Below the pieces are notes generated by a model, which did no database searches, was not told the DNA's origin, and worked only from the letters and a program-made list of their open reading frames with translations. Below, one piece after another: positions 1 through 64,000 of a stretch of 64,000 nucleotides of DNA (positions are counted from its first letter, which is position 1; each line of letters opens with the position of its first letter). A program made the translations under genes and the position numbers. Source of the DNA: Akkermansia biwaensis (GTDB lineage Bacteria; Verrucomicrobiota; Verrucomicrobiia; Verrucomicrobiales; Akkermansiaceae). The stretch spans positions 310,001-374,000 of the forward strand of contig NZ_AP025943.1 in assembly GCF_026072915.1 (NCBI RefSeq), written 5' to 3'.

Positions 1-1901
1 ACGGACGGCCAAATCATCTCATGCTGGGCGCCCGCCGTGGAAATCTCCACGCAGCGCACGTAATCCGGTTCCGCCTCCCCGGTCAGAATGCCCTTGATTT
101 CCTTGAACTGGCGGCGCACTTCCTTCACCATCTTTTCAGCGGCACGGCCCACGGCGTTCATGGTCAGGCCGCAGAACAGGAAGGACATCATGGCGCCCAC
201 GAACAGGCCCATGAGCACCTTCGGATTCATCAGGGTCACCTGGAAATAGCCCATGAACTCGGACAGGGTGCAGGTGGTGATCTTGGACACCTCCACGCTC
301 ACGGCATCATTGATCTTGTACATGGTATTTCCGGTGGCCTCGCTCCAGTGCAGGATGGAAATCTTCAGCTCTTCAATATAAGAAGCCAGCAGGGCCAGGG
401 CGGTCAAGGCGGCGGAGCCGATGGCAAAGCCCTTGCCCGTGGCGGCCGTCGTGTTGCCCAGGGCGTCCAGGGCGTCCGTGCGGCGGCGTACTTCCGGGTC
501 CAGCTTGCTCATTTCCGCATTGCCCCCGGCGTTGTCGGAAATGGGACCGTAGGCATCCGTCGCCAGCGTCAGGCCCAGCGTGGAAAGCATCCCCACGGCG
601 GCGATGCCGATGCCGTACAGGCCCTTGCTCATCTCGGCCCCGGTAAAATGCCAGTCCCCGGAGGCCATGCCGTAGGCCAGGACGGTGCCCACCACGATCG
701 TAATCACGGGAATGCAGGTGGAAATCATGCCGATGCCGATGCCGGAAATAATGACGGTGGCGGGACCGGTCTTCGCGCTGTGGGCGATCTTGCGGCAGGG
801 GTAGGAATCATGAGAGGTGTAATGCTCCGTGCTCTTTCCGATGATGATGCCCACCGCCAGGCCGGTCACGATCGCGCCCCAGATGCCGGCCCAGTTGTCC
901 AGCCCGATGAGCTGGAGCAGGAAGGCGGAGGCAATGGCGATCAGGAAGGAGCTGAGGTTGATGCCGCGGTTCAGGGCGGCCATCAGTTCCGTCTGGGAGG
1001 CGCCGCGCTTCACGCGCACCGCATACACGCCCAGGAGTGAAAGGATGGTGCCGAGGGCGGCAATCAGCATGGGGGTGAGAACGGCCTTGATCGCCATGTC
1101 CGGCACGGCTATGTAGGCCGCCGCGCCCAGGGCGGCGGAAGCCAGGATGGAACCGCAGTAGGACTCGTAAAGGTCCGCGCCCATGCCGGCCACGTCGCCC
1201 ACATTGTCGCCCACGTTATCCGCGATGGTGGCTGGGTTGCGGGGGTCGTCTTCAGGAATGCCCGCTTCCACCTTGCCCACCAGGTCCGCGCCTACGTCCG
1301 CGGCCTTCGTGAAAATACCGCCGCCCACGCGGGCGAACAGGGCCTGGAGGGAGGCGCCCATGCCGAAGGTCAGCATCGTCGTGGTAATCACCACCAGGCG
1401 GGTGGAAAGCTCCATGTCCTCATAAAACCAGTCCAGAATCCAGTACCAGGCGCCGATGTCCAGCATGGCGAGGCCCACCACGGTCAGGCCGAGAACGGCG
1501 CCGGAACGGAAGGCAATCTGGAGGCCGGCGTCCAGGGAATGGCGGCAGGCGTTCGCCACGCGGCCGGAAGCGTACGTGGCCGTCTTCATGCCGATATACC
1601 CGGCAAGGCCGGAGAAAAAGCCGCCGGAAATAAACGCGAAAGGCACCCAGGGATTCTGAATGTGCAGGCAGTAGGCCAGAAAGGCGAAAACGACCGTGAT
1701 CAGCACGAAAAAAATGGCAACAATCTTGTATTGCTGCCGTAGGTAGGCCATCGCACCGCTGCGAACATGCTTGGCGATCATTCTCATGACCTCGTTCCCC
1801 TCATCCTGGGCCTTCATGCGGTAAAAAAACACGCCCGCGAAAACGAGGGCCAGCACGGAAGCCGATGGGATGAGCCAAAATAAATCCTGGATGGTTATCA
1901 T
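1..1901 (-). CDS. hppA: Membrane-bound K+-dependent ion-translocating pyrophosphatase, 3' end outside window
   Basis: Integral-membrane pyrophosphatase that couples PPi hydrolysis to H+ and/or Na+ export. The frame is open from the ATG at 1901 to the window edge (about 633 codons), so the C-terminus is missing. Translation shows hydrophobic helices from residue 5 on, the family PPi-site block DVGADLVGKVEAG and the repeated aspartate motif DNVGDNVGD. Near residue 480 lies GNTTAATGKGFAIG; alanine at the fifth position of this motif is the known signature of K+-stimulated enzymes, where K+-independent ones carry lysine. K+-dependent members pump Na+, H+ or both, and I cannot decide which from this fragment. 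Translated from the minus strand. It is a single transcription unit with a likely promoter just upstream. Family assignment is very secure. Confidence 0.96.
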   Translation of the reverse strand, partial: MITIQDLFWLIPSASVLALVFAGVFFYRMKAQDEGNEVMRMIAKHVRSGAMAYLRQQYKIVAIFFVLITVVFAFLAYCLHIQNPWVPFAFISGGFFSGLAGYIGMKTATYASGRVANACRHSLDAGLQIAFRSGAVLGLTVVGLAMLDIGAWYWILDWFYEDMELSTRLVVITTTMLTFGMGASLQALFARVGGGIFTKAADVGADLVGKVEAGIPEDDPRNPATIADNVGDNVGDVAGMGADLYESYCGSILASAALGAAAYIAVPDMAIKAVLTPMLIAALGTILSLLGVYAVRVKRGASQTELMAALNRGINLSSFLIAIASAFLLQLIGLDNWAGIWGAIVTGLAVGIIIGKSTEHYTSHDSYPCRKIAHSAKTGPATVIISGIGIGMISTCIPVITIVVGTVLAYGMASGDWHFTGAEMSKGLYGIGIAAVGMLSTLGLTLATDAYGPISDNAGGNAEMSKLDPEVRRRTDALDALGNTTAATGKGFAIGSAALTALALLASYIEELKISILHWSEATGNTMYKINDAVSVEVSKITTCTLSEFMGYFQVTLMNPKVLMGLFVGAMMSFLFCGLTMNAVGRAAEKMVKEVRRQFKEIKGILTGEAEPDYVRCVEISTAGAQHEMIWPS

Positions 1902-1906
1902 TGTCA

Positions 1907-1960
1907 GTACACTTTAAATTAAAGTGGTAGGAAAATAGCACTCCCCCGGCTTTACTCCAA
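1907..1960 (-). promoter_or_regulatory. Candidate hppA promoter with overlapping palindrome
   Basis: Read on the minus strand, TTGGAG (1955-1960) and TATTTT (1932-1937) are separated by 17 nt and could be -35 and -10 boxes. Immediately downstream, CACTTTAA (1910-1917) and TTAAAGTG (1919-1926) form a perfect 8-bp dyad with a 1-nt centre that ends 8 nt before the hppA ATG. It would cover the expected transcription start, so it could be an operator or a short leader hairpin. The box matches are modest. Confidence 0.35.
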
Positions 1961-2315
1961 GAAAAAACCGCTGTCCGGGACGGAAAATTCACCTTCCTGC
2001 GGAAAGACCAGGACGGATGCGAAACCGGAAGGGAACAAGGAAGAAGCAAGTTCTGCGAGGATTAATCCAAAGCATGGCCTGCCTCCGTAAAAACTGTTTT
2101 TCCAAGCTTCCGCCGCTTCTGCTCCCAGGACGCGCAACCGGGCATGTCACCACCCTCCGATGTCGTCCGCGATGCGGCAAAATCCCTCCCTGCCGGGCGC
2201 AGGGAGGGTATTCCTGCCAGCCGCTTTCCGGGAACATTCCGCTCCACTGAGGCATTCTGTTCATCCCTCCCCCGGCAGGCAAAGCCCAAAACCGCGGGAG
2301 GAGAAGCCCCGTCCG
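1961..2315. other. Intergenic stretch without a convincing gene
   Basis: Between hppA and the aldo/keto reductase gene. Short open frames on both strands look like random G+C-rich sequence with no recognisable domain. The only clear element is the strong hairpin at 2184-2208, listed separately. Confidence 0.6.
2178..2208 (-). terminator. Rho-independent terminator for the aldo/keto reductase gene
   Basis: CCCTCCCTG (2184-2192) and CAGGGAGGG (2200-2208) make a perfect 9-bp stem with a 7-nt loop. On the minus strand the stem is followed by ATTTT, and it lies about 110 nt past the stop codon of the minus-strand reductase gene. Confidence 0.65.
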
Positions 2316-3302
2316 TCAATCAGCCGTGCTGTCAATGACGGCCAGTTCCTCCGGAGAAAACCGCGTATTCTTCAACGCACCCAGGCAATCCCTGATCTGG
2401 GCGGGGCGGCTGGCCCCGATAAGGGCGGTGGTCACGGCCGGCTCCCTCAATACCCAGGCCAGGGCCATCTGCGCCAGGCTCTGGCCGCGATCCTGCGCCA
2501 GGGCTGCCAGGCGGCGGACTCTGTCCCCATGATGCAGCACGCGTTCTTCCGTCAGGAAGACGGAAGCCCCCGCCGCGCGGGAATCTGCGGGAATTCCCTC
2601 CAGATAACGGTTCGTCAGCATCCCCTGAGCCAAGGGTGAAAACGCCACGCAGCCGAGCCCTTCCTCCCGGATGGCGGCGAAAACTCCCGCCTCCGGCTCC
2701 CGGTTGAACATATTGTACCGGAGCTGGTGCACCAGGCATGGCACGCGGGCTTCCCGGAGCATGGCGCAGATCTGCCTGGTCTGTTCCGCCGGAAATTTGG
2801 AAATGCCGGCATACAGGGCCTTTCCGGACTGGACCGCCGTCACGAGAGCCCCCGCCGTCTCTTCCAGCGGAGTTTCCGGATCATGCCGGTGCGCGTAAAA
2901 AATATCCACATAATCCAGCTTCATCCGGGAAAGGGACTGATTCAGGCTGGCAAGCATGTGCTTGCGGGAGCCCCAGTCCCCGTACGGTCCCTCCCACATC
3001 AAATGCCCCGCCTTGGTCGCAATCACCAATTCGTCGCGGTAACGGGACAAATCCTGCATGAAAATACGCCCGAAACACTCTTCCGCGGAACCGGGGGGCG
3101 GCCCGTAATTATTTGCCAGGTCAAAATAGGTAATGCCGGAATCAAAAGCGCCGTGAACAAGACGGCGCGCGTTCTCGTAATCGGACTCCGCGCCGAAATT
3201 GTGCCACAGCCCCAGCGACACGGGGGGCAGCAGCAATCCCGACCGCCCGCAGCGGCGGTAATCGGTACCGGCATAACGTTCCGGATCAGGCAAATAACTC
3301 AT
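2316..3302 (-). CDS. Aldo/keto reductase, YghZ/GPR-like
   Basis: NAD(P)H-dependent cytosolic oxidoreductase of the aldo/keto reductase superfamily, 328 aa, normal for the YghZ (L-glyceraldehyde 3-phosphate reductase) and Kv-beta-like branch. The catalytic tetrad is visible: Asp61 and Tyr66 in FDLANNYG, Lys97 in ATKAGHLM, and His138 in DIFYAHRHD. The C-terminal half carries the usual substrate-loop and cofactor-binding segments (SPLAQGML near residue 220, ALIGASRP near 295). The true substrate cannot be read from sequence; methylglyoxal and glyceraldehyde-3-phosphate are typical for this branch. It stands between hppA and the ligase-fold gene on the same strand, 24 nt downstream of that gene's stop, so the two may be cotranscribed. 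A strong terminator follows. Confidence 0.9.
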   Translation of the reverse strand: MSYLPDPERYAGTDYRRCGRSGLLLPPVSLGLWHNFGAESDYENARRLVHGAFDSGITYFDLANNYGPPPGSAEECFGRIFMQDLSRYRDELVIATKAGHLMWEGPYGDWGSRKHMLASLNQSLSRMKLDYVDIFYAHRHDPETPLEETAGALVTAVQSGKALYAGISKFPAEQTRQICAMLREARVPCLVHQLRYNMFNREPEAGVFAAIREEGLGCVAFSPLAQGMLTNRYLEGIPADSRAAGASVFLTEERVLHHGDRVRRLAALAQDRGQSLAQMALAWVLREPAVTTALIGASRPAQIRDCLGALKNTRFSPEELAVIDSTAD

Positions 3303-3326
3303 GGTCTTTCAATTCAATGGGATTAA

Positions 3327-4064
3327 TCAGGAATGCGCGGAACGGCCGTGACGAACGCCGTTTCTCCACTCTTCAGTGGAATACTTGGATGAAAGCAGTT
3401 CCGCCACACGGGCGGCCATGCCGGGGAAAAGGGAGGAATCCGTACGCAGCATATGCGTATCCGCCAGACGGGAGGCAAGCATCACGTCCCAGCCGTCAGG
3501 CAGGCGGCAATTCTGGATGCTGCCCTGGTGGAGGACGCCGTCGCGCACGCGCCTCTGGCCCCCGCCCGCCAGTTTTTCCCCGGAAGGCAATACCAGGTCA
3601 CTGGTCACGGGGCTGGAAAAACAGGCGCGGCCTCCATCGGGCGCGTCCCCGGCCAGCATCACGCACTCCACGCCGCAATCCTTCAGCACGCGGGCCAGCG
3701 CCCCGTGAATCCACCGGTACAAGGTGGCGCTTGAAGGGCGCCCCTGCCCGTCTCTGCGGTGCATGGCCAGGGTAAAGGGAATATCCTGCCGGTGATCCAC
3801 AATGCCGCCGCCCGTCCAGCGGCGGACAAAATGCAACTCCTCTCCGGGGAAAATCCTCCGGGCCGTGCCCTCCTCGTCAAAATAGCCGAACGTCACGGCC
3901 GGCTCCCCCCACCGGTATATCCGCAGAACGGGGAATTCCCCCCACTCCAGCAGGGCCTCATCCACAGCCATGGCTTCCGCTGCGCTTCTAGCCACGGGAT
4001 CGCGCCAAAGAATCAGCTCCGGCAGCGGAGGCAAATTGCCCACAACATCTGCAAATCCCGGCAT
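3327..4064 (-). CDS. Lipoate/biotin protein ligase A family (BPL/LPL fold)
   Basis: 245-aa cytosolic protein of the lipoyl/biotinyl transferase fold, which attaches lipoate or octanoate to carrier-protein lysines. The fold signature is clear: RRWTGGGIVDH at residues 81-91 (the RRxSGGGxVxHD motif of LplA) and the active-site lysine in GEKLAGGGQRR (Lys164), followed by HQGSI. The motif has Thr for the usual Ser. No accessory C-terminal LplA domain is seen, so it could be a lipoate ligase, an octanoyl or lipoyl transferase (LipM/LipL type) or a divergent homologue; no lipoate-pathway gene is adjacent. The downstream aldo/keto reductase gene starts 24 nt after the stop. Confidence 0.8.
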   Translation of the reverse strand: MPGFADVVGNLPPLPELILWRDPVARSAAEAMAVDEALLEWGEFPVLRIYRWGEPAVTFGYFDEEGTARRIFPGEELHFVRRWTGGGIVDHRQDIPFTLAMHRRDGQGRPSSATLYRWIHGALARVLKDCGVECVMLAGDAPDGGRACFSSPVTSDLVLPSGEKLAGGGQRRVRDGVLHQGSIQNCRLPDGWDVMLASRLADTHMLRTDSSLFPGMAARVAELLSSKYSTEEWRNGVRHGRSAHS

Positions 4065-4162
4065 AGATCGGAAACAGGGTTAACAACAAGGTAGGGAATG
4101 CCGCTCCGGAAAAGGCGGGGCACCGTGAAAACAGGCGGCCGCCGACTGTTCCGGACTTGGGC

Positions 4163-5233
4163 CTAATGGCTCAGCGGAAGGGAAACGCGCTGCGTAAAGG
4201 ATCGGGTATAACGTTCGAAAAACTCCTCCGGGGAGGGAGCGGGACGCCCCTTGCGTATCTGGTCCACCAGGGCCATGCCTTCATCCGTCACCACCGTCAT
4301 GGAAATGGTCACTCCGGTGACGCGGCCCGACTTCAAATCGTCAATATTCATCCCGCTGCCGATCACGTCCAGCCGGTTGCCGTACACGTCCATCTGGGAG
4401 CAGGACCCCAGGCGGTTGGCGCCTGTCGTCATGACGGGAATCAGGACGGACGCCCTCTGCGTCGCATCCTTGTCGGACTTGTTGCTGCCGGAACTGCCGA
4501 TCTTCTTCTGGTAATCTACCTCAAAAATGAGGGTCATTTCCACCACATTCTCCACCAGGAAATTGGCGGGAATGGTTTCATCCTGCTGGAAGCGGGAATA
4601 GGCGGCCCAGAGGTCCTCCTTGCCCAGAAGCTCCCGCACGGTATCCTCCGCACTCACCAGATTGCGGTACAGGGCATATACGGGAAACCCGTCCGACTCG
4701 GACGTGGCGTCCCGGTCCAGAATCTGGTCACGGTAAAGCAGCTTGTAGCCCACGCAATTCACGTCGCCGATGATGCGGTCGTTCCTCATGTCCATGCTGG
4801 ACTTGGCCGGATTGCGGTCCGTGGGCGTGGTAAAGAAAATCAACTGGGAGGCATTCGTAATCTTGGCTCCTTCCGGTCCCATGGTCATCATATTGACGCG
4901 GGACTCTGCGGCGGAAGGCCTGCGGCCCCTGCCCTGGGAGGAAGAGGCGGTCCGGGCGCCACGGCCGGCAAGATCGCTGTCCCTCTGCACGAGCATCCAT
5001 TCAAAGGGGTTTCCGGGGCGGAACTGCATGCTCTCAAAATCCTTGGTCATGGTATCCATCGCCGTACGGGCGAGCGTCGTCGTCCGCACGTCCTGAAGCA
5101 CCCATCTCCAGATATCCACACCGCGGGACGTCAGCGCCACGATCACAAGCACAAGAATCGTCGTGATCGTCATGGCCGCCAGCAGCTCAATCAGAGTAAA
5201 CGCACCGGATTTGATTTTGGCAAATGTCTTCAT
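4163..5233 (-). CDS. Pseudopilin-like prepilin protein, Verru_Chthon cassette protein C-like
   Basis: 356 aa with a type IV pilin/pseudopilin N-terminus: short positively charged leader, then GAFTLIELLAAMTITTI at about residues 10-26, where prepilin peptidase would cut before the Phe and methylate it, and Glu5 of the mature helix is present. The rest is a long, mostly soluble domain that resembles minor pseudopilin J-type proteins in layout. Third gene of a three-gene pseudopilin set (27 nt after the preceding one). From memory it fits the Verru_Chthon cassette family C found in Verrucomicrobiota; a large cassette A protein is not next to it. Likely role: assembly of a type II secretion-like or pilus-like fibre in the envelope. 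Confidence 0.75.
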   Translation of the reverse strand: MKTFAKIKSGAFTLIELLAAMTITTILVLVIVALTSRGVDIWRWVLQDVRTTTLARTAMDTMTKDFESMQFRPGNPFEWMLVQRDSDLAGRGARTASSSQGRGRRPSAAESRVNMMTMGPEGAKITNASQLIFFTTPTDRNPAKSSMDMRNDRIIGDVNCVGYKLLYRDQILDRDATSESDGFPVYALYRNLVSAEDTVRELLGKEDLWAAYSRFQQDETIPANFLVENVVEMTLIFEVDYQKKIGSSGSNKSDKDATQRASVLIPVMTTGANRLGSCSQMDVYGNRLDVIGSGMNIDDLKSGRVTGVTISMTVVTDEGMALVDQIRKGRPAPSPEEFFERYTRSFTQRVSLPLSH

Positions 5234-5260
5234 GATTCTTTCAGTATCTTGATGATGCGG

Positions 5261-6064
5261 TTAACGGCGGAAAGCAAGATTGCGCGTGAACACCGGCGTC
5301 TTCAAATTCTCCCACGTTGTATTCTGCAAACGTTCCGGGTCCGTATTCAGCAATTGGAAAAATTCCGCCTGGTACAGCACTTCCGCACCCCAGGGCAGAT
5401 TCAGGCCGCCGCCCCCCTTCTCCGCCGTGTACACGTACTGGGACGGGTCCGTAATGATCCGGCCGCGGTTGTAGGGGTTGGAAATCACGGCGTACTTGGG
5501 AGCCAGCTTGTAGCCGTAGGCGTTGGAATCCATGCGCTCCACCACCAGCTGGGTCATGCGCACCGCGAACACGGGCCCTACCAGGGCCTTGAAATCATTC
5601 CAGCGGTCCTTGTTGTTCGCCAGGCATACGCCCGTAACCACGGCGGAATTCTTGCCGGGAATGCTGCCGCCGTCCTCCAGCCAGGGCTGGGGCGTGCCGT
5701 CCTTGCGCACGGGCTTGGACAAATCCGCCCGGTAATTGTACACCAGAATGGTGGTGGCGGGCTTTGCCGTAAACTGCATCCAGTAAAAAGCCTTGTCAAA
5801 GGCGGAAACATACCTGCCGGGGGAAGACTTCTTTGCATTGCCCGCCGCCCGTTCCGAATTGCGGAGCTCTCCAAGCTCCGCCGTCAGGGCATGGACAATG
5901 CGGTCCGCCTCACGAATGGTCAGGGCGGCCTGGACCGTTCTCCTGGCCGGGATGAACATGGCCATAAACACCACGATCAGCACCCCGACCACGCCGATGG
6001 CAAGCACCACCTCTGTCAGGGTAAACCCTTTGGAACGAACCTGTTTCATACGATTGGTCAACAT
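5261..6064 (-). CDS. Pseudopilin-like protein, Verru_Chthon cassette protein B-like
   Basis: 267 aa. N-terminus MLTNRMKQVRSKGFTLTEVVLAIG shows the class III prepilin signature: basic leader, Gly before Phe, and Glu at mature position 5, followed by a hydrophobic helix (to about residue 36) and a soluble domain. Second gene of the pseudopilin set, 20 nt after the first and 27 nt before the third, so probably one operon. The mature globular part has no motif I recognise. Resembles cassette B of Verrucomicrobiota by size and position (family assignment from memory). It would need a prepilin peptidase; one is encoded at 34739-35854. Confidence 0.72.
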   Translation of the reverse strand: MLTNRMKQVRSKGFTLTEVVLAIGVVGVLIVVFMAMFIPARRTVQAALTIREADRIVHALTAELGELRNSERAAGNAKKSSPGRYVSAFDKAFYWMQFTAKPATTILVYNYRADLSKPVRKDGTPQPWLEDGGSIPGKNSAVVTGVCLANNKDRWNDFKALVGPVFAVRMTQLVVERMDSNAYGYKLAPKYAVISNPYNRGRIITDPSQYVYTAEKGGGGLNLPWGAEVLYQAEFFQLLNTDPERLQNTTWENLKTPVFTRNLAFRR

Positions 6065-6084
6065 GGTAATAAAATCCTGTAAAA

Positions 6085-6855
6085 TTATTGGGGAATCACC
6101 TGCTCATCCGTCCTCAGGCGGCTTATATTGCCCTTGGGATAAATCACGATGCCGCCGGCCAGCCCCGGCTTGCCGTCCGTCATGGGGGAGGGGCGTTCTT
6201 CCTTGCCGTCCCCGGCAGAACCGGAAACCACTACCAGGCGGGTGGGAGCATTCGGCTGGGACATGCGGCCCTCCTCGTCAAACTCGATGAAATAAATATC
6301 GGTCAGGCCGTTGCCGGGCAGATTGACGGTATCCTGTCCGTCCCGGCTGGAAAAGCTCTTGTACGTGCTTTTGGCCCTGGACTTGCCCGAACCTTCCAGC
6401 AGGGTGCTGTAGGTGGGGCTGATATAAAATCCGGCGGGAAGCGTCTGCAGGCGGTTGACAAGGTGCCACTTGCCGGTGCGCGTATTCTTGGACATCACGC
6501 CCAGGGTGCGCATGTTCCGGCTCGCGTCGTCGGGGGTGCTGACAATAATCAGGCGGCTCCAGGTTCCCTTGCCCATGGCATCCAGCCGGGCCTCCTGCAC
6601 CATGCCGTCCACCATTTCAACAGCGGACTGGAGCCCCTGCGCCCGGCCGCCGCCTCTCAGCATGCTGGCGGCAAGAGCCATCATGGCAACCATGATGGTA
6701 ATGACGACGATCAATTCCACCAGGGTAAACCCTTTTCCCCCTGCGGAAAAACGAAAATGTGCAGCTCTGGAATGTGCGGAAAAATTTCTCATACAGGTCA
6801 TGCAGGATTGAACAACGATTTTTGGCATGCTACCCATTTCACACGGCCACGGCAA
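6085..6855 (-). CDS. Pseudopilin-like protein (GspH-type layout), Verru_Chthon cassette protein D-like
   Basis: Pseudopilin with the motif GKGFTLVELIVVITIMVAMM at about residues 41-60 of the longest frame. That leader would be unusually long; ATG codons at 6828 and 6792 give shorter leaders (31 and 19 residues before the cleavage Gly) and the one at 6792 is the more natural start. No clear ribosome-binding site helps. The C-terminal domain includes a stretch (residues about 85-130) like GspH/FimT minor pseudopilins. First gene of the three-gene set. Likely exported to the inner membrane and assembled in a secretion pseudopilus or surface fibre; function otherwise unknown. Confidence 0.7.
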   Translation of the reverse strand: MPWPCEMGSMPKIVVQSCMTCMRNFSAHSRAAHFRFSAGGKGFTLVELIVVITIMVAMMALAASMLRGGGRAQGLQSAVEMVDGMVQEARLDAMGKGTWSRLIIVSTPDDASRNMRTLGVMSKNTRTGKWHLVNRLQTLPAGFYISPTYSTLLEGSGKSRAKSTYKSFSSRDGQDTVNLPGNGLTDIYFIEFDEEGRMSQPNAPTRLVVVSGSAGDGKEERPSPMTDGKPGLAGGIVIYPKGNISRLRTDEQVIPQ

Positions 6856-7564
6856 TCATTTTTTGAGAAACGGGGAGGCCGAAAATGTCCGCACTCCAAT
6901 AAAATTCCACAGGGTATTCATCACCCGGTAACTCCTGCCGGCATCATCCGTCCGGAAAAACAACATTTCCGGCTGGGTCAATCCCCACAATCCAAGGGGG
7001 ATAGGAAGGAAAGTTCTCCGATATCCCCTAATGCGGCCTCTCCGGAAGTTCCCCTATCCTTTCATGCCACTGTCTTCCCGTAAAAAACCGGGATAAAGGA
7101 AATCAGGCCGGAAAAAATTACAAACTTACTCAGCGGTGCCGAGGGAACCCTCCCTGAAACTTCCTTTTTCCTTTCCTGCAATCGGATGGAAGCAACGTCT
7201 TCCCTTACGGCAACAACAGTTTAAAAAAGTTAATTTACCCAACTCTCTTCCGGACAAGAAGGCAGCCTTTCATCCATCGGAAAACGCAGAACAGGGAAAA
7301 TAAACTCAGCAGGATGTGGACCAAGGGCCTCATGCCTCCTTTGCTCCATGAAAAATCGGCTTGCGGGAAAAAGTAAAAATCCGCCCGCCATTTTCTTTTT
7401 CGTCCTACTCATGAAAACCGCTCCTCCCCGACTTCTCAGGCCACCCTTTTCCCTTTATTTCCCGTTTTTTTACTGCGCCTGTCCCATGGCCCGAACCTCC
7501 CTGCCTGATTCAGGCACAAAAAGGGCCTTGCACCCGTACGGCACTCTCACTATTCCGTTCCGTC
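6856..7564. other. Long intergenic region between pseudopilin operon and recombinase
   Basis: About 700 nt with no convincing gene. Short frames on either strand (for example minus 7230-7412 and plus 7348-7635, the latter running into the recombinase gene in another frame) have no recognisable domain and atypical composition. The region becomes T-rich and less G+C-rich from about 7200 on, marking the left edge of the accessory island. It must hold the promoter for the recombinase gene; a weak candidate is TTGCAC (7528-7533), 17 nt, TATTCC (7551-7556), which would give an almost leaderless mRNA. Confidence 0.5.
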
Positions 7565-8524
7565 ATGCCAAACACATCACACTCGCCGCTATTGGAAAAA
7601 ACCATCGAACGATTCCTGTTCCATTCCCAATATGAAAAAAACCTCAGCGAAAAGACCCTGAAAGCCTACGCAACCGACTTGCGGCAATTCGCCGGCTTCA
7701 TGATTGATCAAAGATCGGTTTACTCCCTGCCTTCCATCTCCGCGGAAGACTTGAAGCAATACGTCAAATCGCTGTCATGCTTCCAGCCCAAAACCATGAA
7801 AAGAAAAATGGCCACGCTCAAAGCCATGCTGAACTTCATTGAAATGGAAGACGACGACTTCATCAACCCCATGCGGAAGCTCAAAATCAACATCAAGGTC
7901 CCCTTCCTGCTCCCTCCCGTGATGGACTCCATGGAAGTAACGTCCATCCTGACGACACTTTACCGGGAAAAAAACGCCTGTTCCGGCAAAACGGGACATC
8001 ACTATCAGGAAATCATCCGCAACATTGCGGTAGTAGAACTCTTATTCGGCACCGGCATCCGGGTATCGGAACTATGTGCCCTGCGCCTTTCCTCCGTAAA
8101 CCTCGCTAACGGCTTCATCAAAGTCTATGGAAAAGGCGGCAAGGAGCGTGTCATTCAAATATGCCAGGAGGCTATTCTTGAAGCCCTCCGGGAATACCAG
8201 CGCCTGTGTCTGTCCTCATCGCGGCCAAACACATGCTTCTTCATCAACCGAAGGGGCCATAACCTCTCCTCCCAGTCGGTAAGAATCATGGTCAAAAAAC
8301 TGGCCTTGAAATCCGGCATCCTCAAACCCGTAACGCCCCACACATTCCGCCATACCTTCGCCACCCTCCTCTTGGAAGAAGGTGTAGACATCAAATACAT
8401 CCAAACCATTCTCGGCCACAGCTCACTCGCCACCACCCAAATCTACACCCACGTCAGCACCGCCAAACAAAAAGTCATTCTTCAAAATTTTCATCCAAGG
8501 AGAAGGTTAAGAATCTTCTCCTAA
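7565..8524 (+). CDS. Tyrosine site-specific recombinase (XerC/D-like, probable DNA invertase)
   Basis: 319-aa tyrosine recombinase. An N-terminal SAM-like core-binding domain (about 7-105) is followed by the catalytic domain. All catalytic residues are visible: Arg166 in GTGIRVSEL, a Lys in GKGGKER (190-193), His259 and Arg262 in HTFRHTF, His285 in ILGHSS and nucleophile Tyr294 in IYTHV. Base composition is lower in G+C than the core genome. The stop codon ends 4 nt before a 17-bp inverted repeat whose partner lies 3.7 kb away, so the simplest reading is that this enzyme inverts the adjacent two-gene segment, as tyrosine invertases do for surface loci in Bacteroides. It could instead be an island integrase or a housekeeping Xer protein; its length and motifs do not separate these. 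Confidence 0.93.
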   Translation: MPNTSHSPLLEKTIERFLFHSQYEKNLSEKTLKAYATDLRQFAGFMIDQRSVYSLPSISAEDLKQYVKSLSCFQPKTMKRKMATLKAMLNFIEMEDDDFINPMRKLKINIKVPFLLPPVMDSMEVTSILTTLYREKNACSGKTGHHYQEIIRNIAVVELLFGTGIRVSELCALRLSSVNLANGFIKVYGKGGKERVIQICQEAILEALREYQRLCLSSSRPNTCFFINRRGHNLSSQSVRIMVKKLALKSGILKPVTPHTFRHTFATLLLEEGVDIKYIQTILGHSSLATTQIYTHVSTAKQKVILQNFHPRRRLRIFS

Positions 8525-8528
8525 AGAG

Positions 8529-8545
8529 TGATAACTATTTATTAT
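8529..8545 (+). repeat. Left 17-bp inverted repeat (candidate recombination site)
   Basis: TGATAACTATTTATTAT, an exact reverse complement of 12236-12252. It lies 4 nt after the recombinase stop codon and 16 nt before the SHMT-like ATG. Inside it, ATAA-CTAT-TTAT (8531-8542) is a small dyad with a 4-nt centre, reminiscent of the ATAA...TTAT arms around the centre of Xer dif sites. Similarity does not extend clearly beyond 17 bp on either side. Confidence 0.85.
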
Positions 8546-8561
8546 CCAGAGAAATTAACAA

Positions 8562-9833
8562 ATGAATGGTAATTTAGAAGAGTTTCAGAAAATTTGTCAG
8601 GAACTACAGTATGAAGAAAAGCGCCTTCTACCTTTGTGTGCAGCGGAAAACGCCATATCGCCGTTCGGAAAAATTCCGTTAGATTCCTTTATTCAGGAGA
8701 AATACATTATGGGAGGTATTATCAGGCTGGAGACCGAACATAATTTCATGGAAGCGGAACATTTATTTAAGTTCTACAGTCTCCTCAATCGACAATGTTT
8801 TGACTTATTCCAAAGTAATTATTCAGATGCAAGGACATTATCAGGTGTCAATGCCGTTATGATCCTCCTGATGAGTCTCTTTCAACCGGGTAGTACTTTG
8901 CTTATATCATCGGAAGATAGTGGAGGTCATGGTTCCATGCCTCTTATATGCCATCGGCTTGGTATAAAATTTATATATGCGCCGTTTGATTATGAGATAA
9001 TGGACTTTGACTATGAAAAAATTAAAGCATTACGTAAAAAGGAAAAAATTGACGGTATGCTTATATGTCCATCTGACATTTTGTTTCAACCATCTTTGCA
9101 AAATCTGGAAGTATCAGAAGATTTTATAATTATTTACGATGCAACTCAAACTTTAGGTTTAATATCTGGAAAATCCAATTCCAATCCCTTCCATTTTTTC
9201 AGCAATGAAGTTCCATTTGTTTTAATGGGAGCCACTCACAAAACGCTTCCCGGGCCGACTAGCGGATTAATCATGACGAATAATCAGAAACTGATGAATC
9301 TCATTGATACAAAAATTAATCCAGATTATCTACGAAATGTGCAATTTCATCAGATTCTTAGTCTCATTCTTGTTCTTATCGAGATGGAAATGTTTGGTGA
9401 ACAATATAGTAAGCAAATTATAAACAATGCCAACAAACTAGGGCGTTATCTTGAGAAACTGGGAGTGCAAGTAATTCGAGCCCGCAATGATTTGTATACA
9501 GACACTCATCAAATATTTATATCCATGAAAGAAAATGAGATAACAAGATTTCTTCACAGAAGCCAATCACATAGGATAAGTTTAAACGGAAGGTATAAAA
9601 GGCTCTATCGCGATTCAGGAATACGGATAGGAGTTCAGCAAATTACGCGTCATGGTTGGGAGGAAGATGAATTTGAGCAACTTGCTGATGTTTTTTATCA
9701 GCTCACGCAGGATACATACAACTATGACGAAGTAGAAAGAAAACTTAATATCTTGCGTTCAAAGAAAGATGTCCATTATACTTTTTCCGAGCAAACGTAT
9801 CATGATGTCTTCAACTGCTTACATGACGGTTAA
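8562..9833 (+). CDS. Divergent serine hydroxymethyltransferase-like PLP enzyme
   Basis: 423-aa fold-type I PLP protein whose segments line up in order with SHMT: LPLCAAENAISP (23-34, SHMT LxLIASENxxS), EKYIMGG (46-52), SNYSDARTLSGVNAVM (85-100), SGGHGSM with the ring-stacking His (120-126), YDATQTLGL with the PLP aspartate (192-200) and THKTLPGPTSGLI with the Schiff-base lysine Lys227. The folate- and serine-contact regions are poorly conserved, so this is probably not the housekeeping glyA product; a threonine-aldolase-like or amino-acid-modifying role is possible. G+C is near one third, far below flanking genes, which suggests transfer. It begins 16 nt inside the left inverted repeat and its last 15 nt overlap the 3' end of the opposing STAND gene. 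Confidence 0.8.
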   Translation: MNGNLEEFQKICQELQYEEKRLLPLCAAENAISPFGKIPLDSFIQEKYIMGGIIRLETEHNFMEAEHLFKFYSLLNRQCFDLFQSNYSDARTLSGVNAVMILLMSLFQPGSTLLISSEDSGGHGSMPLICHRLGIKFIYAPFDYEIMDFDYEKIKALRKKEKIDGMLICPSDILFQPSLQNLEVSEDFIIIYDATQTLGLISGKSNSNPFHFFSNEVPFVLMGATHKTLPGPTSGLIMTNNQKLMNLIDTKINPDYLRNVQFHQILSLILVLIEMEMFGEQYSKQIINNANKLGRYLEKLGVQVIRARNDLYTDTHQIFISMKENEITRFLHRSQSHRISLNGRYKRLYRDSGIRIGVQQITRHGWEEDEFEQLADVFYQLTQDTYNYDEVERKLNILRSKKDVHYTFSEQTYHDVFNCLHDG

Positions 9834-12224
9834 TTTAACTGGTCCTCCATGTTGAGCGGCGTGCGCCAAGTCGGCATATTGCATTTTTTCCCAATATCTA
9901 GTTTGATTTTGATCAATTTCCCCGCCTCGAAGCAGATTCTCGACATAACATGCACAAGCATAGTTTATTGATAGTACGTGGTTGTGAGCTTCATCGGATA
10001 AATCAGTCATTATTTTTTGTACTTCATTTAATTGTTCACTCTGGATGATGTCATGGAACTGGTGTAATGTTAAAATTTTACCTAGCTGGGACATTGTCCG
10101 CAGATTGAGATCACCGTTTTCATCAGCAAATGCAATAGCCTGATTATAAAGGGAAAGAATTTCATTTTTTACTTTTCGATTCTGGTTTTCTGCGGCATAA
10201 GATTTTATTCGTAAAAGTTCAGCTTTTTCAAAGTATAAATCATAAATAATTCTGTACTGAGTTTTTTCTAGACTGCGCAAAGCATTATTTACAATAGTAA
10301 GAGCAGATTCTATGTCTTGAAGTTTCTTCAGTGTGTAAATCGCCCGATGCCGTTGCGCATGCATTATGACGGGAGATTCTCCAATCTCTTTGGCAAGCGT
10401 GTCTATCCTGTTAAATGATGCCTCGTAATCGAATGACGTATCCCAGAATAGATAGATAGCGATACGCGAGTAGAGAATTTTCATTTGCAACTCAAGATTT
10501 TGTATATTAGTGTTCTTATCCAAGCCTCTAAGAATATTATCAGCCAAAAGCAAGTCGCTTCCCTGATGCTTTAATATGTGAGCCTTTAAATATAAAAGCT
10601 TGGCCTCTTGTATTTGGTTCTTGAAAACCTTGGGGAGATGTTGCAGAAAAGCGTCGATTTCGCTTATGGCAAAAGAAAACCGATTGCTTAGATGATGCAA
10701 ATCGATAATGAGAAATAGCATATCAAAATCTTCTGCATTCATATTTTCTGTGGGTCTCAAAGTTGGCAGAGCAGAATCTATTTCCTCCAAACGAGCTAAT
10801 TCCGAGTATGCCCTTCGGTATTGTCCCAGTTGCAACAAGGAGTTTAAATAACAGTAATTAAAATATTGATTATTCGAATGGCTTTCTTTAAGTGACGAAT
10901 TGAGATAACCGATTTGCTCATATTGCCACAGACGTTCGAGAAATAAATACTGTTTGCCGTCCAAAAGATTTTTTAGAATTTCGCGACCAGTTTCTTCTGA
11001 AAAATGAGTGTCGCTTAACATCAATAAAGAAACATTCAACGTACCATCAAAAATATTTTCCAGATGTTCATGCGAATTTTTAATCATTTCCACAGCTTGA
11101 TTTTTGTTGCAGCATTTACGACAGGATTCTGCTACCAAATCATTCATCCGTATATTTCCATCTCTTGTATCATTTTCTCGATATATCAATGAAGAATCGA
11201 GGACTGCACATACATGGTGAGGTGTGCTATCAGGGATAATATCGTATATTTTCCGTTCAGGAAGCGAGTCAACTCCCATAAGCTTTAAGTAAGCCATTAA
11301 CATCACGATCTTTTTTGACTCATTACTGAAAAAAGAGTATTGCTGCCATATTATTTCATCAATAGTTTCAATATTAGAAAGATTTAGAGCCCTATTTTGA
11401 TGTTCCAAATCTATTAATATGCGTACATAGGTTGGAATGCCGCTTGACAAACGAAGAATCTTTTCAGGATCAGTTATTGAAATGTTGTAAACTTTTTCCA
11501 ACTCATGCAAATGGAGGCACCCAAATATATCTGGTTTCAAATTTCCATATAACGTGATAGTTTGGCTGTATACTAGTGATTCTATTGTAATTCCAATAAT
11601 GATAGAGATGTTTTTGGATGAATTTGTCAGTATTTCAGCAAACTTGTCAGCATCTCTTTTCCTGTTTCTATCAATGCCATCCAGGATAAATACGATTTTG
11701 GGGTAACGAGATGCTTGATCAAGATATGCAGCCAGGGATGCAGCTGTTCCAATTTTTTCATCGGGGGGGATCCCTATCATTTCAAGACACTTATGTAATA
11801 TAGAAGAATCTTTGCCTTCTATTTCCACGTAGTACACTGTTGTGCATATTTTTTTCTTTGCCAAGTCATTGGCAAGGCGAAGAAGTAATAGTGTTTTTCC
11901 TATTCCTTTCTTGCCGGTAACATAAAAAATCCTGCGTCGCTCGCTACTATCTTTGATGAATTGCATAAGCGTACGGCGTTCATTTTCACGGTCGACAAAA
12001 AAATTGTCGCAGTAACATTTTGTTGAAGACAAAACGACGGGATATTTAAATATAGTTAGAATTGATAACGATATAACCAACCCCGAGGCGAAGAGTTTCC
12101 AAGAATCGGTGTGTATAACTCCTAATATTACGAGTATGGTAACGACGGGGATCACTCCGCATATGTAAAACCAAGCCAATCTGTGCAGCCAGAGGGCGCG
12201 AGTCTTTTTTGTTTGGTTGCGCAT
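9819..12224 (-). CDS. Membrane-anchored STAND NTPase with helical-repeat C-terminus
   Basis: 801 aa. Two N-terminal transmembrane helices (about 16-37 and 43-60) precede a P-loop NTPase: Walker A GKKGIGKT (104-111), Walker B KIVFILDGID (176-185), and a GxP-type motif SSGIPTYV near residue 270, as in NB-ARC/NACHT-like STAND ATPases. A winged-helix-like stretch follows, then about 450 residues of alpha-helical, TPR-like repeats that would serve as sensor. Proteins of this layout (effector or membrane domain, STAND core, repeat sensor) include Avs-type antiphage sensors and signalling regulators, so a membrane-disrupting defence role is plausible but not proven. The gene is AT-rich, starts 11 nt inside the right inverted repeat, and is convergent with the SHMT-like gene. 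Confidence 0.85.
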   Translation of the reverse strand: MRNQTKKTRALWLHRLAWFYICGVIPVVTILVILGVIHTDSWKLFASGLVISLSILTIFKYPVVLSSTKCYCDNFFVDRENERRTLMQFIKDSSERRRIFYVTGKKGIGKTLLLLRLANDLAKKKICTTVYYVEIEGKDSSILHKCLEMIGIPPDEKIGTAASLAAYLDQASRYPKIVFILDGIDRNRKRDADKFAEILTNSSKNISIIIGITIESLVYSQTITLYGNLKPDIFGCLHLHELEKVYNISITDPEKILRLSSGIPTYVRILIDLEHQNRALNLSNIETIDEIIWQQYSFFSNESKKIVMLMAYLKLMGVDSLPERKIYDIIPDSTPHHVCAVLDSSLIYRENDTRDGNIRMNDLVAESCRKCCNKNQAVEMIKNSHEHLENIFDGTLNVSLLMLSDTHFSEETGREILKNLLDGKQYLFLERLWQYEQIGYLNSSLKESHSNNQYFNYCYLNSLLQLGQYRRAYSELARLEEIDSALPTLRPTENMNAEDFDMLFLIIDLHHLSNRFSFAISEIDAFLQHLPKVFKNQIQEAKLLYLKAHILKHQGSDLLLADNILRGLDKNTNIQNLELQMKILYSRIAIYLFWDTSFDYEASFNRIDTLAKEIGESPVIMHAQRHRAIYTLKKLQDIESALTIVNNALRSLEKTQYRIIYDLYFEKAELLRIKSYAAENQNRKVKNEILSLYNQAIAFADENGDLNLRTMSQLGKILTLHQFHDIIQSEQLNEVQKIMTDLSDEAHNHVLSINYACACYVENLLRGGEIDQNQTRYWEKMQYADLAHAAQHGGPVKLTVM

Positions 12225-12235
12225 ATCTACAATCT

Positions 12236-12252
12236 ATAATAAATAGTTATCA
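12236..12252 (-). repeat. Right 17-bp inverted repeat (candidate recombination site)
   Basis: Exact reverse complement of 8529-8545. Read on the minus strand it sits 11 nt upstream of the STAND NTPase ATG, so each repeat copy forms the 5' leader of one of the two opposing genes. Confidence 0.85.
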
Positions 12253-12264
12253 ATTGTTCGAAGT

Positions 12265-12293
12265 AGTATAACCGTCTACCTCCAATTAATCTA
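12265..12293 (-). promoter_or_regulatory. Possible inward-facing promoter outside the right repeat
   Basis: On the minus strand, TAGATT (12288-12293) and TATACT (12265-12270) are 17 nt apart. The -10 box matches the sigma-70 consensus at five of six positions, the -35 at only three. If active it would transcribe whichever gene lies at the right end of the invertible segment, and the switch would then be a choice of promoter rather than strict on/off. AT-rich sequence makes chance matches likely. Confidence 0.3.
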
Positions 12294-12391
12294 ATATATC
12301 AATAATTTACCCATATTCAACATTATTCACAATCTAACATATTGTGAAATATCCTGAATAACTCTATGCGAATGAGTATCCTGGAATATAT

Positions 12392-13405
12392 CTATCTCAA
12401 CTCCACCCATATGCCGCGGTGGTCGCTGGCCTGGCGGGAGGGGGGAGTGTCGATGACACCCATGGGGGGCTTGCGGCCGAGGCGTTTTTTCAGGGTGTTG
12501 TTGATAAAGATGTGGTCAAAGGAATGGTAGGTGTCGCCGTCTTCGTAATAGATGGTCCACGTTTCTCCGCGGGAATCCCGGGGTTTCAGACGGTTCAGGC
12601 GGGAATCCGTTTTCGCCGGACCCTGGATGACCTGCACGGAACTGTCGGCAGGACCGTCATTGAAGTCCCCGTATAACAACAGGGGCATGCCGTCCTGGGA
12701 GGCCATGACGCCGTTCAGGTAGTCGCGCAGGGCATAAGCTTCCCTTCTGCGGGTCTCCTCCGCGGAGCCGTCGCGGCTCAGCCGGGATTTCAAATGAACG
12801 CCTATCAGACGGAACTGGCGGGAATCCGGCATTTTTACGGTGGCGTCCAGAATACCTCGGAGCATCGTTTTACGCCGCTTGGGTTCTCCCGATACGGGCA
12901 TATCCGTCACGGAGCGGTTGCTGACAATGGGGTACTTCGACAACAGGGCGAGTCCACGGTCTTCACCGTCCCGCATGACCAGCACCTTGTGCGGCAACTG
13001 CACGCCCTTTCTTTTCAACCGCATTTGCAGGTCGTTCACGGCGGCTTCCCCGCCCATCTCGGACAGGCCCACGATTTCCGCGCCGGATTGCCTGACGAGC
13101 TCCGCTATGGCCTCCCGCGCTTCCACGGGCTTGTACTTCACTTGAAAATTGCTTCTCCGCGGGTCTTCCGGCACAAAATAGTTGCCCGCATTCATAGTCA
13201 GCATCCTGACGGGCTCCCCCTTCTCCGGAAGGGTGATCTTTTCCGGCGCCATTCCCTGCTCCGCCGCCTGCCGGGACGCGGGTACGGCTTCCATCGTGTC
13301 CGGAAGCAGTTTCCATTCCGACAGGCCGTAGCCTATCAGCGCGCACAGCACAATCAGGGCCGCGATTACCGAAGATCCCCTGCTCCTGGACGTTTTCCTG
13401 ACCAT
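12392..13405 (-). CDS. Endonuclease/exonuclease/phosphatase (EEP) family protein with membrane anchor
   Basis: 337 aa. A basic N-terminus and one hydrophobic helix (about 12-28) would anchor it or act as a signal peptide, placing the catalytic domain outside the cytoplasm. The EEP metal-dependent phosphoesterase motifs are in order: an Asn in LTMNAGN, the metal Glu in GLSEMGG, the His in IGVHLKSR, GDFNDGP, the Asp in SFDHIFIN, and the terminal ASDHRG with the catalytic His. The family includes DNases, sphingomyelinases and inositol phosphatases, and the substrate cannot be told. G+C is back to the core level here, so the gene marks the right flank of the AT-rich island. Confidence 0.85.
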   Translation of the reverse strand: MVRKTSRSRGSSVIAALIVLCALIGYGLSEWKLLPDTMEAVPASRQAAEQGMAPEKITLPEKGEPVRMLTMNAGNYFVPEDPRRSNFQVKYKPVEAREAIAELVRQSGAEIVGLSEMGGEAAVNDLQMRLKRKGVQLPHKVLVMRDGEDRGLALLSKYPIVSNRSVTDMPVSGEPKRRKTMLRGILDATVKMPDSRQFRLIGVHLKSRLSRDGSAEETRRREAYALRDYLNGVMASQDGMPLLLYGDFNDGPADSSVQVIQGPAKTDSRLNRLKPRDSRGETWTIYYEDGDTYHSFDHIFINNTLKKRLGRKPPMGVIDTPPSRQASDHRGIWVELR

Positions 13406-13525
13406 ATCCGTTTCCCTGAAAGAATTTTTACCGCAAAAGCGTAGTGAATGAATAACACCGCCGTGAAAATTCCGCTCCCATTACTCGGCTTTCACTTCAC
13501 TTTCATCCGTAATTCATGATAAAAC

Positions 13526-14212
13526 ATGAATGTGCCTCCATTGCAACCCAAGAACGAGTCCCAGCCTGACGAGAATACGCTTTCCCAGTATGCGGAGCAT
13601 ACCAGGAAAAGCCTGATTGCCCGTCTGGAAAATTGGGAAGACCAGCGCACCTGGGATGAATTTTACCGCACGTACTGGCGGCTCATTTACTCCGTGGCGC
13701 TGAAGGCCGGATTAAGGGAGGACGAAGCCTGGGACGTGGTGCAGGAGACCATTCTTTCCATCGCCAAGCAGAGCAAGAAGAACATCTACAACCCGGAACA
13801 GGGCTCTTTCAAGCTCTGGCTCTGGAACATGACCCGCTGGCGCATCAACGACCAATTCCGCAAACGGAAAAAGGACACGGCCATGCTGATGAATCCTGAC
13901 GCCGGCGAATCCCAGGAACACCCTATCGACAAGATTCCGGACGAAGGCAAGAACAACTTCGACCAGGTATGGGAGCGGGAATGGCAGAACAACCTTCTGC
14001 AGGCCGCGCTGGAACGCGTCAAGGCCAAGGTGTCCCCCAAGCAGTTCCAGATTTTCGACTACTACGTGCTGAGGGAATGGGATGCGGCCAAGGTCCGCAG
14101 GCAGCTTGGCGTCACCATCGCCCAGGTGTACCTTGCCAAGCACCGCGTGGGCAGTGTTCTGAAAAAGGAGCTGCAATTCCTCCAATCCCAGGAGGAAGAA
14201 CACCGGAAATAG
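13526..14212 (+). CDS. ECF-type RNA polymerase sigma factor
   Basis: 228 aa, sigma-70 family, extracytoplasmic-function layout with regions 2 and 4 only. Region 2 spans about residues 40-120 (DEFYRTYWRLIYSVALKAG, then VVQETILSIAK and FKLWLWNMTRWRINDQFRKRK, the -10 recognition helix). Region 4 near residues 165-215 contains a helix-turn-helix in WDAAKVRRQLGVTIAQVYLAKHR spread over two helices. The spacer between is charged and longer than usual. Directly downstream on the same strand is a PAS/PP2C phosphatase, a pairing that suggests a signalling pair, although 168 nt separate them. No anti-sigma gene is adjacent. The family call is secure; the regulon is unknown. Confidence 0.9.
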   Translation: MNVPPLQPKNESQPDENTLSQYAEHTRKSLIARLENWEDQRTWDEFYRTYWRLIYSVALKAGLREDEAWDVVQETILSIAKQSKKNIYNPEQGSFKLWLWNMTRWRINDQFRKRKKDTAMLMNPDAGESQEHPIDKIPDEGKNNFDQVWEREWQNNLLQAALERVKAKVSPKQFQIFDYYVLREWDAAKVRRQLGVTIAQVYLAKHRVGSVLKKELQFLQSQEEEHRK

Positions 14213-14380
14213 CATTTTCCGCAACGTTCAACATTTTGCGGTCCCGGAAGATTTCAGGAAAGCCGTCCGGAAACCTCTCGGCATGTCTTTTCCGGGCCGT
14301 CCCTCCGGCCGGGATGAGATTCCTTTATTTTGTCTCTTGCCAAGGGTGCTGTTTTGTCGTTAGATTAGCGGCAACTGCAT

Positions 14381-16018
14381 ATGCCGCCCTCACGCAACAG
14401 ACATTCCGCCCAGAAGGTGTTCACCTGGGACAAGATCAAGATGGCCCTGTCGGCGGCGGAAGAGGGATTCTACATCTGGAATATCAAGACGGGCGTCATC
14501 CACTACACGGACCGCTGCCTGACCATGATGGGGGCCAGCCGCAAGGAAAAGGCCCCCAATATTTTCACCCAGCCGGAACTCACCATCCATGAGGAGGACC
14601 AGGCCTTTTTCTCCCAGGAGGTGCGCCGGTACCTAGACGGGCATTCCCACATGCCCATGCGCATCGAAATCCGGATGAAAAAGCTCAACTCCAAAAGCTG
14701 GAGCTGGGTCCGGGTCAACGGCATCGCGCGCCGGGACAAGCAGCGCCGCCCCGTCATGCTCATAGGCGTCTGGGTCAACATCACCAGGCGCAAGACGGCG
14801 GAACTGCGCGCCGCGGAGGACCGGGACCTGTTCCATACCCTGATTGAACACATTCCGGACAGCATTTATTTCAAGAACCGGGAATCGCGCTTCGTTCTGG
14901 CCAACTCGGCCACGGCCAACAAGCTGGGCGTCCCCACTCCGGCGGACCTGACCGGACGGACGGACGCCTATTTCTTTGACAAAACCATGTCCGACATTTC
15001 CCGGAACGAGGAACTGGACATCATGAAGACCGGCCGCCCCATCCGCGCCCGGCTCCATCATGAAACATGGCTGCACAGGGACGATACCTGGAGCCAGATC
15101 AGCAAATTCCCGTGGTATGGCCGCAACGGGGACCTCAAGGGAATCGTGGGCATTTCCAGCGACGTCACCAAACTGGTCAAGACGGAGATCAAGGCGAGGG
15201 AAACGGCCCGCATCCTGGAAGAACGGAACAAGTCCCTGGAAAAGGAAATCGACCTGGCCCGTGAAATCCAGTTCGCCCTGCTCCCCTACGAGCTCCCCTC
15301 CCGTTCCCGCACGGAACGCGGAGTGACCCGGAAGGCGGACTTCCACCACATCTTCACCCCTTCCGAAGGGGTGGCGGGCGACTGGTTCGACGCCTTCCCC
15401 GTAGGCGACTCCGGCGTAGGGGCCATCGTCTGCGACGTGATGGGGCACGGCATCCGCGCCGCCCTGATCGCCTCCATGCTCCGGGGCCTGATGGAACAGC
15501 TTTCCCACCTGGCGGACAATCCCGCCGCATTCCTCACTTCCCTCAACCACCAGCTTTCCAAAATACTGCAAAGGGCCAACACCACCATGTTCGCCTCCGC
15601 CGTTTATATTTACCTGGACCTGGAAACGGGCGTCATGACCGCCTCCACGGCGGGCCACCCGCATCCCATCGTGCTGGGGCCGGACGGAATCGCACGCAAG
15701 ATGCCCCTGCCCCGCGGCATCGCCATGGGCCTGCTGGATGACGCCGCCTACCAGAATGCCCAGTTTCCCCTCCTTCCGGGTTCACGCATCCTGATGTACA
15801 CGGACGGCCTGACAGAAGCCGCCAACGCGGAAGGCGAAGAGATGGGAGTGGAACGCCTGATTGATTACTTCAACAATTCCACGGCCAAGACTACCAAGGA
15901 TTTCGTGCATCAGGCCCTTACCTGCGTAGCCAAATTCACGGGCTGCACCAACCAGGCGGACGACATCTGCATGCTGGGCATCAGCTATTCCGAGCATGAG
16001 GAAGAAACCGGGCATTAA
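14381..16018 (+). CDS. PAS-PAS-PP2C (SpoIIE/RsbU-type) serine phosphatase
   Basis: 545 aa. Two PAS sensor domains (about 18-135, ending GVWVNITRRK, and about 150-270, ending GIVGISSDVTKLV) are followed by a short coiled coil (about 275-300) and a SpoIIE/PP2C phosphatase domain. The phosphatase motifs are present: GDWFDAF with a metal Asp, CDVMGHGIRAALIASML, TAGHPHPIVL, YTDGLTEA and the late metal Asp in NQADDI. No transmembrane segment, so it acts in the cytoplasm. Such proteins dephosphorylate anti-sigma-antagonist proteins in partner-switching pathways. No STAS or kinase partner is encoded nearby; the sigma factor just upstream is the obvious candidate to be in the same circuit. The stop overlaps the stop of the opposing WD40 gene by 4 nt. 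Confidence 0.92.
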   Translation: MPPSRNRHSAQKVFTWDKIKMALSAAEEGFYIWNIKTGVIHYTDRCLTMMGASRKEKAPNIFTQPELTIHEEDQAFFSQEVRRYLDGHSHMPMRIEIRMKKLNSKSWSWVRVNGIARRDKQRRPVMLIGVWVNITRRKTAELRAAEDRDLFHTLIEHIPDSIYFKNRESRFVLANSATANKLGVPTPADLTGRTDAYFFDKTMSDISRNEELDIMKTGRPIRARLHHETWLHRDDTWSQISKFPWYGRNGDLKGIVGISSDVTKLVKTEIKARETARILEERNKSLEKEIDLAREIQFALLPYELPSRSRTERGVTRKADFHHIFTPSEGVAGDWFDAFPVGDSGVGAIVCDVMGHGIRAALIASMLRGLMEQLSHLADNPAAFLTSLNHQLSKILQRANTTMFASAVYIYLDLETGVMTASTAGHPHPIVLGPDGIARKMPLPRGIAMGLLDDAAYQNAQFPLLPGSRILMYTDGLTEAANAEGEEMGVERLIDYFNNSTAKTTKDFVHQALTCVAKFTGCTNQADDICMLGISYSEHEEETGH

Positions 16019-17364
16019 TTGCCGGACTCTCCGTTTCCGGATATTTTCCAAACCCTCACATTCTCGCCGTCCAGCCAGGCGATCATGGAATCGTCCGCGG
16101 AAAAAGCCAGGATTTTTCCCGGAGCTTTCATGGGCGTCCCCGAGGCGAAAGAGACAACTCCTTCAGGCGCCTTGTTTCCACCATGGAAATGCAAATATTT
16201 TTCCCCCGGAGAAATCTCCATGTAGAAAATGAAGGGAAACCAGTACACGACATCCCCGGAGGCCCTCTTTTTCCCAATATCCCAGATCAACACTGCCGGT
16301 TCGTAATTATACATGGAGCATCCGGAAAACTGCGCCATCACAGCATAACGCCCGTCCCGGGTCACATAAAAAATATCCGGCGGATTATTTAATTCAAAGT
16401 CCGCATTCCTCTTCGTACTAAGAGGATTTTCCAATTTTCCTGAAGCTTCCTTCAATTGGCTGCGCATGGTGGAAACGGGCAAATCCACCTTCCGCATTAC
16501 CTTGTTTTCGGGATCAAAGCATATTCTGGAAAATGGTTTGACGATGCCGAACAGGGAGCCCCAGGAAGAAATCGTCTGCCGGTCTGCCACCCCGGTTTTC
16601 TCCAGAATCCGACGATACTCCAGATCATATATTTCCGCACATTCTCCCACCCTGTCTGCTACAAACACTGCCGAACCGTCTTTACTGAACCGGACGACAT
16701 CCACGGAAGCGCCTTTTCTTCCTCCCGGTTTCTTCCAGAGTTCTTTTCCCAGCAACAAATCCCAGACGGCTACATACCCGTTATGATCAAAAAACGCTGC
16801 CTTGCCTCCGTCCGGGGAATACGTGAAAAACTTCCCCTTCTCCGATACGGGACGAAATGACGGACTGATGCCTTCCTCCGTCACTTCATGTACCGTCCAG
16901 CCCTTTACACTTCTCCTCCCTAAAAGCAGGGAACCATCCGGACTCAGCAAACCCTGGAAAACCGCTTGCCTTTTATAAGGCCCCTGCGTCTTTCCAAGAA
17001 GAGTTCCCGCCACGGCATCCCACACGGTATAAAAATAACCATTCTGCCCCCTGCCCGTTTCCGCCAGAATGCGTGATCCATCGCCGGAAAAAGAAAAACT
17101 GTTCCATAAGGAAGGCTCGTCCCATAAAGGGGGGCGCACCAAATCCGCGACTTTCTTTCCCGAAGGAATGGCCCACAGGGAAGGCACGCCCTTTCCTCAA
17201 ACCAGCAGGCGGCTCCCATCAGGGGAAAAAATGGCACTCCCCGCTCCCTGTTTTCCCGCAGGAATGGAACACACTTGCTGTCCCTGCAGCGGCGCAGGTT
17301 CCGGAAGGGGCAACTCTGCACCGGACAGCCCGCAGCAGGCGATGCCGGCAGCAAGGAACTTCAT
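16015..17364 (-). pseudogene. WD40-like beta-propeller lipoprotein, interrupted by an in-frame stop
   Basis: A single minus-strand frame encodes a lipoprotein signal (MKFLAAGIACCG, lipobox Cys near residue 10) and then seven or so WD40-like blades (repeats such as FSPDGSRLLV, FSGDGSRILAE, LSPDGSLLLG, FTYSPDGGKAAFFD, FSKDGSAVFVAD). The frame is broken by TGA at 17197-17199 within the first blade, between SRLLV and GKGVPSLW, where Trp (TGG) or Arg would fit. Reading resumes in the same frame without loss, so it is a nonsense change or a sequencing error, not a frameshift. The downstream part could restart at the ATG at 17187 but would then lack a signal peptide. Function would be an outer-membrane or periplasmic scaffold; no partner is evident. 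Confidence 0.75.
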
Positions 17365-17452
17365 GAAAAAAAAGCTTTCATTATCAACATCTAACAAAAC
17401 GGAAAAATGTTGGCAATTCATTTTTCAATAACAATGGATAACCCATAATCCT

Positions 17453-18703
17453 TCATGGTCCTTCCGGGCAGTCATCCGGGGTAAACCTGAAATTGCGCCA
17501 GAAAGGCACGCTGAGCATCCAGATGGAGAACAGGGCTTCCAGCCCTCCGGCCATGATAATCGTCGCTTGGACTCCCAGGGAATCCACCACGGCCCCCCAG
17601 CCCATGGCGGCCAACGGCTGCACTCCGATCGTGACGATGCTGAAAAGCCCCAGAATGGCGGATTTCCTTTCCGGAGGCGCCAGAAGCTGAACGGCGGAAG
17701 AAGAGGTAACAAACAGCGTGGAGGTAGCCAGGCCCGCAAAAAAGAAGCACAGGGCCTGCACCTCCACCACGTTGACAATGCCGGCTACGCAAAGGGCGCT
17801 CCCCATCCACAGGGTGCCGGAAGAAAGCTTGGCCCCCACCCTGTCGCTTTTGCGCGCAAAGGGCATTACCAGCAGGATGCTGACCATGGCTCCGGCCCCC
17901 ACCGCTCCCAGTATCAGTCCGGTATTGCGGGGATTCCCGTGCATCAGGGCCGGAACAATCTGGTAGAGGGACTGCCCGCAAATATTCTGGATCAGGGCGC
18001 TGAGCATGATGAACAGCAGGCTGCGGGTGGACAATACCGCCTTGAGACCGGAAACCTTTCTGCCGGAACCGCGCTGCTTTTTCGGCGCGGCGGTGTCGGA
18101 AATGCGGCCTTTCAGGGAAACCAGGCAGCCGATCAGCGGAAGACTGGCCAGGACATTGCCGCCGAAAGCGGTGGCCGCCCCCCATTCCGCAATGATATAG
18201 CCTGCCAAAGCCGGGCCCACCGCCCTGCACGTATTGAATACCAGGGAATACATCCCCACCGCCTCCTGGAGCTGCTTCCGGGGGATCAGGTCCCCCACAA
18301 ACGCCTGCTGCGTGGGAAAACCCACCGTCTGGTTGATGCCCATGACCAGCCCCGCCGCATACAAATGCCACAATTGCAGGGCATCCAGAAACGTCAGAAG
18401 AAACAGGACCGCCGCCACCAGCCATTGCACGGATTGCACGGCAATCAGCAGCTTGCGGCGGTCAAAGCGGTCGCCCAGTCCGGCCAGCAGCATGCCTCCC
18501 AAAAAGAAGGGCAGCGCATTCAGGGCGGCCAGTAAACCCACCGCCGTGGCGGAACCGCCGGAAATGCTGTAAACCAGAATCCCCATGGCTGTAACCTGCA
18601 GCCACATTCCGATCAGGGCGCACGCCTGCCCGGACCAGAAAATTTGCAGGTTCTTCACCTGAAGGGGCTTGAAAAAGCCCAGCCAGTCATTCAGCCATTT
18701 CAT
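17453..18703 (-). CDS. MFS transporter (EntS/MFS_3-like)
   Basis: 416 aa, about twelve hydrophobic segments, of the major facilitator superfamily. The motif between helices 2 and 3 is GLGDRFDRRKLL (around residues 75-86), the standard MFS A motif GxxxDRxGRR variant, and the second half carries ARKSDRVG. Organisation and sequence style match the EntS/MFS_3 group of drug or siderophore exporters (HAGG style loops at FPTQQAFVGDLIPRKQL). It lies between the broken WD40 gene and the M60 protease, all minus strand, with gaps of 88 and 92 nt. Substrate unknown; no siderophore genes are near. Confidence 0.88.
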   Translation of the reverse strand: MKWLNDWLGFFKPLQVKNLQIFWSGQACALIGMWLQVTAMGILVYSISGGSATAVGLLAALNALPFFLGGMLLAGLGDRFDRRKLLIAVQSVQWLVAAVLFLLTFLDALQLWHLYAAGLVMGINQTVGFPTQQAFVGDLIPRKQLQEAVGMYSLVFNTCRAVGPALAGYIIAEWGAATAFGGNVLASLPLIGCLVSLKGRISDTAAPKKQRGSGRKVSGLKAVLSTRSLLFIMLSALIQNICGQSLYQIVPALMHGNPRNTGLILGAVGAGAMVSILLVMPFARKSDRVGAKLSSGTLWMGSALCVAGIVNVVEVQALCFFFAGLATSTLFVTSSSAVQLLAPPERKSAILGLFSIVTIGVQPLAAMGWGAVVDSLGVQATIIMAGGLEALFSIWMLSVPFWRNFRFTPDDCPEGP

Positions 18704-18795
18704 TCAACCCCGGCATCCTAATCCGCGCCGCCGGAACCGTCCAGACGCGAGTATGGCACCGGGGAGAAGCCCGTTTCCAGGCCATTTCCCCTCTT

Positions 18796-20736
18796 CTATT
18801 CATCCCGCGTATAACAGGCGGGATAATCGCCGGAAGGCAGCCAGACAGGCAGGTTTTTCATTTTGGCCCTGGCGTGTTCGGAAACGGGCATGCGCCAGAT
18901 TTCAAAGAAGGGTCCCATGTTCTTTCCCGTCACCTTGGAAAAGGCGGACATCACCCATTCCCATTTCTTTTCATCGCTTAACTTGCCATTGTCGTAAGGC
19001 TTGTCATGGTATTGCAGGGCCACCTGCCGGAAGGCGTCAAACCCCAGATGGTACATCAGCTCCACCCAGAAGAAGAGCTGCACCTTGTTGGGAGCGTCCC
19101 TGTAAGTCTGGCTTCCGGTAAAATATTTCTTCAGTTCGGAGCTCATGCCGTACGGCCCCATGCCCCCTCCCCAGCAGGACTCGTAACTCTTGCCCGTCCC
19201 CATCACTTCACAGAGCATGGAGAAAATGTTGACGGAAACTTCCGTCTGCCCCTCCATCGTGAACGGAGGCGCCTGATGGTTGTGCCCCAGTTCATGCCAA
19301 AGCCCCCAGCTTCCGGAATTGACGATGGCGCCGCTGGCGATTGAATTCGTCCAGTCGGTCGTCGCCATGGCGGGATAGCCGGAGTGCCCGGCCCCCGCGG
19401 AAATCTGCCTGTCCACGACAAAGCGCATGGGATGATGAAGGCGGTCCGGCTTGGTATCCCACCCCATGATCCAATCCTGGAGCGCCATGTTCTTTTGCAG
19501 GAATTCCGCCACCTTCTGAACGTCGGGGCAGCGTTTCAACTGCTCCACCGGCATGGTCATCACCAGGCGCGGCATGCGGATTTCCCCCCACGGGGCCTTG
19601 CAATTTTCCAACTGAGCCGCCCACTGTTCCGGAGTGGTCACCCCCAGAATAAAGAGAGGCGCCGGAGTGGCTCCGGAAATCTGCACCTTGAAGATCCGTC
19701 CCCTCTTGGAACGCTTGCCCACGTTCACATACACCAGGCCGCCCATCGGATTCACCAGCTTCACGCGCCCCCGGTCCGCCGGAACCTGTACCGTTATTTC
19801 CGGAACCCTTCTCCAGGCATCCAGCTTGTGCAGGCTGTCCGTATGGCACCCGATGCGGATTCCGAGAGAACTCTCCTTGGGCGCCCCGGACAGGGAACAT
19901 GAAATTTCCGCTCCCGGCGGGGCATACAGACCCGTGCTGTGCCAGCCCGTGATGTTGGAATCTATCTCCACCGTGCGCCTCACAAGCGAAGCGCCGTCCT
20001 CCGGAGCTCCGGGAAAATCCTTTGCCGCCGAGCAGGCCTTCAGGGAGGAAGGCTTGTCGTCCTTCCAGGAACGGCACCTTTCCAGCAGGTCATCCATGCG
20101 CTTGTCATCCGTCCCTCTTTTCCACGGTGTACTTCCGGAAGGGAATTCCTCCATGCCTGCCAATTTTTCAGCCTTGTCCCATGACCATGTTTCCAGAGGC
20201 TTGTCGGCATCCATCGGTATTTCATCCTTGCAGACGGTGGCGTACACGGAAAGATCCGGCATGGGATTCTTGACGGGCTGCGGAAAGCGCCCCTCGGGTT
20301 CCGGCTCTTCCTCCTCGTCGGGTTCTTCCTGCCGGCGCTCCTGTTCCTCCCGCTCACGGCGTTCCAGCTCTTCCCTCCTCCTCTTTTCCGCTTCCTCCCG
20401 CTTGGCCTGCTCCTGAAGCTTTTGCGCCGCCTCCTGTTCCAGGGCCTCCTTCTTCTTTCTCGCTTCCTCCCTGGCCAGTTCGGCGGCTTCCCGCTCCTTC
20501 TCCCGGCGTTCCCTTATTTCCTTTTCCCGCTGCTTTCTCTGTTTTTCAGCGGCGGCCTTCATGGCTTTTTCCTTTGCCTGGCGTTCAGCGGTCAACTCCT
20601 GCGCCACCCTTTTCTTTTCCTGATTGTCCTGATACAGATAATACCCGGCTCCGGCGCCGCAAATCAACAGCAGCACCAGGAACCATCCTACGGCAGAGCC
20701 CCTGCCTGCCTTGCGGGCCAACGAAGAAACATGCAT
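18796..20736 (-). CDS. Membrane-anchored M60 (enhancin/mucin-type) zinc metalloprotease
   Basis: 646 aa. One transmembrane helix (about 16-36) is followed by an extremely charged Lys/Glu/Arg-rich coiled-coil stalk (about 38-150) and a large extracytoplasmic part. The catalytic site is HELGHNH (near residues 480-486), with a downstream Glu in TMEGQTEV that fits the M60 HExxH(8-28)E pattern. M60/enhancin peptidases cleave mucin-type glycoproteins, which suits a mucin-degrading gut bacterium. The stalk would place the protease away from the membrane. A carbohydrate- or galactose-binding-like stretch may precede the catalytic domain (about 250-340). Substrate specificity is inferred only. It follows the HAD gene by 116 nt on the same strand. 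Confidence 0.9.
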   Translation of the reverse strand: MHVSSLARKAGRGSAVGWFLVLLLICGAGAGYYLYQDNQEKKRVAQELTAERQAKEKAMKAAAEKQRKQREKEIRERREKEREAAELAREEARKKKEALEQEAAQKLQEQAKREEAEKRRREELERREREEQERRQEEPDEEEEPEPEGRFPQPVKNPMPDLSVYATVCKDEIPMDADKPLETWSWDKAEKLAGMEEFPSGSTPWKRGTDDKRMDDLLERCRSWKDDKPSSLKACSAAKDFPGAPEDGASLVRRTVEIDSNITGWHSTGLYAPPGAEISCSLSGAPKESSLGIRIGCHTDSLHKLDAWRRVPEITVQVPADRGRVKLVNPMGGLVYVNVGKRSKRGRIFKVQISGATPAPLFILGVTTPEQWAAQLENCKAPWGEIRMPRLVMTMPVEQLKRCPDVQKVAEFLQKNMALQDWIMGWDTKPDRLHHPMRFVVDRQISAGAGHSGYPAMATTDWTNSIASGAIVNSGSWGLWHELGHNHQAPPFTMEGQTEVSVNIFSMLCEVMGTGKSYESCWGGGMGPYGMSSELKKYFTGSQTYRDAPNKVQLFFWVELMYHLGFDAFRQVALQYHDKPYDNGKLSDEKKWEWVMSAFSKVTGKNMGPFFEIWRMPVSEHARAKMKNLPVWLPSGDYPACYTRDE

Positions 20737-20852
20737 GAAATTAGAAATAAAGATTTACATTATTTCTGCATGGGAAAAGGACCTTGTCAACAGGATTCTT
20801 TCCGTCCCTTGCACAATATAATGCGCCGCTTCCCAATCCCCGGCAAAGAAGC

Positions 20853-21761
20853 TCATTCGGCAAGCGGTTCATCCGCACCTCGTTTCCGTTCCGCTGCCTT
20901 CAAGACATCCGTCCGCATGCCGAAATGCGGAAGGGCTCCGTTCACCAGGCCGTCCAGCACTCCCATGGTTCGCGCTTTTGGACTGATGTAGCCGTGGCCG
21001 GAAGCGACCATGGCCTTCACTTCATCCGCCGCATTGGACGGACAGCAACGGAACGCTTCCGGCAAATTCCTCATGGCGTCCAGGTCATTGTGCCCGTCGC
21101 CGAAAATGGCCGCATGAGCATGAGGGATGCCGAACCGGGACGCTACAAAAGCCAGAGCCGTTCCCTTGTTGTAATCCCGGTGGCTGAAACGCAGGTAAGG
21201 CCCCGCCCTCTGCGTGACGATTTCCTCGTAAGGGGCCACCGTTCCATGAATCACGCCGGACACGGCATCCAGCCCCCGCGCATCGTTCACCACCAGGGAA
21301 AAGGCGTCATGCTGCTGCCTCTGGAGCTCCAGCCCGGAAAACTGCTTTTCCAGATGCTCCATCAACTCCTCCAGCATGCGGCCATACCGGCTGAACAGGG
21401 AATCATGGGCAACCGCACATGCATCGTTCCAGCACACGCCGGGCATCAGGCGGCCTTCCGCATCCGCCAGATGGACGTTGCGTTCCATGGTCACGGTAAA
21501 ATCCGGGGCAAACGCTTCCGGATCATCCTGAAACATGTCCATCAGGCCCTCCCTCAGATAAACCGGGTCACGTCCCGTATTGATGCCCCAAAGCACGCCA
21601 TAGCGCGCCCGGAGCGCACGCATGAGGCGGAAAAAACTGCGGCGCTCCCCGGCAGGACCGCCCAGGGTGAACAGAGTATCGTCAAAATCGAACGAAAAAA
21701 GGTACCGGGACTCTCCGGGCAGCGGAAGTGCCCGGATCGGAAGAAAACGCATCAATTCCAT
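20853..21761 (-). CDS. HAD-superfamily phosphatase (type IIB-like)
   Basis: 302 aa. Motif I is FSFDFDDTLF (around residues 22-31) with both aspartates; the INTGRDP segment is motif II; Lys in DYNKGTAL and FGDGHNDLDAM are motifs III and IV of the Cof-like type IIB branch. Such enzymes dephosphorylate small sugars or nucleotides in the cytosol. The gene begins 1 nt after the stop of the OmpA-like gene, so it is translationally linked to that envelope gene and the alpha/beta hydrolase before it. Closest known style is sucrose- or mannosyl-phosphate phosphatase, which I cannot confirm. Confidence 0.85.
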   Translation of the reverse strand: MELMRFLPIRALPLPGESRYLFSFDFDDTLFTLGGPAGERRSFFRLMRALRARYGVLWGINTGRDPVYLREGLMDMFQDDPEAFAPDFTVTMERNVHLADAEGRLMPGVCWNDACAVAHDSLFSRYGRMLEELMEHLEKQFSGLELQRQQHDAFSLVVNDARGLDAVSGVIHGTVAPYEEIVTQRAGPYLRFSHRDYNKGTALAFVASRFGIPHAHAAIFGDGHNDLDAMRNLPEAFRCCPSNAADEVKAMVASGHGYISPKARTMGVLDGLVNGALPHFGMRTDVLKAAERKRGADEPLAE

Positions 21762-21762
21762 C

Positions 21763-23196
21763 TCAGGCCAGTCCTCCCTTCATTCCCACAGCGCCGCTCG
21801 CTTCCACCACGGGTTCCGCCAGCGGAATGTCGTCTTCCACCGGTTCGGCATTGGGAATATCCTCCTCCACCGGTTCCGCGGACGGGATGGTTTCAGGCAC
21901 GGGCTCTGCCACGGGAATCCGTTCCTTCTGCGGCTGGGGGCTTGCCGGAGGCTTCACGGCAGGAGCGGCAGGAGCAGCAGGACGGGCGGGCGGAGAGGAA
22001 ACGGCGGGATTGCCTTCCGCCGCAGCGGGAAGCTTCGCTTTGGCCCCCACGCCCGCACGCACCTGGCGGGCGATGGGCGTGTTCATGTCCACGGCATGAG
22101 TGACGGGAAGACTGCCGGCAGGAATCTCCTCTCCCGGCTTGCGCATGTGGATTTCCACGCGCCGGTTGGCGGCCTGCGCATTCTGGTCCCCCTTGGTGGA
22201 CACCACGGGGCGGGAAGCCCCGCAAGCCCTGATGTACAGCCTGCATTCCCCGTTGGGCCGCGTCAGTGAAATGCCGTTATCTAGCAGCCACTGGCGCACC
22301 GCGTTCGCCCGCATGAGGGAAAGCACGGCGTTATATTCCTCGGAGCCGAAACTGTCCGTGTGCCCCTCCACAATGAAAATCGTGTCCGGATTCTTCATCA
22401 TCAGCCCCGCAAGCTGGAGCATGCTGAGACGGGCGGAATTCTTCATCACCGCCTTGTTGTACTCAAACAGGAGATCCGCCCCCAGCCTGCTGTACCCGCT
22501 GTCCTTCCCCAGATTGGACTGGGCCATCAGCTGGGCCAGGGACTTGCTGCCGTCCGGCAAATGGGAATCGTCCTGGCCGCCTGCGCCCTTCAGCTTGTTA
22601 TTGTACCATTCATCCGGATTGACCATCTCCGGCTCCGCCGTCTTGACGGTCGCCGGACTGGCGGAAGGCTTCAGCGCTTCCGGAGGGGAAAGCTCCGGAA
22701 GCCCCTGGGCAATGGATTTCATGTCCACCAGGGGCATTTGGGGGGAGAGGGATTCCGGAGGGGACGGAGAGACGGGATCAGCGGAAAAACTGGTTTCTCC
22801 CGGTGCAATCACCACCTGTTCCGGAAGCATGTCCTCCAAATCGGGCAGTTCCGGAGGGGGCAGTTCCTTGATCTGCTCAACCACCGGCATTTCAGGAATT
22901 TCCGTCACGTCCGGAGCCGGACGGTCGTCCGCCTTCAGAACGATTTTCTCAGGAAGCGGCTTTGAAGCCGGCTCCTCCGCGACAGTCTTGTGGACATGAA
23001 TCCCCAGGTCGAACCAGCTCAGAACAATAAATCCGAGATAATGCACCAGCAGCGCCGCCAGAACGCCACCCACGGCCACAGCCGCCAAATGGCGCGGCGC
23101 AGGCAGAATGAAACGGCTGCGCCTGCGGCGGTTTTCGCGGAGTTCTCCGCTGTTGTCCTGATATTCACTCACGGGATATTCACTATGCTGCACCAT
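21763..23196 (-). CDS. OmpA-family protein with proline-rich tail
   Basis: 477 aa. A cytoplasmic N-terminus, one transmembrane helix (about 33-58), a proline/glutamate-rich linker (about 65-215) and an OmpA peptidoglycan-binding domain (about 240-370) with the signature VEGHTDSFGSEEYN and NRRVEIHM. The final hundred residues are again Pro/Ala/Glu-rich with near repeats of EPVxxxIPxAEPV. Unlike classical OmpA it has no beta-barrel, resembling MotB- or TonB-like envelope linkers. Middle gene of a tight trio with the alpha/beta hydrolase (22 nt upstream) and the HAD phosphatase (1 nt downstream). Likely spans the periplasm and binds peptidoglycan. Confidence 0.87.
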   Translation of the reverse strand: MVQHSEYPVSEYQDNSGELRENRRRRSRFILPAPRHLAAVAVGGVLAALLVHYLGFIVLSWFDLGIHVHKTVAEEPASKPLPEKIVLKADDRPAPDVTEIPEMPVVEQIKELPPPELPDLEDMLPEQVVIAPGETSFSADPVSPSPPESLSPQMPLVDMKSIAQGLPELSPPEALKPSASPATVKTAEPEMVNPDEWYNNKLKGAGGQDDSHLPDGSKSLAQLMAQSNLGKDSGYSRLGADLLFEYNKAVMKNSARLSMLQLAGLMMKNPDTIFIVEGHTDSFGSEEYNAVLSLMRANAVRQWLLDNGISLTRPNGECRLYIRACGASRPVVSTKGDQNAQAANRRVEIHMRKPGEEIPAGSLPVTHAVDMNTPIARQVRAGVGAKAKLPAAAEGNPAVSSPPARPAAPAAPAVKPPASPQPQKERIPVAEPVPETIPSAEPVEEDIPNAEPVEDDIPLAEPVVEASGAVGMKGGLA

Positions 23197-23218
23197 GAAA
23201 CAAAACGGGGAGCACGGC

Positions 23219-24331
23219 TCATCTGCCGGACGGCGCCGCAGCCGTCACGGGAAAACGGTAGAATTCATTCATCAACACCCTGGGCATGGGCATGCGGGTA
23301 TTGTCATGAATCCACTCCGCAATGCCAGCCTGCAGCTCGTCATCCCCATCATACACGTTCACTTTATAGTTTTTCTCAAATTTCTCACCCTTCTTTCCTT
23401 CAATGACATGGAGGAAGGTCCGCTCCTTCGTTCCGTAGGGCTCCCCTTCCCGGATGGATTCATAAAGCTGCTTCTTGTCGTCCTTCAGGGAATCGTAAAT
23501 GCTCAAGGAATCTTCCAGGGTGGAAAAAAAATACTGGTTGGTGCAGACGACCATGGCCGGATAATCCAGCTTCAGGGCATAATCCACCGGAGCCACGTCA
23601 AACGTGCTGAAATCCGCGCGCCACGCCACCCCGGCATCCATGAGCCAGAAAGCGGGATAGCACAACGGTTTCCCCCACTCCTGCTCCATCTCCCGCATCG
23701 CCACCGTCTTCAAGGAGGGGAAGCAGTCCATGGACACCATGCAGCGGATGCGGGGGTCTTCGGAAGCGGCCTTCAACAGCACGGCCGCCCCGAAACCCTG
23801 CCCCACGGCGGCCACGGGCGGCAAACCTCCCGTTTTCTCTCCCACGGTGTCAAGCAGGGCGGTAACGTCGGCATACTCCTTCAATCCGTACGTGCAGTAT
23901 GGCCGCGCATTGTCCCTGCCGCGGGGATTCCAGACCAGGCAGGAATATCCGGCTCCGGTCAGGCCTTCCGCCAGGGGGAGGGAACCCTGCACGCCGTTGT
24001 CCCAGGAAGTACAGATCACCACCAGTTCCGGCTTTTCATCCAGATGCGGCATGTTGCCCCGCAGCTTCAGGGCGTCCCTCACTCGGTTCTGGCGCGGCGT
24101 CAGCGCGCCGGACAGGCGGGGGCGCACCAGATAGCCGGAAATCGCCGTACCGTCGGCGGAAACGGCCTCCACAGGCTCCATAATCATGGACTCTCCGGAA
24201 GCGGGAACAGAACTTTCCGCCGCCCCCACCGGAACCAGCAGCGGCGTGGAGGCATACCAGGAAAACCACACCAGCCCGGCCACCGCAACAAGCACGAGCA
24301 GGAAGAATAGTTGAACAAGACGCTTGAACAT
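23219..24331 (-). CDS. Alpha/beta hydrolase-fold protein lacking the usual nucleophile serine
   Basis: 370 aa. One N-terminal transmembrane helix (about 5-26) with the body outside the cytoplasm. An alpha/beta hydrolase core is visible: ICTSWDNGVQGS (oxyanion region), SCLVWNPRGRDNA, and the nucleophile elbow AAVGQGFGAAVLL. In that elbow the expected GxSxG serine is Gln (codon CAG), so the standard catalytic triad cannot form. It may be a non-catalytic binding protein or use another residue. Lead gene of a tight cluster with the OmpA-like and HAD genes. The GC-rich core composition shows no sign of recent transfer. Confidence 0.8.
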   Translation of the reverse strand: MFKRLVQLFFLLVLVAVAGLVWFSWYASTPLLVPVGAAESSVPASGESMIMEPVEAVSADGTAISGYLVRPRLSGALTPRQNRVRDALKLRGNMPHLDEKPELVVICTSWDNGVQGSLPLAEGLTGAGYSCLVWNPRGRDNARPYCTYGLKEYADVTALLDTVGEKTGGLPPVAAVGQGFGAAVLLKAASEDPRIRCMVSMDCFPSLKTVAMREMEQEWGKPLCYPAFWLMDAGVAWRADFSTFDVAPVDYALKLDYPAMVVCTNQYFFSTLEDSLSIYDSLKDDKKQLYESIREGEPYGTKERTFLHVIEGKKGEKFEKNYKVNVYDGDDELQAGIAEWIHDNTRMPMPRVLMNEFYRFPVTAAAPSGR

Positions 24332-24608
24332 GGAAAAGGAAGCACCCGGAAAATTGTTGACGGGAAAACTTTTATCCCATCCAGACTACGTTGACAACCA
24401 CCAACTTCTATCGGGAGATTCCCGGGAACCCGCAAAATGCGGCATCTCCGGCATTTCCGGAGGCGTGCGTCCGCCCCGTGAACGCACCGGCAGCCACCGC
24501 TTCTCCTGCCGCCACAGGGGATTGAGCCGCTTTCCACAACTTCCGAAAGGGAAATAACGCTTTATTTCCCTTCCGTGATCTGGCATTCTTGGCACACACC
24601 TTTTTTTC

Positions 24609-26000
24609 ATGGCAAACCCGGCACAACATCTCCGCCAATGGTTCACCTTCCTTGCCCTGCTTGTGCTGGGAGGCGTGGCGGCCTGGTTCCTGATGCCGCG
24701 GGAATGGTCCCAGATGCAATGGGAAATCCCAGGCACGCCGTCCGAATATCCTCTTGCACAGCTTCTGCGCCCCTGGCTGATCCTCCTCGGCTGCTTTCTC
24801 CCCGCCGCGGGCATGTTCCTCTACAACTGCTCCGGCATCATGGACAGGTATGTGGCGCGCACCTGGTTCACTGCATTCATGATGTGCACGGCCATCCTGA
24901 CCCTGATTTACATCATCGGAGACTTCTCGGACAATGTGGGGAACCTGATGAATCTGGAATCCCCTCTGGAAGGGACTTTCCGCTTTTATCTGAGCCAGCT
25001 CCCCATGATCCTGAACCTCATCCTGCCCTACACGCTGCTGCTGGGCACGCTGTGGGCACTCACCAAGCTTTCCTCCTCCTCGGAAATCACCGGAATGCTG
25101 CAATCCGGCAGGTCCCTCCTCCGGATCAACTCCCCGGTCATCATCGGAGCCGTCTTCGCTGCCGTTTACTTCGGCATCTTCGGATTTCACTGGGCGCCGA
25201 ATTCCACGCTGTACCGAAGACTCATGTTCTCCTCCCTGAGCCAGAACAACAATGACGACTCCCGGAGCATTATTTACAAGAATGACGCCGAATCCCGAAT
25301 CTGGTACATCGGCGATCCGCCCGGCATAGACTCCCCGGGCGAACCCTTCAGGCAGGTGCGCGTAGAACAATTCGGCGCTCCGGGAAAAATGGAATACGAA
25401 CTCTTCGCGGACGAAGCCTCCTGGGACCCTCATTCCAGAACGTGGACCTTCCTCCATGCCATCGAACGAGCTTATCCCCAGCAGCAGCCCCGGGAATCAA
25501 ACGAAGTGCCCCTATTCTCCGGAGACGGGTATCAAACGCGGAAAAAACCTTATTCCGAAACTCCGTGGCAGCTCATCTCCCCCAATGTCCGGGTAGATAC
25601 CCAGGGAACACCGGCCCTGCAGGAAATCATCAAGGCCGGATCCACCAATGCCAAGCAGCTCAGAAGTCTGGAAACGGAGTGGCACGTAAGAATTGCGCGC
25701 ATGTTTTCCTGCATCATCCTGACGTTCATCGCCATTCCCTCCGCCATCACGTTCCAGAGGCGCTCCACGATGTCCGGCATAGGCATTGCTCTGTTCCTGG
25801 CGGCGGCCATGCTGTTCCTGTATGAATTCTTCCCCACCCTGGCATCCGCCGGGTACCTGCCTACCTGGCTGGGCGCCTGGATGCCCAACATCATTTACAC
25901 CATCATTGCCATCCGACTGTTCCAGACCAGGCTGGCGCACAGAAGCTTCCTGGAAATGCTGAAAGGCCTGGAAAAAACGCCCGCCCATGACCACCCCTGA
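24609..26000 (+). CDS. LptF/LptG-family permease (YjgP/YjgQ)
   Basis: 463 aa. Inner-membrane component family of the LPS-export ABC complex. An extra N-terminal hydrophobic helix (about 10-28) is followed by a helix near 55-75, then DRYVARTWFTAFMMCTAILTLIY (the conserved YxxR..F start of LptF/G), two more helices, a periplasmic jellyroll-like domain (about 195-350) and three C-terminal helices. The first 50 residues precede the normal family start and could be an extension. The stop lies inside the next gene, a HAD phosphatase (14-nt overlap), so the two are translationally coupled. No lptB or lptA is nearby. F and G cannot be told apart from this sequence alone. Confidence 0.85.
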   Translation: MANPAQHLRQWFTFLALLVLGGVAAWFLMPREWSQMQWEIPGTPSEYPLAQLLRPWLILLGCFLPAAGMFLYNCSGIMDRYVARTWFTAFMMCTAILTLIYIIGDFSDNVGNLMNLESPLEGTFRFYLSQLPMILNLILPYTLLLGTLWALTKLSSSSEITGMLQSGRSLLRINSPVIIGAVFAAVYFGIFGFHWAPNSTLYRRLMFSSLSQNNNDDSRSIIYKNDAESRIWYIGDPPGIDSPGEPFRQVRVEQFGAPGKMEYELFADEASWDPHSRTWTFLHAIERAYPQQQPRESNEVPLFSGDGYQTRKKPYSETPWQLISPNVRVDTQGTPALQEIIKAGSTNAKQLRSLETEWHVRIARMFSCIILTFIAIPSAITFQRRSTMSGIGIALFLAAAMLFLYEFFPTLASAGYLPTWLGAWMPNIIYTIIAIRLFQTRLAHRSFLEMLKGLEKTPAHDHP

Positions 26001-26682
26001 CTCAATTCCTGAAGACCGTGCAAATGTGGAAAAAGCGCGGAACCTGCTGCGCCGGGCAAGCGCCGTAATCTTCGACTTCGACGGCCTGCTGGTGGACACG
26101 GAATACGCCATTTACGCTTCATGGCTGCGGGTATTTGACTCCTGCGGCCATCCCCTGCCCCTGGACCTCTTCAACCAGTGCCTGGGCAGCGGCTACACGC
26201 ACTGGAACCCCGGCGACCATCTGGAAAAACTGACGGGGAGGACATTCGACTGGGACGAAATCAATGCGCTCCGCCAGAAGGAAATCGTACGCGATCTGGA
26301 ACATGCCGGGCTGCTGCCCGGAGCCGGCGAACTCATCCGCAGCCTGGCGGAAAAAGGAATTCCCATGGCCGTGGCCTCCAGCTCCTCTCATCGCTGGGTG
26401 GACGGCTGGCTGAACAAGCTGGACATCATGCCCTACTTCAAAACCGTCGTCTGCCGGGACGACAATCTGCCCGTCAAGCCGGATCCCGCCCTGTTCCTCA
26501 GAGCGGCGGAAAATCTGGAGATACAACCCTCCCAGTGCCTGGTATTGGAAGACTCCCAGAACGGCACTACGGCGGCATTTCGTGCGGGCATGCCCGTCAT
26601 TTCCATCCCGAACCGAGTGACGGTCCAGGCGGATTTTTCCCATGCAAGCGTCAAAATAGGTTCCCTGAAGGAACTCCTTTAA
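25987..26682 (+). CDS. HAD phosphatase, beta-phosphoglucomutase/YcjU-like
   Basis: 231 aa. HAD subfamily IA: motif I VIFDFDGLLVDTE (about 28-40), motif II in AVASSSSHRWV (about 130), Lys in PVKPDPALF and motif IV LVLEDSQNGTTAA (about 185). The cap domain lies between motifs I and II. Such proteins act on sugar phosphates (beta-phosphoglucomutase, 2-deoxyglucose-6-phosphatase) in the cytosol. The start overlaps the LptF/G gene by 14 nt, so both come from one mRNA, although no functional link is known. Assigned to family, not to substrate. Confidence 0.9.
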   Translation: MTTPDSIPEDRANVEKARNLLRRASAVIFDFDGLLVDTEYAIYASWLRVFDSCGHPLPLDLFNQCLGSGYTHWNPGDHLEKLTGRTFDWDEINALRQKEIVRDLEHAGLLPGAGELIRSLAEKGIPMAVASSSSHRWVDGWLNKLDIMPYFKTVVCRDDNLPVKPDPALFLRAAENLEIQPSQCLVLEDSQNGTTAAFRAGMPVISIPNRVTVQADFSHASVKIGSLKELL

Positions 26683-26760
26683 CAGCGGGCCGGGGTACGG
26701 CACACCTTGACGTTTGGGAATGTGGTCGGGGCCGCTCGCCCCCCTACACCAAACGGGACA

Positions 26761-27252
26761 TCACTCCACCTTTTCCGACGGAAGCACATGAAGATAATTG
26801 GGCAATAACAAACAGAATTCGCTTTTCGTCTTCCAGACTGCAATATCCCCGCCATTTTCCGAGCCGACTCCCTCCGCGCTTATATGCAGGATTCCATCAA
26901 AACAGGCGGCTTCGTAACACAACTCCTCCTGGGGGCAAATCAGGGAAAAAGAGGCAATCCTGCTCCACCGGCCATCCAACAGCCCCCACATGACACAGCA
27001 GACATTCATCTTTTTCCCCGGAACGAAAGGCTTCATATCCGGCAGACCCACCGCATCACACTTCAGGAAGAACATGCGCATGGGAATACCCGCACCCATT
27101 ACCTGGCTGATTTCCGCCAAAACATGTTCCTGCGTACGCATCTTCACCCATTCGGGCGGAACAGCCTTCCGGTCCCCGCCATCAACCGCCTCAGAAAGGC
27201 TACAGACAAGCACTCCCAGAAGCAGGCCGCACAAACAGAAAAACAATTTCAT
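26761..27252 (-). CDS. Small secreted protein of unknown function
   Basis: 163 aa with a clear signal peptide (MKLFFCLCGLLLGVLVCSLSE, hydrophobic core about 3-17). The rest has no motif I recognise; six cysteines in the body suggest disulfide-stabilised folding in the periplasm or outside. The gene is convergent with the HAD phosphatase gene (78 nt apart) and divergent from the next GYF_2 gene. Confidence 0.6.
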   Translation of the reverse strand: MKLFFCLCGLLLGVLVCSLSEAVDGGDRKAVPPEWVKMRTQEHVLAEISQVMGAGIPMRMFFLKCDAVGLPDMKPFVPGKKMNVCCVMWGLLDGRWSRIASFSLICPQEELCYEAACFDGILHISAEGVGSENGGDIAVWKTKSEFCLLLPNYLHVLPSEKVE

Positions 27253-27389
27253 AACAGGATAGTTTTCCGTATCATGCAGAAAATATCCGTTCGGTCAACA
27301 GGGACGTTCAAAAATGAAAACTCTTTCCCGCAGGATTTCTCTCGCTCTTGTTTCTTGACGGAATTCCTTTCATGCCTTATGTAGGGAGA

Positions 27390-27821
27390 ATGCCCTCCCA
27401 ACATTGCCCATTATATCACTATCGCGTCAAGGACAAGGTCGTCGGCCCCGTCAGCCTGGCCGACCTTCATGTTCTGCTCACTTCCAAAAAAATTCCTCCG
27501 GACACCATGATCCGGGAAGAACATTGCCAGACATGGATGCCCCTCACGGCGGAATTCCGCCGCCAGGAGCGCCTGGACCGCCCCCGGACGTCGGCCGCCC
27601 TGCTGGCCTGCCGTCCTCCGAAAAGCAGTTTCCTGTTCTACGCCATTGCCCTGTTCAGCATGGCCTGCGGTACTGTTCACTCCGTGATGGAGAACTACTT
27701 CCAGTACATGGAAGTGGTGTTCCTGCCTTCCATAGCGTTTTTCATGGGCAAAATGCTGGCATACATGCACCTGCTCACCGGGGGAATCAGAAAAATTCCC
27801 ATAGACACCCCGGACCGCTGA
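27390..27821 (+). CDS. GYF_2 (DUF4339)-domain membrane protein
   Basis: 143 aa from the ATG at 27390 (an in-frame ATG at 27348 would add 14 residues; GGGAG at 27384-27388 sits too close to the chosen ATG to decide). The N-terminal half fits the GYF_2 domain: YHYRVKDKVVGPVSLADL, then PDTMIREEHCQTWMPL. GYF_2 is a small adaptor-like domain common in membrane proteins of Bacteroidota and Verrucomicrobiota. Two hydrophobic helices follow (about 85-105 and 110-130). Function unknown; perhaps a peptide-binding regulator at the membrane. Confidence 0.7.
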   Translation: MPSQHCPLYHYRVKDKVVGPVSLADLHVLLTSKKIPPDTMIREEHCQTWMPLTAEFRRQERLDRPRTSAALLACRPPKSSFLFYAIALFSMACGTVHSVMENYFQYMEVVFLPSIAFFMGKMLAYMHLLTGGIRKIPIDTPDR

Positions 27822-28289
27822 AAACACCGCGGTATTTCCATACCCCACACGTTCTTTTCTGCTGAAACAGAATGCGTTGCATATCCTACCCCGTAGAGCA
27901 TCACTGAACTGTTACCGGGCCATGGAGAAATAGCGCAACCCGTCCGCATGGATATGTTCCTGGACACGGAAGGACCTGCGGCATTCCGTTTTTCACAGCC
28001 ATAACCGCAAGGAGGGCTCCCCACGGAGAATACCTCCATCGCCATCCAGCAAAGCCGGATAAAAATCAAGTCCTTTCAGGGGAAGAACGTCCCGTCCTCC
28101 ATCCGTCTTCTAGTTGATGCGGGCGTCCGGATGTTCCATGCAAACAGTAATAACAGGCCCGGCCTCTCGTCAAAAACCCATTCTCCTGCAACGGCCCTCC
28201 CCGTTGCAGGAAATAGGAAGGGAACCTGAAACAGAAAAACCGCCGGAACCTCCAACGGCTCCGGCGGTTTAAAAACAACAATCCGGTCA
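27822..28289. other. Intergenic region with two hairpins downstream of fabD
   Basis: No convincing gene. The right end holds the fabD terminator (28236-28270) and a second perfect 10-bp stem (28185-28194 and 28201-28210) followed on the minus strand by AGAATGGGTTTTT, which could be a backup terminator. The left 300 nt show nothing I recognise. Confidence 0.55.
28235..28270 (-). terminator. Rho-independent terminator for fabD
   Basis: AAACCGCCGG (28237-28246) and CCGGCGGTTT (28261-28270) form a 10-bp stem. On the minus strand a run of five T residues follows at 28239-28235. It starts 20 nt after the fabD stop. Confidence 0.85.
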
Positions 28290-29216
28290 TTACTTGCCCA
28301 GTTCCGCAACGGCGGCTTCCAGACTGGGCACGTCTTCAATGGAAATAACAGTGGCATCCTTGCAGATGCGGCCCATCATGCCGGCCAGGGTCTTGCCCGG
28401 CCCCAGCTCAATGAAGAGGCGGTGGCCCTGGTCCACAAGCTTCTGCATGGAGGCCGTCCAACGCACGGAACCGCACACCTGGTGTTCCAGCATGCTGCGG
28501 ATATCGTCGGGACCCTCCACCACGCGCGCTTCATAATTGCAGTACACGGGCATTGACGGAGTACCGAAGGAAACATTCTTGAGCTCTTCCGCCAGCTTCA
28601 CCATGGCGCTGTGCATCAGGCGGGAGTGATAGGCGCCCGCCACGTTGAGCTTTTTGGCGATCTTGCATCCGGCGCCCTTGGCTCCGGCAATGGCCTTGTC
28701 CACGCCTTCTTCCGTACCGGAAACGACGGTCTGGCCGGGACAGTTGAAGTTGGCTACGTCCACATCGCATTCCTGCGCCAGCTTGATGACGTTCTCATCG
28801 GAACCGCCGATCATGGCGGCCATGGTGCCCTTGGTGGCGTTGCAGGCTTCCTCCATGAAGGCGCCGCGTTTCTGAACCAGGCGTAGCCCTTCTTCAAAAG
28901 AGTAGGTACCGGCGGCGGCATGGGCCGTGAATTCCCCCAGGGAAAGGCCGGCGGCGGCCACGGGATTCAGGGCAGGCAGCAATTCCTTCAGCACGGCGAG
29001 GCAGGCCAAACCATGCACGTACAGGGCGGGCTGGCAATTGCAGGTGCGGGTGAGTTCTTCGCCGGGGCCTTCAAACATGACGGAGGAGAGAGATTCCCCC
29101 AGAGCCTTGTCGGCCTGCTCAATCAGGGCTTTGGCGGTAGGATACTTGTCATACAAATCTTTGCCCATGCCCACTTTCTGGGCACCCTGTCCGGAAAACA
29201 ATAATACTGCGTCCAT
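28290..29216 (-). CDS. fabD: Malonyl-CoA:ACP transacylase
   Basis: 308 aa from the ATG at 29216; longer frames exist upstream but the family begins with MDAVLLFSGQGAQ. Transfers malonyl from CoA to acyl carrier protein to start fatty-acid synthesis in the cytosol. Nucleophile Ser92 in GLSLGEFTAH, catalytic His in GAYHSRLM, and the C-terminal ELGPGKTLAGM motif are all present. No other fab genes lie in this window, so it stands alone, preceded by the unrelated membrane protein gene 90 nt upstream. It is followed by a strong terminator. Confidence 0.95.
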   Translation of the reverse strand: MDAVLLFSGQGAQKVGMGKDLYDKYPTAKALIEQADKALGESLSSVMFEGPGEELTRTCNCQPALYVHGLACLAVLKELLPALNPVAAAGLSLGEFTAHAAAGTYSFEEGLRLVQKRGAFMEEACNATKGTMAAMIGGSDENVIKLAQECDVDVANFNCPGQTVVSGTEEGVDKAIAGAKGAGCKIAKKLNVAGAYHSRLMHSAMVKLAEELKNVSFGTPSMPVYCNYEARVVEGPDDIRSMLEHQVCGSVRWTASMQKLVDQGHRLFIELGPGKTLAGMMGRICKDATVISIEDVPSLEAAVAELGK

Positions 29217-29306
29217 AGTTGAGGTGGCAGTATACCGCCCGTCCCGAAAAGAAGCAAGAGCGATCAAAAAAGCCTTATCCGCTACAGGATCCCGGCCATG
29301 CGCCAT

Positions 29307-30995
29307 TCACGCATCCGGAACAGTTTTCAGCTTCCAAACCATATGTCTTTCCGTCTCTTCCGCCAAAACAGCCTGTACATCAACGGCATATTTCTTACTT
29401 ATGTATTGCAGCACATGCGGCATGGGAAATAGTTTGGACTCACGCTTTTCCGTAAGATAATAGACGGAAGGATCATGCAACAACGCAAACCAACACCCCT
29501 TCTCAAACCGTTCCAGCATGAACTGTTCATAAACCGGTAAATAAACCAACCATGAAATGGGAGAAAGACTGTTATTAAAACTAAACACCTCTTTCGTATG
29601 TAAAAAGGGATTCCTTGGATACAAGCACGGAATATCGTTGGAAATATAAAACCGATCCTTTTTAGACAGGAGTTGGTGATATTCTCCCGCACTTGTTTCC
29701 AAATTCAAATACCGGTTCCACCTTTGCGCAAGAAACCAACCTGCCACTGTTTCCAAAACCAGCAGGCCGGTCAAAATCCACAACCACTTTTTACGTGAGT
29801 GCAACGCAGGGATAAAAGAACACTTCTCCGGAGAAATAATCAAAAAAACAAATGCCGTCAGATATGTTCCATAAAGTACACGCCCGGCAACCCTTCCTAT
29901 GTAAACATATAACAAAAGAAGCAATACCAGGGGAAGCAGAGAACTCCATACATTTGATTTCCGTGTGGTCAACAGCATCACGCCCAATGCCATAATGACG
30001 GGAACGGCCCATTTGCTGATCAGTAGCAGCTTGACAGCAGCCGATGCTTTTATTCCATGAATCGCATGATTGCCTTCCTGATGAAGCCGGGCCATTTTTT
30101 CCAGTCTCACCTCGGCAGGAACTGAGTGAAGAAACCACATATTGGCTTTCATTAACCGGATTTCTTCCCCGCTCAAATTTAGCTTTTTCCAATCTTTCTC
30201 CATATTGGAAAAATCAGGATAATCCATATAGACGCTTTGCAAATCAATATTCTCATAGGATCGTTTTAACATTCCATTTTCCTGGAGAATCTTATCCTGC
30301 AACATGTGCAGACTTCCAAAAGCCAAGGTAACAACAACAAAGACCGTCACCCATTTGCCAATACTCCTCCAAGGGCACTGCCGACGATAACATTTGTATA
30401 AAAAACGAATCAGTTGAAACGTTAAAAACGGATATAATATATAAATACTCTTCTCTCTCCACGCCAGCCCCAGCAGGACGAACAAAATACCACATATATA
30501 GGACAGCCAAGCTCTTTGAGAGAAAGGAAAAACCAAACACGTCACGCCTGCCAGAAGAAGCGTTAATGCCAGCTGAGTATACTGCATGTAAAGATAAGCA
30601 TCACAGGCAAAAAACAGACTTCCTCCGCCTGCAATAGCATACAGCAATGTGGCGTTTGATGGAGAATTGTTTCCATAAGAGTTGATGGCCCGGAACATCC
30701 CTCCGCAGATCATGATCCAAGACACATACGTCATCCCGTAGGCAAAGAGGGAATACCATGCAATTCCGGGTAATTTCTCCCAAACCCATCCCAATGCGAA
30801 GGACAGACAGGGATGAAGCTGCCCCGTATACCACCAGCCTGAAAAATCATTGGCTATCAGCCATTCAATAATCACATCATCACAAACTCCATACCCTATG
30901 GGCAATAAAACCACGGCCAAAAGCAATAACAGTCCATGTAAGACGGAAGCTGCCAGCCAGGGTGATTTCTTATGACAAATGGAACGAATTGGCAA
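29307..30995 (-). CDS. Polytopic membrane protein, probable GT-C-type glycosyltransferase
   Basis: 562 aa starting from TTG (30995); no ATG in frame gives a complete protein. About ten hydrophobic helices and a C-terminal soluble domain of about 150 residues. A double Asp in YGVCDDVIIEWL (about residues 38-49) right after the first helix fits the periplasmic DD motif of GT-C-fold glycosyltransferases and GtrII-like glucosyl transferases. This suggests modification of a surface polysaccharide with a lipid-linked sugar. G+C is near 43 percent, clearly lower than the neighbours, so the gene may have been acquired. It is an isolated gene, so the pathway is unknown. Confidence 0.55.
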   Translation of the reverse strand: MPIRSICHKKSPWLAASVLHGLLLLLAVVLLPIGYGVCDDVIIEWLIANDFSGWWYTGQLHPCLSFALGWVWEKLPGIAWYSLFAYGMTYVSWIMICGGMFRAINSYGNNSPSNATLLYAIAGGGSLFFACDAYLYMQYTQLALTLLLAGVTCLVFPFSQRAWLSYICGILFVLLGLAWREKSIYILYPFLTFQLIRFLYKCYRRQCPWRSIGKWVTVFVVVTLAFGSLHMLQDKILQENGMLKRSYENIDLQSVYMDYPDFSNMEKDWKKLNLSGEEIRLMKANMWFLHSVPAEVRLEKMARLHQEGNHAIHGIKASAAVKLLLISKWAVPVIMALGVMLLTTRKSNVWSSLLPLVLLLLLYVYIGRVAGRVLYGTYLTAFVFLIISPEKCSFIPALHSRKKWLWILTGLLVLETVAGWFLAQRWNRYLNLETSAGEYHQLLSKKDRFYISNDIPCLYPRNPFLHTKEVFSFNNSLSPISWLVYLPVYEQFMLERFEKGCWFALLHDPSVYYLTEKRESKLFPMPHVLQYISKKYAVDVQAVLAEETERHMVWKLKTVPDA

Positions 30996-31460
30996 TTTAC
31001 CGCCATGCAGACAATTAACCGTATTACTAATCCGGAGTCAAGGGTTGACTCTTCAGGAGGCATTCATTCTAAAGGGAAAGAACCTGTAGGAAAACAAGCC
31101 TTTTCATTGGCAGGGATGTTCTACCGGGAAACATAAAATTCCTACATTCCGTCAGTAATGGTTTCTGGAAAGAGATGAAAGAGATATTCCATCTTCTCCA
31201 CTATCTTGTTTCCATATAAAATTTCCCATCAAGGCATCACAAACGGATAATGAATTCGACCGCGCATGCCCCTTTTTCCAGCCGTAGCGCCCATGGGTTT
31301 TCCCGGTAGCATGGGAATGAGTACCCACATGGGAAGAGCTCCCGGGTACTCTTGAACAATGTTCGTAGAAACTAAACCGGAAAAATACCCCATCATTGGG
31401 AACCCAGTCCATTGCTCCGACATTCCTCCCTTCAAGACGGGAAAATGCACGGGGCGGTTT

Positions 31461-31550
31461 CCCTCTCTTCCCTCTCTTCCCTCTCTTCCCTCTCTTCCCT
31501 CTCTTCCCTCTCTTCCCTCTCTTCCCTCTCTTCCCTCTCTTCCCTCTCTT
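31461..31550. repeat. Ten perfect copies of a 9-bp tandem repeat
   Basis: CCCTCTCTT repeated ten times without error (90 bp). The strand is purely pyrimidine, so it can form triplex (H-DNA) structures and is prone to slippage; copy number probably varies between strains. It lies downstream of the rplQ-rpoA unit and far upstream of the glycosyltransferase-like gene. Confidence 0.95.
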
Positions 31551-31740
31551 TTCCCTTCACGGCAACTCCCGCCATCCCGGAAACGGTGCCAACTTTATCA
31601 ACCGGGCCAAAGTCCAGGAAAAGAGCAGAAACGGCGGGATAATAAGCCACACACAAAGTCAGAGCCAAAGCCCGCACCTGCATGGAATTCCCCTATTCCG
31701 GAATGGATCACGGAAGCAAACACTCCTTCCCAAGAAAGCG

Positions 31741-31774
31741 CTTCCCCCCGCAAATGGAAGTTTGCGGGGGGAAG
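31741..31774 (-). terminator. Hairpin terminator after rplQ
   Basis: CTTCCCCCCGCAAA (31741-31754) and TTTGCGGGGGGAAG (31761-31774) pair over 14 perfect bases with a 6-nt loop. On the minus strand only a poor T-stretch (CGCTTTCTT) follows. It lies 64 nt past the rplQ stop, in the right place to end the ribosomal operon. Confidence 0.7.
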
Positions 31775-31837
31775 AATCACCAGGATATCAAATCCCGGAT
31801 ATGACGCTTTTTAAAACGAGGAACAAGAAAACTACCT

Positions 31838-32248
31838 TCAGGCAGTGGCTTCCGTCGTTGCGGGAGCTTCTTCCGTTTCAGCCGTTTCGCGGGGCAGATC
31901 GATGATTTCGATCATGGCCACGAGGGCGGAGTCGGTCATGCGCTGACCAAGCTTGATGATGCGGGTATAACCGCCCTTGCGTTCCGCGCAGAGGGGGGCG
32001 ATTTCATCAAACAGGCGCTTGACGGCCGTCGTGTTGTGAATGGTGGCGATGGCCTGGCGACGGGAATGCACGTCACCGCGCTTGGCAAGCGTGATGAGCT
32101 TTTCCACATAGGGGCGCAGAGCCTTGGCCTTGGCCAGGGTGGTGGTGATCCGCCCATTGAGGATGAGGCTGCATGCCTGGTTGGCGAGCAAAGCCCTGCG
32201 ATGGGAGGCATTGCGCTGAAGCTTGGAGGTTTTTACACCGTGTCTCAT
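31838..32248 (-). CDS. rplQ: Large ribosomal subunit protein bL17
   Basis: 136 aa, the normal L17 length with an acidic extension at the C-terminus (TAETEEAPATTEATA). The family start MRHGVKTSKLQRNASHRRALLANQ and the GGYTRIIKLGQR motif identify it beyond doubt. It is placed 36 nt after rpoA, the usual end of the alpha operon, and a hairpin follows. Confidence 0.98.
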   Translation of the reverse strand: MRHGVKTSKLQRNASHRRALLANQACSLILNGRITTTLAKAKALRPYVEKLITLAKRGDVHSRRQAIATIHNTTAVKRLFDEIAPLCAERKGGYTRIIKLGQRMTDSALVAMIEIIDLPRETAETEEAPATTEATA

Positions 32249-32284
32249 GATGATATTTTTCTATGTGTGTTGGTTTTGTGAGAT

Positions 32285-33409
32285 TTAGTCGTCGTCGTCT
32301 TCGATGTTGGCGGCAATCAGGTCCGCCAGGCCCACGGGGCTTTCCTCTTCCAGGCCCAGGCGCGGCTTGGCCTGCGGCACGGGGCCGGTCAGCAGGGAGG
32401 GGTCCACCTGAACGCCCAGGGAAAGACCCAGTTCCAGCAGCTTGTCCTTGATCTCGTTGAGGGACTTCTTGCCGAAGTTGCGGTACTTGAGCATTTCGCT
32501 TTCGCTCTTCATGGCAAGCTGTCCAACCGTGGTGATGTTGGCGTTGTTGAGGCAGTTGGCGGCGCGTACGGAAAGCTCGATTTCGTTGACGCTCATGTTG
32601 AGCAGCTTGCGCAGGCGGGCCGTTTCCTCGTCCTGGACGGCGGAGGGAGCCTCCTCGAAGTTGACCTGGTTGTCGTCGTAGTTGACGAACACGTCCAGAT
32701 GGTGGCGCAGAATGGCGGAGGCCTGGAGCATGGCGTCAGCCGGGCTGATGCGGCCGTCCGTCCAGACTTCAAGGGTCAGCTTGTCGTAGTCGGTCATCTG
32801 GCCTACGCGGGTATTCTGCACGGAATACTTCACACGGGTGACCGGGGAGAAAATGGAGTCAATCGGAATCACGCCGATGGGCATGTCCGGCACCTTGTTT
32901 TCGTCGCCGGTGGCAAAGCCGCGGCCGACGCGCACCTGGAATTCGCATTCAAACATGGTGTCCTGGTCCAGGGTGCAGATGATCTGGTCGGGGTTGACGA
33001 CCTGGTAAGTGGTATCGTCGGCAATATCGGCGGCGGTCACGACGCCCTGCTTGTGCACGCGCAGGGAAAGCAGGCGCGGTTCCTTGCCATGGTGCTTGAA
33101 CTTGACCTTTTTCAGGTTCAGCACGATTTCCGTGACATCTTCCACCACCCCGGGAAGGGAGGAGAATTCATGCTGGGCGCCGGCGATGCGGACGGAGGTG
33201 ATGGCAGCCCCTTCAAGGGAGCCCAGAAGAACGCGGCGCAAGGAGTTGCCAAGCGTGTGTCCGTAACCGTTTTCAAACGGTTCCGCCACAAAGGTCAGAT
33301 GGTTCGGATCGTTCGGATCCTCAATCTTTTCCAGGCGGCTAGGGACTTCAAAGCGGGCCAGCGTGGTAACGGCCGTTTCTTCTGCAGTAGTGGTTTCGTT
33401 TTCCGACAT
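32285..33409 (-). CDS. rpoA: DNA-directed RNA polymerase subunit alpha
   Basis: 374 aa from the ATG at 33409; the in-frame region further upstream is non-homologous. The N-terminal assembly domain is clear (FVAEPFENGYGHTLGNSLRRVLLGSLEG split in the protein at about 41-68), as is the C-terminal domain with LSVRAANCLNNANITTVGQLA and KSLNEIKDKL (around 290-330), which contacts UP elements and activators. The sequence ends with a short acidic tail. An N-terminal extension of about 20 residues (MSENETTTAEETAV) precedes the usual start. rplQ follows in the same operon; rpsD, rpsK and rpsM are not upstream in this window, so the alpha operon is split compared with E. coli. Confidence 0.98.
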   Translation of the reverse strand: MSENETTTAEETAVTTLARFEVPSRLEKIEDPNDPNHLTFVAEPFENGYGHTLGNSLRRVLLGSLEGAAITSVRIAGAQHEFSSLPGVVEDVTEIVLNLKKVKFKHHGKEPRLLSLRVHKQGVVTAADIADDTTYQVVNPDQIICTLDQDTMFECEFQVRVGRGFATGDENKVPDMPIGVIPIDSIFSPVTRVKYSVQNTRVGQMTDYDKLTLEVWTDGRISPADAMLQASAILRHHLDVFVNYDDNQVNFEEAPSAVQDEETARLRKLLNMSVNEIELSVRAANCLNNANITTVGQLAMKSESEMLKYRNFGKKSLNEIKDKLLELGLSLGVQVDPSLLTGPVPQAKPRLGLEEESPVGLADLIAANIEDDDD

Positions 33410-33621
33410 AATATAATGTAATGTACCGGGTTTCCCCTCAACACGAACACGGCGGGGCGACCCGCCTGAAGGACCAACGGCATGTTTTGGGAACGCTCGT
33501 GCGGGGAGCAATTTAACGATCTGCTTCCAACAATCAACTCTTTTCACGCATGCCGGCAATTTTTCTGTGACTTACCGCGTGTCATCTGGCATAGTGACGG
33601 GGCAAACGCACACACAAACCA

Positions 33622-34746
33622 ATGAAGCATCCTGATTTTCTGGACAACAGGGATTTCACGGGGGAAGACAAGAAGCGCCCCTCCACCCTGCACATGGACA
33701 CCAGCTACAAAGCCCTGGAAGGGGACGTAAAAAGACTTTCGGAAGCCGCCTCCACCCGGCATGACCCCCGCTATTTGCAGGAATATATCAAAACGGGCAT
33801 CAACATGGCGCAGTCGGACGCTTCCGACCACGATTTCACCGTCCTGATCCGCGCCGGGCGGGAGATGTACCGCGCCAACTGCGTGTTCGCGCCGTACCGC
33901 CACATCCGCAAGGTATCCATCTTCGGTTCCGCGCGCATCCGGCACGATGAGCCGGCCTATGAAACGGCGCGGGAATTCGCCCGGGAAGCCAACGAACACG
34001 GCTACATGGTCATCACGGGCGGCGGTCCCGGCATCATGCAGGCGGCCAATGAAGGGGCCGGGGAGGAACGCTCCTTCGGCCTGAACATCACGCTGCCCTA
34101 TGAACAGACCTCCAACCATGTGGTGGCCAACAGCAACAAGCTGATCAACTTTTACTACTTCTTCGTCAGAAAGCTGAACTTCGTGGCGGAAAGCGACGCC
34201 ATGGTAGCGTTCCCCGGCGGCTTCGGCACCATGGACGAAGTGTTTGAGACCCTCACGCTGATCCAGACCGGGAAAGCCACCATTTACCCCATCGTCCTGC
34301 TGGACTCCCCCGGCAAGACCTTCTGGCTGAACTGGCTGGCCTTCATCCGCGTGGAGCTGGTGGACTCGGGACTGATTTCGGAAGACGACCTGCACCTGAT
34401 CCACGTCACCAAGAATCCGGCGGAAGCCATCGACCACATCGACCGGTTCTACCGCATTTTCCATTCCTACCGCTTTATCGGGGACACGATCGCCATCCGC
34501 CTGAACACCCTCATTCCGGCCCAGTGGGTGGAACATCTGGAACGGGACTTTGCGGACCTGATCCTGCCCGGAGGCCGCATGGTCCAGACCGGCCCCCTGC
34601 CGGATGAAGCGGACGAACCCCATCTGGACAAACTGCCGCGCATTGCCTTCCCCGTCCGGCGCGGCAATTACGGCAGGCTGCGCCTGCTGATCGACCGCAT
34701 CAACGAGGCCCCCAGCAGGACCTACACCCCCGCCCCCCATGCCTGA
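33622..34746 (+). CDS. LOG-family protein (lysine decarboxylase-like fold, YgdH/TIGR00730-type)
   Basis: 374 aa. The LOG/Rossmann core has the glycine loop FGSARI, then GGGPGIMQAANEGA (about residues 133-146) and the diagnostic PGGFGTMDE (about 199-207). LOG proteins are nucleoside-monophosphate phosphoribohydrolases (cytokinin activation in plants) and nucleotide 5'-monophosphate nucleosidases (PpnN) in bacteria; the larger PpnN type matches this length. Probably hydrolyses purine or pyrimidine nucleotides in the cytosol. Its last 8 nt overlap the prepilin peptidase gene, so they are cotranscribed. The start follows the CAAACC leader without a strong Shine-Dalgarno site. Confidence 0.85.
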   Translation: MKHPDFLDNRDFTGEDKKRPSTLHMDTSYKALEGDVKRLSEAASTRHDPRYLQEYIKTGINMAQSDASDHDFTVLIRAGREMYRANCVFAPYRHIRKVSIFGSARIRHDEPAYETAREFAREANEHGYMVITGGGPGIMQAANEGAGEERSFGLNITLPYEQTSNHVVANSNKLINFYYFFVRKLNFVAESDAMVAFPGGFGTMDEVFETLTLIQTGKATIYPIVLLDSPGKTFWLNWLAFIRVELVDSGLISEDDLHLIHVTKNPAEAIDHIDRFYRIFHSYRFIGDTIAIRLNTLIPAQWVEHLERDFADLILPGGRMVQTGPLPDEADEPHLDKLPRIAFPVRRGNYGRLRLLIDRINEAPSRTYTPAPHA

Positions 34747-35854
34747 ACTGTTTCCGGCATGGCTCATTCCCCTGGTCTTCGGGATGGTCGGGGCCTGCAT
34801 AGGTTCCTTCCTGAACGTGGTCATTTACCGCGTTCCGCTGGGCATTTCCATCAATGATCCGGCGCGCTCCTTCTGCCCGGAATGTGATGAACCCATTCCC
34901 TGGTACCTGAACATTCCGGTCTTCAGCTGGCTGTTCCTGAGGGGGAAATCCGCATGCTGCCGGACACCCATCAGCTTCCGCTACTGGCTGGTGGAACTGC
35001 TGACGGCGCTGATCTTCGCGGCCATGGCCTGGAAATACGCGGACGCGTCCCTGGGCGCCGCCGTCCTGCTCTGCGTGTGGAGCGCCCTGGCCATCGTCAT
35101 CATCTTCATTGACGCGGAACATCTCATCGTTTACCGCTCCCAGGCGCTGGCCGCCGCCGCCGCGGGCGTGGGAGCCTGCTGCTTCTTCCCCTTCCTGCTG
35201 CCGGACAAGGAGATCATGACCTGGACGGACGCCTTCCAGGGAGCCGTTCTGGGCGGGGCCGCAGGCTATGCCATCATCAGGCTGGTCATTGAACTGGGCA
35301 AGCTGCTCTTCGGTTCATGGAAGGAGCATTTCGACACCCCCGCCGCATGGAGCCTGAAAGAACCGGAATCCGACCGGGAGGAATTGCAGCTGGTGATCAA
35401 CGGCCAGCTCCACGACTGGTCCATGCTTTTCCACCGGACCGCGGACAGGGCCGTGCTCTCCGGTGGCTCCGCCGTTATTGACGGAGAGGAGCAGCCCCCT
35501 GGCGACGTTACCCTGTACCGGGACAGGATAGAACTGGAAAACGGGGATGTTTTTCCGCTGGAAGACGTGGAAAGCGTGGAAGGAACCCTCACGGACATTC
35601 ACGCAAGGCGGGAGGCCATGGGCTCCGGAGACGCCTGGATATTGATGATGGCCGGCTGCGTGGGAGGCTGGCAGGGGGCCGTATTCTGCCTTTTCATCGG
35701 CTCTCTGCTGGGGATTGCCCAGGCGGTCGTCTCCCGCATGGGCTTCGGTAAAAATCTCCCCTTCGGCCCAGCCCTGCTTAGCGCCGCCTTTATCTGGCTT
35801 CTGGGGGGCGACCGGTGGTGGTTCCTGTACATCAGGTTCATTTCCGGAGAATAA
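34739..35854 (+). CDS. Prepilin peptidase (type IV leader peptidase) with a large insertion
   Basis: 371 aa, longer than the usual 225-290. The N-terminal methylase domain has GACIGSFLNVVIYRVP and a Cys pair CPEC followed by CC (normally two CxxC). The aspartyl protease sites are present: FIDAEH (Asp near 122) and GSGDAW in place of the GxGDxK loop (Asp near 300). Between them is an insert of roughly 100 residues (about 200-300), a soluble domain not found in GspO/PilD that I know. It would process the pseudopilins encoded at 4163-6855, which carry matching signatures. Starts inside the LOG gene and ends at a strong terminator. Confidence 0.85.
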   Translation: MPELFPAWLIPLVFGMVGACIGSFLNVVIYRVPLGISINDPARSFCPECDEPIPWYLNIPVFSWLFLRGKSACCRTPISFRYWLVELLTALIFAAMAWKYADASLGAAVLLCVWSALAIVIIFIDAEHLIVYRSQALAAAAAGVGACCFFPFLLPDKEIMTWTDAFQGAVLGGAAGYAIIRLVIELGKLLFGSWKEHFDTPAAWSLKEPESDREELQLVINGQLHDWSMLFHRTADRAVLSGGSAVIDGEEQPPGDVTLYRDRIELENGDVFPLEDVESVEGTLTDIHARREAMGSGDAWILMMAGCVGGWQGAVFCLFIGSLLGIAQAVVSRMGFGKNLPFGPALLSAAFIWLLGGDRWWFLYIRFISGE

Positions 35855-35878
35855 ATTTTCCCCTCATGACACATTCAG

Positions 35879-35910
35879 GACCGCGCCCGCAGCCGGCGCG
35901 GTCTTTTTTT
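35879..35910 (+). terminator. Rho-independent terminator after the prepilin peptidase gene
   Basis: GACCGCGCC (35879-35887) and GGCGCGGTC (35895-35903) form a 9-bp stem followed by seven T residues, 25 nt after the stop codon. Confidence 0.92.
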
Positions 35911-36138
35911 GCCGTTTTTCTTTTACAGCCAGTCATTTTTCATACCCATTCCCCGACTGGCGCACGGTGTCCGTCACACCGGGTTTCCGTCGTCGTCCGC
36001 GGAACATCCATATTTTTATTTTGAAACCAAATCCGGGCTCGGGTGTTCATCATAACAAAGGGAGGTATTTCCGAACCGCCGCAAGATGTGCGGAAAGGAC
36101 GCCCTCTCCAAACGCATTAACCTCACCACTCAAAAATT
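35911..36138. other. Leader region of the EF-hand gene
   Basis: Nothing resembling a gene. The segment presumably contains the promoter of the EF-hand gene, but no convincing -35/-10 pair stands out. Confidence 0.4.
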
Positions 36139-37191
36139 ATGACCAAACAAATGATATTAGCTGCGGCCTTCGCCGCATGTTCGGCATTCGCCCAGGATGC
36201 GCCCCCGCCCGCACCGGATATGCCCGGAGCTCCGGACGGCCAGCCGGCCCCGGAAATGAGGCAGGGCCCGCGCCACAGGGGCGACGGCCCCCGCCGCCAG
36301 GGTCCCCGCTCCGACCAGAGGGAACTTCAGCTCAGACAAATCAACCCCGGCATGATGATCATCGGGGAAGAACTTGTCATGGCCAAGTATGACACCGACA
36401 AGGACGGGAAGCTCTCCGATGAGGAAATAGCCGTTCTGCAGGCCGATCTGCAAAAGGCCCAGGAAGCCAAGAAAGCCGCCATCCTGAAGAAATTTGACAA
36501 GGATGGCGACGGCAAGCTCTCCGCAGAGGAAAGAAAAGCCATGCGGGAGGAATGGGCCAAGGATAATCCGGAAGCCGCCAAGCGCATGGAGGAAATGAAG
36601 GCCCGTCAGGAAGCCCGTAAAGCGGAAATGCTGAAGAAGTTCGACAAGGACGGCGACGGCAAGCTTTCCGACGAGGAAAAGAAAGCCATGCGGGAGGAAT
36701 GGGCCAAGGAACACCCGGAAGCCGCCAAACGCATGGGAGACATGAAGGACCGCGGCCCCAGAGGCCCCAGAGGTCCTGAAGCCGGCGACCGCGGACGCGG
36801 TCCCCGCGGCCCGATGGCGGACGGCCCGCGCCGCCAGGGTGGCCCCCGCTCGGAAGCTCCCCGTCCCCCCAGGGGTCCGGAAGGACGCCAGGGAGGTGAA
36901 GGACGCCGCGGCGACGGTGACCGCGGACCCCGCGGCAACCGCCCGGACGGTCCCCGTCCCCAGCTTGATCCCAACCGCGCCCCCATCATGATGGCCGGCT
37001 GGATGCTGATCGAAGAAAAGTACGATGCCGACAAGGACGGCAAGCTGAATGAAGCTGAAATGACGCAGCTCAAGGCTGACGCCGACAAGGCTCTGGAAGC
37101 ACGCCGCGCCGCACGCAGGGAAGCCAGAAAGGCAGCCCGCGGCAATAACGCGCCTCCGCCCGCACCGGCCCCGGCTGAAGAAGGCGAATAA
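36139..37191 (+). CDS. Secreted EF-hand protein with collagen-like linker
   Basis: 350 aa. Signal peptide MTKQMILAAAFAACSAFAQ (hydrophobic core about 5-18). Four EF-hand calcium loops: DTDKDGKLSDEE (about 95-106), DKDGDGKLSAEE (about 125-136), DKDGDGKLSDEE (about 175-186) and DADKDGKLNEAE (about 298-309). The second and third lie in almost identical repeats of about 44-50 residues that both include AMREEWAK and PEAAKRM. A basic, Gly/Pro/Arg-rich linker (about 210-275, GPRGP triplets) separates the third and fourth. Likely a periplasmic or surface calcium-binding protein; target unknown. Followed by a strong terminator, so it is a single-gene unit. Confidence 0.88.
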   Translation: MTKQMILAAAFAACSAFAQDAPPPAPDMPGAPDGQPAPEMRQGPRHRGDGPRRQGPRSDQRELQLRQINPGMMIIGEELVMAKYDTDKDGKLSDEEIAVLQADLQKAQEAKKAAILKKFDKDGDGKLSAEERKAMREEWAKDNPEAAKRMEEMKARQEARKAEMLKKFDKDGDGKLSDEEKKAMREEWAKEHPEAAKRMGDMKDRGPRGPRGPEAGDRGRGPRGPMADGPRRQGGPRSEAPRPPRGPEGRQGGEGRRGDGDRGPRGNRPDGPRPQLDPNRAPIMMAGWMLIEEKYDADKDGKLNEAEMTQLKADADKALEARRAARREARKAARGNNAPPPAPAPAEEGE

Positions 37192-37230
37192 ATCTACCCG
37201 CACAGCAAAAGAGAGAAAACAGAGATACGG

Positions 37231-37264
37231 CCCCGTCTGCCTCACGGCAGGCGGGGTTTCTTTT
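37231..37264 (+). terminator. Rho-independent terminator after the EF-hand gene
   Basis: CCCCGTCTGCC (37231-37241) pairs with GGCAGGCGGGG (37246-37256), one G-T wobble, 4-nt loop, followed by TTTCTTTT. Confidence 0.93.
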
Positions 37265-37427
37265 AGCCGAAAAAACACGGGGAAACGCCCTGCCGCGTGA
37301 CGTTGAAAAGGAGGGATGCCAGAGCCAGGGAAACTGTCGGAAGAATCCTCCGCCCATTTCCTTCCAGGCTGTCAATCTCTCCCCTGCTGTAGTATGGAAA
37401 GCCGGGTCTTCCCTTCCGGGACACTAA

Positions 37428-37460
37428 AAAGCCGGGGAAGGCACGGCCTTTCCCCGGCTT
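37428..37460 (-). terminator. Rho-independent terminator after secDF
   Basis: On the minus strand a 14-15 bp stem (37446-37460 with 37429-37442, one bulged base, 3-nt loop) is followed by TTTTT, 26 nt after the secDF stop. Confidence 0.9.
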
Positions 37461-37485
37461 AAATTCAACCGATCAGAATACCGAA

Positions 37486-39918
37486 TCAGGCTCCGGCCTT
37501 CATGGCCTGCTTGACTTCCGCATGCAGCCCATGCTTTTTGGAGAAGAGGAGCGCCGCCGGAGAAGCGATGAAGATGGAGGAATACGTACCGATCAGGATA
37601 CCGGCGGAAATCGTCCAGGCAAAATCTTCCATGGAAGGGCCGCCAAAGAAGTACAGACAAACCAGTACGGCGAGCGTGGAAAGAGAGGTCAGCAAGGTAC
37701 GGGAGAGCGTCTGGTTGATGGCCTCGTTCATGATTTGCTCCGCACTGTCGTTCGGGTCCGCATAGCGTATGTATTCGCGGATGCGGTCGAACACGATGAT
37801 CTTGTCGTTGATGGAATAGCCCGCCACCGTCAGCAGGGCGCCGATGTGGATCACGTTCAATTCCGTGCCGCTGATGATCACCAGGCCCAGCACCAGCAGG
37901 ACGTCGTGCGTCAGGGCGATCACGGCCCCGATGGCGAAGGTCCATTCAAACCGCACCGTCAGGTAGATCATGATGCCCAGAATACCGAAGAACAGAGCCC
38001 ACGCGGATGTGATCAACGTGTCGTACCCCATGGACTGGCCGATGGTTTCCTCACTGAACGGCGCGTTGTCCAGCACCGGGAAGGATTTCTTCAGGGCGGA
38101 GGTGATTTCCGTCTTGTCCTGGGCGTTGTCGGAAAAGTTGACCAGGATGTTCACTTTGCTGCTGTCCGTGGATTCCGCCACTTCCTGCACGGTAGCCTTC
38201 TGGGTCAGGGCCAGCTTGTTGACCACATCTTCCGCCTCCTTGACGGAAACGTCCCCCTTGTTGACCAGGTAGGAGATGGAAGAACCGCCGGTGAAGTCCA
38301 TGCCCAGGCAGTCCTTGCCCTTCATGGCGCCCACCACGATGCAGATGACCAGCAGAATGGCGGAAATGGAGCAGGACCAGCCGCGCTGGCCCATGAAGTT
38401 GATGTTGCTCTTGCGCTTGAAGAGGTTCAGGAACTTGACATCTTTCATGATGCCGATCGTATCCGCCCAGTAGAACAGGACGCGAGTGACGAGAATGGCC
38501 CCGATCATGGAAGTGATGACGCCCACCGTCAGGGTAACGGCAAACCCCTTGATGGTGCCCGTGGCCATCCAGTACAGGATGACGGCTGTAATCAGGGAGG
38601 TAATGTTGGAGTCGAAAATGGCGGAAAAGGCCTTGTCAAAGGAGTTGCGGATAGCCACGCGGAAGGGGCGGCCCGCTTCCTTTTCTTCCCGGAGGCGTTC
38701 GTAAATAAGCACGTTGGCGTCCACCGCTACGCCCAGGGTGAGCACGATACCCGCAATGCCCGGGAGCGTCAGTTCAAAGCCGAAGATGGACATGGCGCCC
38801 AACAGAAGCAGGGCGTTGATCGTCAGACCCACAATGGCCACCAGACCGGCAAAGCGGTAGTAGATGATCATCATGATGAAGCACAGGATCAGGCCCGTGA
38901 TGCCGGCGTATTCCCCCTGAAGCAGGGCTGTATGGCCCAGGGACGCGGAGATTTCACTGGCGGATTCAAAGTTGAGCTTGTTGGTCAGCGGGTTGGAAAG
39001 GACCTTCGTCAGGGCTTCCGCCTCGCCGGGGCCGTCCAGACCGTTAATCACGAAGCTTTTGGAAAGAACAGAAACCACGGTGGGGGCGCTCTTGACCACG
39101 TCATCCAGAACGACGGCCATGCGGTCACGGTTGAGCTCCATGCGGGAAGTCAGGTTGTACATCTTGTCCGCGCCGTCGTTGCTCAGGGTGACCGCCACTT
39201 CCGTGGGTCGGGAGAGGTCCACGCCCGCATGGACAATGTCCCTGCCCGTCAGGGATTCACGTTTCTCCAGGAAAAGCTTTTCCGTAACATCCTCTCCCTT
39301 CCCGTTCTTGAACGTGTATTCATACAGCCTGTAGCCGGGAACGCGCACGCGGCCTTCCGCCACCAGTTCATGGTTGCGGGGGTGGACGGGCAGAATCTGG
39401 AGCTTGGCCACCTTGGTCAGGATGGACTTGGTTTCCTCGCGCTTGGCGGGATCCGCGGCGGGAATTTGAACTTCAATCAGGTTCAGGTCATCCTTCTTCT
39501 TGGGGCGGATGATGACGTCGTTGGCTCCGGTGCTGTTCAGGCGGTCCGTCAGAATGACGCACGCCTGTTCCATAGCCTCGTTGGTCAGTGGAATCGGCTT
39601 GCCGTCGTCCCCGATGTTCGGTTCCACGCTCAGCGTGAAGGAGACGCCCCCGGCAATGTCAATACCGTATTTCAGTCCCTGCTGGAAAAGGGAAAAGAGA
39701 GAAAAGGACGCGATGCCGATGATGAAGAAGGTCCCGGCATTGCGCTTGACCTTGTCCTGGTCGGAACCCAGGTACCAGAAAAACACGCCCAGCAGAACCA
39801 GACCGCCTACGAAAATGAACAGAGGGTTGTTGAAGAGATCGTAAATAAACGCGAGAGGCGGGGACATGCCGCCGGCCGCGGGGAGAGTATCGGCAGATGC
39901 CAGGAGATTCATAGACAT
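37486..39918 (-). CDS. secDF: Fused protein translocase subunit SecDF
   Basis: About 810 aa, a fusion of SecD and SecF in one chain with twelve expected transmembrane segments. The SecD half carries a periplasmic P1 region (about 100-320), GEYAGITGLILCF and the helical LGVAVDANVLIYERLREE motif; the SecF half carries the GMDFTGGSSI start (about 555), AVIALTHDVLLVLG and INDKIIVFDRIRE. SecDF pulls exported proteins through SecYEG using the proton gradient. In-frame ATG codons at 39951, 39918 and 39912 compete; the segment upstream of 39918 is not conserved in style. Single-gene unit with its own terminator, and the CE4 gene's terminator lies just upstream. Confidence 0.96.
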   Translation of the reverse strand: MSMNLLASADTLPAAGGMSPPLAFIYDLFNNPLFIFVGGLVLLGVFFWYLGSDQDKVKRNAGTFFIIGIASFSLFSLFQQGLKYGIDIAGGVSFTLSVEPNIGDDGKPIPLTNEAMEQACVILTDRLNSTGANDVIIRPKKKDDLNLIEVQIPAADPAKREETKSILTKVAKLQILPVHPRNHELVAEGRVRVPGYRLYEYTFKNGKGEDVTEKLFLEKRESLTGRDIVHAGVDLSRPTEVAVTLSNDGADKMYNLTSRMELNRDRMAVVLDDVVKSAPTVVSVLSKSFVINGLDGPGEAEALTKVLSNPLTNKLNFESASEISASLGHTALLQGEYAGITGLILCFIMMIIYYRFAGLVAIVGLTINALLLLGAMSIFGFELTLPGIAGIVLTLGVAVDANVLIYERLREEKEAGRPFRVAIRNSFDKAFSAIFDSNITSLITAVILYWMATGTIKGFAVTLTVGVITSMIGAILVTRVLFYWADTIGIMKDVKFLNLFKRKSNINFMGQRGWSCSISAILLVICIVVGAMKGKDCLGMDFTGGSSISYLVNKGDVSVKEAEDVVNKLALTQKATVQEVAESTDSSKVNILVNFSDNAQDKTEITSALKKSFPVLDNAPFSEETIGQSMGYDTLITSAWALFFGILGIMIYLTVRFEWTFAIGAVIALTHDVLLVLGLVIISGTELNVIHIGALLTVAGYSINDKIIVFDRIREYIRYADPNDSAEQIMNEAINQTLSRTLLTSLSTLAVLVCLYFFGGPSMEDFAWTISAGILIGTYSSIFIASPAALLFSKKHGLHAEVKQAMKAGA

Positions 39919-40054
39919 TTCAATCCGGATTGGGTGTGAGTAATACGGCAAGGGATTTTGGAGAATTTCGCCGGCAGGTCAAGTCTTCTGTGCGTGTACC
40001 GCCGGATGATCCGGTTCCGCCCGCCAAATGCCGGAAAGCGCGGCGCCGCCGCAA

Positions 40055-40087
40055 TAAAAAACCCGGTCTCCCTCAGGGGACCGGGTT
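40055..40087 (-). terminator. Rho-independent terminator after the polysaccharide deacetylase gene
   Basis: On the minus strand AACCCGGTC (40079-40087) and GACCGGGTT (40060-40068) pair over 9 bp, followed by six T residues. It lies 25 nt past the stop. Confidence 0.9.
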
Positions 40088-40111
40088 GAAAAGGGAAGCG
40101 GCAGGCAAGCC

Positions 40112-41095
40112 TTACATGCCGGCCATCGTCTCCACCGGAACGGAAGCCGGAGCGGCAGGAACGGGATTGGGAACGGTCTCCATCCCCGGTGCGACAGGAG
40201 AAACGGGAGCGGCAGGAGACAGAGGCTGCACCGGGGAAGCCTGGCGGGAAGCGGCGCGGCCGCGGCGCAGCAGTTCGGAAACGGTCACAAGCTCATACCC
40301 GCGGTTTTTCAGCCCCTTCACGATGGCGTCCACAGCCGCTACGGTGGAAGCGTGAATGTCATGCACGAGGATAATGGAGCCGGGTTTGGCCCCGTTCACG
40401 GCACGGGCGGCCACCACGGCGGAGCCGGGCTTGCGCCAGTCGTTCGTATCCACGTCCCACATGATGGTGGTAAACCCGAAGCGCTGCCGCGCCCAGGAGG
40501 CCACCCCCGCATTCGTATAACCGCCGGGGGGGCGCATGACCACGGGGATCACGCCACAGGCGTTGCGGATGGCTTCATTGGTCCGCTGAAGCTGGTCTTC
40601 CGCCTTCTCACGGGATACCTTGCTCAGATAAGCATGGTTCCAGGTGTGGTTCCCCACTTCATGGCCTTCATTGACCATGCGGCGCACCACCTGGGGATGG
40701 GCCGTCACATTGCAGCCCTGCATGAAGAAAGTACCTTTTACGTTATTGTTGCGCAGAATATCCAGCACCTTGGGGGTCAGCGTTCCGTGGGGACCGTCGT
40801 CAAAAGTGAGGGCAACCACCTTGTCCGGTACGGCCACGCGGTTCACTGTGGCGCCCGGAATGCGCGGAGCCAGGGGAACATCGTTGTAGGACGGGCTCAC
40901 GGACGGCACGGGAACGGACTTTTCCGGCAGTTTCACCACAGGGCGGTCCGGCTTTTTTCCCGGAGCGGTGACGGGGGCCAGCGCCGTTCCGGCGGAAGCG
41001 GAATTTCCGGTCATCAGGCCATCCTGGTCCTGACGGGAGGAACAGGCGGAAAGACCGATAATCACGGCGCATGTAAGGAATAAACGTTTCTTCAT
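40112..41095 (-). CDS. Polysaccharide deacetylase (CE4) lipoprotein
   Basis: 327 aa from the ATG at 41095, chosen because it starts a lipoprotein signal peptide MKKRLFLTCAVIIGLSAC with lipobox Cys18. A Ser/Pro-rich linker is followed by the NodB homology domain: ALTFDDGPHG (Asp99-Asp100), GNHTWNH (His150, His154), RPPGGYT, DTNDWRKPG and IILVHDIHAST. All metal and catalytic residues of carbohydrate esterase 4 are present. It would deacetylate peptidoglycan or another GlcNAc polymer in the periplasm. The tail is Pro/Val/Ala-rich. A LolA-like gene lies 118 nt upstream on the same strand; no link is known. Confidence 0.92.
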   Translation of the reverse strand: MKKRLFLTCAVIIGLSACSSRQDQDGLMTGNSASAGTALAPVTAPGKKPDRPVVKLPEKSVPVPSVSPSYNDVPLAPRIPGATVNRVAVPDKVVALTFDDGPHGTLTPKVLDILRNNNVKGTFFMQGCNVTAHPQVVRRMVNEGHEVGNHTWNHAYLSKVSREKAEDQLQRTNEAIRNACGVIPVVMRPPGGYTNAGVASWARQRFGFTTIMWDVDTNDWRKPGSAVVAARAVNGAKPGSIILVHDIHASTVAAVDAIVKGLKNRGYELVTVSELLRRGRAASRQASPVQPLSPAAPVSPVAPGMETVPNPVPAAPASVPVETMAGM

Positions 41096-41212
41096 AACAG
41101 GTTTTTGCACGGTGTACGCTGATCGGGTCTTCTTGTCACGTCCTAAATCATCCATGAATGCGGCATGAACTCCAATAAAGAACGAATGGGAAAAGAGGGC
41201 GCAGACGGCCTG

Positions 41213-41941
41213 TCACGGATTCTCCATGTCAATGTAGCTGACGGAAACCGTCTTCCTGGGATTGGACGGATCGCGCACTTCCACCTTCATCCGTTTGAAG
41301 AACCAGGAACCGTCCTTGAGCTTCATCACGGAATCAATCATGAACCTTTTAGCCAGCTCTCCGCGGCCGTCGATGCCGTCCATCTGCCACATGGCCCCGT
41401 TTTCCTTGTCAATCCAGACGCGCACCCAGGCGTACTGCCCCACCTTGGGATTGGGATTCGGGATCTGGACAATCCAGCAATCCCTGCCCTTCACCGTACT
41501 GGCAGCGTCGTCCCTCACGACCTTGGCGGCAGGCCAGTACAGGTAGCGCATGGAAAGGTCTTCATACGTCACGTCCGTTCCCGCGATGGGCACGGAATAC
41601 TGGGCCACCGGCAGAACTGCCGCCCGGCCGTTCTTCCAGGAAAGGATTTCCTGGCCGCGGTCCCTGAATTTCAGGTCGAACCTGTTCGCGACTCCGCCCT
41701 GCTGGTACTGAAAGGCAATCAAATTGCCGCGCAGGCTCATGGAAAAAGGCACCTTCACGCTGCGCTTGCGGATCTGGCCCTTGACGTCCTTGTTTTCCTG
41801 GAGGGTGGCCGCCTGGCGGACCCTTTTCAAAAGTTGCCCGGCGTCCGGAGCCGCCCCCTGCCCCCACGCGGGCGCCAGGGAAAGCACCATGACGGCCATG
41901 CCCGTAAAAAAAGCTGAAAGTGAAGAGTATTTTCTCAACAT
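41213..41941 (-). CDS. LolA-like outer-membrane lipoprotein-sorting protein
   Basis: 242 aa from the ATG at 41941, which begins MLRKYSSLSAFFTGMAVMVLSLAPAWG, a normal signal peptide. The body matches the COG2834 style of LolA-like domains used to carry lipoproteins across the periplasm: GQIRKRSVKVPF, YLYWPAAKVVRDDAASTVKGRDCWIVQI, and a VRVWIDKENGAMWQMDG stretch in the second half. True LolA and such paralogues, often linked to sterol, hopanoid or lipid handling, cannot be distinguished here. Gene stands alone. Confidence 0.75.
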   Translation of the reverse strand: MLRKYSSLSAFFTGMAVMVLSLAPAWGQGAAPDAGQLLKRVRQAATLQENKDVKGQIRKRSVKVPFSMSLRGNLIAFQYQQGGVANRFDLKFRDRGQEILSWKNGRAAVLPVAQYSVPIAGTDVTYEDLSMRYLYWPAAKVVRDDAASTVKGRDCWIVQIPNPNPKVGQYAWVRVWIDKENGAMWQMDGIDGRGELAKRFMIDSVMKLKDGSWFFKRMKVEVRDPSNPRKTVSVSYIDMENP

Positions 41942-42081
41942 GAATTGCTCATACCATCCTGGAAACGCGGAAAAAAACCTTTTCTCAGTCACCGGAGGCC
42001 CTCCGTGACATTTTGCTCCGATTTTGCTCGACTAGGTTATACAAAAAGACAAGATGTGCCCAACGACATTTACCAACCACT

Positions 42082-42774
42082 ATGATGGAAACGCCCGCAT
42101 TCCTCAAACCCATCCAGTCCTACCCCGGAGAAATCGTCCAGTTTATTGAAAGAATACCGGGGGTGGATGTCACCGGAGACCGCCAGACCGTCCTGGAACG
42201 GCTGGAACCGTACCACAAAGCGGAGGTGGAAGCTCTCGGATGGAGGTGGAAGGACCTGCGCCGCGCCGAGCAGGTGCACGGCACCAGGGTAGCGCTGGTG
42301 GGAGACATCGGCTCCAACTATCCCGTGGAAGGCGTGGACGGCCTCCTGTGCTCCGGCGTTTCCGACTGCGTGCTCGCCATCTACGTGGCGGACTGCGCCG
42401 CCGTCTGGCTGTACGACAAGGAAAACTGCCACCGCGCCCTGATCCACTCCGGCAAGGCGGGAACCGCCGGCAACATCATCTCCAACACGATCAAGTCCAT
42501 GAAAAAATTCCTGGGCGTCGATCCCGCGAACCTGATCGCCGTCATTTCCCCCTGCATACGGCCTCCGCATTACGAGGAGGACATTCCCACGGCCATCAAG
42601 GCCCAGCTTCTCAATGAAGGAGTGCTGGAAGAACAGATCCATGACTCCGGGCTGGATACTGCCGCGGACACCAGGCGCTTCTACTCCTACCGCATGGAGA
42701 AGGGGCAGACGGGCCGCATGCTGGCGCTGTTCGGACCGGACCACGCCACGCGCCCCCACCAGATCATCATGTAA
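42082..42774 (+). CDS. PgeF/YfiH-family protein (DUF152, purine nucleoside phosphorylase / peptidoglycan editing)
   Basis: 230 aa from the tandem ATG at 42082. The DUF152 (Cu-oxidase_4) landmarks are recognisable but divergent: VHGTRV (about 60), the ADC motif in YVADCAAVWLYD with the zinc cysteine, and IHSGKAGTAGN in place of the HAGWRG zinc-histidine motif, so His is kept but the Trp-Arg pair is lost. A second His near the C-terminus (FGPDHATRP) may be the third ligand. Family members remove misincorporated L-Ser from peptidoglycan precursors or act as nucleoside phosphorylases. Neighbour of the orphan capsid gene on the same strand. Confidence 0.75.
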   Translation: MMETPAFLKPIQSYPGEIVQFIERIPGVDVTGDRQTVLERLEPYHKAEVEALGWRWKDLRRAEQVHGTRVALVGDIGSNYPVEGVDGLLCSGVSDCVLAIYVADCAAVWLYDKENCHRALIHSGKAGTAGNIISNTIKSMKKFLGVDPANLIAVISPCIRPPHYEEDIPTAIKAQLLNEGVLEEQIHDSGLDTAADTRRFYSYRMEKGQTGRMLALFGPDHATRPHQIIM

Positions 42775-43001
42775 ACGCAGGGAGCGGAAAACTCCCGCTT
42801 CCTTTTTCAGCGCATCACGGTTCCGCCGTGGTGCGCCGTTTTTTTGCATGGGCCATATCCGTTTTCGCAGGATGGGACCGGCCGCGCAATCCCCGCACGG
42901 GGACAAGGCCGCGCCCCTCCGCGGCAGGACCGCTCCGCTCATACCGGACACGCCAATCCATGATGCCGCTCCCGCACTCAAACATCATTTCATTTACGAA
43001 T

Positions 43002-43922
43002 ATGGCAGTAACAATCACAGACAATTATCAGGTCAAGTACACCAAAAAATGGGGCACCCTGCTTCAGCAGCACGCCTCCCGGCTGGACAAATACGTCAGC
43101 GTCATGCGCGACTTGAGCGGCAAGGTGGTCTTTCTGGACCAGTTCGGCGTTCTGGACTTCACGGAAAAGACGACCCGCGTAGGCCAGACCGTCCTGAACG
43201 AGGCTCCCACCACGCGCCGCTCCATGCGTCCGCGCACCTTTACCAAGGCCATCGGCTACGATGAATTCGACGCCACGCGCCTGGGCGACATGGACCTCCC
43301 GGTCAGCAAGACCATTGAGGGCCTCCAGGCCGCCGCGGGACGCCGCATGGACGACGTGATGATCTCCGGCTTCCTGGACACGAACTATGTGGGCGAGGAC
43401 GGCATGACCGCCGTTCCCTTCAAGGAAAGCCAGCAGATTCCCGTGGACCATGTGGACAGCGGCTCCAAGGCCAGCAGCAACCTCACCGTAGCCAAGCTGC
43501 GCGCCGCGCTCCAGCTCTTTGAGGAAAACGAGGCATGGAACCAGGACGCCCCGCAATTCGGCGACCAGCTGGTCATCGCGGTGACCAGCTCCCAAATCAT
43601 GAGCCTGTTGCGGGAAACGGAGGTCAGCAGTTATGACTTCAACAACGTCAAGGCGCTGGTGGAAGGCAAGATAGACTCCTTCATGGGATTCAAGTTCATC
43701 CGCACGCAGCGCCTGCCGAAGGCGGAGAACGGCACCCGCTCCTGTCTGGCCTGGGTCAAGAGCAAGGCCCAGTTCGGCATCTGGAACGACTTCAAGGTAA
43801 AGCTTTCCGTGCGCGACGACATGGAAGAGGCGCTCCAGATCCGCGCCAAATTCGCCTGCGGCGCCACGCGTCTCCAGGAAGAAGGCTTCGTCAAAATTCT
43901 TTGCGACGAAGGGGTAAACTGA
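43002..43922 (+). CDS. Orphan phage-type major capsid protein
   Basis: 306 aa from the ATG at 43002; an in-frame start further upstream (42828) would add an improbable Arg/Pro-rich leader. The sequence reads like HK97-fold major capsid proteins of the T7/N4-like phage capsid group: QVKYTKKWGTLLQQ at the N-terminus, TEKTTRVGQTVLNEAPTTRR, an F-rich loop with DEFDATRLGDMDLPV and the familiar VKALVEGKIDSFMGFKFI (about 225-242). No portal, terminase, protease, tail or integrase gene is next to it, G+C is that of the host, and it has its own strong terminator. It is therefore either a relic or a domesticated capsid that could form a protein shell. The family is strong by pattern; the role is unknown. 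Confidence 0.78.
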   Translation: MAVTITDNYQVKYTKKWGTLLQQHASRLDKYVSVMRDLSGKVVFLDQFGVLDFTEKTTRVGQTVLNEAPTTRRSMRPRTFTKAIGYDEFDATRLGDMDLPVSKTIEGLQAAAGRRMDDVMISGFLDTNYVGEDGMTAVPFKESQQIPVDHVDSGSKASSNLTVAKLRAALQLFEENEAWNQDAPQFGDQLVIAVTSSQIMSLLRETEVSSYDFNNVKALVEGKIDSFMGFKFIRTQRLPKAENGTRSCLAWVKSKAQFGIWNDFKVKLSVRDDMEEALQIRAKFACGATRLQEEGFVKILCDEGVN

Positions 43923-43962
43923 TCCACCCCCGCAAGCCGCCTCCGCGGCATTTGCGGACCAC

Positions 43963-44000
43963 GCCCCGGACCTTCCCGAAAGGTCCGGGGCATTTTTTTC
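43963..44000 (+). terminator. Rho-independent terminator after the orphan capsid gene
   Basis: GCCCCGGACCTT (43963-43974) and AAGGTCCGGGGC (43980-43991) pair over 12 bp with a 5-nt loop, followed by ATTTTTTT. Confidence 0.95.
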
Positions 44001-44051
44001 CCTGCAGGAAAGCGAATTTGACTTTTGCCGCACGCGGGATAGATTGCCCGG

Positions 44052-44975
44052 ATGAAATGGAAACTTCTTCCCCTGATCATCCTCATGACGGCCCTGACGG
44101 CTTTTGCCGCGGCAGGAGGGGAGCAGACGCGCGTGCTGATCGTGGACGGCTTCTCCAACCACGACTGGAAACGCACGACGGCCTGCCTGACCGAACTGCT
44201 GGCAAGGCACGGGGGCTATTCCGTGGACGTCAGCACTTTCCCCGCAGGCGCTCCTCAGGAAGAACGCGAAGCATGGAATCCGGAATTCAGGAATTACGAC
44301 GTAGTAATCCAAAACACGAACGGAGGAACACAGGGCCCCGAATGGGGGGCAACAGCCAAAAAATCTCTGGAGCAGTATCTGAAGGAAGGCGGAGGAATGC
44401 TGGCCTTCCACTCCGCCAACAACGCCTTTCCCCAATGGCCGGAATACAACCGCATGATCGGGCTGGGATGGCGGCCCCGGGATTACGGAACCTCCCTGAT
44501 CGTCACCGATGACGGCGCCGTACTCCGTCTGCCGCCGGGTGAAGGAGGCCCTACCTCCCACGGAGCGCGGATTGACGCGCTGGTAACGCGCCTGGGCAAC
44601 CACCCCATGCACGCGGGCCTGCCGCGCCAATGGAGGGCGGCGGACATAGAAGTGTACCGATACACGCGCGGCCCCGCCGAACAGGTGCAGGTGCTCTCCT
44701 ACGCGCGGGAACCCGCCACGGGGCTCAATTTCCCGATCGAATGGACGGTACGGTACGGCAAGGGAAGGGTGTACACCTCCACGCTGGGGCACGTCTGGCC
44801 CGGAGACCCCGCTCTTAAAGGCGTGCAGTGCGCCGGATTTCAGACCCTGCTTTTCCGCGCCCTGGACTGGCTGGCCGGAAAGCCGGTGGATGGGACTGTT
44901 CCGGCGGACTTCCCGTCCCCGGACAAGACATCCCTGAGAACATCTCCCGCCGTATCACCCGCCCCCGCTTCATGA
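44052..44975 (+). CDS. ThuA-like secreted protein
   Basis: 307 aa. Signal peptide (hydrophobic core about 5-20, cut near AAAGG). The ThuA domain (trehalose-utilisation, class I glutamine amidotransferase-like fold) is shown by RVLIVDGFSNHDWKRT, YDVVIQNTNGG, GGGMLAFHSANNAF (residues about 110-125) and HPMHAGLP. Members in Verrucomicrobiota and Planctomycetota are usually exported and act on sugars or glycosides, but no enzymatic function is certain. Pro/Ser-rich tail of about 35 residues. Single-gene unit separated from the capsid gene by a terminator. Confidence 0.87.
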   Translation: MKWKLLPLIILMTALTAFAAAGGEQTRVLIVDGFSNHDWKRTTACLTELLARHGGYSVDVSTFPAGAPQEEREAWNPEFRNYDVVIQNTNGGTQGPEWGATAKKSLEQYLKEGGGMLAFHSANNAFPQWPEYNRMIGLGWRPRDYGTSLIVTDDGAVLRLPPGEGGPTSHGARIDALVTRLGNHPMHAGLPRQWRAADIEVYRYTRGPAEQVQVLSYAREPATGLNFPIEWTVRYGKGRVYTSTLGHVWPGDPALKGVQCAGFQTLLFRALDWLAGKPVDGTVPADFPSPDKTSLRTSPAVSPAPAS

Positions 44976-45161
44976 ATCCGGACGCCAGCCGGAACGCCTC
45001 CGGACGGGCTCGTTCATTCCGGCCATAAGAACAACAATCCGCCGCACCGTCCGGAAGGGGTTTCCCCTCATTCCCGGCAACGCTTCCGGCAGGCCCTTCA
45101 AATGGATGAATGTCACTAATAGAAGATTGACCTTCCTTTCTTTGTTGGGATAGTAGGAAGC

Positions 45162-45869
45162 ATGCAGCAGATTTTACGTGAACATCAAACCTACCCGCCC
45201 AACGTAGTGGCGTCCATCACCTCCTGGGAGGTCTGGAAAACGCTTAAAGGTAAGGATTTGAAAGACCAGTGCGACTGGGTGGAACTGCGCGTGGATGCGC
45301 TGCCCGCGGAGCTCGCGCCGGAACAGGTCATGGAATTCAGGCCGGACATGCCTCTGCTGGTCACCGTCCGCTGCCATGAGGAAGGCGGTCTGCGCCGCAT
45401 GCCGGAAGAGGAGCGCTTCTCCCTGCTCCGCGCGTACATGCCTTACGCCACGGCCATCGACATTGAAATCAAGTCCATGCGCCACGGCAGAGAACTGGTC
45501 ATGGAAGCCGCCGACCGCGGCATCCTCGTCATCGGCTCCACCCATGACTTTCAAATCACGCCGGGCGTGGACTACCTGCGGGAACAGGAAAAGAAGGCCC
45601 GCGCCTACAGGGCGGACATCGTCAAATTCGCCTTCACCCCCTGCGTCGCGGGCGACATTCAGACCGGAGTCCAGCTCTTCAAGAAGCCGAAAGGCCCCAT
45701 TGCCGTGATGGGCATGGGCCCGATGGGCCCCGTCTCCCGTCTGCTTTACTCCCAGCTGGGCTCCTGCCTGGTGTACGGCTACCTGGGGGACCGGGAGGCG
45801 GCCCCCGGCCAGTGGCATGTCTCCCTCATCAAGGAAACCCTCCGCAACCTCGGTCCCATTCTCAGATAA
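45162..45869 (+). CDS. aroD: Type I 3-dehydroquinate dehydratase
   Basis: 235 aa. Shikimate-pathway enzyme forming 3-dehydroshikimate through a Schiff base. The landmarks of the type I family are here: VELRVDAL with Glu41, Arg43 and Asp45, catalytic His128 in GSTHDF, and the Schiff-base Lys155 in DIVKFAF; a late GQW-like loop is represented by APGQWHVS. Length is typical. First gene of a tight plus-strand run with menA (27 nt later), a lipoprotein and a small membrane protein; only aroD and menA belong to chorismate/menaquinone biosynthesis, which makes their pairing functional. Confidence 0.94.
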   Translation: MQQILREHQTYPPNVVASITSWEVWKTLKGKDLKDQCDWVELRVDALPAELAPEQVMEFRPDMPLLVTVRCHEEGGLRRMPEEERFSLLRAYMPYATAIDIEIKSMRHGRELVMEAADRGILVIGSTHDFQITPGVDYLREQEKKARAYRADIVKFAFTPCVAGDIQTGVQLFKKPKGPIAVMGMGPMGPVSRLLYSQLGSCLVYGYLGDREAAPGQWHVSLIKETLRNLGPILR

Positions 45870-45896
45870 TTCCGGAGACTCCTTTCCCGCTCTTTC

Positions 45897-46823
45897 ATGA
45901 ACATCATTACTTCCGCTTTTCTGGCGGCACGCCCAAAAACGCTCACCGCCTCCCTGATTCCGGTATGGGCGGGCTGCATGGTCGTGCAGAAGCTGACAGG
46001 CCACTGGGACGTGCGGCTGGCGCTGCTGACCTTCGCTTCCTGCCTGTGCATCCAGATAGCCTGCAATTTTTTCAACGACGCCATCGACCACGCGAAACAC
46101 GCGGACACGGAACGCCGCGCCGGCCCCGTCCGCATGACGGCCAGCGGGGCGCTGTCCCACCGGGCGGTCATGCTCTTCGGCGGCTTGTTCCTGGCGGCGG
46201 CATGCCTTCTGGCCCTTCCCCTCATTGAACTGCGCGGGTGGCCCATCATCGCCATCGGCATTCCCTCCCTCTATTTCTCCTACGGCTATACGGGCGGCCC
46301 GTGGCCGCTGGCGTACAAGGGGCTGGGGGAAGCGTTCGTCATCCTCTTCTTCGGGCTGGTGGCCGTCCTGGGCACCATTCTGGTGCAGATAGGCACGGCC
46401 CCTGTAGTCCCCGGCACGCTGGTGGACTCCCTGGCGGTGTACAACGCCGGAATCGTCCTGGGAATCCAGTGCGGCCTGCTCTGCGCCGTCATGATCTCCG
46501 TCAACAACATCCGGGACAGGAAGGAGGACCAGACCACCGGAAAGCGCACCCTGGCCGTCCGCCTGGGGGAAAGAAAGGCGCGCGCCATGGCCCAGGCGTT
46601 CATCGTGGCTGCCTACATCACGCTGCCCACTTCCTGCCGGGCCCTGCATCTGGACCTGTCCCGCCTGTGGTGGATGTGGATTCCCGCCATCCTGCTGGGA
46701 GGCTACCTGATGCTGCTCATCCGCAAAACGCCGGCGGACAAGAGCATGAACAGGCTCCTGGCCCTCTCCTCCGTCCATCTGATCCTGTACCTGGCCACTT
46801 ACACAATTTTACCCGGACTCTGA
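45897..46823 (+). CDS. menA: 1,4-dihydroxy-2-naphthoate polyprenyltransferase
   Basis: 308 aa, UbiA-superfamily integral membrane prenyltransferase with about eight helices. The first Asp-rich motif NFFNDAIDHAKHADTE (about residues 60-75, NDxxD) and the second, NNIRDRKEDQTTGKRTLA (about 200-217), are typical of MenA. It attaches the isoprenoid tail in menaquinone synthesis. Downstream of aroD in the same unit; no other men genes are seen in this window. Next gene follows 38 nt later. Confidence 0.93.
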   Translation: MNIITSAFLAARPKTLTASLIPVWAGCMVVQKLTGHWDVRLALLTFASCLCIQIACNFFNDAIDHAKHADTERRAGPVRMTASGALSHRAVMLFGGLFLAAACLLALPLIELRGWPIIAIGIPSLYFSYGYTGGPWPLAYKGLGEAFVILFFGLVAVLGTILVQIGTAPVVPGTLVDSLAVYNAGIVLGIQCGLLCAVMISVNNIRDRKEDQTTGKRTLAVRLGERKARAMAQAFIVAAYITLPTSCRALHLDLSRLWWMWIPAILLGGYLMLLIRKTPADKSMNRLLALSSVHLILYLATYTILPGL

Positions 46824-46861
46824 AAAACGCCGCTCCGCCCCAACGTAGTAAAAGACGTATC

Positions 46862-47293
46862 ATGAATCCTCTCAAACTCGCTCCCGTTCTCCTCATTCTT
46901 CCCGTACTCTTCTCCTGCACGCAAAAAAGCACCCTGGAAATCGCCACCGGAAAGGTGACGACGATCAAGCTGGGCAACGTCGTCCGCATCAAGGAAATCA
47001 ACGTGCTTACCTCCACGGATGACGGCACCTTCGCCAACATGGCGGGAACCGCGGCGGAAGCCGTCACGCCCGGCATCATCGGCATGGGCACCTCCAAGCT
47101 GGCCTCCGCCACCGGTTCCATCGTGGACGGCCGGGTGGAAGCCACCAAAATGATCCGCGTGCGCGTAAAGCTGAAGGACACGAATGAACTGGTGGAAGTC
47201 CAGCAGGAAGTCACGCCCAATTTCACGCTGAAAATCGGCCAGGAAGTGGTCATCACCCAGGGCAGCACTCCCGGCAACGTCTGGCCGGACTGA
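46862..47293 (+). CDS. Small lipoprotein with glycine/alanine-rich hydrophobic segment
   Basis: 143 aa. Signal peptide with lipobox VLFSC (Cys near residue 19). The middle (about 60-90) is a Gly/Ala/Thr/Ser-rich hydrophobic stretch (GTAAEAVTPGIIGMGTSK) that resembles the glycine-zipper of SlyB/PCP-like outer-membrane lipoproteins, but the match is loose. C-terminal half is beta-rich. Lies between menA and a small membrane protein in one operon, so it may be cotranscribed without a shared function. Confidence 0.65.
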   Translation: MNPLKLAPVLLILPVLFSCTQKSTLEIATGKVTTIKLGNVVRIKEINVLTSTDDGTFANMAGTAAEAVTPGIIGMGTSKLASATGSIVDGRVEATKMIRVRVKLKDTNELVEVQQEVTPNFTLKIGQEVVITQGSTPGNVWPD

Positions 47294-47298
47294 CGGAC

Positions 47299-47751
47299 AT
47301 GCACCCCGCTCCTTCATCCTCCGCCGCCCTCCCCGCTCTTTTTACGAAAAGTGCGGGCATGCTCATCTCCGTGTCGCCCCTCGCGGCATGGATGAAATGG
47401 CAGACTCTTCCCTCCGCCGCCCTGCTCGCGCCCCTGGCCGTCATCGGACTGCTGGCATGCGCCGCACCGTTCTGCAAACGCTCCGCACGCGGCATGCTGG
47501 AGCCCCTCCTTCCGCCCATCCGCTTCACGCTGGGGGCGGCCCTGGCCTTCACGGCCATTTGCCTGGCCTCCCAGAATCTTTTCATCTTCCTTCCCGAGGC
47601 GCTGGCGGCCATGGGAAAACTTCCGCACACTTTCCTCGTCCCCCTGATCCAGGGAAATCTGCTGGTCCATCTGGCCTCCCTGGCCCTGCTGACTCTGGCG
47701 GCGGCTTATTCCTGCATGCTCTGCTTGGGAAAACGCGGGAAAAACGCCTGA
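47299..47751 (+). CDS. Small membrane protein of unknown function
   Basis: 150 aa with about three or four hydrophobic segments (about 37-55, 75-95, 115-140). No motif recognised. Starts 5 nt after the lipoprotein gene, so it is the last gene of the aroD-menA unit. It converges on gluQ, whose stop lies 7 nt past this one. Pure hydrophobic content in a G+C-rich frame could arise by chance, but the start placement and frame support a gene. Confidence 0.5.
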   Translation: MHPAPSSSAALPALFTKSAGMLISVSPLAAWMKWQTLPSAALLAPLAVIGLLACAAPFCKRSARGMLEPLLPPIRFTLGAALAFTAICLASQNLFIFLPEALAAMGKLPHTFLVPLIQGNLLVHLASLALLTLAAAYSCMLCLGKRGKNA

Positions 47752-47758
47752 AACGTTC

Positions 47759-48607
47759 CTACCTCTCCCGCATCATGCGGAAAATATCTTCCGGGCGCAT
47801 GCCTGCGGCGCGCATCTCCCGCAGGCTCATGCTCCGGTCCCTCTTGGCCAGCCTCCTGCCGGAAGCGTCCCTCACCAGCCGGTGGTGGTACCACTGCGGC
47901 ACGGGAAGACCCAGCAGCGCCTGGAGCGTGCGGTGAATTCCGGTTACGGGCAGCAAATCCTCCCCGCGGCTCACATGGGTCACGCCCTGGGCCGCGTCAT
48001 CCACCACCACGGCAACATGGTAGCTTGCTGGGCAATCCTTGCGTCCCAGAATCACGTCGCCGAGCTCCTCCGGGCGGCACACCTGCTCTCCGAACCGCAT
48101 GTCCCGCCAGACAAGCGGACCGGTGATCCGGGCCGCGGCGCGGCAGTCCAGCCGCCATGAAAACGGCTTGCCGGACTTCATCAGTTCCTTTCTCCGCACC
48201 TTGTCCAGTTTGAGGCAAGTGCCGGGATAAACATCCACGGTCCCGCCCTCCTGCGGAGCGGCGCCCATGGCGGCCACCTCTTCGGCAATCTCCCTGCGCG
48301 TGCAAAAGCACGGGTACAGCACCCCGCGGTCCTTCAGCACTTGCAATGCGTGTTCATAGGAGCCGAAACGCGAGGACTGGACCATCATCGGCCCGTCAAA
48401 ACGGATTCCCAGCCAATCCAGGTCCTCCAGAATAGCCTGGACAAACTCCGGACGGCTGCGGGTCTGGTCGATGTCCTCCATCCTCAACACGCACCTGCCG
48501 GAAAAGCGGTCCGCCAGGGAACGGGCCTCCCATGCGGCCAGCGCATGCCCCAAATGCAGGAATCCGGTAGGGCTGGGAGCAAACCTTGTGACTATGGGAG
48601 AATCCAT
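47759..48607 (-). CDS. gluQ: Glutamyl-queuosine tRNA(Asp) synthetase
   Basis: 282 aa from the ATG at 48607 (a GTG 3 codons upstream is possible). A truncated class I GlxRS lacking the anticodon domain. HIGH-type motif TRFAPSPTGFLHLGHA and KMSKS-type RLAKRDRSMSLR mark the active site; GluQRS keeps both but has no tRNA-binding C-terminal domain, as here. A CFCTR Cys pair and a later Tyr/Cys (YPGTC) contribute to a zinc site. It glutamylates queuosine-34 in tRNA-Asp. Isolated gene on the minus strand. Confidence 0.9.
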   Translation of the reverse strand: MDSPIVTRFAPSPTGFLHLGHALAAWEARSLADRFSGRCVLRMEDIDQTRSRPEFVQAILEDLDWLGIRFDGPMMVQSSRFGSYEHALQVLKDRGVLYPCFCTRREIAEEVAAMGAAPQEGGTVDVYPGTCLKLDKVRRKELMKSGKPFSWRLDCRAAARITGPLVWRDMRFGEQVCRPEELGDVILGRKDCPASYHVAVVVDDAAQGVTHVSRGEDLLPVTGIHRTLQALLGLPVPQWYHHRLVRDASGRRLAKRDRSMSLREMRAAGMRPEDIFRMMRER

Positions 48608-48738
48608 GCGGCGCACTCACCATAAGGAAGGACAGGGCCCATTTCAAACCCTTTCCGGAAAATTATTGCGGCTTGACAGAACGGCCCCGTGAAAGTAGGA
48701 GAGTTGCGCTCCCTATCCGTCAAACCACCCGTCACGAC

Positions 48739-50610
48739 ATGCCGTTTTCCAACATCGACCTCGCCTCCATCACAGGCTGGCTGGACTCCGCCGCCACCCA
48801 GCAATGGATTGTAGGCATCCTTCTCATCCTCCTGTTCATCAGCTTCATCAGGGAATGGCTCCCGGTGGAAATCACGGCCCTGGCCGGAACCGCCGTCCTG
48901 ATGCTCACGGGAATCCTGACGACGGGAGACGTGCTGTCCAGCTTTGCCAACAGCGGCCCCCTGACGGTCGTATGCATGTTCATCCTGAGCGCCTCCCTGG
49001 AACGCACGGGCCTTATCGGCGACCTCTCCAAGCTATTCAACAAAGTGGCCAAAGGCAGGGAATTCGCCGCCCTGCTGGTCATCACGCTGGGCGCGTTCGC
49101 GGTATCCCCCTTCGTCAACAACACGCCGGTGGTCGTCATCCTGATGCCCATCGTCCTGGCCTTCTGCCGCGACCACAACATCGCCGCTTCCAAGCTGCTC
49201 ATCCCCCTCTCCTACGCCACCATCCTGGGGGGCACCTGCTCCGTCGTGGGCACGTCCACGAACGTGGTCGTGCTGGGGCAGGTTCAAAAGCTGGGTTTTG
49301 AAGGCATCCAGATGTTCACCGTGGCTCCCATGGGCCTCATCTATGCGGCGGCTGGGCTGCTTTACCTGTGGACGATAGGCCGCAAGTGGCTGCCTTCCCG
49401 CCCCACCCTCTCCACCATGCTTCCCGGCGGCATCCAGCGCGACTTCCTGCTCCAGGTCCGGATTCCCGCCGGCTCCTCCCACATCGGAACCACCGCCGTG
49501 GACCTGATGCAGTCCGAACTGCTGGGGACGAAAATCGTGGAAGTGCGCCGCAGGGGCTTCTCCATGCAGGAGGAACTGCAGCACATCACGTTGGAAGAAG
49601 GCGACCGCGTCCTGTTCCTGTGCAACGCCAGAAAAGTCAACCAGGTCCGGGAGGCCAAAGGCGTGGACCTGGGCTGGGACGACAGCCGCGGGCTGGAAGC
49701 CATGGAACAGCGCGACGTGCAAATCGTGGAAGGCATGATCGCCAACAACTCCGAATTCGCCGGGCAGTCCCTGGCGGAACTCAAACTGCGCCAGCGGTTC
49801 AACATCTTCGTGCTCGCCATCCACAGGCAGGGCAGGAACATCACGGACATGGGGTCGGACACCAAGCTGATTGCCGGGGACACCCTGCTGCTGGAAGGCC
49901 CGCAGGAAGGCATGAACCGCATCCTCACCAAGCAGCGCATCATTCCCCTCAGCCAGCGTTCGGCGGACGCCCACAACCGCAGCAAGCAGGGCTGGGCCAT
50001 TCTGGCCATGGGCATCTTCATCTTCATCGGCCTGCTCGGCTCCTTTGAGCAGTACGGGGAATTCTTCAAATTCTTCGCACGCTTCAATCCCTTCTACCTG
50101 GCCTTCATCGGCGCCCTGATCGTCGTCATCTCCGGCTGCATCAAGCCGAAGGAAGCCTACCAGTCCGTGGACTGGGGCATCATCTTCCTGATCCTGGGGA
50201 TGCTCTGCGTGGGGGAAGCCATGAGCAAGACGGGACTTGCCAAGGCCATCGCCTTCGGCGTGGTGGACACCATGGGTCCGATGGGCTGCCTGTTCGCCAT
50301 CTCCGGCCTGTACCTGCTGTGCTCCATCCTGACGGAAATGATCTCCAACAACGCCGTGGCCGCCGTCATGGGACCGCTGTCCTATGAAATGGCCCTGCAA
50401 TTCGACGCCAACCCCCTCCCCTTCATTCTGGCCGTCATGTTCGGCGCCAGCGCCAGTTTCTCCACCCCCATCGGCTACCAGACCAACACGTACGTGTACA
50501 ACGCGGGCGGCTATAAATTCAAAGACTTCGTGAAAGTCGGCCTCCCTCTCAACCTCCTGCTCTGGATCATCTTCACCTGCTCTATCGGCTGGCTGTACCC
50601 GCTTAAATAG
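48739..50610 (+). CDS. SLC13-type permease with two RCK-C (TrkA-C) domains
   Basis: 623 aa from the ATG at 48739 (a frame from 48673 would add a non-homologous head). Sodium/anion-type transporter of the DASS/SLC13 fold. N-terminal helices with SPFVNNTPVVVILMPIV (the conserved SNN-like motif region), then two soluble RCK_C domains (about 215-300 and 310-390, with LLLEGPQEG), then the C-terminal helices with TEMISNNAVAAVMGP, the second SNN motif. Such proteins carry dicarboxylates, sulfate or phosphate; the substrate is not defined here. Single gene with a terminator. Confidence 0.9.
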   Translation: MPFSNIDLASITGWLDSAATQQWIVGILLILLFISFIREWLPVEITALAGTAVLMLTGILTTGDVLSSFANSGPLTVVCMFILSASLERTGLIGDLSKLFNKVAKGREFAALLVITLGAFAVSPFVNNTPVVVILMPIVLAFCRDHNIAASKLLIPLSYATILGGTCSVVGTSTNVVVLGQVQKLGFEGIQMFTVAPMGLIYAAAGLLYLWTIGRKWLPSRPTLSTMLPGGIQRDFLLQVRIPAGSSHIGTTAVDLMQSELLGTKIVEVRRRGFSMQEELQHITLEEGDRVLFLCNARKVNQVREAKGVDLGWDDSRGLEAMEQRDVQIVEGMIANNSEFAGQSLAELKLRQRFNIFVLAIHRQGRNITDMGSDTKLIAGDTLLLEGPQEGMNRILTKQRIIPLSQRSADAHNRSKQGWAILAMGIFIFIGLLGSFEQYGEFFKFFARFNPFYLAFIGALIVVISGCIKPKEAYQSVDWGIIFLILGMLCVGEAMSKTGLAKAIAFGVVDTMGPMGCLFAISGLYLLCSILTEMISNNAVAAVMGPLSYEMALQFDANPLPFILAVMFGASASFSTPIGYQTNTYVYNAGGYKFKDFVKVGLPLNLLLWIIFTCSIGWLYPLK

Positions 50611-50641
50611 AAAAAAGGCCATTCCGGTAAAAAAAGCATCC

Positions 50642-50675
50642 AAGCCTTCAATCCGTTGAAGGCTTTTATTTTTTC
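50642..50675 (+). terminator. Rho-independent terminator after the SLC13 permease gene
   Basis: AAGCCTTCAA (50642-50651) and TTGAAGGCTT (50656-50665), 4-nt loop, then TTATTTTTT. Confidence 0.93.
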
Positions 50676-50841
50676 AGACGCCTTCCTCAGGGTCCATGCC
50701 GAGGAAAGGTCAAAGTCACGGAAAAACACGCTCCATGCACCCGCGCCCCCTTCCAGAAAAGGATATGATATGCGTTTGCATCATGCCGGCTTTTGGATCT
50801 AAAAAGCCGCCCGTTTCCGCCAGCTTTCCTTAACGGAGGGT

Positions 50842-51438
50842 TTACTCCCGCATCAGTCCCACGCGCATGGACTGGCACTTGATCAGGGCGGAAAAGGCGG
50901 CGTAATCCGCCTCCCGGTCGGAGGAAACCAGGCAGTACTGGTACTGCGGCAGGCAGGCGTCTTCCTGCGCGGCATTCCGCAGACGCAGGGAGATGGTTTC
51001 ATCACCATCCGTCTGCCTCCCGCAGAGGCGGTTTTTCAGCTCCTCTTGCGGCACGTAAATATAAACATCCGCATAGCAGAGGGGAAGAATGCCCTCCCGG
51101 CACGCGCGGACCTGGGCCGCCCCCTGCACGTCGATATCCATCACCACGGTCTTCCCCTGTTCCAGAAGGTCCAGAATGTCCGCCTTCAGCGTGCCGTAGC
51201 GATTGCCGTGCACCTCCGCATATTCCAGGAAATCCCCCTTCTCCACCCTGGCGGCGAATTCGGAGGGTGTCAGGAAGTGGTAGTCCACGCCGTTCACCTC
51301 TCCCGGCCTGGGCTGGCGGGTCGTGCAGGAAATGCTGTACACGCACAGTCCGTTTTCCGTCGCCCGGCGGCATAAAGTCGTCTTCCCGGAACCGGAGGGA
51401 CCGGAAACCACCAGCAAAGTTCCCAAATGCTGTTTCAT
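50842..51438 (-). CDS. gmk: Guanylate kinase
   Basis: 198 aa from the ATG at 51438. Phosphorylates GMP to GDP in the cytosol. The P-loop VVSGPSGSGKTTL occupies residues 10-22, followed by the GMP-binding SISCTTRQPRPGEVNGVDYHF and KTVVMDIDVQGAAQVR. Longer upstream frames lack homology. Starts 5 nt after yicC, the common yicC-gmk pairing of many bacteria, and the 21-nt gap to avtA suggests a three-gene operon. C-terminus (YCLVSSDREADYAA) is as expected. Confidence 0.95.
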   Translation of the reverse strand: MKQHLGTLLVVSGPSGSGKTTLCRRATENGLCVYSISCTTRQPRPGEVNGVDYHFLTPSEFAARVEKGDFLEYAEVHGNRYGTLKADILDLLEQGKTVVMDIDVQGAAQVRACREGILPLCYADVYIYVPQEELKNRLCGRQTDGDETISLRLRNAAQEDACLPQYQYCLVSSDREADYAAFSALIKCQSMRVGLMRE

Positions 51439-51443
51439 GGCTG

Positions 51444-52319
51444 TTATTCGATGTTCTGAACCTGTTCCCTGATTTTTTCCAGTTCCGTCTTGGCGGCCAC
51501 TACCAGATGGGACAGCGTGGAGTCGTTCGCCTTGGAACCGATGGTGTTGAATTCCCGGAAAATCTCCTGGCAAAGGAAGTCCAACGGCCTTCCGGCGGGG
51601 GCGGAAGAATCGCACAGGGTGCGGAATTGGTCAAAGTGGGAGGAAAGGCGCGTGATCTCCTCGGAAATGTCGCACTTGTCCGCAAACAGGGCCACTTCCC
51701 GGATGATGCGCTCGTCATCCGCGGAGACGGAAAGGTCCGCTTCCGCCAGGCGCTTGAGCATGGCTTCCCGCAGCCTGACGGGAACGGAAGGAGCGTGTTC
51801 CGCGATCCTGTTCCGGTACTTTTCCAGGGTTTCCAGCTTGCCGAGCACATCCGCCTTCAGGTTGGCGCCCTCCGCCGCGCGCATGGCGAGGAAATCTTTC
51901 AGGGCCGCCCTGAGGGCCTCTTCCACCGCAGGCCATGCTTCCTCCGGGGAAAGCGCGGCTTCCGCCTCGGAGGCGATGATGTCCAGCCTCAGCAGGTCGG
52001 ACGCCTGCAACGTCATGGGCCGGGCCGCCAGATCGGAGGCGCGGTTCAGCAGCCCCACCAGGGAGGCCAGCTTCCTTTCGTCCAATTGGAGGGAGCCGCC
52101 CGCTTCCTCCGTCCGTTCCAGGGAGACGGAAACGCCCACGCGGCCGCGGGAAACGCTCCCCTGCACGATGGAGCGCACGGGGGCGTCCCATTCCGCGCAG
52201 TTGCGCGGCACGTTGACGGCTATTTCCGTCTGCTTGCGGTTGACTCCGGATATTTCAACCGGAATGTTGTAACGGTCTGTCTGGGCAACGGCTCTGCCGA
52301 AGCCGGTCATGCTGTTCAT
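51444..52319 (-). CDS. yicC: YicC-family endoribonuclease
   Basis: 291 aa. The family start MNSMTGFGRAVA and the end RPLDFLCQEIFREFNTIGSKANDS are diagnostic. YicC proteins are RNases involved in mRNA turnover and stationary-phase fitness. The central part (about 95-230) is helical and charged. Middle gene between avtA (22 nt) and gmk (5 nt). No unusual features. Confidence 0.95.
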   Translation of the reverse strand: MNSMTGFGRAVAQTDRYNIPVEISGVNRKQTEIAVNVPRNCAEWDAPVRSIVQGSVSRGRVGVSVSLERTEEAGGSLQLDERKLASLVGLLNRASDLAARPMTLQASDLLRLDIIASEAEAALSPEEAWPAVEEALRAALKDFLAMRAAEGANLKADVLGKLETLEKYRNRIAEHAPSVPVRLREAMLKRLAEADLSVSADDERIIREVALFADKCDISEEITRLSSHFDQFRTLCDSSAPAGRPLDFLCQEIFREFNTIGSKANDSTLSHLVVAAKTELEKIREQVQNIE

Positions 52320-52340
52320 GGATTGCGATTTCGGATTGGG

Positions 52341-53618
52341 TTAAGAAGAATGGGTATAGGCGCGCTTCACTTCGTCAGCCACGATGGAAAGTCCCTTGCG
52401 CAGCAGTTCCTCCGTCTGGGTGAAGCTGATGCGTATGCACTCATGCCTGTGGGGCCACGGTTCCCCGCCCTCCGGCAGGGCAAAGAAGAAATGATGGCCC
52501 GGATTCACGAAGCAGCCGCGGGCCTTGCAACGTTCATACAGTTCCTGGCAGGTGATGGGGAGCCCCTCGAACCACAGCCACAGGAACATGGCCCCTTCGC
52601 TCTTGTGCACGCGCCAGGGAATCTCTTCCCCGAAAAGTTCCGGCAGCAGGGACAGGGCCCATTCCGCCCTGCTCCGGTAAAACGGCGTCAGGGTCTCACG
52701 GCAAACGCGCTCCAGCGTGCCATCCTCCAGGTAGGGAGTCACCAGCGCCTGCCCCAGATTGTTGGGGCACAGGGAGGAAGTCGTAACCATGCTGACCACG
52801 GCGCGGATGATGTCCGGCCGGGCGATCACGATCCCGGTGCGCGTGCCGGGCAGTCCAATCTTGGAAAGGCTCATGGTCAAAATCATGTTCTCGTCCCAAA
52901 CGGGCTTGACCGGAACAAAACAGATGTTGGGCAGCGGCGCGCCGTACGCGTTGTCGATCATCAGCGGCACTCCGGCGCGGGAAGTCAACGCCCGCAGGCG
53001 GTCCAGCTCCTCGTCCGTCACCACGTTGCCCGTCGGATTCGTGGGGCGGGACATGCAGACGGCGGCCGTTTCCGGGCGGATGTCCAGGCGGTCGAAGTCA
53101 ATCACGTACTTGAACAAATGTTCGTCCAGCATGCGGATTCCGGGGCGAAGGCCGCGGAACATCACGCCGCCGCATAAAGACTGGGACTGGTAGCCCACAT
53201 AATCGGGGCAAAGAGGAAAGAGAATTTCACGGATGCCGCCTTCCGCACAGGGACCGGCGAGCATGTTGAAAAGCGTGAAACAGGCCATCTGGCCGCCCTG
53301 GGTGATGGCGATGTTCTCCGGCTTCAGGTTCCAGCCGCAGCGGTCATTGAGGAAGCCGGCCAGGGCGCGGATAAAGGCGGGGTCGCCGCCCGGATGGGCG
53401 TAATGGCCCACAAGCACGTCAAACCGCCCGTCCCGGACCAGTTCCGTCATGCTGCGCCGCCACAATTCCGTCACTTCCGGAATCACGGCGGGGCTCCCCC
53501 CGTTCAACTGGCACAGGCCGGGATCTCCGGAATGGAGGGCCTTGAACAAATCCTCCATCAAATCGTCAATCCCGGTCCTGGCCGTCAGATGGCCTCCTAT
53601 CTCCGATAATTGCATCAT
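52341..53618 (-). CDS. avtA: Valine-pyruvate aminotransferase-like PLP enzyme
   Basis: 425 aa from the ATG at 53618 (or 53615), fold-type I aminotransferase. The AvtA-like start is MMQLSEIGGHLTARTGIDDLMEDL. The PLP motifs ITQGGQMACFTLFNMLAG, SRPTNPTGNVVTDEE, MIDNAYGAPLP and the Schiff-base Lys in TMSLSKIGLPGTRTG are in order. It would form valine or alanine from ketoacids. First gene of the avtA-yicC-gmk set. The in-frame region upstream of 53618 is not homologous. Confidence 0.88.
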   Translation of the reverse strand: MMQLSEIGGHLTARTGIDDLMEDLFKALHSGDPGLCQLNGGSPAVIPEVTELWRRSMTELVRDGRFDVLVGHYAHPGGDPAFIRALAGFLNDRCGWNLKPENIAITQGGQMACFTLFNMLAGPCAEGGIREILFPLCPDYVGYQSQSLCGGVMFRGLRPGIRMLDEHLFKYVIDFDRLDIRPETAAVCMSRPTNPTGNVVTDEELDRLRALTSRAGVPLMIDNAYGAPLPNICFVPVKPVWDENMILTMSLSKIGLPGTRTGIVIARPDIIRAVVSMVTTSSLCPNNLGQALVTPYLEDGTLERVCRETLTPFYRSRAEWALSLLPELFGEEIPWRVHKSEGAMFLWLWFEGLPITCQELYERCKARGCFVNPGHHFFFALPEGGEPWPHRHECIRISFTQTEELLRKGLSIVADEVKRAYTHSS

Positions 53619-53725
53619 GCCGGGGGCATTGTAGCCGCACGCGCGTTTTATGCGAGCAAAATCATTGTTTTGCAGGCGCATGAACAGTTTGACTTTTCCC
53701 CCCGATCAAGGGCATAATCCCCGGC

Positions 53726-54187
53726 ATGTTCAATATCGTGCGATTCACCAGGCCAGCCTTTCCGGCACTGGCGCTTGTACTGGCCCTCTCCGCGTGCGAC
53801 AACAGCACGAACACGGCCCTGACCTCCCTGATTACGGGAGGATCCACAACGGAACACCAGCAGCTCCACGCACAACTCCAGCAGATGAAGGAAGCCCTGG
53901 CCCAGACGGACCAGGAAATCAGGCAGGCGGAATCCCACGACGCACGCGTGAATTACGATCTTCAGAAGCGGCTTTCCAATCCCGGAAAAATCCGGACTCC
54001 CTTCACGGTGAAGGATATGGACATTCTGCCTTCCAAGCGCCGCGACTTCGAGCACCTGTGCTTCGACATTGAAGACCTGCGCAATACCCTGGCGCAGCGT
54101 AAGCAGGAATTCCACGCCCTGCAATACCAGTATAACGCCTACGCCGCCAAACTCGCCGACTTCAAGCAATCCCACCCGGTGGATTAA
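53726..54187 (+). CDS. Coiled-coil lipoprotein of unknown function
   Basis: 153 aa. Signal peptide ends at lipobox ALSAC (Cys near residue 24). The body is almost entirely alpha-helical and charged with two coiled-coil stretches (about 45-75 and 110-150) joined by a non-helical linker. No known domain. First of four tightly spaced plus-strand genes (20, 15 and 52 nt apart). Likely an envelope scaffold or a partner of the next gene's coiled coil. Confidence 0.6.
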   Translation: MFNIVRFTRPAFPALALVLALSACDNSTNTALTSLITGGSTTEHQQLHAQLQQMKEALAQTDQEIRQAESHDARVNYDLQKRLSNPGKIRTPFTVKDMDILPSKRRDFEHLCFDIEDLRNTLAQRKQEFHALQYQYNAYAAKLADFKQSHPVD

Positions 54188-54207
54188 CCCCAGCCCCTAC
54201 GCTCCCC

Positions 54208-55215
54208 ATGACCGATTCCTCCTCTCACGCCCCTTCCTCCCCCGATCCTTCCGCCACGCAGGAAGACGAAGCCCGCTTCGCCCCCAAGCCGGAACGGGAT
54301 GAAACAACCAGGGAAAAGGATGCGCCCCGCACTCCGAAAAAACGTTTGAAGACCCCGCTGGACGTCGTTTCCGAACACGCCGCGGAGGAAGACACGGCCC
54401 AGCAGGAAGAGGAGATCAAAAAGGCCAAGAGCGACGCCCTGTTCTGGAACCTGTGCCTGGGTCTCTTTGCCCTGATCGTCATCGGCGCGGGTTACATTGT
54501 TTATGAAAAATTTTCCCATCTTCCGGATCCGGTGAAGGATACGCGGGAAGAGCTGGAGGCCAGCCACGCCCTGCTCCTGAAAAAACAGGAACAGCTCAAG
54601 GATATACGGAACAAGACCGCTCCCAAGGAACAGCTTCTCAGCCTGCTGGATATTTCCGAAAAGACCGCGACCGATCTGGAAGAAACCCTGAAGTCCATCG
54701 AGAAGGAAAAAATGCGCGTTGCCGGCATCCGCGGAGAAATCCGCTCCTATTACGACCGCTACCGCCAGGCGGCCAGGGCCAAGGCACGCGGACGCAAATT
54801 CGACATCCTGAAAACCACTCACTCCGGAAAAACCTATCTGAACGTGGAAATTACGCGGGTGGAAAACGAATTCGTACGCATCCTGCATGAACAGGGCACC
54901 ACGTCCATCGCCGCCGGGGACCTTCCCGACGACATCCGAGAACTGCTGGCCTATGGAGACCCGCTGAACATCACGGCCATGAACCAGTCGGACGCCGCCC
55001 TCCAGAATCCCATCATCCGCAGGGATGCCTCTCCCTCTCCCGCTCCCCCCGTCCCCGCGTCCGCTCCGGAGAAAAAGAAAGTGGTGGTGAAGGACCTGGA
55101 CCCTCCCGCGGGCCCTCCCCGGATTGAAACGCCCACCAACACGGGAACATCCGACACACCCTCCTCCGGCGCCATCTGGGTGCCTCCGGCCCATTCTCCG
55201 CTGCCCCCCATGTAA
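54208..55215 (+). CDS. Membrane-spanning coiled-coil protein of unknown function
   Basis: 335 aa. A cytoplasmic, charged and Pro/Ser-rich N-terminus (about 1-80), one transmembrane helix (about 88-108), a coiled coil (about 118-195), a small globular part (about 200-255) and a Pro/Ala-rich end. The globular part (GRKFDILKTTHSGKTYLNVEITRVENEFVRILHEQG) looks like the SH3-like beta-barrel seen in some Verrucomicrobiota membrane proteins. No recognised family otherwise. Second gene of the operon with the lipoprotein, thioredoxin-like and zupT genes. Confidence 0.6.
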   Translation: MTDSSSHAPSSPDPSATQEDEARFAPKPERDETTREKDAPRTPKKRLKTPLDVVSEHAAEEDTAQQEEEIKKAKSDALFWNLCLGLFALIVIGAGYIVYEKFSHLPDPVKDTREELEASHALLLKKQEQLKDIRNKTAPKEQLLSLLDISEKTATDLEETLKSIEKEKMRVAGIRGEIRSYYDRYRQAARAKARGRKFDILKTTHSGKTYLNVEITRVENEFVRILHEQGTTSIAAGDLPDDIRELLAYGDPLNITAMNQSDAALQNPIIRRDASPSPAPPVPASAPEKKKVVVKDLDPPAGPPRIETPTNTGTSDTPSSGAIWVPPAHSPLPPM

Positions 55216-55230
55216 CGCTCTTTCAACATC

Positions 55231-56250
55231 ATGAATACATTCGCCTTGCCCATTGCAGCCGCACTCATTGCCGGTGCGGCCGTAGCTTCCGGAACGTGGA
55301 GCACCAACCCTGCGGAAGCCATGCAGCAGGCCGCCGCCCAAAAGAAGGGAGTCATGCTGGAATTCACCGGATCGGACTGGTGCGGCGCCTGCATTTCCCA
55401 GAAGACACAGGCTTTTTCCCTTCCGAAAGTGCAGGAGGCCATCGGCCGTTCCTTTATTCCCGTGGAACTGGACTTTCCGCGTAAAAAACAGCAGGATGAA
55501 CAGACCAGGGCAACCTTTAACTCCTACAAAAAATCCTACGATATCACCGGCTTTCCGTCCCTGATCTTCACGGACGCGCAGGGCAGGCCCGTCCACACCG
55601 TCGTGGGGTACGGCAACCCGGAACAGGTCATGAACGACACGGCCCAGGCGGAAAAGGCCCTTAAAGCCCAGCAGGAGCTGACAGACAAACTGGAAAGGAA
55701 GCTCTCCGACCAGGAACGCAGGGACACGCTTGCCCGGCTTTTAAATACGGTGCCGCAGTCCAGCATCCGGACTTTCTACAAACCGGCCTTCGAAGAACTG
55801 GCCGCGCTGGACCCGCAGGATACCACCGGCATCCGCGCCGCCCTGGAACGGAAAGAGCTGCTCAAAACCCAGTCCGCGGAAATGGTGCAAAACCTCAGGG
55901 AAAACAACTTTTACGCATTGGCTGCCAAAGAGCCCGACAAAGCCATCGCCATTCTGGACAATTCCCTGAAAAAGGAGGGCCTTCTTCCGGAAATCAGGCA
56001 GTCCCTTCTGCTGACCAAGGTACGCCTTCTCATCCAGCGGAACGAGGTGAATGAAGTGGAAGAAATCCTGAAAAGCGCCATCGCCCTTCTTCCGGACAGC
56101 GACGAAGGCCGCGCTTGCAGCAGGCTTCTGGCCGACCTCCCCAACATCAGGAAGGAGCGCGAGAACCTGAAGCCGGGAGAACAGCCGCCCCTGCCGCCCG
56201 GAGCCATTCCGGCCGCCAAATGCATCGTTCCGCCTGCCGCCAAGAAGTAA
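55231..56250 (+). CDS. Secreted thioredoxin-family protein with helical C-terminal extension
   Basis: 339 aa. Signal peptide (about 1-20). Thioredoxin-like domain (about 25-145) with the active site SDWCGACISQ (Cys51 and Cys54) and the cis-Pro in TGFPSLIF; such WCGxC sites are typical of DsbD-gamma-like and TlpA-like periplasmic thiol proteins. A long, alpha-helical TPR-like extension (about 150-310) follows. Probably a periplasmic disulfide reductase that keeps envelope cysteines reduced. Third gene of the operon before zupT; a redox/metal link is conceivable but unproven. Confidence 0.85.
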   Translation: MNTFALPIAAALIAGAAVASGTWSTNPAEAMQQAAAQKKGVMLEFTGSDWCGACISQKTQAFSLPKVQEAIGRSFIPVELDFPRKKQQDEQTRATFNSYKKSYDITGFPSLIFTDAQGRPVHTVVGYGNPEQVMNDTAQAEKALKAQQELTDKLERKLSDQERRDTLARLLNTVPQSSIRTFYKPAFEELAALDPQDTTGIRAALERKELLKTQSAEMVQNLRENNFYALAAKEPDKAIAILDNSLKKEGLLPEIRQSLLLTKVRLLIQRNEVNEVEEILKSAIALLPDSDEGRACSRLLADLPNIRKERENLKPGEQPPLPPGAIPAAKCIVPPAAKK

Positions 56251-56302
56251 TATTCCCGCTGCGGGAGCGCCGGACCGTTCCTCCGTTCCCGCAGTTCCTT
56301 CC

Positions 56303-57115
56303 ATGGACCTTTCCGCCAACCACATTCTCACCGTCTTTCTGCTGACGACGCTAGCAGGGCTTGCCACCGGCATAGGAGGTTTTATCGCCTTCTTCATGAA
56401 AAAGACGGACACGAAGGCGCTCACCTTCTCCCTGGGCTTCTCCGGCGGCGTGATGGTGTACATTTCCCTGGTGGAACTGCTGGGAGAGGCCCAACACCGC
56501 CTGATCGAGTTCAAAGGCCACACCGCAGGTTCCTGGATCGCGATCGCCGCCTTTTTCGGAGGAATCGCCGTGGCGGCGCTGATCGACTACCTGGTGCCGG
56601 AAGACGAAAACCCGCACGAAGCGCGCGGACCGGAAGACATCCACGGCAACGGCAATGGAGAATTCTCCTCCGCCAAGATCAAAAGGTCCGGCGTCCTGTT
56701 CGCCCTGGCCATCGGCATCCACAACTTTCCGGAAGGCATCGCCACCTTTGCCGCGGGTCTGGACTCTCTGACGCTGGGCACCTCCATCGCCCTGGCCGTG
56801 GCCGTGCACAACATCCCGGAAGGAATCGCCGTGGCCGTTCCTCTTTACTACGGCACGGGAAGCCGGAAAAAAGCCGTATTCTACTCCTTTCTGTCAGGCC
56901 TGGCGGAACCCGTCGGCGCGGCGATCGCGATGATCTTCCTGTTCCACTTCCTGACGCCCACGGTGCTCTCCGTCCTGTTTGCCTCCGTGGCCGGAATCAT
57001 GGTCTTTATTTCCTTTGACGAACTGCTGCCCATGGCGGAACGCTGGGGCCACCACCACATGTCCATCATAGGCATCATCGCCGGCATGCTGCTGATGGCC
57101 GTCGTCCTGGTCTGA
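56303..57115 (+). CDS. zupT: ZIP-family zinc transporter
   Basis: 270 aa with eight predicted helices. Imports Zn2+ and other divalent cations into the cytosol. Metal motifs HNFPEG (about residue 136) and HNIPEG (about 165) are conserved, as is the family start LAGLATGIGGF and the VYISLVELL helix. A His-poor, acidic loop (about 95-125) links helices 3 and 4. Length is standard for ZupT. Last gene of the operon; no zinc regulator (Zur) site is evident. Confidence 0.95.
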   Translation: MDLSANHILTVFLLTTLAGLATGIGGFIAFFMKKTDTKALTFSLGFSGGVMVYISLVELLGEAQHRLIEFKGHTAGSWIAIAAFFGGIAVAALIDYLVPEDENPHEARGPEDIHGNGNGEFSSAKIKRSGVLFALAIGIHNFPEGIATFAAGLDSLTLGTSIALAVAVHNIPEGIAVAVPLYYGTGSRKKAVFYSFLSGLAEPVGAAIAMIFLFHFLTPTVLSVLFASVAGIMVFISFDELLPMAERWGHHHMSIIGIIAGMLLMAVVLV

Positions 57116-57212
57116 TCCGGCGCGCTTTCCTCCCTTTCCGTGTCTTGGCAAGTCCGGCATTGAGCGTTCAGGAGCTTCCGGCGGTCAAAAACGGCAGTAC
57201 CCCCTGTCATTC

Positions 57213-58310
57213 ATGCCGGACGTCCCCATCTCCACCACCGCCACACCCGCACCCCTCCCTGCGCAGGCTTCGGCCTCCCCCCTTGAATACTGGAAAAAGG
57301 GATTCCTTCATTACGCAGAATTCCGGGGCTGCGCCTCCCGTCCGGAATTCTGGTGGTTCATGGCACTCCCCCTTCTGGCCCTGGTTCCGGCCCTGGCTGG
57401 CTACATCATTACGGACTGGCTGCATATCCCGGACAGGAGGGTAAGCGTTTACGGAGACGCCCTGACCATCCTCCTGTGGGCGGCGCTGGTGCTTCCCTGC
57501 CTGGCCGTCACGTTCAGACGCCTGCACGATACGGGCAGAAGCGGATTCTGGGCCCTCGTCCTCCTGCTTCCCTTCGGCCTCGGCCGCCTGTTCTTTTTCT
57601 ATCTGACTTTGAGCGAAAGCAAAACGGAAAACAACAAATACCGCGGGAACACTCCCGTACAGGCATCCGCGCCGCCGGAACAGGAACAGGCCGCCCAGCC
57701 GTTCACGCCCTTTTACCTTTACTGGCTCATCAGCCTGCGGAAGCTGACGACGACGGAGGGGCGGGCCTCCAGAGCGGAATTCTGGTCCTTCTTTCTTCTC
57801 TCCCTCTTCCTGTTCCTGCCGCTGGGGTACAACATGGTGGACTACGACAGCACAGTCCTGCATCCGTATTTTTCCCCTTCCCGTGAAATCCTGCTTTACA
57901 TCACCCAGCCGCAGGACGCCCTGATCCTGCTGGCCCATGCCTGCTTCAACCCCACTTTTTACTTCTTTTACCAGTCCGGTGACCTCAGCACACTTTCCCT
58001 GGAACTGCTGATCGGCGTGGCGGGATTCAACATACTGTTCAACGCCGCGGCGGCCACGCGCCGCCTGCACGACGGCAACCTGAGCGGCCAATTCATCCTC
58101 ATCCCCTTCTGCATTTTCATCATTTCCGTTCTGCTCATTATCCTGCTGCGCGTGATTCCGGGGGACATGGCCCCGTACCTGCCCTACGTGACGCTGTGCA
58201 CCGACCTGATGGACCAGCTTTCCATCCTGTTCCTGGCCATGATGCTGATCAAGGGAACACCCGGACCGAACAGGTACGGCATCCTTCCGCAAAAAATAAC
58301 CGTATCCTGA
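57213..58310 (+). CDS. Membrane protein with two DUF805 domains
   Basis: 365 aa. Two copies of the DUF805 module: the first (about 25-140) with RPEFWWFMALPLL and FRRLHDTGRSGFW, the second (about 175-350) with RAEFWSFFLLSLF and TRRLHDGNLSGQF. Each has the Arg-x-x-Phe-Trp and RRLHD signatures and several helices; DUF805 proteins are small inner-membrane proteins of unknown role. Tandem duplication in one chain is less common. The stop coincides with one arm of a hairpin that ends the opposing pfkA transcript. Confidence 0.85.
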   Translation: MPDVPISTTATPAPLPAQASASPLEYWKKGFLHYAEFRGCASRPEFWWFMALPLLALVPALAGYIITDWLHIPDRRVSVYGDALTILLWAALVLPCLAVTFRRLHDTGRSGFWALVLLLPFGLGRLFFFYLTLSESKTENNKYRGNTPVQASAPPEQEQAAQPFTPFYLYWLISLRKLTTTEGRASRAEFWSFFLLSLFLFLPLGYNMVDYDSTVLHPYFSPSREILLYITQPQDALILLAHACFNPTFYFFYQSGDLSTLSLELLIGVAGFNILFNAAAATRRLHDGNLSGQFILIPFCIFIISVLLIILLRVIPGDMAPYLPYVTLCTDLMDQLSILFLAMMLIKGTPGPNRYGILPQKITVS

Positions 58311-58326
58311 AATCCAGGATACGGCT
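58294..58326 (-). terminator. Rho-independent terminator after pfkA
   Basis: CCGTATCCTG (58301-58310) and CAGGATACGG (58316-58325) pair over 10 bp. On the minus strand it is followed by TTATTTTTT, a good terminator for pfkA, and its far arm overlaps the end of the DUF805 gene. Confidence 0.88.
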
Positions 58327-58359
58327 GAAGAATGAAAAAACGGCCATGGAGATGCGGCG

Positions 58360-59439
58360 TCAATCGCCGAAGCAGACGCCCAGGTCGCGGGCCGTACGCA
58401 CCATCTGGCAGTCCGGGTCCACCAGCTTGAGGGTCTTCACGGCCTCTTCAATGGGAACGGCAACCATCTGGGTTCCCCTGAGGGCAACCATGTAGCTGAA
58501 CTTTTTGCGTTCCACCAGCTCCACGGCGTAACTGCCGAAGCGCACGCCCAGAATGCGGTCGTAAGCGCACGGAGAGCCGCCGCGCTGGATGTGGCCCAGA
58601 ACACAGGAGCGGGTTTCAATGCCCGTGGCTTCCTCCAGTTTCTTGGAGATCACCTTGCCAATGCCTCCCAGACGAACTTCCCCCTGGGTTTTCTCGTTCA
58701 GGAGCACCAGTTCGTCCGCCAGGCGAGCGCCTTCGGAAACTACCACAAGAATTTCGCGCTGCCCCGCGGCCTTGCGGGCCTTGATGCATTCCACCACATT
58801 TTCCAGGGAGAACGGGATTTCCGGCAAAAGAATGACATCCGCGCTGCCCGCGATGCCCCCTTCCAGGGCAATCCATCCGGCATGGCGACCCATCACTTCC
58901 ACCACCATCATGCGCTGGTGCGCGTTGGCGGTGGTTTCCAGACGGTCCAGGGATTCGGATACGATAGCCACGGCACTGTTGAAGCCGAAGGTCACGTCCG
59001 TGGCGCCCAGATCGTTGTCAATGGTTTTCGGCACGCCTACGACGGGCAGGCCGATTTCAGCGAGAAGAAGGGCTGTGGACTGGGAGCCGTCACCGCCTAC
59101 CACGATCAGGGCGTCCAGCCCCAGGCGCTTGACGGTGGCCTTCGTCTTTTCCAGAACGGCCGGTTCGATTTCCCCCTTCTGGCCCACGCCCACCTTGATG
59201 GCGAAGTTCCCCTTGTTCACGGTCCCCAGAATGGTACCGCCCTTGGCGCGCAGACCGCGGCACCCGGCAGGGGTCAGCCATTCAAAACGGTCATCTCCTT
59301 CTTCGGAGAGAAGTCCTTCAAACCCATCGTAAAAACCCACGACGTTCCATCCACGGCGGGATGCCGCGCCGACAACGCCTTCAATGACTGCGTTCAGGCC
59401 GGGACAGTCCCCGCCGCTATTCAAAACACCAATATTCAT
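58360..59439 (-). CDS. pfkA: 6-phosphofructokinase (mixed ATP/PPi signature)
   Basis: 359 aa. Makes fructose-1,6-bisphosphate in glycolysis. Residues 115-119 read GGDGS, the ATP-type glycine loop, whereas residues 137-143 read PKTIDND, where Lys in place of Gly is typical of PPi-dependent enzymes and of the long group III PFKs. Active-site Asp and Arg in this block and MGRHAGWIALEGG are present. So donor use cannot be decided by sequence; group III includes both ATP and PPi enzymes. Single-gene transcript with its own terminator. Confidence 0.93.
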   Translation of the reverse strand: MNIGVLNSGGDCPGLNAVIEGVVGAASRRGWNVVGFYDGFEGLLSEEGDDRFEWLTPAGCRGLRAKGGTILGTVNKGNFAIKVGVGQKGEIEPAVLEKTKATVKRLGLDALIVVGGDGSQSTALLLAEIGLPVVGVPKTIDNDLGATDVTFGFNSAVAIVSESLDRLETTANAHQRMMVVEVMGRHAGWIALEGGIAGSADVILLPEIPFSLENVVECIKARKAAGQREILVVVSEGARLADELVLLNEKTQGEVRLGGIGKVISKKLEEATGIETRSCVLGHIQRGGSPCAYDRILGVRFGSYAVELVERKKFSYMVALRGTQMVAVPIEEAVKTLKLVDPDCQMVRTARDLGVCFGD

Positions 59440-59483
59440 ATGCGGTGCCCCTTATAGCAGAAAATTCCGGAGGCGTCCACTTC

Positions 59484-60455
59484 CTATCGCTTTTCTGTCC
59501 CAGATTTCACAGGAAGCTGGACGAACTCCTTGGGATCCTTCATGTCCATCCCGGAGGCCTGCCAGTTTTCCCACACGCGCCAGCCGGTATTCAGCATCTG
59601 GCGTGCCAGGGAATAGCGTTCTCCGGTACCGAGCACCGCGATGATCATGCGCTGGGGATAAATCACTTCCGTCCCGGTCTGGGGACTGCGACGGGCGATG
59701 GCGTTCCGCGTGGCGCTGAGCAGCAGGCATTGTCCGGCGGCGCGGGAGGAGCCCGCCTTGATGCCGTCCACGCCGGGAGTGCTCATCATCTTGTTGTTGT
59801 TGGAAATATCATACATCGTCGTCCCCTTGGTCTGGGACTGGACGCCGATGCGGCGGCTGGCCTGGGAGACGATGTAGCAAAAAGCGGGATTCTGCATGCT
59901 GTACATGCCCAGCAGGGCCATGTCCAGGGCGCAGGATGTGGAAACGGCATTGCCGGCGTCCAGGCCGTGGGGAGCGGTGAAGCGCGTCTTGGTCATTCTG
60001 AGGGAACGGGCCAAATTGTTCATTTCCGACACAAAGGCGGCAATGGGAGTGCCGCTGCCCCGGCGGGACACCAGGTCACGGCCCACAAAGGAGGCGATCG
60101 TCAGGGCGGAGACATTGTCCGACCCCAGCAGGGTGGAATACAGGGCATCCCGCAGCGTCAGGCGGTCGCCGGGCTGAAGGTCCATGGGGTTCCCGGCGCG
60201 GAGGCCGAACGCCTCCTGGGGAACGGTAATGAACGTATCCAGGGGAAGGCGCGTGCGGGTCACCCAGTCCAGGGTCACCATGGCGGTAGCCACCTGGGAG
60301 AGGCTGGCCACGGGCCTTCTGGCTTCCGCGTTGGAACTGAAAAGAAGCTTGCCGGAATTGGCTTCAATGGCGATGTAGCTGGGCTTTTCCTGCGCCTGGG
60401 CGGAAAACTGGAACGCGCAGGCCAGCGTCAGAAGAAATGCAGATAACTTTTTCAT
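59484..60455 (-). CDS. S11 D-alanyl-D-alanine carboxypeptidase homologue lacking the catalytic lysine
   Basis: 323 aa from the ATG at 60455. Signal peptide MKKLSAFLLTLACAFQFSAQAQ. Body has the PBP5-like fold marks: the SxxK site is SLSQ (Ser51, Gln54, codon CAG), the SxN site is SDN (111-113), and the KTG site is KAG (Lys231). The general-base Lys of SxxK is therefore lost, which should abolish normal D,D-carboxypeptidase and penicillin binding. It may be a structural or regulatory homologue. Neighbours: pfkA after and a thioredoxin-like gene before (divergent). Confidence 0.85.
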   Translation of the reverse strand: MKKLSAFLLTLACAFQFSAQAQEKPSYIAIEANSGKLLFSSNAEARRPVASLSQVATAMVTLDWVTRTRLPLDTFITVPQEAFGLRAGNPMDLQPGDRLTLRDALYSTLLGSDNVSALTIASFVGRDLVSRRGSGTPIAAFVSEMNNLARSLRMTKTRFTAPHGLDAGNAVSTSCALDMALLGMYSMQNPAFCYIVSQASRRIGVQSQTKGTTMYDISNNNKMMSTPGVDGIKAGSSRAAGQCLLLSATRNAIARRSPQTGTEVIYPQRMIIAVLGTGERYSLARQMLNTGWRVWENWQASGMDMKDPKEFVQLPVKSGTEKR

Positions 60456-60635
60456 GGCAGGACCGGCGGGATAGTGCCCGTTCTCCCCCCGTTTGAAAAG
60501 TCTAAAATATTTTCCGTCCATCACTTATATGTCATGACACGGAAAAACGCATTGACCTTTCAACGGCTATCCTATTTGTTGGAGGAAGCCGCTTCCCTCA
60601 AAAAAAGGCTTTCCTCCACCACCGCCCCAGAAACC

Positions 60636-61052
60636 ATGACCAGCATTCAATTATTCCACAGCCGGGACTGTCCGGGAAACACCCTGCACGCCAATATCCT
60701 CCGGGCTTTGGAAAATCTGGACCGGAACATCCCGGTGGAACAGGTGGAAGCCGGGCCGGAACATGACGGCGGGCCGCTGCCCGCTCTTGCCGTCAACGGC
60801 CGCATCGTCGTCTCCGGCGTGGAACCCACCGTCCGTGAACTGGAACTGCTCCTTGCCGATCATCTGGACGAAGACGGAAATTCTCCCTGCGGCTCTTGCG
60901 ATTCCTGCGGCATGGAATGCGGCGGATGCCACGGAGCGGAAGGATGTCCCGGGTGCGAAAACGGAAAAACGCCCGGCAGCCTGGCCGGAAAAATCATCGG
61001 TTTCGTCATTCTGCTCATCATCCTGTTCACGGCGGTGAAAATCCTTTCCTAA
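60636..61052 (+). CDS. Thioredoxin-like protein with cysteine-rich cluster and membrane helix
   Basis: 138 aa from the ATG at 60636, which starts a thioredoxin/glutaredoxin-like fold: MTSIQLFHSRDCPGN (a DCPxN rather than CxxC site). In-frame ATGs at 60534 and 60474 are possible. Residues about 89-112 hold eight cysteines spaced as CGSCDSCGMECGGC and CPGC, resembling a metal or Fe-S binding cluster. A single C-terminal helix (about 118-135) anchors it. Role unknown: perhaps redox sensing or metal handling at the membrane. Confidence 0.6.
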   Translation: MTSIQLFHSRDCPGNTLHANILRALENLDRNIPVEQVEAGPEHDGGPLPALAVNGRIVVSGVEPTVRELELLLADHLDEDGNSPCGSCDSCGMECGGCHGAEGCPGCENGKTPGSLAGKIIGFVILLIILFTAVKILS

Positions 61053-61258
61053 CACCGCGCTCCTATAAACGCGGCATGGGCCGCCTTCCCGGCGGCCCAT
61101 GCTCCGGGTCTCAGGCTTCCATGCGCTGCGGCGGCAAGCCCCCCTGGAATCATGGCCTGCGACGGCACCGGGCGCAGCGGCCTGCGGCTTTTTCCAGCCC
61201 GTATGCGCGGTCTCGATAATTTCTTGAATTTCCCCTGCACACATCACACAGTAATGCC

Positions 61259-61510
61259 ATGCGTTCCTTCTTCGGTTCCATTCTTCTGATTCTGGTCCTG
61301 GCCGCCCTGGGCGCCACGATCTACTATCACTGGTCCACCAACTCCCATCTGGAATTCGAACTCCGCCATCCGGACGAACCGGAAAAGACCACCCAGGTGA
61401 TCAACATGGGAAAACGCGCCGCAGTCCTCCAGCCGGCTGCCGCTCCGGCCCCGTCCGTTCCTCCGGCGGAGGATGAGTTCATTCCGGACGCGGTTCCCGT
61501 GCCCGAATAA
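61259..61510 (+). CDS. Small membrane-anchored protein
   Basis: 83 aa. One transmembrane helix (about 3-25), then a short polar tail with Pro/Ala-rich end. No motif recognised. pdxA starts 23 nt after the stop, so the two are likely cotranscribed. Small size makes the call moderate. Confidence 0.5.
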   Translation: MRSFFGSILLILVLAALGATIYYHWSTNSHLEFELRHPDEPEKTTQVINMGKRAAVLQPAAAPAPSVPPAEDEFIPDAVPVPE

Positions 61511-61533
61511 TTTTTTCCTCCCCCCATTCTCCC

Positions 61534-62403
61534 ATGAAACCGGTCATCGGATATACCCTGGGCGACCAGGCGGGCATAGGCCCGGAAGTGGTCGCCGCCG
61601 CCTTGTCCTCCGGAGAACTTCCGGCGGAAGCGGAATACCGGCTCATCGGACGCCGGGAGAACGTCCGCATGGGCAGGCCGAATCCGGAATCCGCCCGCCA
61701 TGCCTTTGAACATCTGGAACAGGCGGCTCAGGCGCTCCGGGAAGGAGTCATCGACGCCGTCGTGACCGCTCCCGTATGCAAGGAAACGCTGCACGGCGCG
61801 GGATTCCGCTGGCCGGGGCAGACGGAATTTTTCGCAGAACGCCTGGAAACGAAGAATTACGCCATGTGCCTGACCGGGAAAAAGTTGACGGTGGGCCTGG
61901 CGACCATCCACATCTCCCTGCAAAGCGTCCCCTCCCTGCTGAATACGGAGGAGCTGGTCCGCATCGGAATGCTGCTGAAAGATTTCTGCCGCCGCAAAGG
62001 CATTTCCAGGCCGCGCATCGCCCTGGCGGCACTGAACCCCCATGCGGGGGAGCACGGCGCCTTCGGCAACGAGGATGAATCCATCATCTTACCGGCCGTG
62101 GAGCGGCTGAAGGAATTATGCCCGGAAGCCCTGTTTGAAGGCCCTTCCGTTCCCGACTGCGTGTACCGGGAGGCGGCGGAAGGGCTTTATGACGCCGTGC
62201 TGGCCCCCTACCACGACCAAGGACTGATTCCCCTGAAGCTGGTGGACTTCCACACCGCCGTCAACGTCACGCTGGGCCTTCCGCGCCCCCGCCTGAGCCC
62301 GGACCACGGCACCGCCTTCAACCTGGCTGGCACCGGAAAGGCCAGCCCGTCCAGCACCATCCACGCCTTCCAGCTGGCTGTCCGGATGGCCTCGGCGCGC
62401 TAA
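61534..62403 (+). CDS. pdxA: 4-hydroxythreonine-4-phosphate dehydrogenase
   Basis: 289 aa, slightly shorter than the 320-330 aa norm. Catalyses an NAD-dependent step of pyridoxal-5'-phosphate synthesis. Family landmarks: GYTLGDQAGIGPEVVA at the start, TAPVCKETL, the metal His in IHISLQ, LNPHAGE, YHDQGLIPLK and SPDHGTAFNLAGTGKA. The stop overlaps the 3' end of the minus-strand gene by 4 nt. The protein lacks part of the segment between the first strands compared with E. coli PdxA, but the active site is complete. PLP feeds enzymes such as avtA and the SHMT-like protein. Confidence 0.92.
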   Translation: MKPVIGYTLGDQAGIGPEVVAAALSSGELPAEAEYRLIGRRENVRMGRPNPESARHAFEHLEQAAQALREGVIDAVVTAPVCKETLHGAGFRWPGQTEFFAERLETKNYAMCLTGKKLTVGLATIHISLQSVPSLLNTEELVRIGMLLKDFCRRKGISRPRIALAALNPHAGEHGAFGNEDESIILPAVERLKELCPEALFEGPSVPDCVYREAAEGLYDAVLAPYHDQGLIPLKLVDFHTAVNVTLGLPRPRLSPDHGTAFNLAGTGKASPSSTIHAFQLAVRMASAR

Positions 62404-63365
62404 CGACCGCTTTCCCGGAGCGCCTTTTCCCTCCACAGCCGCGCGATTTTCTCCGGAGTCTCTATCCAGTAATACCGGCTCGTTTCATCGATAATGGGAG
62501 TTCCGTCCTCTTCCTCCCTTCTTTCGTCCATCATGAAGAGGGCTGCGACAATCATATCCGCCATGGTATGTTCCAGAAACTCGTGCCCGTGCTCCTGCTT
62601 CACGATCCAGGCCCATTGCTCCGGTGTCAGGGAAGGCAACCTGGATAATCGTTCCGCTTCCTCCACTCTCTTGTCCGCATGTTCCCGGATTAATTGAACA
62701 CGTCTCTCCCGGCAGGCACGGGTCAATGTTCCGTACAGCAATTCCATGACCCGGCCGTTCAGGCAATATTCCAGCGCCTTTTCCACACAGCCGTTGCAGA
62801 TGGGATCATGATCCATATTGTAGAAGAGGGAATTCCCGGGATCCAATTTCCAGGCCACCAGCTTTTCATAGGAATCTCCGTCCGGAGAAGAAGGCAGGGG
62901 CAGCGAAGCCCCGGCGATGAAGTCATCCAGGGAATCCACAGCCGCTTTGGATGCCAGCAACAGCCTGCGTAGCGCAGCCATTGCCTTTTCCGCTTCGTGA
63001 TGGGAAATAACCCCTTCTTCTTCCAGTCTGAACAGAGAAACAAGCTTATCCTGTCCATTCTTTCCCTTGTCCGTCAACTCCTTTTTAAAACTCTTCATTT
63101 CAAATTCAGCCATTTGGTACCATTCGTGCGGTGTCGGCGCGCCGGACATGATAGCCTCCCTCCACAGCTTTTCCTGTTTGTCAGCCTCCTTGTTCAACTC
63201 TTCCGTGACTTCCCTGCAAGATGCGGCATCCTTGACCCGGGTGCCGACCATCTCCAGGGCTTTGGAAAATGCGTCGCTTGTCACCACGTCCACCGTCCGG
63301 ACACCTGCCGCCGCATGAATTCCACATACTGCCCAGCACAGAAAAATAATCCGTAAAAAATTCAT
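62400..63365 (-). CDS. Secreted helical protein of unknown function (paralogue 1)
   Basis: 321 aa from the ATG at 63365. Signal peptide MNFLRIIFLCWAVCGIHAAAG. Almost all alpha-helical and charged. Characteristic segments: LPLPSSPDGDSYEKLVAWK (about 165-183), LIREHADKRVEEAERLSRLPSLTPEQW split at about 240-265 and a C-terminal RYYWIETPEKIARLW. The same segments occur in the next gene, so they are paralogues in tandem. No known family; possibly a lineage-specific Akkermansia protein. Position next to pdxA is convergent. Confidence 0.65.
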   Translation of the reverse strand: MNFLRIIFLCWAVCGIHAAAGVRTVDVVTSDAFSKALEMVGTRVKDAASCREVTEELNKEADKQEKLWREAIMSGAPTPHEWYQMAEFEMKSFKKELTDKGKNGQDKLVSLFRLEEEGVISHHEAEKAMAALRRLLLASKAAVDSLDDFIAGASLPLPSSPDGDSYEKLVAWKLDPGNSLFYNMDHDPICNGCVEKALEYCLNGRVMELLYGTLTRACRERRVQLIREHADKRVEEAERLSRLPSLTPEQWAWIVKQEHGHEFLEHTMADMIVAALFMMDERREEEDGTPIIDETSRYYWIETPEKIARLWREKALRESGR

Positions 63366-63397
63366 GGCGGCACAGAATAATGGAACCGCCGGCGGCA

Positions 63398-64000
63398 TCA
63401 ATTCTTTTTTCCTGCCGCAGCTTCCTTCCATACCCGGGTGATTCTATCCGGAACAGACAGCCAGTACCGGAAAGCGGCTTCCCTGCCCTCGGAAAAAGGG
63501 TAGTCCCCGTCTTCTCCCCCCACCTTTTCCCTGGGGCACAGGCACATGATCAGGGAAACGTCCATGTCAAAAGATGCCAGAATCTCATGACTTTGCTCCT
63601 GTTTCCAGAACCAGCACCATTGTTCCGGCGTCAGGGACGGAAGCCTGGAGAGCCTCCGCGCCTCCTCCACCTTGCGGTCCGCATGAAGTCGGATCAATTG
63701 ATTGATTCTTTCCTCTTCGGTCCGGTACAAGACCTCCTCCAGCATTTCCATGGCTCCGTCTCCCCAGCAGCTTTTCAGCATATCCTCTAGGCTCCTGTTA
63801 ACCACGAGATCGGTGTTCATCGCATGAAACAGGGAATTTTCCGGAGATACCTTCCAGGCCAGCAATTTTTCATGGGAATCCCCGTCCGGAGACGGCGGCA
63901 GCGGCAGAGCCGCCCGGTCCATGAAGCTTTCCAGCGAATTTAAAGCCGTTTGGGGAGCCAAAAACAGTTTATCTAGGGCGGAGCGTGCCAGGGCCGAGTC
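63398..64000 (-). CDS. Secreted helical protein of unknown function (paralogue 2), 5' end outside window
   Basis: Partial; the frame is open to the window edge. The visible 200 residues parallel the previous gene, with LPLPPSPDGDSHEKLLAWK, the HADRKVEEARRLSRLPSLTPEQW block (two pieces) and a C-terminal RYWLSVPDRITRVW. A TTG at 63961 is an internal codon, not the start. The two copies are 32 nt apart, so they were probably formed by tandem duplication. Function unknown. Confidence 0.65.
   Translation of the reverse strand, partial: DSALARSALDKLFLAPQTALNSLESFMDRAALPLPPSPDGDSHEKLLAWKVSPENSLFHAMNTDLVVNRSLEDMLKSCWGDGAMEMLEEVLYRTEEERINQLIRLHADRKVEEARRLSRLPSLTPEQWCWFWKQEQSHEILASFDMDVSLIMCLCPREKVGGEDGDYPFSEGREAAFRYWLSVPDRITRVWKEAAAGKKN

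Follow-up and report, generated by a model that had tools for sequence, protein, structure and literature searches.

The window analysed here is a 64,000-nt stretch of the Akkermansia biwaensis genome. A Xer-like tyrosine recombinase of 319 aa is encoded on its plus strand (7565..8524). Next to it, two convergent genes fill a 3.7-kb segment: an SHMT-like PLP-fold enzyme (423 aa; 8562..9833, plus strand), which is proximal to the recombinase in the window orientation, and a distal STAND-like NTPase (801 aa; 9819..12224, minus strand). The segment is bounded by a left site (8529..8545, plus strand) and a right site (12236..12252, minus strand) that are perfect inverted copies; each is dif-like, GATAA-N7-TTAT, with the spacer CTATTTA. 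The recombinase gene lies outside the segment and is fixed.

A preliminary description of this DNA had reported a perfect 17-bp inverted repeat around two convergent AT-rich genes, a recombinase gene ending 4 nt before the left repeat, and repeats 11-16 nt from the start codons. All of this was confirmed: the interior has a G+C content of 37% against 57% for the window, and the start codons of the SHMT-like gene (8562) and the STAND gene (12224) lie 16 nt inside the left arm and 11 nt inside the right arm. Extended outward, the arms reach 31 nt at 81% identity. The 3' ends of the two ORFs also share 15 bp (9819..9833), a feature absent from that description, and there is no space for an insulator between them. 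Two familiar kinds of element were rejected. A promoter inverton is a short intergenic promoter segment, and the segment here is two whole genes; a classical transposon with terminal repeats does not fit a recombinase that is outside the repeats.

The recombinase matches Phage_integrase in Pfam (3.5e-43). R166, K190, H259, R262, H285 and Y294, which we take to be the catalytic residues, are invariant in a 12-row alignment; the enzyme was correctly described beforehand as having all of them. It misses the NCBIfam equivalog cut-offs for both XerC (237.7 against 335.15) and XerD (234.8 against 329.6), and a housekeeping XerC/XerD role was rejected on these scores and on three other matches that sit elsewhere in the window's genome. 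Matches at E<=1e-60 are found in 9 of 260 family genomes, its own genome counted. The SHMT-like protein matches Pfam SHMT (2.7e-17) and, when its sequence is aligned to 4bhd, has the PLP lysine motif THKT at 225-228; it is predicted to have the fold with the PLP lysine, and scores 146.9 against the NCBIfam SHMT cut-off of 335. The STAND-like protein has two N-terminal hydrophobic segments and a Walker A motif at 104. It matches AAA_22 (2e-10) above the cut-off (41.5 against 27) and nSTAND_NTPase5 below it (28 against 34). PADLOC models gave nothing below 0.001 for these two genes (best 0.0042).

A repeat of this kind might arise by chance in AT-rich DNA without any inversion, and 66 of 2000 shuffles do contain a 17-bp perfect inverted pair at any distance. 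When the arms must be separated by 1 kb or more, such a pair occurs in only one of 1500 random sequences of equal neighbour composition. The two sites are the sole copies at up to 2 mismatches in the whole 3.18-Mb genome, with seven more places at 3 mismatches, and the 17-base site is the same in the window and in genomes G036, G016 and G048. Chance is hardly credible as an explanation and was rejected on the random sequences together with natural inversions whose breakpoints lie at the sites.

The first of these inversions is in the sister genome G036, a metagenome-assembled genome. The same 3.7-kb interior is reversed there at 97.0% identity to the window, the flanks are collinear and the breakpoints fall at the sites. 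Finding the opposite orientation in related genomes had been set beforehand as a test; it was found, with the repeats conserved. When three cassettes served as DNA queries against plasmids and phages, a single additional case of opposite orientations came up, in Aliarcobacter. The Aliarcobacter cryaerophilus plasmids pACRY43158 and pM830MA are complete records from one species with a common recombinase accession (WP_105918336.1), about 42% identical to the window's recombinase. Their 3458-bp interior is inverted at 99.91% identity between collinear flanks (99.8-99.9%), with breakpoints at 16-bp sites. Contigs from both flanks end at the same base just beyond the site in G262 and G351, as expected if the sequenced DNA holds both orientations; several drafts (e.g. 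G036, G013 and L049) were assembled straight through the cassette, so such breaks are not general.

The segment occurs in both orientations in close relatives, and sequence comparison gives good support to inversion at the window's repeats. The earlier claim of a recombinase-driven invertible cassette is partly supported and stands as regards the two orientations; that the window's recombinase acts on the two sites and can turn the segment round and back again is what we infer.

Sixteen intact cassettes and a seventeenth, from at least four phyla, share a common plan. In this module, two identical dif-like sites (ATAA-N7-TTAT) in inverted orientation near the recombinase delimit a segment that does not include the recombinase; within the segment, two convergent transcription units overlap at their 3' ends. 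Both site copies are identical in 17/17 loci, a likeness that is partly by construction as loci were chosen for the inverted repeat. The 7-nt spacers take 12 different forms among the 17 loci and match in the two copies of each locus, as strand exchange would demand. The 3' overlap (4-65 nt) is found in 16/16 intact cassettes, across 11 cargo kinds; nearby convergent ORF pairs, taken as raw ORFs, overlap in 5/17. In 12 of the 14 downstream-type loci, no more than 55 nt lie between the stop of the recombinase and the start of the proximal ORF. Segments are 1.6-5.4 kb long and hold two whole genes.

The cassette scan took 4 (L062-L065) of 80 viral-contig loci, and 3 of 13 phage records were examined. 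No site-bounded cassette was found by scan at the close recombinase L040. A second recombinase query gave one remote match in viral contigs. SHMT-like relatives were not found in viral contigs and occur in 65 plasmid records; two of these contexts were viewed, neither a cassette as annotated. STAND relatives were not found in plasmids at 1e-8.

Cargo comprises eleven kinds of gene pairs, including the SHMT-like and STAND pair of the window and, twice, Thoeris ThsA and ThsB. Near-identical recombinases and flanks hold different gene pairs (cargo differs between recombinases that share 97.8-100% DNA identity), and one near-identical pair lies in a clearly more diverged flank: the window and G016 are 97.1% identical across the interior, 85% in the recombinase and 81% in the gene past the right site, and identity falls close to the sites. 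Both observations would suit a mainly exchangeable cassette, integron-like or filled by recombinase-mediated exchange at paired sites, with inversion as a by-product without regulatory meaning. This is quite improbable as the main function. Inverted sites yield inversion, not excision; the constant convergent two-unit plan and the proximal gene close behind the recombinase are unexpected for a cargo bay; and exchange through ordinary homologous recombination between flanks would leave a similar picture.

Thoeris genes usually stand in tandem; in L043 and L167 they are convergent, overlapping and inside an invertible segment. The ThsA proteins of these two loci match PADLOC ThsA models at 7.2e-165 and 2.7e-97 and carry SIR2 plus STALD; Pfam models likewise point to Thoeris at both loci. 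Their TIR partners match ThsB models at 2.7e-13 and 3.1e-7, and the best PADLOC model for both is PDC-S66, not ThsB. Among other cargo, the methyltransferases of L049, L159 and L062 match mad2 (9e-17, 3.7e-14 and 1.9e-7), the L158 nuclease has a match at 3.7e-5 and the L142 YbaK-like protein at 8e-4. These non-Thoeris matches concern single partners only and are weak or run via the generic methyltransferase part; the other tested cargo genes gave nothing in PADLOC. Support for a defence role is limited to the Thoeris cassettes; by analogy, such a role may extend to the rest of the family.

Thoeris protection is reported to need both genes (PMC7272460). This counts against a simple selection of one of two functions that have nothing to do with each other; in addition, strict either/or expression, which is unproven for the cassette, would abolish Thoeris. 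The preliminary description had the SHMT-like and STAND genes swapping behind the same leader and recombinase gene. Inversion would place either gene behind the recombinase; the right flank of the cassette differs from the left, and the exchange is therefore not a simple one of two genes behind a single leader.

We consider it probable that the cassette is a portable recombinase-linked inversion module and that it determines the half of a two-part system placed behind the recombinase operon. Each inversion would set one gene directly behind the recombinase, in its operon and well expressed; the other would move to the far side, where expression may be weaker or different and antisense transcription would arrive from the proximal side. 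The pair would form two halves of one system, of which Thoeris is the clear case, and a flip would give cells differing in the dominant half. This could act as a population hedge on a costly two-part system, possibly for defence or conflict.

Control of ratio or timing competes seriously with either/or expression. Both genes might always be on from promoters at both flanks, with inversion trading the promoters and so changing dosage or stoichiometry; we regard this ratio switch as possible, if clearly the less probable reading. It suits the need of Thoeris for both parts, and some right flanks hold inward promoter-like matches. The right intergenic flank of the window (12253..12391) has a sigma-70-like match of uncertain meaning on the minus strand (12320-12293; TTGAAT-16-TG-TATATT; p 0.13 against shuffles), that of L049 has TTGACA with a poor second hexamer (p 0.28), and in Aliarcobacter TGATATACT near the right site appears promoter-like and inward by eye. 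However, in 24 flanks from 12 loci the promoter matches do not exceed those of shuffled sequences (lowest p 0.06). Overlapping convergent genes also leave no terminator space, so that transcription from two active promoters would run head-on; a hairpin resembling a terminator, identified by eye, lies between the upstream gene and the right site in L045 and L159. Promoter and terminator scans did not tell the expressed side apart.

The module that selects the recombinase-proximal half poses a puzzle, as it places a system needing both parts on a switch favouring one at a time. One speculative and rather unlikely solution is that these are cross-phylum invertible immunity modules which keep the halves of a two-part system apart in time. 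Any one chromosome copy would express only one half, the full costly system would exist only in just-flipped cells or in those with copies in both orientations, and the paired sites would allow gene-pair exchange between strains.

Gene-swapping inversions are already known for surface proteins. In Ureaplasma parvum, expression alternates between two different genes, MBA and UU376, through a DNA inversion at inverted repeats (PMC3047005). Inverted repeats and two different genes are shared with the cassette; MBA/UU376 differs in encoding surface proteins and in belonging to one genus. We know of no portable module with exchangeable non-surface cargo. In Lactobacillus acidophilus, slpA and slpB lie in an inverted segment with one gene expressed and the other silent. 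The silent gene is reported to be slpB (PMC6015585). Such S-layer switches exchange homologous alleles, unlike the unrelated genes and 16-17 bp sites of the cassettes. PsrA inversions act on hsdS and give allelic specificity variants; they are not known to exchange two different components. PsrA is likewise a tyrosine recombinase and inverts DNA between inverted repeats (PMC7096588). Gut invertons, including those of Akkermansia muciniphila, combine short inverted repeats, inversion and nearby tyrosine-type recombinases; the A. muciniphila example is about 0.2 kb long and near autotransporter genes (PMC11892184), in contrast to the much longer cassettes. A description of a portable cassette module with exchangeable cargo was not found in searches of the open-access literature.

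Until now DNA inversion has mainly been associated with surface antigens and promoters; here it is linked to two-component gene pairs, a known defence system among them. By analogy with Thoeris, any pair in such a cassette is probably a functional pair; a recombinase, an ATAA-N7-TTAT pair and tail-to-tail overlapping genes form a searchable signature for new two-part systems. In L055 and L060, inverted pairs of SLH-domain genes have between or beside them a recombinase with 36-37% identity to that of the window; unlike in the cassette, the inverted repeats there extend into both gene starts.

The tyrosine recombinase gene of the window (319 aa; 7565-8524) lies outside the invertible segment. 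The left site, TGATAACTATTTATTAT (8529-8545), begins 4 nt after it, and the exact inverse forms the right site at 12236-12252. Between the sites are an SHMT-like gene (423 aa; 8562-9833) and, on the minus strand, a STAND-like NTPase gene (801 aa; 9819-12224), convergent and overlapping by 15 bp at their 3' ends. The preliminary description had claimed a perfect 17-bp inverted repeat around two convergent genes and a recombinase gene ending 4 nt ahead of it; both are confirmed. No other site copy with two or fewer mismatches occurs in the single-contig genome of 3.18 Mb, and defence models gave no match below 0.001 to the gene pair.

The recombinase is found at E<=1e-60 in 9 of 260 family genomes, including this one. 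In the metagenome-assembled genome G036, whose recombinase is 98% identical, the interior is reversed relative to the window at 97.0% identity; the flanks are collinear and the ends of the reversal fall at the sites. The opposite orientation of the gene pair, which the preliminary description suggested seeking in related genomes, is thus present. The relative G016 has the same orientation as the window. The clearest natural inversion is seen in a related module, between the Aliarcobacter cryaerophilus plasmids pACRY43158 (second cassette, L215) and pM830MA (L143). Both encode the same recombinase accession, which has about 42% identity to the window recombinase; a 3458-bp interior is reversed at 99.91% identity between collinear flanks (99.8-99.9%), and the breakpoints are at the two 16-bp sites. 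pACRY43158 carries two cassettes (L215 and L142) with two recombinases and two differing site spacers; this spacer difference may prevent cross-talk between them.

Draft assemblies point the same way. Six drafts have a contig end within 300 nt past the recombinase, and in five (L035, L038, L047, L048 and L160) this end falls inside the site or no more than 60 nt from it; L046 ends 226 nt past it. The opposite-flank contig stops at the identical base to the recombinase-side contig in G262 and G351; in G056 (strain CSUN-56), it begins where comparison with G016 places the start of the right site. Since repeats of ~17-40 bp alone would rarely break an assembly while mixed orientations would, these breaks suggest that both orientations were present in the sequenced DNA. 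Other drafts assembled straight across their cassettes. For the module family, inversion at the sites is all but established; for the window, the evidence is the comparison with G036.

A scripted scan of 41 recombinase loci (L163 and L164 duplicate L051 and L052), followed by a check, yielded 16 intact cassettes besides a decayed one (L045); L215 joined the set afterwards. A site-bounded segment is present in 16 of the 24 loci with a recombinase profile score of at least 380, L045 among them. Six of the 24 stop within 300 nt past the recombinase, a seventh (L063) begins 5 nt within a single unpaired site, and in the remaining one, L040, the scan found no site-bounded segment. L167 has a cassette despite a score of 343. 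The remaining lower-scoring loci lack such a site pair, save for a weaker repeat at L065 and long inverted pairs of SLH-domain (S-layer) genes around or beside the recombinases at L055:4000-6883 and L060:11117-17424. These recombinases are 36-37% identical to that of the window, and the arrangement is probably a surface-antigen cousin of the inversion module. The decayed segment, L045:10950-12735, has no ORF of 60 aa or more and several inverted duplicate stretches; it occupies the same GAPDH-adjacent position as L159.

The site consensus is ATAA-N7-TTAT. It is similar to dif but has seven central bases; dif has six. Left and right copies are identical in 17/17 loci, partly by construction because an inverted repeat was the selection criterion, and there are 12 distinct spacers among the 17. 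All 16 intact cassettes contain two convergent units of one or two ORFs each, with a 3' overlap of 4-65 nt; convergent neighbours outside cassettes overlap in 5/17 cases, counting raw ORFs of which some may not be genes. The start codon shares the last site bases in several cassettes (L036, L039, L159 and, by eye, L160). The segment lies downstream of the recombinase in 14 of the 16 and upstream in L039 and L167. In 12 of these 14, no more than 55 nt separate the recombinase stop from the start of the proximal ORF (113 nt in L049, 148 nt in L043). In the Akkermansia cassette L039:5784-7439, start codons lie within the inverted repeat and, by eye, the neighbourhood contains glycan-biosynthesis-like genes.

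Between the window and G016, the SHMT/STAND interior is 97.1% identical, the recombinase 85% and the gene past the right site 81%; identity is about 30-50% in the right intergenic flank directly outside the site and 57% over the final 40 nt ahead of the left site. Akkermansia has three cargo kinds beside recombinases 87-98% identical, and Aliarcobacter two beside recombinase genes of 97.8-100% DNA identity. These comparisons indicate that cassette cargo is exchangeable. Within the interior, the 240 columns next to the right end are below the rest at 65-82%, against 97% for the whole cassette; this stretch (12012-12235) corresponds to the STAND gene's 5' end, which may encode a variable part in the membrane. 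The SHMT-like gene occurs at E<=1e-30 in 3/192 relatives (own genome included), always at the cassette locus. The recombinase is sporadic: 7/395 genomes at E<=1e-100 in a sample of Bacteroidota, counting its centre genome, and 3/128 and 1/124 at E<=1e-110 in further samples; the three samples overlap.

The effect of inversion on expression is inferred. The proximal gene is probably part of the recombinase operon. The flank that the distal gene faces is another one; by eye, in L036 and L037 it resembles the same place in the recombinase-less genome L170, and the window flank does so less. Promoter scans of the flanks did not decide which side is expressed. As the overlapping 3' ends have no insulator between them, strong transcription from the proximal side would read through the distal gene in antisense, and expression of a single gene at any one time would be favoured. 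Plain either/or expression is at odds with the Thoeris cassettes, as Thoeris requires both parts (PMC7272460). Chromosome or plasmid copies lying in differing orientations could supply both, as could protein remaining after a flip or a weaker promoter on the right-hand side.

Eleven kinds of cargo pair are found. SHMT-like/STAND occurs in the window, G036 and G016. L049 (Cloacimonadota) pairs methyltransferase plus SHMT-like with a membrane NTPase-like protein; its SHMT part is 26% identical to that of the window (E 2e-23), and its NTPase-like protein has no match to the STAND-like NTPase at E 0.01. The others are GT9-like with an AAA/STAND-like protein of 1138 aa (L036); ThsB/ThsA, i.e. Thoeris (L043, L167); GNAT-like/methyltransferase (L039 in Akkermansia and L144 in Aliarcobacter faecis pAFAEC; 26% and 34%); ATP-grasp/ATPase (L142, and L143 in reverse order relative to the recombinase, L215 being the L143 cassette flipped); Mrr-type nuclease-AAA/glycosyltransferase, each in two ORFs (L158); methyltransferase/EamA-like (L159); methyltransferase/small membrane protein (L062); membrane protein/FAD enzyme (L161); and spermidine-synthase-like/unknown (L162). 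The GNAT-like/methyltransferase pair recurs across phyla and Thoeris recurs at two separate loci, which suggests that both genes of a cassette are parts of one system. Defence models hit both partners in the Thoeris cassettes only; elsewhere they hit single partners, with generic or weak matches. By analogy, the other cassettes may also serve in defence.

Two-gene alternation by inversion is known for S-layer genes. The literature describes inversion alternating two surface-protein genes in Ureaplasma (MBA/UU376), invertons in A. muciniphila, some gene-intersecting (PMC11892184), and, in 2025, recombinases of unknown function often near anti-phage genes (PMC12529663). Searches of open-access literature turned up no account of a portable inversion module whose paired cargo is non-homologous and in part defence-related.

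At L162, an ORF that is TIR-domain-like by eye (L162:12272-12733) lies immediately beyond the right cassette site. The L062 cassette, on an IMG/VR contig, adjoins an 820-aa ORF (L062:12775-15237) that is phage-like by eye; the module may be carried on prophages.
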